A stretch of DNA of 22,687 nucleotides, taken from the IMG/VR virus record IMGVR_UViG_3300020214_000136, positions 1-22,687 of that record, one strand, 5' to 3'. Positions 1-22,687 of the stretch are shown in pieces. Position 1 is the stretch's first letter; the number at the start of each line of letters is the position of its first letter. Under the pieces are notes generated by a model. That model saw only the letters and a list, made by a program, of their open reading frames with translations, did not search any database and was not told where the DNA came from. This stretch comes from a virus. Made by a program: the position numbers and the translations under genes.

Positions 1-3000
1 CATCACTAAGAGTCATTCTAGACCTATCATTCACAGTGCCTGATATAGTGGGGGTTTGGTTAGGGAATGGAAGAGGAGATCTAAGACCACCTGTATAGTT
101 TTCTTTAGTCTTTAAATATACAGAACTTTCTCTGCTCCAGTTATTTACATCTTTATTATCATTCACACCTTGTACACCAGGAATCAAATATTGTTTTAGT
201 TCTAACTCACGTTGCTTAACTCCTAAGTCATTAGCAATTGAATTACTATAGTCATAGCTAGCAATTGAGTTGTAAGAATAAGAATAGTTCTGTCTAGTGA
301 TACCGTTCACATATATTGTAAGATAGGCCTGATAGGCACCAAACAGAGCACTGGCATTATAGTCACCAGTGGTGATAAGTGCTATTTTATTGGCACTATC
401 TAATGCATCACTTTGAGCCTCAAGACTTACCAATCGGTACATGGCATTATCTTTCACCTTTGTAAAGTGAGCCTTACCAGCACCAAAGATTACATTCTCC
501 AGCTTTAATACATTTCCTAAAAATGGTTGTCCAAAGGATGTTTCAGGAGAGTTAAATACTTGTCTGTATTTAGATTCATCAGTGTCAAATGCATCAAGTT
601 GAGTTGGAGCACACAAGTTATATCCAATTGTGTCTTCTATTTCAATACTATATCCACCATCACCACTTGCGTATGTAGGAGGACTAAGAGAGGGTATAGT
701 TCTAACAACACCAGCTACTGTAAACTTTCTTTGTACAAGAGCTGATTGTAAACCTAATGGATTACAACATCCATTAGTTGGATTTTGAGCACAGTATTCT
801 GCCCAATCAGTATATCCTACAGGAGGAGGTAGTATAGATCCTGTAAGTGCATCTATTCCACAACCTAGTCCTGCAGGAACAGGAGGATAATAGTTAAATG
901 TAGCACTATCACTAGGTGCTACAGTGAGTTTATACCAGTTGTAGGTGTTTGATATCATTGATCCTTCTGCTCCACCACCAAATTTAGGAGATGGGAAGTC
1001 TAATGCACATAAATTAAATGACGTGTTTAAAGGGAAATCACCACCGATTGTCTTTTCAATAGCCTCTCCTGAATAACAGTCAATGTAGTTTATAGTACCA
1101 GCCACTGTTGCATACACAGTGAATTGTCTACATACAGAGGATGTACTTCTAGAAGCAAGAGGAATAGTGAAGGCATTACTATTCTCTAGCAAGAAGGGGT
1201 CTTGTCTTAAATCGTTGTAAGGATAGTTGGGGAAGTAGTACTCTTGTTCTTCACGAGTGTACTTACCCACATTTCTGAGGATACCCTTAGCTACGATGGA
1301 CTTATTAGTGCTTCTGTCACCACGGATAATCTTAAAGCCAGCTATCTGGTTTTTCTGTTCAGTGGTGAGACTGGATGAGTTGATTAAAGATTGTACTTGT
1401 TGTATATCTATTCTAACACCTAATGGAAATATGGCATCCTTTTGGATAGCCATAAAGTTTTGACCTGCGAAGATTGCAGACTCAAATATGGGGCTTACTA
1501 GCACATCTGGGAACTTGTGGTGCCTGATAGGTTGACCAGCAAGGTCTCCCCACAACTCTTCATTACAAGGATATTCTTCTGTAGACTGCCAGTAGCTAAA
1601 CTCACCATACTGATAGGGACCTTTATATTCTGTTGCTGGAGAATAACTAGGAGAGAACCCAGTTACTATCGCTGTGTTGTATATCTTCCAATAGGGACTA
1701 GTTCCTGCAATAGGATCTTCTGGGTCACCTATAAAGTCATCATTTGTAACTGAAACAGGAGATAAGTCTAACACATTTGCAAGTCTTCCAGGAATATGGA
1801 ATCCGTCAGTTTGCTTACCATTATTAAGCAGGAACACTATCTCAAATGCATACACCTCATCACGTAGATACCCACGTAAGTTGGTGGCATTAAACTCATT
1901 ACCATAAGTTTCTGTGTTAGGAATGCGATAAGTTTCCCATTGTAGGGTGATACCATTAGCTATCTGTTGATAGTTGATTCTGTCTATAGATGTAAGCTGG
2001 TCCCACACTAGTACATCACGTACAAATGTAACATCTTGAGCCACCTCATAATAAGGAAACTTCTCAAAGATGTCATTCACTGTTAAGCGAATGTCTGTTT
2101 TGATTTGTCCTGTGTATGTGATCACTTGGGATGGACCATCAATAAAATAAGTGCCAATCAGCTCAACAGAGGTAATTCCATTTATTGTTTTGATAACAGC
2201 TAAGTTGAAATGCTGATATATTCCAGAAAGCTCTAAGTTACTAACAGTGACCTCAATAGACTTACCCACTGGATAATTAAAATTAGGGGTGGTGAGAGCT
2301 GGGTCAGCAATAGGAGTGGGATTGGTGACAGAATAATAGGACGTGAATGGGAAACTATTAGCGTCACAATATTGAATAGCAAACTGATAGGTACCTGATA
2401 TAAGCTCACCACCTGTAGTAATCTTGGTCACCTCAAGTTGAGGAACAGCAAAGTTGGGTTGTACATTTAACCCATTGCAATCTATCTGATCGCTATAGAT
2501 GGGATCACAAGCAGGTGTGCCTCCTATAAGAACATACGGGAGGTACTCTGGGTTAAGGTCAATATATCTGCGGGGATTAAGTCCATCTGTCCAATACACC
2601 TCTGTGTTGCATTCTGTGATTCTGTGGACAGATTTATGGATAGGATGGTTGATGTTGAAATTAAGACAAGGAGCATTTACATATTTATGATAGACACAGT
2701 CATTATTATCCATATATCCAATCTCAGAATCACCAGTTTCTGGATTAACTAAGAAGAATACATGCTTGCTTCTTTCTTGTATAAAGTGTTCACCAATAAG
2801 AACATACTCTTTAGGAAATTCAAGGCAAAACTCATTTCCTGGCTCATTCTGATAGTTTACAGAGTTTGAGTCAAAGTTTTCTACAGCAGAATTTAATGCA
2901 TATGTTAGCTGGCCTTTGGGGATCTGTGCAACAGATCTATCCATGTTAAGACCAGTAGAAGCAGCATTAAATTCTTGCCTAATATTGCCTTGTTCTTGCT

Positions 3001-3007
3001 CAGCCAT
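1..3007 (-). CDS. Muzzle-like large tail protein (P22 gp10-like family), C-terminus cut off
   Basis: An open frame of 1002 codons starts with ATG at 3007 and reaches the left window edge without a stop, so the C-terminus is missing. The N-terminus has the pattern I associate with the large crAss-like muzzle or tail-tubular protein: IPKGQLTYALNSAVEN (residues 29-44), NEPGNEF (54-60), the SEIG motif (94-97) and VYWTDGLNPRRYID (137-150). The rest is beta-rich, aromatic-rich and low in Lys, as in secreted-looking virion proteins, with no signal peptide or membrane segment. In crassviruses this protein forms the distal nozzle of the short tail through which DNA leaves. It is last in the visible tail unit, 5 bp after a ring protein. 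Family assignment is inference from motifs and order; that it is a large virion tail protein is fairly secure. Confidence 0.75.
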   Translation of the reverse strand, partial: MAEQEQGNIRQEFNAASTGLNMDRSVAQIPKGQLTYALNSAVENFDSNSVNYQNEPGNEFCLEFPKEYVLIGEHFIQERSKHVFFLVNPETGDSEIGYMDNNDCVYHKYVNAPCLNFNINHPIHKSVHRITECNTEVYWTDGLNPRRYIDLNPEYLPYVLIGGTPACDPIYSDQIDCNGLNVQPNFAVPQLEVTKITTGGELISGTYQFAIQYCDANSFPFTSYYSVTNPTPIADPALTTPNFNYPVGKSIEVTVSNLELSGIYQHFNLAVIKTINGITSVELIGTYFIDGPSQVITYTGQIKTDIRLTVNDIFEKFPYYEVAQDVTFVRDVLVWDQLTSIDRINYQQIANGITLQWETYRIPNTETYGNEFNATNLRGYLRDEVYAFEIVFLLNNGKQTDGFHIPGRLANVLDLSPVSVTNDDFIGDPEDPIAGTSPYWKIYNTAIVTGFSPSYSPATEYKGPYQYGEFSYWQSTEEYPCNEELWGDLAGQPIRHHKFPDVLVSPIFESAIFAGQNFMAIQKDAIFPLGVRIDIQQVQSLINSSSLTTEQKNQIAGFKIIRGDRSTNKSIVAKGILRNVGKYTREEQEYYFPNYPYNDLRQDPFLLENSNAFTIPLASRSTSSVCRQFTVYATVAGTINYIDCYSGEAIEKTIGGDFPLNTSFNLCALDFPSPKFGGGAEGSMISNTYNWYKLTVAPSDSATFNYYPPVPAGLGCGIDALTGSILPPPVGYTDWAEYCAQNPTNGCCNPLGLQSALVQRKFTVAGVVRTIPSLSPPTYASGDGGYSIEIEDTIGYNLCAPTQLDAFDTDESKYRQVFNSPETSFGQPFLGNVLKLENVIFGAGKAHFTKVKDNAMYRLVSLEAQSDALDSANKIALITTGDYNASALFGAYQAYLTIYVNGITRQNYSYSYNSIASYDYSNSIANDLGVKQRELELKQYLIPGVQGVNDNKDVNNWSRESSVYLKTKENYTGGLRSPLPFPNQTPTISGTVNDRSRMTLSD

Positions 3008-3012
3008 GGATA

Positions 3013-3987
3013 TTAATTATTTCTGCGCCAACCATATCTTCCTCCAACACGGTTGGGAAGTTCATACATGTTAAATCTGTTCAAGTCATTCTTAATCCTA
3101 CGTTGTTTAGTCCAAGGATCTTGCTTCTTAATCTCAATATCAGCCATGATGAATGCTTCCTCAGCTTGTTGTTTGTAATAGGCAAGTTTGTTTTGTAGTT
3201 GGTTAAATGTTTCATCATTAGTCTGGTTAGTGAGGGTTTCCATCATTTTAAACTTGATGAAAGCCTCAATATATTCTCTGATACGGAAGTTGTTGGGAAT
3301 CATTTGATTACCCACTTGATCATACTCTGTGGCATAGAAAATCAGATGTACAATACCATTACGGAAATTGGTGACAAACTTATTGTCCCTAATATCAAAT
3401 GAGTCATACCCAGCAGCTCCAGGAGTGAATTCACGTAAAGGAGGTGCTGTCTGATAGAACTCCCAGTTATTGGTATATTCCACCCCACAGTTCCTTTGTG
3501 TGGATATGTTACCAGGCTTGAGAAGATATTCCCTACGATAGAGAACAGGAGCTTCGTTGTTTGTTTTATAGACAGTCTGTATCAACTCAGGCATGCAGCT
3601 ACCATCACATCCCACATTTCCACAGCAAGGACTAGGAATAGAACAGTCTGTAGTGATGGGACTCACCTGAATAGTAGTGGCTGTAGCAGCCTGTGAGTAG
3701 AATGAGTTGGCCTGTTGATAAGGAAAACCATCAACAGCTGTACAAAGCCATGCTTCACGGACAGCATAAAAGTTATCTGGAAGCCTAGCTTCGTAGTCAC
3801 ATAGATTTAGTACTTCCTCCTGAATTACATAGGTTGATCTACCCAGCTTTCTAAGACACTTGTCCAGATAGGTGGGGAACATCAAATCATCTACAGCGCC
3901 TGTATCGAAATAGCTTTTAAACTCTTCCTTTACAGTGGAATAGATGATGTCAGGAGAGATGAAGTTATATTTGTAATAGTAGGACAT
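3013..3987 (-). CDS. Ring/adaptor protein of the portal-tail junction
   Basis: This 324-residue protein probably belongs to the rings stacked between portal and tail. The N-terminus is helical (about 12-50), followed by LPDNFYAVREAW (69-80), a pattern typical of phage head-tail connectors. A Cys-rich insertion (115-131, five Cys) could bind metal or form disulfides. The C-terminal part has a hairpin with an N-G turn (202-213), a strand HLIFYATEYDQ (214-224), an IP loop and a helix MIPNNFRIREYIEAFIKF (229-246), then a charged coiled-coil-like tail. The same hairpin-strand-helix order recurs in the proteins at 4467-5195 and 10503-11234. It sits between the IHF-fold protein (3 bp gap) and the muzzle-like gene (5 bp gap). 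A P22 gp4-like tail stabilisation role is possible; which crassvirus ring it corresponds to cannot be decided by eye. Confidence 0.65.
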   Translation of the reverse strand: MSYYYKYNFISPDIIYSTVKEEFKSYFDTGAVDDLMFPTYLDKCLRKLGRSTYVIQEEVLNLCDYEARLPDNFYAVREAWLCTAVDGFPYQQANSFYSQAATATTIQVSPITTDCSIPSPCCGNVGCDGSCMPELIQTVYKTNNEAPVLYRREYLLKPGNISTQRNCGVEYTNNWEFYQTAPPLREFTPGAAGYDSFDIRDNKFVTNFRNGIVHLIFYATEYDQVGNQMIPNNFRIREYIEAFIKFKMMETLTNQTNDETFNQLQNKLAYYKQQAEEAFIMADIEIKKQDPWTKQRRIKNDLNRFNMYELPNRVGGRYGWRRNN

Positions 3988-3990
3988 AAT

Positions 3991-4467
3991 TTATTTTTTC
4001 CACTCCCTATAAATATTTTGGTAGTTACTATCAGTTTTTAGATAGTGTGACAACATTCTGGAGGTAGTTCTGGATGGTTTGAAATACCATAGATCAGATT
4101 GTCTGAGTCTAGCGGTGTCTTTAAACCAAACCCATCCAAAGAAATAACCCTCTGTATGAAAGTTAAAGTTGTAGATGCGTTTGCCTTTCTCTCTGGTCTT
4201 TTTCCAGTCTATGGGTAGGTTAATAAACTCTTTACCATCTACCCCCTTTATCTTTCTACGTTTCTTTTTGTTGATTGAGAACTCACCAAATCCAAAAGGA
4301 AGCTTAGCTTTTTCTCCTGTTTCTAGAATATAGTCCCTAAAAGCTTCTGTGTAGGAATAGATGATGTTTCTCCACTCTTCAAACGTTAGTTTTACTGAGG
4401 GGTTTTTCTTGCAGAAATTGTTGTAGTTTTCTTTGCTAGCACTTCTCCAGTCTATCTTTGTGCGCAT
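3991..4467 (-). CDS. IHF/HU-fold protein of the crAss-like tail module
   Basis: A basic 158-residue protein. The region from about 28 to 75 resembles the HU/IHF core: a helix EEWRNIIYSYTEAFRDYIL (30-48), then the diagnostic turn LPFGFGEFSINKK (56-68), where HU proteins have GFG-F. Beyond it the family-specific part is rich in aromatic residues: HTEGYFFGWVWF (104-115) and WYFKPSRTTSRMLSHYL (127-143). Crassvirus genomes carry such IHF-like genes next to tail genes; they were first read as nucleoid proteins, and IHF-like folds have since been linked to the tail ring assembly. The position here, between two ring/adaptor genes and overlapping the upstream gene by one base (TAATG), favours a virion role over chromosome packaging. 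DNA binding is still possible because the arm region is strongly basic (KKKRRK, 67-72). Confidence 0.65.
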   Translation of the reverse strand: MRTKIDWRSASKENYNNFCKKNPSVKLTFEEWRNIIYSYTEAFRDYILETGEKAKLPFGFGEFSINKKKRRKIKGVDGKEFINLPIDWKKTREKGKRIYNFNFHTEGYFFGWVWFKDTARLRQSDLWYFKPSRTTSRMLSHYLKTDSNYQNIYREWKK

Positions 4468-5195
4468 TAATTAGTTGGTTTAGTATTGGGGGCTTGACCA
4501 TCAATACCATCAGCTGTTATGTCTGACTTAAGAGTGAAATAAGTAGACAACAGCTTTTGAGATGTAAGCTCCAACACCTGCTTCTCCAAATAACCTGGGA
4601 GAGCAAACTCCTTATCTAACGGATTCAAGCACAACTGTTCTGTTGTGTATTCAGGAGTACCACAACCACATTCGGGATAGAGTATTTCGTTAGGAACATC
4701 CTGCTCAAATAGAGCTACAAAACGTATAGCTTTGAGCAATGGATTACTAACATATAGATAGCCATTAGTTATCCAATAGTACTCTTCCTTCTTAATGATG
4801 GGAAGTTTTAGAAGATTGATATATCTATTGATAGTTATTTCTTTCAGCTTTTTTCCTTGTCCACTCATGGCGTTAATTGAATAAACACCCTGTATGATAT
4901 ATTGATAATTACCCTCTGCAATGCTGGGAAGCTTGAATTTGCTTCTAGCCACTGAGCAGGGGTCTACATAATCACAACATTCAGAAATGGGAACTTCCAA
5001 CATCTCCAAACAGGGAATGGTGGTAAATATAGTATCAGTAGCCCATAGCTTTCTCAAGTTGGTTTCTCTCTTGATTAGCAATAGGCTATTATTTCTAATC
5101 TCAGAAGCAATAGCTCTATCTGTTATTAAGCTGTCTGTAGAGAGCAGCTTATGCATAGAGCGTGCATCTGAAACCAATTTTCTTAACGTAGGCAT
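4467..5195 (-). CDS. Adaptor/ring-type structural protein
   Basis: The 242-residue product has an N-terminal helical part (about 1-50), a middle part with four Cys (residues 62-80 and surroundings), then YYWITNGYLYV (139-149), a strand AIRFVALFEQDVP (156-168), a Cys-containing loop (176-189) and a helix LPGYLEKQVLELTSQ (199-213). The N-G hairpin, the hydrophobic strand with an acidic end and the Leu-rich Glu/Gln helix match in order the proteins at 10503-11234 and 3013-3987, pointing to a common connector-like fold. TAATG overlaps join it both to the metallophosphoesterase upstream and to the IHF-fold gene downstream, so the three are probably translated in a coupled way. A role as one of the rings between portal and muzzle is inferred from order. 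No enzymatic motif is visible. Confidence 0.6.
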   Translation of the reverse strand: MPTLRKLVSDARSMHKLLSTDSLITDRAIASEIRNNSLLLIKRETNLRKLWATDTIFTTIPCLEMLEVPISECCDYVDPCSVARSKFKLPSIAEGNYQYIIQGVYSINAMSGQGKKLKEITINRYINLLKLPIIKKEEYYWITNGYLYVSNPLLKAIRFVALFEQDVPNEILYPECGCGTPEYTTEQLCLNPLDKEFALPGYLEKQVLELTSQKLLSTYFTLKSDITADGIDGQAPNTKPTN

Positions 5196-6445
5196 TATAA
5201 GTACTGTTTGAATATATTTGTCATTCCGTCTTTACTATCTATAAGAAACCCAGTCACCTCACCTTTTGTAACTGCAAAACCATGCTTATCATCCCAACTA
5301 CTCCTGGCTGTGGAGAAAGCTGGAAGCTGGTAGAACTTAATACCATTAAAGTCCAAGCTCATTTCGTGGTGCTTATCTCCTGTAAAGATGTAGAAGTTAT
5401 CATGCAAAGACCAGTCTTCTTTATATTCCATGGGAAATAAACCAGCTAGTTTGGCAGGTTTCAGAGCATCTCCATGGTTGAACATCATAGCTGACGAACC
5501 ATAAGCAATATACTTCCTATACTTTGGAGAGATGTCAAACTTAGCACGCTCATGATTCCTGAAATAAGTTTGTAACCAACTAGCTAGATGCCAGCCTACA
5601 AACTCATCATGATTACCAGCTATAAATACCACTTCCACGTTTTTGCTTTTTTGAAGCAGAAGATTTATCACACTCACCTCATGATCACATATTGCCTGAA
5701 AAGCAGCATGATAGGAAAGGATGTTTTGCTGAGGGGTCCCTTTTGTAGTTGTATTTGTAAACTCACTATTAAACTCGTCCGATCCAATAATATACTTAAT
5801 GTCTGTAATATTATTAGAGATGGCAGCCTGATTAAGGATAATTTCTACTTTCTGAATAAAGTCACCAAACCTCTCTTCTATATCATTATTTCCATCAATA
5901 TCTAGTTTGTTTAGGTGAGAGTCTTGTTTGTTTATAATCAAACAACCATATCTTTTAGACTGCTCATATATAGGAGATACTATCTGAGGAGAAAGGGGTT
6001 CGTAAGTGTTTAGGAAAGAAATGAAGGAGTCTTGAAACACCTGCTCATCTCTCTTTTTACCCAACCAAGCTTTCACTTGATAATAAGGCTGCTCAGCATT
6101 TCCCCAGTAGTTTTGGACGTATTTAGTTATCTCCCATTTGCTTGTATCAATCTTACACTTTTCAATCAACTCCTCCAGGCTCTTGATTTCTTCTTTGGTG
6201 TTTATCACCACTTCGCCTGTTCCCTTCTGAACATCCTCAAAAAACCTTACGACATGGTCTTCTAGTTCTTCAATATAATTTCCAACCTCAGCATCCTGTC
6301 TTGCATATGTTGACTCTTTCAACTCCTTTATTAGCTCATCCACCTCCGTTTCAGTGATTTGTAGCTTTTCTGCATAGAACTTTTTGCTCTTCTTCCAATG
6401 AAGCATTTGCTCCAGCTGATGCAGAAGTGATTGATTTTCAGGCAT
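5195..6445 (-). CDS. Calcineurin-like metallophosphoesterase with N-terminal HTH-like segment
   Basis: Residues 170-416 hold the ordered motifs of the metallophosphoesterase superfamily: D175-x-H177, GSDEFN (221-226, replacing the usual GDxxD/E), GNHD (277-280), NHGD (323-326) and GDKHHE (356-361). Together they would coordinate two metal ions and hydrolyse phosphoester bonds; SbcD/Mre11-type nucleases and small phosphatases share this fold, and the substrate cannot be told from sequence. Residues 20-42 (KKFYAEKLQITETEVDELIK is the core) look like a helix-turn-helix, and a charged helical linker spans about 50-95. It is the first gene after a terminator and a new promoter, and overlaps the next structural gene by TAATG. 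An enzyme heading a tail-protein unit is unusual; it may act on host or phage DNA, or be carried in the virion. Start ATG at 6445 fits the promoter. Confidence 0.8.
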   Translation of the reverse strand: MPENQSLLHQLEQMLHWKKSKKFYAEKLQITETEVDELIKELKESTYARQDAEVGNYIEELEDHVVRFFEDVQKGTGEVVINTKEEIKSLEELIEKCKIDTSKWEITKYVQNYWGNAEQPYYQVKAWLGKKRDEQVFQDSFISFLNTYEPLSPQIVSPIYEQSKRYGCLIINKQDSHLNKLDIDGNNDIEERFGDFIQKVEIILNQAAISNNITDIKYIIGSDEFNSEFTNTTTKGTPQQNILSYHAAFQAICDHEVSVINLLLQKSKNVEVVFIAGNHDEFVGWHLASWLQTYFRNHERAKFDISPKYRKYIAYGSSAMMFNHGDALKPAKLAGLFPMEYKEDWSLHDNFYIFTGDKHHEMSLDFNGIKFYQLPAFSTARSSWDDKHGFAVTKGEVTGFLIDSKDGMTNIFKQYL

Positions 6446-6473
6446 TTATATTATAGTTTAGTTAAAATTGCCA

Positions 6474-6505
6474 TAAAGGTAAGAAACTTTTTGATATTTC
6501 CCAAA
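6474..6505 (-). promoter_or_regulatory. Bacteroidota-type promoter for the tail unit
   Basis: On the minus strand TTTG (6502-6505) is followed after 20 nt by TACCTTTA (6474-6481). This fits the Bacteroidota sigma pattern TTTG, about 19-21 nt, TAnnTTTG, with one mismatch. It lies just after an intrinsic terminator and about 30 bases before the start of the metallophosphoesterase gene. Predicted transcripts would have a short AT-rich leader. Confidence 0.6.
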
Positions 6506-6512
6506 TTATTTA

Positions 6513-6549
6513 AACATTTTCTGTTATCCATGATAACATTTTCTGTTAT
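6513..6549. repeat. Operator-like 15-bp direct repeat with central palindrome
   Basis: AACATTTTCTGTTAT occurs perfectly at 6513-6527 and 6535-6549, a 22-bp period, close to two helical turns. The junction forms the perfect palindrome GTTATC-CAT-GATAAC (6523-6537). The element ends 7 bp upstream of the TTTG box of the promoter at 6474-6505, a position typical of activator sites. No other function is evident; a regulator is not identified. Confidence 0.55.
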
Positions 6550-6553
6550 AAAT

Positions 6554-6585
6554 AAAAAACTCCCTAGGGTAAAAACCCCAGGGAG
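6554..6585 (-). terminator. Strong rho-independent terminator
   Basis: The arms CTCCCTAGGGT (6560-6570) and ACCCCAGGGAG (6575-6585) pair over 11 positions with one mismatch around a 4-nt loop, and on the minus strand the hairpin is followed by six T (6554-6559). It would end transcripts coming from the capsid and fibre genes, 38 bp after the stop of the gene at 6624-7121. It is the only convincing intrinsic terminator in the window. Confidence 0.85.
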
Positions 6586-6623
6586 AAGCGCTGAAAACCA
6601 ACAAACAGAGCTTTTTGATAATA

Positions 6624-7121
6624 TTATACTATGGTAGTAGTAGTGGTTGTTGTAGGACAAGCTCCTATGTTAGCAGAAGATACACCTGGGATGGGAGGTA
6701 TCACCAATGTGTCTGTACAAGCACAAACGTATATGGTGCTAAAGCTTCCCACTGTAGCGTTTGTAAGAATACCTCCACAAGCATAATAAGTGATGTCTGC
6801 AGGAGTGATTGTCTCATTAGTTACAGAATAGAAATTGCAAGAAGGACAAGCAATTGTTGTTGTTGTGGTGGTGGTAGAAGTGCTAGTGCTGGTGGTTGTA
6901 GTGGTAGTTAAACTGTTCACCAAAGTTTGAAGAGCTGTAATTTGGCTCTGCAAATCACACACCTCAGCATCTATTTTTTGTAAAGAAACAGTCACTGTAT
7001 CACATGTATGTATTTCTGTACAGGGTAGATTAGAACCACTGTAGCACACATTATCTGTTGATGTACAGGGAATATTACAGGAGTCTACAGGAGCATAGTT
7101 AGGTTGATTGCAACAAGACAT
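6624..7121 (-). CDS. Cys-rich fibre-like protein with poly-Thr linker and tail
   Basis: A 165-residue virion-type protein in clear blocks: a Cys-rich head (1-42) containing CYSGSNLP (26-33), a short predicted coiled coil (44-71), a Thr/Ser-only linker (72-89), a small beta-rich domain with paired Cys (92-155) and a Thr-only tail ending in IV (157-165). The head resembles the N-terminus of the collar-domain fibre at 7134-8270 (CVRYTGIDVP), suggesting both dock to the same site. The Thr runs use mixed ACA, ACC and ACT codons, so they are not a single nucleotide repeat. It is last before the terminator. A small decoration or head fibre is the most likely role, inferred from architecture and position; I do not recognise a named family for the beta domain. 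Confidence 0.65.
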   Translation of the reverse strand: MSCCNQPNYAPVDSCNIPCTSTDNVCYSGSNLPCTEIHTCDTVTVSLQKIDAEVCDLQSQITALQTLVNSLTTTTTTSTSTSTTTTTTTIACPSCNFYSVTNETITPADITYYACGGILTNATVGSFSTIYVCACTDTLVIPPIPGVSSANIGACPTTTTTTTIV

Positions 7122-7133
7122 TATATGAAGATT

Positions 7134-8270
7134 TTATGGGATGTACATAATATAATAGCAAGCAAGAACAGGAGGAATATTGTTGTGAGACTGACTACCA
7201 CCTGTTGGGTCATTAGCTACACCTACAAAGATTCCTGTAGTTTTTGTTTCGCTTTTTCCAATCGTAGGAACATTGTTACTACCTGTCATTCTATAAGAAA
7301 GATCAGTTTCTAAATCATGTCTGAAATCAATAAATGTAGAGGATGTAGGATCTGGAGCAGAAGAACCACTAGCAATAGCACCTACTAATAGGTGATTATG
7401 TCCAGGATCTACAAGTGTTGTGTTAGCTGTGTGCGTGTGTGAAGGAATCTGTGCAGGTGTAAGTGTAACAGTGTTAGCTCCAGCTGTGCCATTAAGAGCA
7501 TAGTTGGGGTTGCTGATGCTAATAGCTGGATCAACATCAGGATTGAGAGCACCACCAGGAACTCCTTGAATAGCTCCTACAGGTATGCGTCCACGCTTGT
7601 CAGGAGTGCCATTATTACCATTACAAAGGTAGATTTTGTCAAACCCGTTAGCTAGAATACCTGCACCTGTAAGATCAAAGTTGGCTAATGTTCCATAATA
7701 TTCCACCACTGCATAAGGTACCATACGGTCCTTATATTGTGTTACACCAGGGCTGGGAGTACATGCTGCCACTAAAGCACAAAGTTGTGATTTCTTTACA
7801 TAGTTAGTTTGAACATCTAATACAAAGGCATCAAAGTCAACAATATGTGCACAAAGTTTTGTGATGACAGCCTCAAGAATAGCATGCGTTCCAGATGCGG
7901 AAGTTACACCAGTGAGACATCCAATTGTGTAAGGTCCCTCCAGTGCAATTAATTTATTCTCTACAACAATAAGTCTTTCATCAAGCTCACATACAGCCTT
8001 GATGAGAGCATCAATTACATTAGGAAGCGAAAGATCTTTACAAGCAACCAGGTTCTTATTTATAATATTACATATGATAGCAGGATTGATGTCAAGGATA
8101 ATTCCTGTACCATTAAGTGTAGATGTAAGAAACGCAATCAGTGCTTGTTCAACATATGAAAGAGAATCACCGCTTTTGATTCCCAAAATAGGAACATCTA
8201 TTCCTGTATATCGAACGCATTGATCAGATACAATCTCTGCGCATCCGTTAAAACAATTAGAACAAGACAT
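7134..8270 (-). CDS. Tail-collar-domain fibre protein
   Basis: This 378-residue protein ends in a phage tail collar domain (about 188-378): LCNG (215-218), TPDKRGRIPVG (222-232), LTPAQIPSHTH (270-280), GHNH (290-293) and the closing SHNNIPPVLACYYIMYIP (361-378). Collar domains occur in short tail fibres such as T4 gp12 and in microcystin-dependent proteins; the His-x-His pairs may bind metal in a trimer as in gp12. The N-terminal part has many Cys, an anchor-like CVRYTGIDVP (18-27) and helical stretches with paired Cys (about 60-105 and 128-170), probably a trimeric shaft. It is likely a receptor-binding or head/tail fibre. Its gene lies 12 bp upstream of a second fibre-like gene and directly abuts the small gene at 8271-8537. 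Confidence 0.85.
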   Translation of the reverse strand: MSCSNCFNGCAEIVSDQCVRYTGIDVPILGIKSGDSLSYVEQALIAFLTSTLNGTGIILDINPAIICNIINKNLVACKDLSLPNVIDALIKAVCELDERLIVVENKLIALEGPYTIGCLTGVTSASGTHAILEAVITKLCAHIVDFDAFVLDVQTNYVKKSQLCALVAACTPSPGVTQYKDRMVPYAVVEYYGTLANFDLTGAGILANGFDKIYLCNGNNGTPDKRGRIPVGAIQGVPGGALNPDVDPAISISNPNYALNGTAGANTVTLTPAQIPSHTHTANTTLVDPGHNHLLVGAIASGSSAPDPTSSTFIDFRHDLETDLSYRMTGSNNVPTIGKSETKTTGIFVGVANDPTGGSQSHNNIPPVLACYYIMYIP

Positions 8271-8537
8271 TTATTTAGATTTTAGAATTTTAACTCTGCT
8301 TGCAATCATGTTTACTGTGAATGCAGCGGCATAATTTGGATTACAAAGTTTGTAAAAAAGTATTCTCTTATAGTTGATGAGATCTATCATCGCCCCACTA
8401 GGTATAGGTTGGTTTAGAATATACACAACATTATTATATAAATTGCTTGCTAGATCAGCCAACTTACAATCTATCTCAGCAATAAGTGATGGAATGTTAG
8501 CACATTCGGGACAATCTGTGAGCTTTGGAGATAACAT
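8271..8537 (-). CDS. Small helical protein of the fibre cluster, unknown function
   Basis: An 88-residue protein with an N-terminal CPEC (9-12), a further Cys at 24 and two predicted amphipathic helices separated by an IPSG turn (49-52). The last third (KRILFYKLCNPNYAAAF) is hydrophobic and basic. It has no signal peptide or clear membrane segment. The gene overlaps the end of the 50-residue gene upstream by 41 bp in another frame and directly abuts the collar fibre gene, so it probably assists fibre assembly or forms part of its attachment. I have an impression of similar small proteins beside fibre genes in other Bacteroidota phages but cannot name a family. Confidence 0.6.
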   Translation of the reverse strand: MLSPKLTDCPECANIPSLIAEIDCKLADLASNLYNNVVYILNQPIPSGAMIDLINYKRILFYKLCNPNYAAAFTVNMIASRVKILKSK

Positions 8538-8649
8538 TTCTTATAAAGTTTTTGCTTTGTTGAGCAGCTGCATTACAGGCTGAGCAGAGTCCATTTATCA
8601 ATTGACATCCGCATCCAAACTTAGCTCCACAGTTACGACAGCTTGCCAT
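8497..8649 (-). CDS. 50-aa Cys-rich zinc-knuckle-like protein
   Basis: A short frame starts at ATG 8649 and stops with TAA at 8497. The product begins MASCRNCGAKFGCGC and continues to a second pair CSAC (22-25), giving six Cys in the first 25 residues (4, 7, 13, 15, 22, 25), the spacing of a small zinc-binding fold. The remainder (26-50) is basic. Support for it being real: the start follows the upstream stop by one base, the Cys pattern is regular, and without it there would be a 113-bp hole in a gapless run. The last 41 bp overlap the next gene. It could bind metal within the virion or help fold the Cys-rich fibres. Function is unknown. Confidence 0.6.
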   Translation of the reverse strand: MASCRNCGAKFGCGCQLINGLCSACNAAAQQSKNFIRNVISKAHRLSRMC

Positions 8650-8650
8650 T

Positions 8651-9214
8651 TTAATAGAAGTTTATTACATAGTTATTTCCAGAGCAACCACAGTTGTTCT
8701 TAAGGAAGTTGTTAAGCATTATATCTGCTTGGTTGTATAGTTTCATTGCTTCATCTATAGCACAGTTGTTGGCAGCTGCTATAGATCCCTGAATGAAGAA
8801 ATAGATAGAAGTGAGATCCACCTTTGCCTGTGTCTTAATAGATCCATCACATTCCATCATGTCAAGTTTCATGAAGGCATTATCAAACTTTTCCTGTAGC
8901 TTCTCTACACGTACAATAGACTTCTTTACGAAGTTTATGTATGCAGGTGCTACAGAGTATTTCAAATGATAAACCCCATCAGGAAGTGGTTGATTCACTC
9001 CTAAAGGACTTAGTCCTAAATTTGATGTGGTAAATACGTTGAAGTCGTTAACACTAAATGGTCTTAATACAACACCAAAACCAGGAACATTAATTTCAAT
9101 CGTGGCTCCAGAAACAACAGGAGGGTTTGTGGGATAGATAGAAGCATCAGCAACCCCTAATGTTAGTACGTTGTACGTAGGAATCACTAAGATGTCTAGT
9201 TTCAAATCTGCCAT
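8651..9214 (-). CDS. Structural protein, beta domain plus C-terminal helical domain
   Basis: The 187-residue product begins MADLKLDILVIP, has a beta-rich Ig-like first half (to about 95, with VNDFNVF and LPDGVYHLKYSV) and then a helical half (96-175) containing VRVEKLQEKFDNAFMKLDMM and an acidic-amphipathic repeat, ending in CGCSGNNY (175-182). Such a two-part protein is common in the head-tail region of Bacteroidota podoviruses as I remember them, but I cannot attach a verified name. Its start MAD-hydrophobic-x-L-x-x-L resembles that of the neighbouring 388-residue protein (MADFSLTTLFVVP). A stable hairpin lies just before its start, and the 50-aa gene follows after one base. An adaptor or fibre-attachment role is inferred from position only. 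Confidence 0.6.
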   Translation of the reverse strand: MADLKLDILVIPTYNVLTLGVADASIYPTNPPVVSGATIEINVPGFGVVLRPFSVNDFNVFTTSNLGLSPLGVNQPLPDGVYHLKYSVAPAYINFVKKSIVRVEKLQEKFDNAFMKLDMMECDGSIKTQAKVDLTSIYFFIQGSIAAANNCAIDEAMKLYNQADIMLNNFLKNNCGCSGNNYVINFY

Positions 9215-9229
9215 GTTGTTTTAAATGAA

Positions 9230-9272
9230 TAAGCCAGAGGATCTGAGTTTATATCCTCTCACCTCTGGCTTA
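9230..9272 (-). promoter_or_regulatory. Intergenic hairpin with two competing registers
   Basis: TAAGCCAGAGG (9230-9240) pairs perfectly with CCTCTGGCTTA (9262-9272), 11 bp. Inside, AGAGGAT (9236-9242) also pairs perfectly with ATCCTCT (9253-9259), and the two helices share the AGAGG bases, so they exclude each other in part. The hairpin sits 15 bases before the start of the gene at 8651-9214 and is not followed by a T-run, so a plain terminator is unlikely; mRNA processing, stability or translation control fit better. Confidence 0.6.
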
Positions 9273-9306
9273 GGTTAATACGAATGTTTCTATATCTACC
9301 CTACTA

Positions 9307-10473
9307 TTATGGGATCAAAGTTGATGTGCTAGTAGTAGTGGTAGTTGGAGCAGCACTGGTGGTAGATGTAGTAGTTACACATACATTGTCACCAGCTACA
9401 GCACCTAGAGCAGCTACTAGAATATCCTGAAGATCAGTTTCTTCCTGAGATCCTTTTGCAACAGCAATAATCACTCTGCTATCCTCCATAATGTAGTCAC
9501 CCCACTGGTACTCAGATTTGTTGTACTCATTGAAACGGATGTTGAAGGTATTGTAAGTAGTATTATCACTTACCCAGCTTTCAAAGTTCTCATTATATCC
9601 AGCCATTCTGTACAGATGCTTCAAATAACCAGCTTGATAGCTGTAGAAGTTTTTCTCTAATTGAGCAATCTCTGCAGATGTACCGCTAGGATAAGAGGCA
9701 CGTTGAATTACTACAGGGTTAGCTACAATGTTACAATCATCAGCAACGATGAAGTCAGCTGTAGTTGCAGGTCCACTGTACACGAATGTACGGAACCACA
9801 TACGGTCATACTCCCAAGGGAATGCTGCTACATCACAAGGCTGGGCATACTTAGTTAGAGGCTTACCAGTGATACGAAGAACAGCATTTTGGTCGTCACC
9901 AATTCTTTGGAATGTGTAGAACGTGCTGAAAGAAATGTTGTCAGGGTTGTCTCCAGGAGCCTGAAGACTCAATTGATAGATGAACTGATCGATAAGAGCA
10001 GGTACATCTACATCTGCGCAAGGATCAGCGTCACACTCACAACAAGGAGCTTGTACAGTTACACTGCGAGTGAAACCGTTGAAGTACAATGTGTCAATGT
10101 AGCTAGAGTGAGCACGAAGTGTAAGGGTGAGAATATCACCACATTGTGCATTCCAACCTCCTACATCTGTAATCTGTGTAGCAGATATGGGACATCCTAC
10201 AGTTTTGTACCACTCAGTTACATTGCTGTTACAGTTTGCAGTGGGGCATCCTTTGATCTTGTCAGAACGTTTGGAGCCTTGCAGATAGGTATTTGTGCGG
10301 CCTTGAGCAACATAGAAGTAGGGAGAAGCAGCAATGTTAGCATCAGTGGCAACAGCATAGTCTGCTTTAAAAATCCCCACCTGTCCAGGGGTTAAGTCTT
10401 GCGTAGATCCGCTATCGGCAATACCGCTACCAACAGGAACTACGAAGAGCGTAGTTAATGAAAAATCAGCCAT
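9307..10473 (-). CDS. Abundant-type virion protein with Thr-rich C-terminal tail
   Basis: A 388-residue protein with a virion-like composition: beta-rich, aromatic-rich, low in Lys, no signal peptide. Six or more Cys cluster at 76-82, 94, 111 and in the run CCECDADPC (about 144-152), possibly a metal or disulfide site. The last 24 residues are almost only Thr, Ser, Ala and Pro before LIP, a flexible tail like the ones in the fibre protein at 6624-7121. It is preceded by an A-rich leader closely like that of the major capsid gene, which suggests strong translation, and followed by a stable hairpin. Auxiliary capsid or tail component are both possible. Position two genes after the capsid-adjacent protein fits a decoration or tail part; I do not recognise a named family. 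Confidence 0.6.
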   Translation of the reverse strand: MADFSLTTLFVVPVGSGIADSGSTQDLTPGQVGIFKADYAVATDANIAASPYFYVAQGRTNTYLQGSKRSDKIKGCPTANCNSNVTEWYKTVGCPISATQITDVGGWNAQCGDILTLTLRAHSSYIDTLYFNGFTRSVTVQAPCCECDADPCADVDVPALIDQFIYQLSLQAPGDNPDNISFSTFYTFQRIGDDQNAVLRITGKPLTKYAQPCDVAAFPWEYDRMWFRTFVYSGPATTADFIVADDCNIVANPVVIQRASYPSGTSAEIAQLEKNFYSYQAGYLKHLYRMAGYNENFESWVSDNTTYNTFNIRFNEYNKSEYQWGDYIMEDSRVIIAVAKGSQEETDLQDILVAALGAVAGDNVCVTTTSTTSAAPTTTTTSTSTLIP

Positions 10474-10502
10474 TTTGTTTTATTTTAAATGTTAAGAAAA
10501 AT

Positions 10503-11234
10503 TTATTCGTTCGTTTGAATTCTCACCATGGAGCTTTGTACAGCAGATTGATTCTCAGTGTACATAGCTAGGTTTTGTACTGTTAAGTCTAGCAACTCGT
10601 CTTCTAAATAGGTTTCCAATTCACAGTCAGAATCTACAGAGGGTTGACCATCAAACCTTGTGTATCCAGTTTTATCGATGTATTGAGGATATCTCATATA
10701 CAGGATATAAATGTCTTTAGGTGTGAATGTGCCATCTGTGAAAATGCTTATCTCATCTGAGGACAGGAAGTTAAACGTTTCCTGGTATTCAAAAGAAGGC
10801 CTGTAGTGGTCATTATTCAGAATGAACTGAAGATCACCATGTTTAGCCAGGTCTCTGTTAATCCAGATCTTTCTGTCTTTACACCTCCCTTTATCAGCTA
10901 TTACATACGCGTCCATATAGAACATGTACTTAGGAACCAGGAGATGTAAATTGGCAAACCATTGATTTAGTTCTAAGTTTCTTAGGTTTAGTTGGAGAGG
11001 CTGGTGATTATAACTTATCACTAAGCTTTGTAAATCCTCGTAACGCTTCTTAAAAGCATCGAGACCTAACCCACTAACCACACTTATACCATCAACCTTC
11101 TGCTTTATCAGCTTAATCTGAGCCTCATTTAAAGCTAAGATTTTGTCCTCAAGGTTGATCTGCTGATGAACATTGGTCGATAGTTTATTTAGTCTTTGGT
11201 CGATTTTGTATAATAAACTATCTACAGATATCAT
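10503..11234 (-). CDS. Head-tail adaptor/ring protein
   Basis: The 243-residue product has a long helical N-terminus (1-75), then a hairpin IFTDGTF (164-170), a strand IYILYMRYPQYI (175-186) and an acidic helix YLEDELLDLTVQ (209-220), with a Gln/Ser-rich end. The helical start, D-G hairpin, hydrophobic strand and closing Leu-rich acidic helix parallel the proteins at 4467-5195 (LPGYLEKQVLELTSQ) and 3013-3987. This is the layout of connector proteins that bind under the portal. Translation probably depends on the upstream gene, because its ATG overlaps that gene's TGA (ATGA). It lies with capsid genes and not with the other rings, so it may be the portal-proximal one. Function is inferred; the fold resemblance is by eye. 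Confidence 0.6.
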   Translation of the reverse strand: MISVDSLLYKIDQRLNKLSTNVHQQINLEDKILALNEAQIKLIKQKVDGISVVSGLGLDAFKKRYEDLQSLVISYNHQPLQLNLRNLELNQWFANLHLLVPKYMFYMDAYVIADKGRCKDRKIWINRDLAKHGDLQFILNNDHYRPSFEYQETFNFLSSDEISIFTDGTFTPKDIYILYMRYPQYIDKTGYTRFDGQPSVDSDCELETYLEDELLDLTVQNLAMYTENQSAVQSSMVRIQTNE

Positions 11235-12199
11235 ATAGCAGCTAGTTTCTTAGTTTTCAGCTTGCCTTCGAGAGTCAGAAGCATGTCCTGATTTTCATCA
11301 TCAGCAAGTGTTTTAATTAGATCATCTTCATCCTTACCTACTTCAAACTCACCCTCATAAACTCTACCACTAGGTTTAATTCTGTATACAGAATGGGTGA
11401 TTGCTTGTTTCACCAAGTCTTTAATATGGAGCAAGTTTTCTTTCATGTCTGCATATCTGTTAAAGATTTCTACAGGAGAGAGTCCTTGGTATTTACCGCT
11501 CTTGAACTCTGTCTGCTTCAACAGGTTATCCACCTGGTTGTACACAGCTTCTTCTGTAGTGTTATCTGTAACAGGCAGTCCCAACAAACGTGCTACCTTT
11601 TTCTTCTTCTCAGGGGTCATAGTGTCAAACTTGACAATAGCCTTGTTGATAAGTTGCTTCTTCTTAAACAGTACAGCATTTTCCACTTGATCATCAGCTA
11701 CATAGAACTGAGTGTCAGCAGGAAACTCACCACGCTCCCAAGCTTGATAAGAGCTTGCAATTGTGGGGTGTACACGTAACCAAGAGAACGCAATCTCTTG
11801 AAGAGGAATATTAAGGTCAAAGAAGTTGTCTCCATCCATCAGTTTTACAGGTTGCACATGTAGTGTATCATGTGAGGATGTAGACTGTCCATAGTTCCAG
11901 AATTGGGAACGAGGATCTAATTTAATACTTCCCAAAGCACTTTCTAGTTTTTCTTTTAGTGCTTTAACACGTTCAATTTCCATTTCTCTTTCTAGAGGAT
12001 CTTGGATACGACGGATGTAAGCAGCATTAGGATCAAGTCCTGTTCTATACTGACCATCTAATTCTTTGTAAGGATACTTAAACACTCCTGTTCCAGGAAT
12101 GCGTGTGAACCCTCTCAAAGCAAGTCCGCCTTGCATTGTTTGTAATTGTCCGTTGTTATACTCTTTCTTAATTGTTGAGATTTTTCCAATCTTGCCCAT
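11231..12199 (-). CDS. Conserved-looking head-region protein downstream of capsid gene, function unknown
   Basis: A 322-residue, charged, soluble protein. It has a basic Gly-rich start, a long helix with heptad-like Glu/Lys/Leu spacing (about 66-90), a central block NFFDLNIPLQEIAFSWLRVHP (in pieces, 125-145) and a SAP-like helical segment MTPEKKKKVARLLGLP (194-209), followed by acidic and Lys-rich helices to the C-terminus. SAP-like helices bind nucleic acid in other proteins, but this short match is weak evidence. The gene follows the major capsid gene across a structured gap and overlaps the adaptor gene by ATGA. It may be an internal head or cargo protein, or act in head assembly. Its leader CTACATATGG is shared with the scaffold-like gene. 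I do not recognise a named family. Confidence 0.55.
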   Translation of the reverse strand: MGKIGKISTIKKEYNNGQLQTMQGGLALRGFTRIPGTGVFKYPYKELDGQYRTGLDPNAAYIRRIQDPLEREMEIERVKALKEKLESALGSIKLDPRSQFWNYGQSTSSHDTLHVQPVKLMDGDNFFDLNIPLQEIAFSWLRVHPTIASSYQAWERGEFPADTQFYVADDQVENAVLFKKKQLINKAIVKFDTMTPEKKKKVARLLGLPVTDNTTEEAVYNQVDNLLKQTEFKSGKYQGLSPVEIFNRYADMKENLLHIKDLVKQAITHSVYRIKPSGRVYEGEFEVGKDEDDLIKTLADDENQDMLLTLEGKLKTKKLAAI

Positions 12200-12226
12200 A
12201 TGTAGTTTATTTATTCGGTTTATTTG

Positions 12227-12285
12227 CAGAGATGTGAGGACTGAACCTCATGGCAAACAGGAGATCGCCCTGTCTCCCATCTCTG
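12227..12285 (-). other. Perfect three-way-junction RNA element after the capsid gene
   Basis: CAGAGATG (12227-12234) pairs with CATCTCTG (12278-12285). Enclosed are two arms: TGAGG/CCTCA (12235-12239 with 12246-12250, 6-nt loop) and GGAGA/TCTCC (12260-12264 with 12273-12277, 8-nt loop). All 18 pairs are perfect; each arm directly abuts the closing stem on one side, and only 9 nt link the two arms, as needed for coaxial stacking. The second arm has an alternative, ACAGG/CCTGT (12257-12261 with 12269-12273). It lies in the capsid mRNA 3' region, with no T-run after it. Confidence 0.6.
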
Positions 12286-12288
12286 TTT

Positions 12289-12356
12289 GAGAAGAGCTCC
12301 CCCACTCTGAAAGTGGAGGGTAATCTCTTCTCGGTAGGTTGAACAGTGTGAACTGT
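12289..12356 (-). other. Two hairpins directly after the capsid stop
   Basis: The first hairpin of the transcript is ACAGT/ACTGT with a 4-nt loop (12343-12356), 8 bases after the capsid stop codon. The second is GAGAAGAG/CTCTTCTC (12289-12296 with 12325-12332), continuing through a small internal loop into CCACT/AGTGG (12302-12306 with 12312-12316) plus three G-C pairs. Only 3 nt separate it from the three-way junction. Neither is followed by a T-run, so they look like 3'-end protection or processing structures, not terminators. Confidence 0.55.
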
Positions 12357-12363
12357 ATTCTTA

Positions 12364-13917
12364 TTAGAATTGTGGGATTTCCTCAATAAGAACTGTACGA
12401 GACAAATCCTCAATGAATACATCACAACGATCCTTCATCCAGATTTCATATCCTGGGAATTTGTTAGCAGAGCTCATACCCTGAGACTTAGCAAAGCCTA
12501 AGTGGTGGCGAGTTCCATCGATATATCCCCAAGTCATAGAAGGTGCACCCTTCATACGAACTTCACGGATGTTATTAACCAAAGAACCATCAGACATTGG
12601 AGATACGTCAAACACCATGAATACAGGTGTAGACTTCTTGTTCTGTCCGAATTCTAGATTAGTTTGAGGTAGATCTAACTCTTTCAGGTGGATAAGTTCA
12701 ACACGACCTGTTTCACGTGTAACCATTGCATCGAATGCAAAGTTGTAAGTGATGTGTTGTCCTTCTCCTTGCATATAACGATCTCCGCTATCAGCCATAA
12801 AGGTAAGACCACTGTTCAAAGCATCACTCTTCAAAGCTTGTTGGAATACGTCAAAACCTGCTTCGTTTGTATACATTTTAACACGACGATCTTTAACATC
12901 CACACGACGATAGAACAAATCACCAAACACAGAACGAATCAGGTTGGCAGTAAATTCACCACGGTTGTATTGAACCAGGTTACCGTTGTTACGCATGCGG
13001 TGGTAAACACCAGCAGAAGTACGCTTAAGTTCTTGCTTGCTACCATTAGTCTTAACAGTACCAGGACGAGACCAAATCATACGCTTAACTTTCAACTCAA
13101 GCATAGACTTACGCATCCAGAACTCAATAAATGGCTCCCATTTAACATCATTACGAGTTAAAGGAAGTTGATTACGACGCTGAGGTGCATATACAAGGAT
13201 ATCCAAAGGACGTCCTGAAGAGTCACGCAGCATTTTGTCATCAGCCCACTCAGTGATTTTGTGCTCAAAACCATATGCAGAACCTAAAGATTCAAACATA
13301 GTGATTTGCTCTCCCAAACGAGGAAGACCTAATAAATCCTGATCGAATTCACCGATTGCAGCATCTACTAGCTCAAGCTCAATACCATACTGAAGAAATG
13401 TAGAGCTAACAAAATCCACTTGAGGATTGTCGCTCACGAGTGTGAAGCTATAAAGGAAGCCCATGTTCCAAGGAACGGGGTCCTTAATAACGTAAAAGCG
13501 AGGACCATACTGGCGAGAACCTACAGACACAATAGCGTTCTTAGAGAACTCGTTTGTGTCAAGGACCAATTGGAACTCTTGACCATCAATACCAGGCTTG
13601 CTTAACTCAGCTGTGCTAGTTGGAACGTCGATGATTTTTGGGAATTTGTAAGGAACGGCCACCTGCCATTTCCAAGCATCGCTGTTATTATCAATGTAAT
13701 AAGGCGTGCTCTTGTTAATCATGTCCAGGAAGTCATTGCTATAAAGAGAGCTCTGCGTGTAGAGACTGATGATTTTCTTGTCATAATCAGCAGGCTCTGT
13801 TGAGTGAAAGCTCTCCAGGTGGTTAGCATCTGTTAATTTACCAACTGCACGCTTGTCCATAGAAGCTACACGAGCGTAGGTAAAGCCAGTTAGGCCTGGA
13901 ATTGTTTGAATTGCCAT
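12364..13917 (-). CDS. Major capsid protein (HK97 fold, crAss-like)
   Basis: At 517 residues the product has the usual size of crAss-like major capsid proteins (about 490-520). It begins MAIQTIPGLTGFTYARVA, is rich in aromatic and charged residues with few Cys, and ends in FIEDLSRTVLIEEIPQF (501-517). The order scaffold-like gene, capsid gene, head-tail genes, and the position downstream of portal and TerL, match the module. The protein would form the shell as pentamers and hexamers; no cleavage site is obvious and no separate maturation protease of classic type is seen nearby. The gene has an A-rich leader with no Shine-Dalgarno sequence and a highly structured 3' region, both fitting very high expression. 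A class-level call is strong; relation to named genera needs alignment. Confidence 0.85.
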   Translation of the reverse strand: MAIQTIPGLTGFTYARVASMDKRAVGKLTDANHLESFHSTEPADYDKKIISLYTQSSLYSNDFLDMINKSTPYYIDNNSDAWKWQVAVPYKFPKIIDVPTSTAELSKPGIDGQEFQLVLDTNEFSKNAIVSVGSRQYGPRFYVIKDPVPWNMGFLYSFTLVSDNPQVDFVSSTFLQYGIELELVDAAIGEFDQDLLGLPRLGEQITMFESLGSAYGFEHKITEWADDKMLRDSSGRPLDILVYAPQRRNQLPLTRNDVKWEPFIEFWMRKSMLELKVKRMIWSRPGTVKTNGSKQELKRTSAGVYHRMRNNGNLVQYNRGEFTANLIRSVFGDLFYRRVDVKDRRVKMYTNEAGFDVFQQALKSDALNSGLTFMADSGDRYMQGEGQHITYNFAFDAMVTRETGRVELIHLKELDLPQTNLEFGQNKKSTPVFMVFDVSPMSDGSLVNNIREVRMKGAPSMTWGYIDGTRHHLGFAKSQGMSSANKFPGYEIWMKDRCDVFIEDLSRTVLIEEIPQF

Positions 13918-13940
13918 TTTGTTATTCTTTTATTTTAATG
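13918..13940 (-). promoter_or_regulatory. A-rich translation leader of the capsid gene
   Basis: The bases before the capsid ATG read, on the minus strand, TTAAAATAAAAG then AATAACAAA: no Shine-Dalgarno core, but A at nearly every position. The gene at 9307-10473 has a close copy (TTAAAATAAAACAAAATGGC). Bacteroidota ribosomes largely ignore Shine-Dalgarno pairing and favour A-rich, unstructured leaders, so this marks strong initiation. Confidence 0.55.
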
Positions 13941-13944
13941 AAAT

Positions 13945-15216
13945 TTATAAGAACCATGAATTGGGTTTAGACTGCTGAGCTGGTGCGCTCTTAGCCTTTG
14001 TTACTTGTCTAGCTACCTCCCCAAACAGTTCGTTAGATTTTTTTGTAACGCCTGTCTTTTGAATAGTGGAAAGCGTGGGGTCTTTCTCTAGGATTTTGAG
14101 GAGGAGAGCAACCTTCACCTTAGTTGCATGGTTCTCTGGTCTCTTCAATTCCAGGATGGTACGGTCAAAGTCTGTAAGAGTTTCTCCAGACGTTGTTTTG
14201 TACTTATCCACCAGTAGGAAGTCTTGTAGTTCGCTAGCTAGTTTGGGATTGATGGGGATACCATCGAACTCCTTTGATTTCAGCTTGTCGTTAAGAACTT
14301 GCTGAACATTGTTAATGTACTGATTTTTAATGGCTTGTTTCTGTTGTAGCTCCATCTCAGATTTTTGCTCCATCTGAGCCAGTTTCTGAGCTTCTTTCTT
14401 TACAAGCACTTTATGATGCTTGGTGGCTACACTTTCCAAATCACCATAGTTTTTAAGCCTTTCCACTTCTGTATTAATGTCATCAGGCTCAAATCCTTGG
14501 TCAGTGAGAGCTTGTCTAATCACTGTCACTTGGTTATTCTCCTTTGACAGATCCATTTCAGAAAAACTCACTACAGTGTTATAGGTGCCAAAATATTCTT
14601 TTGGGTCAACACCCTTTACAAATATGGCATCAAACGCTTGTTGATAGTCTTCTCCAAACTGTCCAATGAAGTTATTAACCATCTCAATAGCCCCTTTCTT
14701 TTTCTCGTTTTGGAACCTTTCTAGAAACTCTTCAGGGGTAGAGACATTTATATCTTCCTCACCTTCGTCTTGAGAGAAAACACCTAGCTTATATAGATCT
14801 TTAGCTAGTGCACCAAATTGTGTTGTACCGTCTTCTGTAGTTTCCTGCTCTTCAGCAGGAGCTTCTTCTTGTTTCAATTCACCAGCTTTAGGAGCTTTTG
14901 GAGCTGCCTTCTTTGGTGTAACTTCTTGATTTTCAGACGGTTGCTCTTCTTCTGTAGCATCTAATAGGAAGTTTTTAAGAGTTTCTTGTGCATTTGCCTC
15001 ATCAGCAGGTGCAGCAATCTCTTTACCTTTTGGAGGTGCAGGTTCTGGAGCTTTTTGGGGCTCAACCTCCTTTATAATTTCCTTGATGTCATCAGGGTTT
15101 CCACTAGCGGTTTCTGGAGCCACTAGGTCTTTTAAGAGCTCAGCATTACCAAGACCCATTTCCATAGTGTCCTGAATACTGAAATTAAATGATTGCGTAT
15201 CAACGTTCTCAGCCAT
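13945..15216 (-). CDS. Scaffold-like protein upstream of the capsid gene
   Basis: A 423-residue, very acidic protein. The first third (about 30-130) is low-complexity Glu/Pro/Ala/Lys and probably disordered; a mixed helical part follows, with EFLERFQNEKKKGAIEMVNN (in part, from about 163), and a coiled-coil-like Lys/Gln/Glu stretch (about 255-310). The C-terminus is basic and ends NSWFL. Composition, length and its place directly before the capsid gene (27 bp) fit a capsid assembly scaffold, which typically interacts with the shell through its C-terminus. It could instead be an internal head protein. Its start lies after a 129-bp AT-rich gap with the leader AACTACATATGGC. Identity as scaffold is inference; no sequence family signature is visible by eye. 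Confidence 0.6.
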   Translation of the reverse strand: MAENVDTQSFNFSIQDTMEMGLGNAELLKDLVAPETASGNPDDIKEIIKEVEPQKAPEPAPPKGKEIAAPADEANAQETLKNFLLDATEEEQPSENQEVTPKKAAPKAPKAGELKQEEAPAEEQETTEDGTTQFGALAKDLYKLGVFSQDEGEEDINVSTPEEFLERFQNEKKKGAIEMVNNFIGQFGEDYQQAFDAIFVKGVDPKEYFGTYNTVVSFSEMDLSKENNQVTVIRQALTDQGFEPDDINTEVERLKNYGDLESVATKHHKVLVKKEAQKLAQMEQKSEMELQQKQAIKNQYINNVQQVLNDKLKSKEFDGIPINPKLASELQDFLLVDKYKTTSGETLTDFDRTILELKRPENHATKVKVALLLKILEKDPTLSTIQKTGVTKKSNELFGEVARQVTKAKSAPAQQSKPNSWFL

Positions 15217-15345
15217 ATGTAGTTATTTTTGATTGGTTTATGAAATGTAAAAATATGTAAATGGTATTGAATAGCAAAGAGTTATATATCTATATTCATC
15301 ATTTTTATAGATAATATAGCATTAATATAATTTACTCTAACTAAA
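15217..15345. other. AT-rich 129-bp gap before the scaffold gene
   Basis: This stretch has no credible ORF. It is about 80% A+T and contains a weak stem (TATCTAT with ATAGATA, around 15287-15313). On the minus strand a sequence reading TAACTCTTTG resembles the Bacteroidota minus-7 box but with a 4-base instead of 2-base spacer, and no well-placed upstream TTTG is visible. It may hold a capsid-unit promoter of another type. Confidence 0.4.
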
Positions 15346-15615
15346 TCACTTTAACTCTACCCGTCTAAACCCCATTTTCCAGAGGAATCTAGCTGTTAAG
15401 GAGGACTCTTTTGTCACCTTAGTCTCACTCCAATCAGGGTGTCTTAGATGGAAGTGCTCATGAAGCAGATATAGAAGATAGCGATATCCAGTTAATGTTT
15501 GGTCTATAGTTATCTTATTTTCCTCCATCCAAGCAATTCCCCACGCTTTTTCTTTTCCTAGTTTCCTATGCTCTACCTTGTGTGGGTTTTTTATCTCCAT
15601 ATTGATTAGCTTCAA
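15346..15615 (-). CDS. Small HExxH metallopeptidase-like protein
   Basis: An 89-residue protein centred on LLHEHFHLRHPDWSE (51-64 and flanks). It contains the zinc-protease motif HExxH (H52-E53-H54-F55-H56), then a proline and an SE pair, the E64 being a plausible third ligand as in many HExxH...E proteins. The end (RFLWKMGFRRVELK) is basic-aromatic. At this size it would be a minimal metallopeptidase or a metal-binding structural protein that kept the motif. It lies in the packaging-capsid gene run between portal and scaffold genes, where classical phages place the head maturation protease, which gives the motif extra interest. Start ATG at 15615 overlaps the previous gene by 50 bp; an internal ATG at 15600 would shorten the protein by five residues. 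Activity is not established. Confidence 0.55.
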   Translation of the reverse strand: MKLINMEIKNPHKVEHRKLGKEKAWGIAWMEENKITIDQTLTGYRYLLYLLHEHFHLRHPDWSETKVTKESSLTARFLWKMGFRRVELK

Positions 15616-15817
15616 ATATCTCTTTTAGAGCTTTGTAAGTGATGATGAGAGACATCTTTCTGATGCGCTCTACCATCTTAGATTCTCCTTCAGATAGTAA
15701 AATAGGGTCCATATCCTCAATCACACCCATAGCCTGTATACAGGCTGTGATGTCTTCATGAGGGGTGGGATCAAACTCAATGGCGTCAGTATCCGCTATC
15801 TCTTCGATATTCATCAT
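15566..15817 (-). CDS. Small acidic helical protein, unknown function
   Basis: An 83-residue product with an acidic first half (MNIEEIADTDAIEFD) and a helical second half (48-72, KMVERIRKMSLIITYKALKE). The start codon overlaps the portal stop (ATG at 15817, with a second in-frame ATG at 15814), so it is probably made by re-initiation after the portal. Its stop is TAG, so TAG remains a terminator here. It overlaps the HExxH gene by 50 bp. No domain is recognised; partner to portal or assembly factor is a guess from position only. Confidence 0.5.
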   Translation of the reverse strand: MMNIEEIADTDAIEFDPTPHEDITACIQAMGVIEDMDPILLSEGESKMVERIRKMSLIITYKALKEIFEANQYGDKKPTQGRA

Positions 15818-18408
15818 TTTTTCTTAGGTTTCTTTGCTCTTCCTTTTGCGTTCTCTTTAGCTATAGCCAGATCATTTTGCATGTTCTCTCTAGCCACCTT
15901 TATCTTCTCTTTTTCAATAACCAGCTTATCAGCAGCTAGTCTATTCTTGGAAGCAATGTCAGCAATCTTTGCATCATATTCACGACTTGCCTTAGACTGT
16001 TCTGTAGCTAACTTGCTGATTTCCAATACATCAGGGATTCCTGATTTGTCTACATCAGGGAGTCCTATACCCATTGTTTTAGACTCAGCGTTGATAAGAG
16101 CTATCTCCTTCTTATTTATACGATCAAGCTCGTTCTGATAGTTTTCGTTTGTAATCTCCTGCTCTTTCTGCATTTGAGCTTGCTCCATCTGAGCTTGAGC
16201 AATCTGACCCTGTTGTTCCACTTGTTGTTGTTGAGTTTGCAACTGTTGCTGTTTCATGGCATCTTGCTTATCACGAAGAGTTTTAAACACCTTCTTCATC
16301 TCTCTCATAGACTTGGTGCTGTAAAGCTCAATTACATCATACAGAGATCCGCCATTCTGCATCAAAGGTTGGGCCAATTCACGAAGCTCAGTGAACATCT
16401 GTGTATCCTCAGGACGATTTGTCAAGAACACTTTCAGATCACGAAATCTAAGATCTGTACCATTAACAGATACAAAGGCACTCTCACCCTCACTCGTAAT
16501 GTAGCTGAGTGTAGATTGAGGCTTCTTAGCCTCTACATATAAGGCAGCATCAATGATAGCTTGATAGAGCTGACCTATTACATACTCATGTGCTATGAAT
16601 AAAGGTTCTGTTTGAGCATATGACTGCTGAATTGCTGTCTGTGTACCTGTAGCAGATTCACTAGGTGTAACAGATCCAAGTCTTTGTCTACTCATACCAA
16701 CAAGTTCCCAACATTCATTCTTTAGCTGTATAGCTAGTTGATAGCGAGATTGGATTTCTTGTGTACGCGTAAGGTCAATATCTCTAAACTGGTTGAAGCT
16801 AGAAGGACTCTTCAGGTTCTCAGGGCTATCGTCAATAAAGACAACACCCCTGTTTCTTGCTTCCATTTCCCACACATCCAATGCATCTTGAGCATCACCA
16901 TCCTTAGGAACAGGAATATGTCTAATGGATGTCAAATACACCTTACCCACCTCTTTCTCAAGAAGCTTATAAAGCTGGTTCATACATACATTATATAACA
17001 CCTGGAAAGGCTTCATCAAATCAACTAGAGACTTAGCATCCGTGTTCTTCACCTCAAATGTTGTACCGATGATTGGACAGTAGTTGAGAAGCTTGAAGGG
17101 TTTAACATGATAGATGTCAGGTCCAATCTTTGTACCCTGGTACCACTGATTAATCCATCCCCATTCTAGTGATTGTTCTGTAGGAATAGTGCCACCCTTG
17201 TAGTTTTCATCTACTAGCAATGACTGTTCATTACCCATCTCATCAATATAAATCACCTTACCAATCTTCTTCTTGCTTATCCAGTAGGCACGAACAACAA
17301 CATATTTATATCCAAAAGAGCTTACATTAGATGTGAGTCCTAAGAAGTCTTTTAGTCCATCATTGTTCTCTTTAATCTCTGATTCAATAATCATGCGAGT
17401 TTGGAGAACTAAGGGGTCATATGTATCATACATTACAGAGTCTATACCAGGAATCGCATTAGGATTGCCTAGGTTGGACTCACGTACGTTGATTAATCCA
17501 TAGTCTTGAAGAGATGAACGAAGGTGATCAATTTCTTCTTTGGTGAGGTCTGGGATGCTTTCAATGATTTCTGAAAGCTCCATAACTTGCACTGTACCAG
17601 CGGCATACGCCCCCTGTGCTCTACCTGTAGGATCAGAGATCCACTTACGATCAGGAGTTGTAAGAAACCATGTGTTCTTGGGGTTAGCCACCTCAATATT
17701 GAATCCCAGTTTCGAGTTATCTTCATATATATGATAGAATTCTCTGGCAGAAATTAGCAAATCGCGAAATGCATCTTCGCTCTTTTCTTTCAGATTGAAC
17801 TCAGCCTTCTGGCAGGTGAGAACGTGATTAGCCCACTTCTCAGCCACAGATGTGTAGCTATCAAGAACATCTTTGACATCCTCCATTGTGAGCTCATCAA
17901 GTTGTTCTTCGTCCATTTCCTCTCCACTAAGGACTGCTTTTTGTAATATTTTCTGTTTTGCCTGAGAAATAACGTATTGCTGGAGAATGCCAGTTTTGAA
18001 CTCTAGCTCTTCAGCTTGGCTATCATCATCAAATGCTTTCACCCTGAATGTATCAGGACGCTTGGTTATTTCACCAACTAGCTCATTAACAGGGGTGGTA
18101 ATGATGGAATACATCTTTACATATGCAGGAAGCTGTAAATCAGCTGTTAATACATCTGTAAAGCTTTTCACCTGAGGTTCTTGATAGAAATCCTCCATTC
18201 TTAGAATACCCTTCATTAAGTCATAGTTCTTAACAAAGGTGTCACGGTTTTTTATATACTCTGCATAGGATTTGTTTGCAAAGTAGTCTATAGTGTTCTT
18301 TATCCAACTCTCATCCTGCTTTTCCTTATCAGTTTTAAACTGGTCAGGAAAGATGTTAAGATAGGCATACCTGATGGTAGCATCTTTCGTATATCTAATA
18401 ATTGCCAT
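15814..18408 (-). CDS. Portal protein with Gln-rich C-terminal extension
   Basis: An 864-residue protein directly downstream of TerL (TAATG overlap), the classical position of the portal, through which DNA is packed and leaves. Its N-terminal 60 residues (WIKNTIDYFANKSYAEY, NYDLMKGIL) and the body through about 700 are mixed alpha/beta with long helices, and it is longer than most portals. The C-terminal extension (719-864) is a Gln-rich coiled coil (719-752), an EF-hand-like loop DVDKSGIPDVLE (785-796) and a charged helix rich in Lys/Glu ending in KKPKKK. The extension could reach into the capsid or bind DNA. Portal identity is strong from size, order and sequence character; the role of the extension is unknown. 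Confidence 0.85.
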   Translation of the reverse strand: MAIIRYTKDATIRYAYLNIFPDQFKTDKEKQDESWIKNTIDYFANKSYAEYIKNRDTFVKNYDLMKGILRMEDFYQEPQVKSFTDVLTADLQLPAYVKMYSIITTPVNELVGEITKRPDTFRVKAFDDDSQAEELEFKTGILQQYVISQAKQKILQKAVLSGEEMDEEQLDELTMEDVKDVLDSYTSVAEKWANHVLTCQKAEFNLKEKSEDAFRDLLISAREFYHIYEDNSKLGFNIEVANPKNTWFLTTPDRKWISDPTGRAQGAYAAGTVQVMELSEIIESIPDLTKEEIDHLRSSLQDYGLINVRESNLGNPNAIPGIDSVMYDTYDPLVLQTRMIIESEIKENNDGLKDFLGLTSNVSSFGYKYVVVRAYWISKKKIGKVIYIDEMGNEQSLLVDENYKGGTIPTEQSLEWGWINQWYQGTKIGPDIYHVKPFKLLNYCPIIGTTFEVKNTDAKSLVDLMKPFQVLYNVCMNQLYKLLEKEVGKVYLTSIRHIPVPKDGDAQDALDVWEMEARNRGVVFIDDSPENLKSPSSFNQFRDIDLTRTQEIQSRYQLAIQLKNECWELVGMSRQRLGSVTPSESATGTQTAIQQSYAQTEPLFIAHEYVIGQLYQAIIDAALYVEAKKPQSTLSYITSEGESAFVSVNGTDLRFRDLKVFLTNRPEDTQMFTELRELAQPLMQNGGSLYDVIELYSTKSMREMKKVFKTLRDKQDAMKQQQLQTQQQQVEQQGQIAQAQMEQAQMQKEQEITNENYQNELDRINKKEIALINAESKTMGIGLPDVDKSGIPDVLEISKLATEQSKASREYDAKIADIASKNRLAADKLVIEKEKIKVARENMQNDLAIAKENAKGRAKKPKKK

Positions 18409-20432
18409 TATATGAACAATTTACTTTTTTTCTTTTGAAATAATCCTCTTGATACTGTAAACAGCTGGTTTTTCTTGTTTGGTTTAAAAAGGGCCTTCAC
18501 TCTTGCATCACCTGATCCTCCCACCTTACCTAAAATAGGATCCATTTTAAGTGCCTGAGCAATAGCTAGTTCTGCAGAAATGATACGGTCAAAGTTACCT
18601 TGATCGTTATACTGAATAACCTCTTCTAACAACATAGGATCAAATATCTTTGACACACCTTTGAACTCTTTTGTCACATTTCCATCTGCATCTGTCTCTT
18701 TATATATCACCTCATCCATATATTTCTTCAAACAATTGTGCAGATAGTCTCTGATTTTGTCAGAGCTTCTGTGCACACCATACTCACGTCTGACGGTAGT
18801 ACCAGGCACTATCTCTTTTAACCACTCAGGTTGCTTTTCTAGATAGTGAGCATCTCCTTTTGATTTCATATATTCTATAAAGGAGATGTCATCATTTTCA
18901 CAAAGCGTTCTAGCATTGTAATATTTGATGAGCATCCTAGCCTGTTCTTCCCAGATTTCTTTCTTTTCAGGTCGAGCACAATACGAAGCTACGAACATAT
19001 CTTGGTATTTCTCACTCGTTATGTCGTGCATTCTCTTATAAATATACACAGATCCCAAAGATGTAGAATAAACAGCTTGTCCTTGTCTATAGGGGTCAAC
19101 TCCTGCTACATACAGTCCATATGGTGGGTTTTCTAAAGGAAATTCATATATCACTACAGGAGCATCCTTCAGATCACTATTCTTAAGAGGGAAGTTGGTG
19201 ATGGGTTGTTTATCTGTAAACTCATGACTAATTTTCTCTCCATCATGAAACAGAATAATAGGTGTGCCCGTACGCCCTTGCCCAATCAGTCTAGCTTTCT
19301 GACGTTTAGCTGCTTCTATATCAAATATGTTTGTGTCCTCATTTAAGAAGATGTCATCCACCTCAAATGGGTAGTACATTTTCTCTTTTAAATAGGCCAC
19401 TCTATCACCAGCCTTTTTAAGACGCTCTAGTGTGTGCTCTGTAATATTTTTAGCCTTCTCTTCATTGCTCACCAGCATCTTAACGTTGTGAAGATCACTT
19501 TCTTTACACTCTCCTAAAAATGCACCAAGCGTGCTCTGTTCTTTAGCCTCCATTCGATATTTATACGAAATAAAAAGGCCATGAACACGTTTCTCATCCT
19601 TTTCATTGTTGTAGGTTAGAAAGTTAAAGTTGTTTACATCAAACATTAAACTCTTGGCATCCATGAATCGCTTCATATCACCCCCAGTACCAGTAAGAAT
19701 TGGAGAACACCCCCATCCATAAGGAGTTGTAAATCCTGGAACAGCTGCTTGAAACCCTCTGAGAAAATTACCCTTTCCAATCTCATCGATGATTAGTTTA
19801 CGTGGTTTTGTACCTGCAATAGCTTCCTCATTGTTACCTTCATCCAGGTTACGAATGAGTATCTGGGAGAACGGTATACGTTCTCCTGATTTGGTCTTAA
19901 TACCTAAGGTGACTTGGTTTTTCCAGTTATCCTCAACTCTTTGCCATCTCCATGCTTCAGGCAAAAAGTTAAGGCCCTTGTCCAGCTTATCCGTGATCAG
20001 CTTTATATCGGGGGCATTCAACCCAGCGATCACATTCTGGGAATTCTCATCGAATGTAGCGCCCCACCCTATGTAAGAAGCCTCTAAAACAGACTTTGCA
20101 AAACGTCGAATGCCTAGTATCACTAGGCCTTTCTTGTCTTGCTGAGCCTTTTCTATTTCGTTTGTTACAATCCACTCATTATCGCGTAATAAGGGATTGG
20201 TATATTTCTGTGATATTCTTCCACGTTCATCAATAATATCCACCTCCGTATGCCAGATGTTAAGGTGCCAGTAGAGAAAGGGGTTAATAAACACCCCGTT
20301 CATCATAGCACCGTTCAGACATATATCCCTATGAAAGTCAAAGAATTGTTTATATTCAGCAGACTCACGGTCAGGAACACGCCCCTGGTTTATATACCAG
20401 TCTTTGTAATCTATGCTTTTTATCTGCGTCAT
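18408..20432 (-). CDS. terL: Large terminase subunit TerL
   Basis: A 674-residue packaging ATPase-nuclease. The ATPase part shows a variant Walker A GIRRFAKS (107-114), Walker B LIIDEIGK (213-220) with the catalytic Glu after Asp, and the coupling motif TGTGGD (247-252). The RNase H-like nuclease part has AGVDPY (443-448) with the first Asp D446, CENDD (511-515) and NFDRIISAELA (613-623) as further acidic positions. It cuts and translocates DNA into proheads through the portal. It overlaps the preceding small gene by ATGA and the portal by TAATG. Length is in the usual range for crAss-like TerL. A perfect 17-bp palindrome falls inside the Walker A coding bases (20112-20128). Confidence 0.93.
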   Translation of the reverse strand: MTQIKSIDYKDWYINQGRVPDRESAEYKQFFDFHRDICLNGAMMNGVFINPFLYWHLNIWHTEVDIIDERGRISQKYTNPLLRDNEWIVTNEIEKAQQDKKGLVILGIRRFAKSVLEASYIGWGATFDENSQNVIAGLNAPDIKLITDKLDKGLNFLPEAWRWQRVEDNWKNQVTLGIKTKSGERIPFSQILIRNLDEGNNEEAIAGTKPRKLIIDEIGKGNFLRGFQAAVPGFTTPYGWGCSPILTGTGGDMKRFMDAKSLMFDVNNFNFLTYNNEKDEKRVHGLFISYKYRMEAKEQSTLGAFLGECKESDLHNVKMLVSNEEKAKNITEHTLERLKKAGDRVAYLKEKMYYPFEVDDIFLNEDTNIFDIEAAKRQKARLIGQGRTGTPIILFHDGEKISHEFTDKQPITNFPLKNSDLKDAPVVIYEFPLENPPYGLYVAGVDPYRQGQAVYSTSLGSVYIYKRMHDITSEKYQDMFVASYCARPEKKEIWEEQARMLIKYYNARTLCENDDISFIEYMKSKGDAHYLEKQPEWLKEIVPGTTVRREYGVHRSSDKIRDYLHNCLKKYMDEVIYKETDADGNVTKEFKGVSKIFDPMLLEEVIQYNDQGNFDRIISAELAIAQALKMDPILGKVGGSGDARVKALFKPNKKNQLFTVSRGLFQKKKSKLFI

Positions 20433-20764
20433 CGTCTGCTTCTAAGAAAGTCTTCAGCCATTGAACTCAACTCTCCACTTCCTCTCACCTCCACCCTAGC
20501 TTCTTCTTTCTCACGCAGTTTCTCCACAACCTCCAGAAGAGCAAGGTAGTTTTTCATCGTTTCTTGGATGAACTTACCCTGTGCTTCAATAGATGCAATC
20601 ACCATAGGTATCATTCCTCCTTTAGATGTTGGTTTCCACTCAACACGGTCTTTTAGTTCGTGTAGAGGATTGGCATCTACATAAGCCTTCCAGCTTTGTA
20701 ACTGTTGCTCAGCCCAATCGAGCTCAGCATTTATGTATGTAGTTTTTTTAATAATCTTCGCCAT
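20429..20764 (-). CDS. Candidate small terminase-side protein (possible TerS)
   Basis: A 111-residue basic-to-acidic helical protein with a long central helix (55-93, ending in KLREKEEARVEVR) and a C-terminal AEDFLRSRR. The gene is immediately before TerL with ATGA overlap, the standard TerS position, and the central coiled coil could make a ring. It lacks an obvious HTH at its N-terminus, where TerS proteins usually bind DNA; the winged-helix and HU-like genes further upstream could supply DNA recognition. TerS is therefore only a candidate. It overlaps the gene upstream by 17 bp. Confidence 0.5.
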   Translation of the reverse strand: MAKIIKKTTYINAELDWAEQQLQSWKAYVDANPLHELKDRVEWKPTSKGGMIPMVIASIEAQGKFIQETMKNYLALLEVVEKLREKEEARVEVRGSGELSSMAEDFLRSRR

Positions 20765-21032
20765 CTTCTTCTTCTGTTAAAATGTCATCTAGATTCATCC
20801 CATCTTTAATGATTTGATCTATTTCATCATCATCTGTATGAGGAACGTCCGTGTCTAGTTGGGCTTTATACTCTTCTAGGGCAAATAGTATTTCTCTGTC
20901 TGTTAGTCCCCACATATCTCCATACCCATCTAGCGCTGTAGACAAATGCTTGCCTATATTGTATGTGGGATAGGTCCTGTGGAGATCTTGTAACATGCTC
21001 AATATCTGGGAGTAATAACTCGCTCTTTTCAT
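20748..21032 (-). CDS. Acidic protein of the packaging cluster
   Basis: A 94-residue protein. The first part (LHRTYPTYNIGKHLSTAL, 17-34, then GDMWGLTDREILFALEEY, 38-55) is compact and helical, the rest (60-94) very acidic with DDDE and EEEDGED. I have an impression of similar proteins beside TerL in other Bacteroidota phages, but cannot name a family. The acidic tail might mimic DNA or bind a basic partner. It starts 4 bp after the previous stop and overlaps the TerS candidate by 17 bp. Function is unknown. Confidence 0.6.
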   Translation of the reverse strand: MKRASYYSQILSMLQDLHRTYPTYNIGKHLSTALDGYGDMWGLTDREILFALEEYKAQLDTDVPHTDDDEIDQIIKDGMNLDDILTEEEDGEDY

Positions 21033-21036
21033 AAGC

Positions 21037-21219
21037 TTATTTTACTATCAAGCCAGCACTTGCAGCAGACAGTCTGTCTAATCCTGGTGAAACCACAGTT
21101 TTGATTAGTTTAGCTATCTCCTCGTTGGCTAGCGTTTTTACATCTTCTGAAACACCTGCTGTGGCAACTAGAGCTCCTAGTTTTTCAATAACCACCCATG
21201 CTTCTACTACTGGATTCAT
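21037..21219 (-). CDS. Very small alanine/valine-rich helical protein
   Basis: A 60-residue product without charged clusters; residues 4-22 (VVEAWVVIEKLGALVATAG) are hydrophobic but broken by Glu and Lys, so an amphipathic helix is likelier than a membrane span. ATGA overlap with the gene upstream and a 4-bp gap to the next support it as a real gene in the run. No function can be assigned. Confidence 0.5.
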   Translation of the reverse strand: MNPVVEAWVVIEKLGALVATAGVSEDVKTLANEEIAKLIKTVVSPGLDRLSAASAGLIVK

Positions 21220-21446
21220 ATTAGTTGGTTTAAATCTTCTTCTGATAAATCTTTTTTCTCTTCTTCTTCTTCTTCAGGCTCTGAAAAATACTCCTTTTTA
21301 ATGGCTAGTCCTATAGAATCCTGTTCCTCTCCAGGATTACCTATAATATCTACATACTCTACCCCTCTGTTGTAAATATCTGCAAGAGCCTCAAGAAATA
21401 GCTTGAGGGGTATTTTGTTTAACCTAAGCTCTTTTTTATTTTTCAT
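21216..21446 (-). CDS. Small protein with acidic C-terminus
   Basis: A 76-residue product: a basic N-terminus (KNKKELRLNKIPLKLF), a short middle with YVDIIGNPGEEQD and an Asp/Glu-rich tail (EPEEEEEEKKDLSEEDL). It overlaps the upstream zinc-ribbon gene by 11 bp and the downstream gene by ATGA. The charge split suggests a protein-binding adaptor, but nothing specific is recognised. Confidence 0.5.
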   Translation of the reverse strand: MKNKKELRLNKIPLKLFLEALADIYNRGVEYVDIIGNPGEEQDSIGLAIKKEYFSEPEEEEEEKKDLSEEDLNQLI

Positions 21447-21729
21447 GTTTTTTTAGTTCTTCTGCCTCTTCTTCTGTAGCCACCGCTTCCCATTTATTTA
21501 TAGGACAGGAGCAAGAGAGACATTTGGTCTTTGCAGAAAGCGTACACCCACAATGTGTGCAATGAGCGTCTGGTCTAACCGTTTTATAATTTTTAGAATG
21601 CCACGAACACTCCTCACAAATAAGGAGCCTAGATTCGCTGGTCTTTTGTATTGCTTCCCTGATTCTTTTAGGCGGCACTAAATTATTTCTCCACCCCTCG
21701 TAAAGTTGAGAAAAATTTATTGCTTTCAT
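21436..21729 (-). CDS. Zinc-ribbon-type Cys/His protein
   Basis: A 97-residue protein. The N-terminal helix (FSQLYEGWRNNLVPPKRIRE, 6-25) is followed by Cys/His ligands at C38, C41, H44, H56, C57, C60, C62, C70, C73 and C75, enough for two zinc sites, then CPINKWE (75-81) and an acidic helix. I associate the layout CxxCxxH ... HCxxCxC ... CxxCxCPxxKW with small late-region proteins of tailed phages. It could bind DNA or a packaging protein. It overlaps the HU-like gene upstream by 47 bp in another frame, which is long, but the Cys pattern begins after the overlap. Confidence 0.65.
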   Translation of the reverse strand: MKAINFSQLYEGWRNNLVPPKRIREAIQKTSESRLLICEECSWHSKNYKTVRPDAHCTHCGCTLSAKTKCLSCSCPINKWEAVATEEEAEELKKHEK

Positions 21730-22069
21730 CTATTCTTGGTTTTAAGAGCTCTATATTTGACCTTGTCGTTCCTAATTTTAGCAACGTGGCTCTTTTCCTG
21801 GCCTCTGTTAAATCAGGTAGTGACAGGGTGTTAAGAAGGGCTTTTTCTATCTTCTTATAATTGTCCATTTTCTTTATTGCCTTTCCGTCGTTGAATATAA
21901 ACTTCCCAAACCCACTGATTTCCACCATCTTATTGACATACATCGCCTCATTAGCGCTTTGGAACTGATGATTTATAACAGCCTCAATATTCTTTTCTGG
22001 CGTCATTAGCTTTACGGCTAACTTCCTAATCAAATAGTCCTTAACAGACAGGCTAATAGGCTTATCCAT
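21683..22069 (-). CDS. HU/IHF-like DNA-binding protein
   Basis: A basic 128-residue protein. Residues 8-57 match the HU/IHF core in outline: a helix VKDYLIRKLAVKLM (9-22), a second helix VINHQFQSANEAM (31-43) and the turn VEISGFGKF (49-57), with the characteristic GFGxF. After it, where HU has DNA-clasping arms, the sequence differs (NDGKAIKKMDNYKKIEKAL), and a further basic helical tail follows. Crassviruses commonly have two IHF-like genes; the second here is at 3991-4467. In this position, ahead of terminase, DNA bending at a packaging or origin site is plausible. The 8-bp overlap with the winged-helix gene points to coupled expression. Confidence 0.65.
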   Translation of the reverse strand: MDKPISLSVKDYLIRKLAVKLMTPEKNIEAVINHQFQSANEAMYVNKMVEISGFGKFIFNDGKAIKKMDNYKKIEKALLNTLSLPDLTEARKRATLLKLGTTRSNIELLKPRIDESNKFFSTLRGVEK

Positions 22070-22415
22070 GTGTCAGCTTTATTTCTAATGTTAAATCCTT
22101 GCTGAAATTTAAGAGGATGATAGGGTTCACCTTCACCTTTGTCCCATCTTTGACCAGAATACCAGACTTCTTAAGCTTGGAAATGATGTTATTTATCGTA
22201 GGACCTGTTGTTCCATACTTGGCACAAAACTCCTCTCTAATATTAGCATAGCTCATATTACCCTTAACAGCTGCAAACCCTATAAGCTCTATTTCTCTCT
22301 TAGTAAGACCTAAACTATTAACAGCAGATAATATAGAATAGTACTTCTGTGCTAATGAGAAGCTATCTGATTCAGACTTCTTTATTCTTTGTAATATCAA
22401 GCTCTTGTTTTCCAT
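22062..22415 (-). CDS. Winged-helix-like DNA-binding protein
   Basis: The first gene of the unit encodes 117 residues. The region 33-100 reads as a winged helix: helix LTKREIELIGFAAV (37-50), then helix YANIREEFCAKYG (56-68), the recognition helix TTGPTINNIISKLKKSGI (69-86) and a wing with VKDGTKVKVNP (88-98). Such proteins bind specific DNA; in this place it may control late transcription or packaging. Its promoter lies only about 14 bases ahead, so the leader is very short. The start ATG at 22415 gives a complete fold with no alternative upstream. Function as late regulator is inference; the DNA-binding fold is fairly likely. Confidence 0.65.
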   Translation of the reverse strand: MENKSLILQRIKKSESDSFSLAQKYYSILSAVNSLGLTKREIELIGFAAVKGNMSYANIREEFCAKYGTTGPTINNIISKLKKSGILVKDGTKVKVNPIILLNFSKDLTLEIKLTHG

Positions 22416-22687
22416 GCTTTAATTACCACAAAGATAAAACAACTTTACAACATATTCAACTACAATTATTTATGTGAATGCTATATTATGCATCATTTCT
22501 ATCCAGCTTTTATTATCCCTATGCCCCACCCACCACCCCAAAGTTACTGTTATTGTAATGAGATTTCCAAATTTATTTTTTGCAAAGGGTAGTGAAAACT
22601 ACTACTTTTCGCAAAATTTTAGTCAACCTATCCCTTGACAAATAGCCCCCCATAGTAAAGCTATAGCTTGACAAGCCCCCCCTAATC
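22416..22687. other. Gene-free right end with G-tracts, palindromes and repeats
   Basis: No credible ORF exists on either strand. On the minus strand the G-rich GGGGTGGTGGGTGGGG (22524-22539) and runs of six and seven G (22646-22651, 22676-22682) stand out in AT-rich DNA. CTTGACAA followed by a C-run occurs twice (22634-22651 and 22667-22682). Palindromes: AGCTATAGCT (22659-22668), GCTTGACAAGC (22666-22676), and a 5-bp stem with GAAA loop, GTAGT-GAAA-ACTAC (22589-22602). This may be a regulatory boundary, an origin or a packaging site. Confidence 0.55.
22429..22459 (-). promoter_or_regulatory. Bacteroidota-type promoter for the packaging-capsid unit
   Basis: TATCTTTG (22429-22436, minus strand) is a full match to TAnnTTTG; TTGA (22456-22459) lies 19 nt upstream in the minus-33 position. 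The ATG at 22415 is only 14 bases from the box, so the transcript would start less than ten bases before translation. It is the best promoter found for all genes from 22415 leftward to the terminator at 6554. Confidence 0.65.

Follow-up and report, generated by a model that had tools for sequence, protein, structure and literature searches.

The repeats described here lie in a 178-bp intergenic stretch of the window (the whole stretch of DNA that was analysed, 22,687 nucleotides), with the terminator of one unit on one side and the promoter of the next unit on the other. Because the surrounding genes are all located on the minus strand, the region has to be read in reverse. The features of the locus, and two genes encoded elsewhere in the window, are the following.

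6560..6585, minus strand: intrinsic terminator of the upstream gene, an 11-pair stem followed by a T run, kept in relatives
6534..6548, minus strand: putative distal operator dyad TAACAGAAAATGTTA, centred at about -72 from the predicted transcription start
6512..6526, minus strand: putative proximal operator dyad TAACAGAAAATGTTT, centred at about -50, 22 bp downstream of the distal dyad
6502..6505, minus strand: -33 box TTTG of a Bacteroidota sigma-A-type promoter, recognised from sequence and conserved in relatives
6474..6481, minus strand: -7 box TACCTTTA (consensus TAnnTTTG), 20 bp after TTTG
5195..6445, minus strand: first gene of the unit, for a DNA repair exonuclease family protein (phrog_704) of 416 aa whose N-terminus is HTH-like
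3013..5195, minus strand: further genes of the unit, with matches to the virion structural families phrog_9863 and, weakly, phrog_34036, and to phrog_12177
22062..22415, minus strand: 117-aa winged-helix protein, leading candidate for an operator-binding regulator
21683-22069, minus strand: HU/IHF-type DNA-binding protein (PF00216), whose gene immediately follows that of the winged-helix protein and is kept together with it

On the minus strand, the terminator hairpin (6585-6560) and its T run are followed by the distal dyad, tcatgga, the proximal dyad, AAATAA, TTTG, GGAAATATCAAAAAGTTTCT, the -7 box, a short leader and then the start codon (ATG) of the gene for the 416-aa protein. The terminator separates the upstream gene from the operator and promoter. 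Just before it, a second hairpin is found at 6611-6588 (minus strand). In relatives its stem varies through compensatory changes (GCCCTG/CAGGGC, GCCTTG/CAAGGC, ACTCTG/CAGAGT), and its 12-nt loop TTTGTTGGTTTT is nearly constant, also in distant relatives (core TTGGTTTT); the exact loop has essentially one occurrence per genome. An RNA element was rejected as an explanation of the repeats: they follow the terminator and precede the point, near 6469, where transcription is predicted to start. The fold z-score of -4.3 is no evidence for the repeats as RNA, because this value includes the terminator hairpins.

The -7 box matches TAnnTTTG except for the last letter, and nearly all relatives carry TAYCTTT at this place. 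The spacer between TTTG and the -7 box is 20 bp long, within the 19-21 bp of Bacteroidota sigma-A promoters. The promoter resembles these in the type and position of the -7 motif, which they carry at -12 to -5 (PMC9723704), and in the TTTG box about 20 bp further upstream. It differs from a plain promoter of this type in the conserved upstream operator. The downstream genes had been called a tail unit in the earlier note, which fits roughly: the unit starts with the 416-aa exonuclease-type protein and the virion proteins come after it. The HTH-like N-terminal 44 residues of the exonuclease (WKKSKKFYAEKLGITE...) are much better conserved than the remainder of the protein, the overall identity of which falls to 31% in relatives.

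The earlier note had drawn attention to two perfect repeats with a palindrome between them. The 15-mer AACATTTTCTGTTAT is indeed present exactly at 6513-6527 and 6535-6549, 22 bp from start to start, and the palindrome GTTATCCATGATAAC (GTTATC-CAT-GATAAC) is located at 6523-6537. The gap of 7 bp (6506-6512) between the repeats and TTTG (6505-6502, minus strand) was likewise found as described, and so was the placement of both sites on one face of the DNA, the paired dyads being two helical turns apart. When the window was searched for the 15-mer with up to two mismatches, the sole additional match was an intragenic one with two mismatches at 17945; with up to three mismatches allowed, shuffles of the window average 1.93 matches. 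The repeats are real; the functional unit proposed for them, the 15-mer or the central palindrome, did not hold. The conserved element consists of two 15-bp dyads of the form TAAC-N7-GTTA on the minus (coding) strand, ending 6 bp before TTTG. Two such dyads at 22 bp place four half-sites in 11-bp steps.

This arrangement is common to 80 IMG/VR relatives of the downstream exonuclease protein. In the distal dyad, TAAC and GTTA are invariant in all 41 distinct relatives. In the proximal dyad, TAA is invariant, GTT is present in 40 of the 41, and 33 of them have A in place of the final T. The N7 of both dyads is free to vary among the same 41 relatives. Near-invariant half-sites around a variable N7 identify the 15-bp dyad TAAC-N7-GTTA as the unit. 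The reader's 15-mer was rejected in this role: a pair of 15-mers with 7-bp spacing matches only four close contigs. Since identical N7 in the two copies was found in only 2 of 65 distinct operators, both from the window's own sub-lineage, the exact identity of the copies is incidental to a real element. More distant relatives keep the pattern as TAAY-N7-RTTA in most members. One metagenome contig (L044) retains an intact operator and has neither the core promoter nor the bulk of the leader, AATAA being joined directly to TGCAAATG; this junction is either a real deletion or an assembly artefact.

The pattern of paired dyads occurs 35 times on both strands of a 1.62-Mb set comprising the window and 18 related contigs, and 0 times in five Markov-shuffled sets, an excess far above what chance would give. 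Eleven control half-sites of equal composition were scanned in the 1.62-Mb set; ten of them gave no occurrence and ACTA gave six. An IMG/VR-wide scan for generic dyads together with the promoter pattern (at least 22 fixed bases, N7 free) found at least 119 places. Wherever a listed match has sufficient DNA downstream, a homologue of the same exonuclease follows as the next gene, with identity down to 33-35%; three listed loci, with 3, 74 and 32 bases, are too short downstream to judge the next gene. A DNA-level search of phages with the repeat region gave no match. That the repeats are a functionless 22-bp tandem duplication, arisen by chance or slippage in AT-rich intergenic DNA, would agree with the rarity of identical N7 pairs. 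However, half-sites conserved around a free N7 in dozens of relatives, and the zero count in the shuffled sets, leave this explanation hardly credible.

The dyads recur at two further fixed places in the related genomes, giving three loci per genome where the sequence allows. The first is located before a tail-fibre-like gene, the product of which starts with MPIPSRQIGW and contains collagen-like GTSGTS repeats. The second precedes a gene of about 2.4-2.8 kb, which is followed by a giant gene of 11-13 kb. Both sister sites carry two dyads and then a TTG-N18..21-TAnnTTTG promoter, and at the giant-gene place the second dyad is degenerate. The gap between the dyads is 7 bp at the exonuclease site and about 7-9 bp at the sister sites. 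From the start of the proximal dyad to the TTG of the -33 box, the distance is 22 bp at the exonuclease and giant-gene sites and 35 bp at the tail-fibre-like site. In a large contig outside the model building (G016), the scan for two dyads plus promoter matches only the three operators. In two others (G014 and G015) it matches the exonuclease site and no other. Direct inspection revealed more degenerate versions of the giant-gene site in G014, G015, G018 and G019 and of the tail-fibre site in G014. Only the two sister places count as independent finds here, because the contigs had been fetched for carrying the exonuclease-site pattern. In two related contigs, G027 and G028, the dyads are lost at the exonuclease promoter, and the promoter itself and the equivalent giant-gene site are kept; the operator is therefore not strictly required there.

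At none of the three loci do the dyads overlap the core promoter. Since they lie upstream of an intact promoter and do not cover its core, the geometry is that of an upstream activator rather than a repressor. Paired dyads are also typical of cooperative repressors, and the dyads could in principle be operators that hold the virion promoters off early in infection. The core promoter left free at all three loci speaks against such repression, which we regard as unlikely. The reading of the repeats as an activator site, already proposed in the earlier note, is the best one, backed by the conservation and by the two sister sites, with activation itself presumed from them.

A close parallel is the C protein of phage Mu, a dimeric activator produced in mid-infection that binds ahead of the -35 region of several late promoters (lys, I, P and mom) and works with the host RNA polymerase (PMC4461284). 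As in a regulon of the Mu C type, the same palindromic site is found here upstream of several virion-gene promoters in one phage. The plan is alike, a single phage activator serving several late promoters from upstream sites, the regulator being a candidate in the present case. The differences from Mu C are the two dyads per promoter, the different site and the Bacteroidota-type promoter. In phage T4, a separate C-terminal domain of MotA binds DNA at a box near -30, which takes the place of the -35 element. Activation of the T4 middle promoters requires MotA together with AsiA (PMC6755090). Unlike at these promoters, the -33 box is kept here and the dyads are positioned further upstream. The candidate regulator also lacks the two-domain build of MotA: it is a single-domain protein of 117 aa that resembles the activation domain only (E 4.8e-3).

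Two phage-encoded binders had been suggested beforehand, the winged-helix protein and, by autoregulation, the HTH-like N-terminus of the exonuclease. The first gains support from its distribution and its predicted fold, and the second is disfavoured. The winged-helix protein is present in every operator-bearing genome with adequate sequence. It was found in 10 of 10 near-complete relatives covering the terminase region and in 8 out of another 10 records; of the two without it, one or both are short fragments. Among 18 distant records, 17 have it, and the eighteenth (G027) has a fragmentary match and no terminase match. Its identity is 61-64% where that of the exonuclease is only 31-33%. The AlphaFold model of the protein is a winged helix with a mean pLDDT of 75. 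Its top Foldseek match in the PDB is the MotA activation domain (1bja), followed by Zur, Fur and MarR proteins; no match falls below E 1e-3, and winged-helix matches are generic. A sequence search of solved structures with the winged-helix profile gave no significant match.

Changes in the helix PTINNIISKLKK and the wing KVKVNP of this protein are concentrated in phages whose dyads are weak or absent. Across 33 genomes, dyad mismatches correlate with changes in these winged-helix parts (Spearman 0.66), with the rest of the protein (0.64) and with the exonuclease HTH (0.37); these values rank the candidates and prove neither, because the genomes share ancestry and phylogeny confounds the comparison. 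Autoregulation could be favoured from the good conservation of the exonuclease N-terminus even at 31-33% whole-protein identity. This N-terminus is, however, also conserved where the dyads at its own promoter have been lost (L343, L353 and L360), which argues against autoregulation. The weaker correlation with dyad quality points the same way, as does the control of different genes by the other two operators. Autoregulation is thus very improbable, and the winged-helix protein is the better candidate binder.

The winged-helix gene adjoins the terminase gene and its product has a weak Phage_rep_O match; the protein could alternatively be the terminase small subunit or a replication protein. A Pfam scan of 20 conserved proteins of one relative (G009), including the winged-helix and HU-like proteins, revealed no better DNA-binding candidate. 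The HU-like protein was rejected as the binder, with no evidence for sequence-specific recognition. The promoter of the winged-helix/terminase unit has a conserved box of its own, GCATAATATAGCA, at 22491-22479 (minus strand) of the window. In relatives, another promoter has this box upstream of it as well, for example the one before the gene for a 1138-aa protein at G009:8910, which suggests a second regulon.

A host transcription factor exploited by the phage might also bind the dyads, and the host sigma-A type of the promoter is in keeping with this. Against it stands the maintenance of the operators at three loci across relatives with exonuclease identity down to 31-35%, alongside which the winged-helix protein is retained. 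This joint retention suggests a linked phage factor, and a host factor is accordingly improbable.

When the major head protein was compared with the phage collection by tblastn (E <= 1e-5), only Flavobacterium phages of the Fipvunavirus type and the Leptolyngbya phage Lbo-JY46 were matched. The Flavobacterium phages Fpv1-4 (Fipvunavirus) are distant relatives, with 22% identity in the major head protein; their terminase, portal, head and exonuclease-virion genes are arranged much as here. In Fpv1 the exonuclease gene begins 22 bp after the preceding gene; no paired operator was seen in a scan of this genome. The phage is thus distant from Fipvunavirus rather than closely related to Fpv1. Neither Fpv1 nor the phage record collection gave a match to the winged-helix protein. 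The cyanophage Lbo-JY46 contains a 117-aa ORF (L383:38074-38427, minus strand) in the corresponding position upstream of its presumed terminase gene. It was rejected as a homologue because of weak homology (hhalign probability 11%); a distant relationship to the winged-helix protein is possible. A crAss-like origin had been suggested by the gene content and was also rejected, since the head protein matches no crAss-like isolate; the phage is not a recognisable member of Crassvirales. The promoter type and the Flavobacterium phage relatives point to a Bacteroidota host.

We propose, with a probability of about two in three, that the element serves as operator for a phage-wide regulon of late (virion) genes, bound by a dimeric phage activator that is likely to be the winged-helix protein. 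The 117-aa protein would be made from the terminase-region transcript. A homodimeric phage-encoded protein, most likely this one, would then bind the two TAAC-N7-GTTA dyads at about -50 and -72 and recruit or stimulate the host sigma-A RNA polymerase at the TTTG-N20-TAnnTTTA promoter. It would act likewise at the two other phage promoters through their equivalent paired dyads. Late genes of Crassvirales are read by the host RNA polymerase, according to reviews of that group (PMC10136315).

A literature search gave no description of this operator, which looks undescribed, though the mechanism is of a known kind. On virion-gene switching in lytic Bacteroidota phages outside the crAss group, almost nothing was found in the literature. 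The present analysis provides a precise operator (TAAC-N7-GTTA twice, 22 bp apart here), three promoters in each genome and a specific protein as candidate regulator. The operator can also serve as a signature for recognising this large, little-known family of uncultured phages, thought to infect Bacteroidota, in metagenomes. More tentatively, and at somewhat less than even odds, a new family of single-domain winged-helix activators and its two-dyad operator may form the late switch of this large phage family. Such a switch would act from upstream on host sigma-A promoters, and, with the same reserve, would differ from the strategies of T4, N4 and the crAss virion polymerase.
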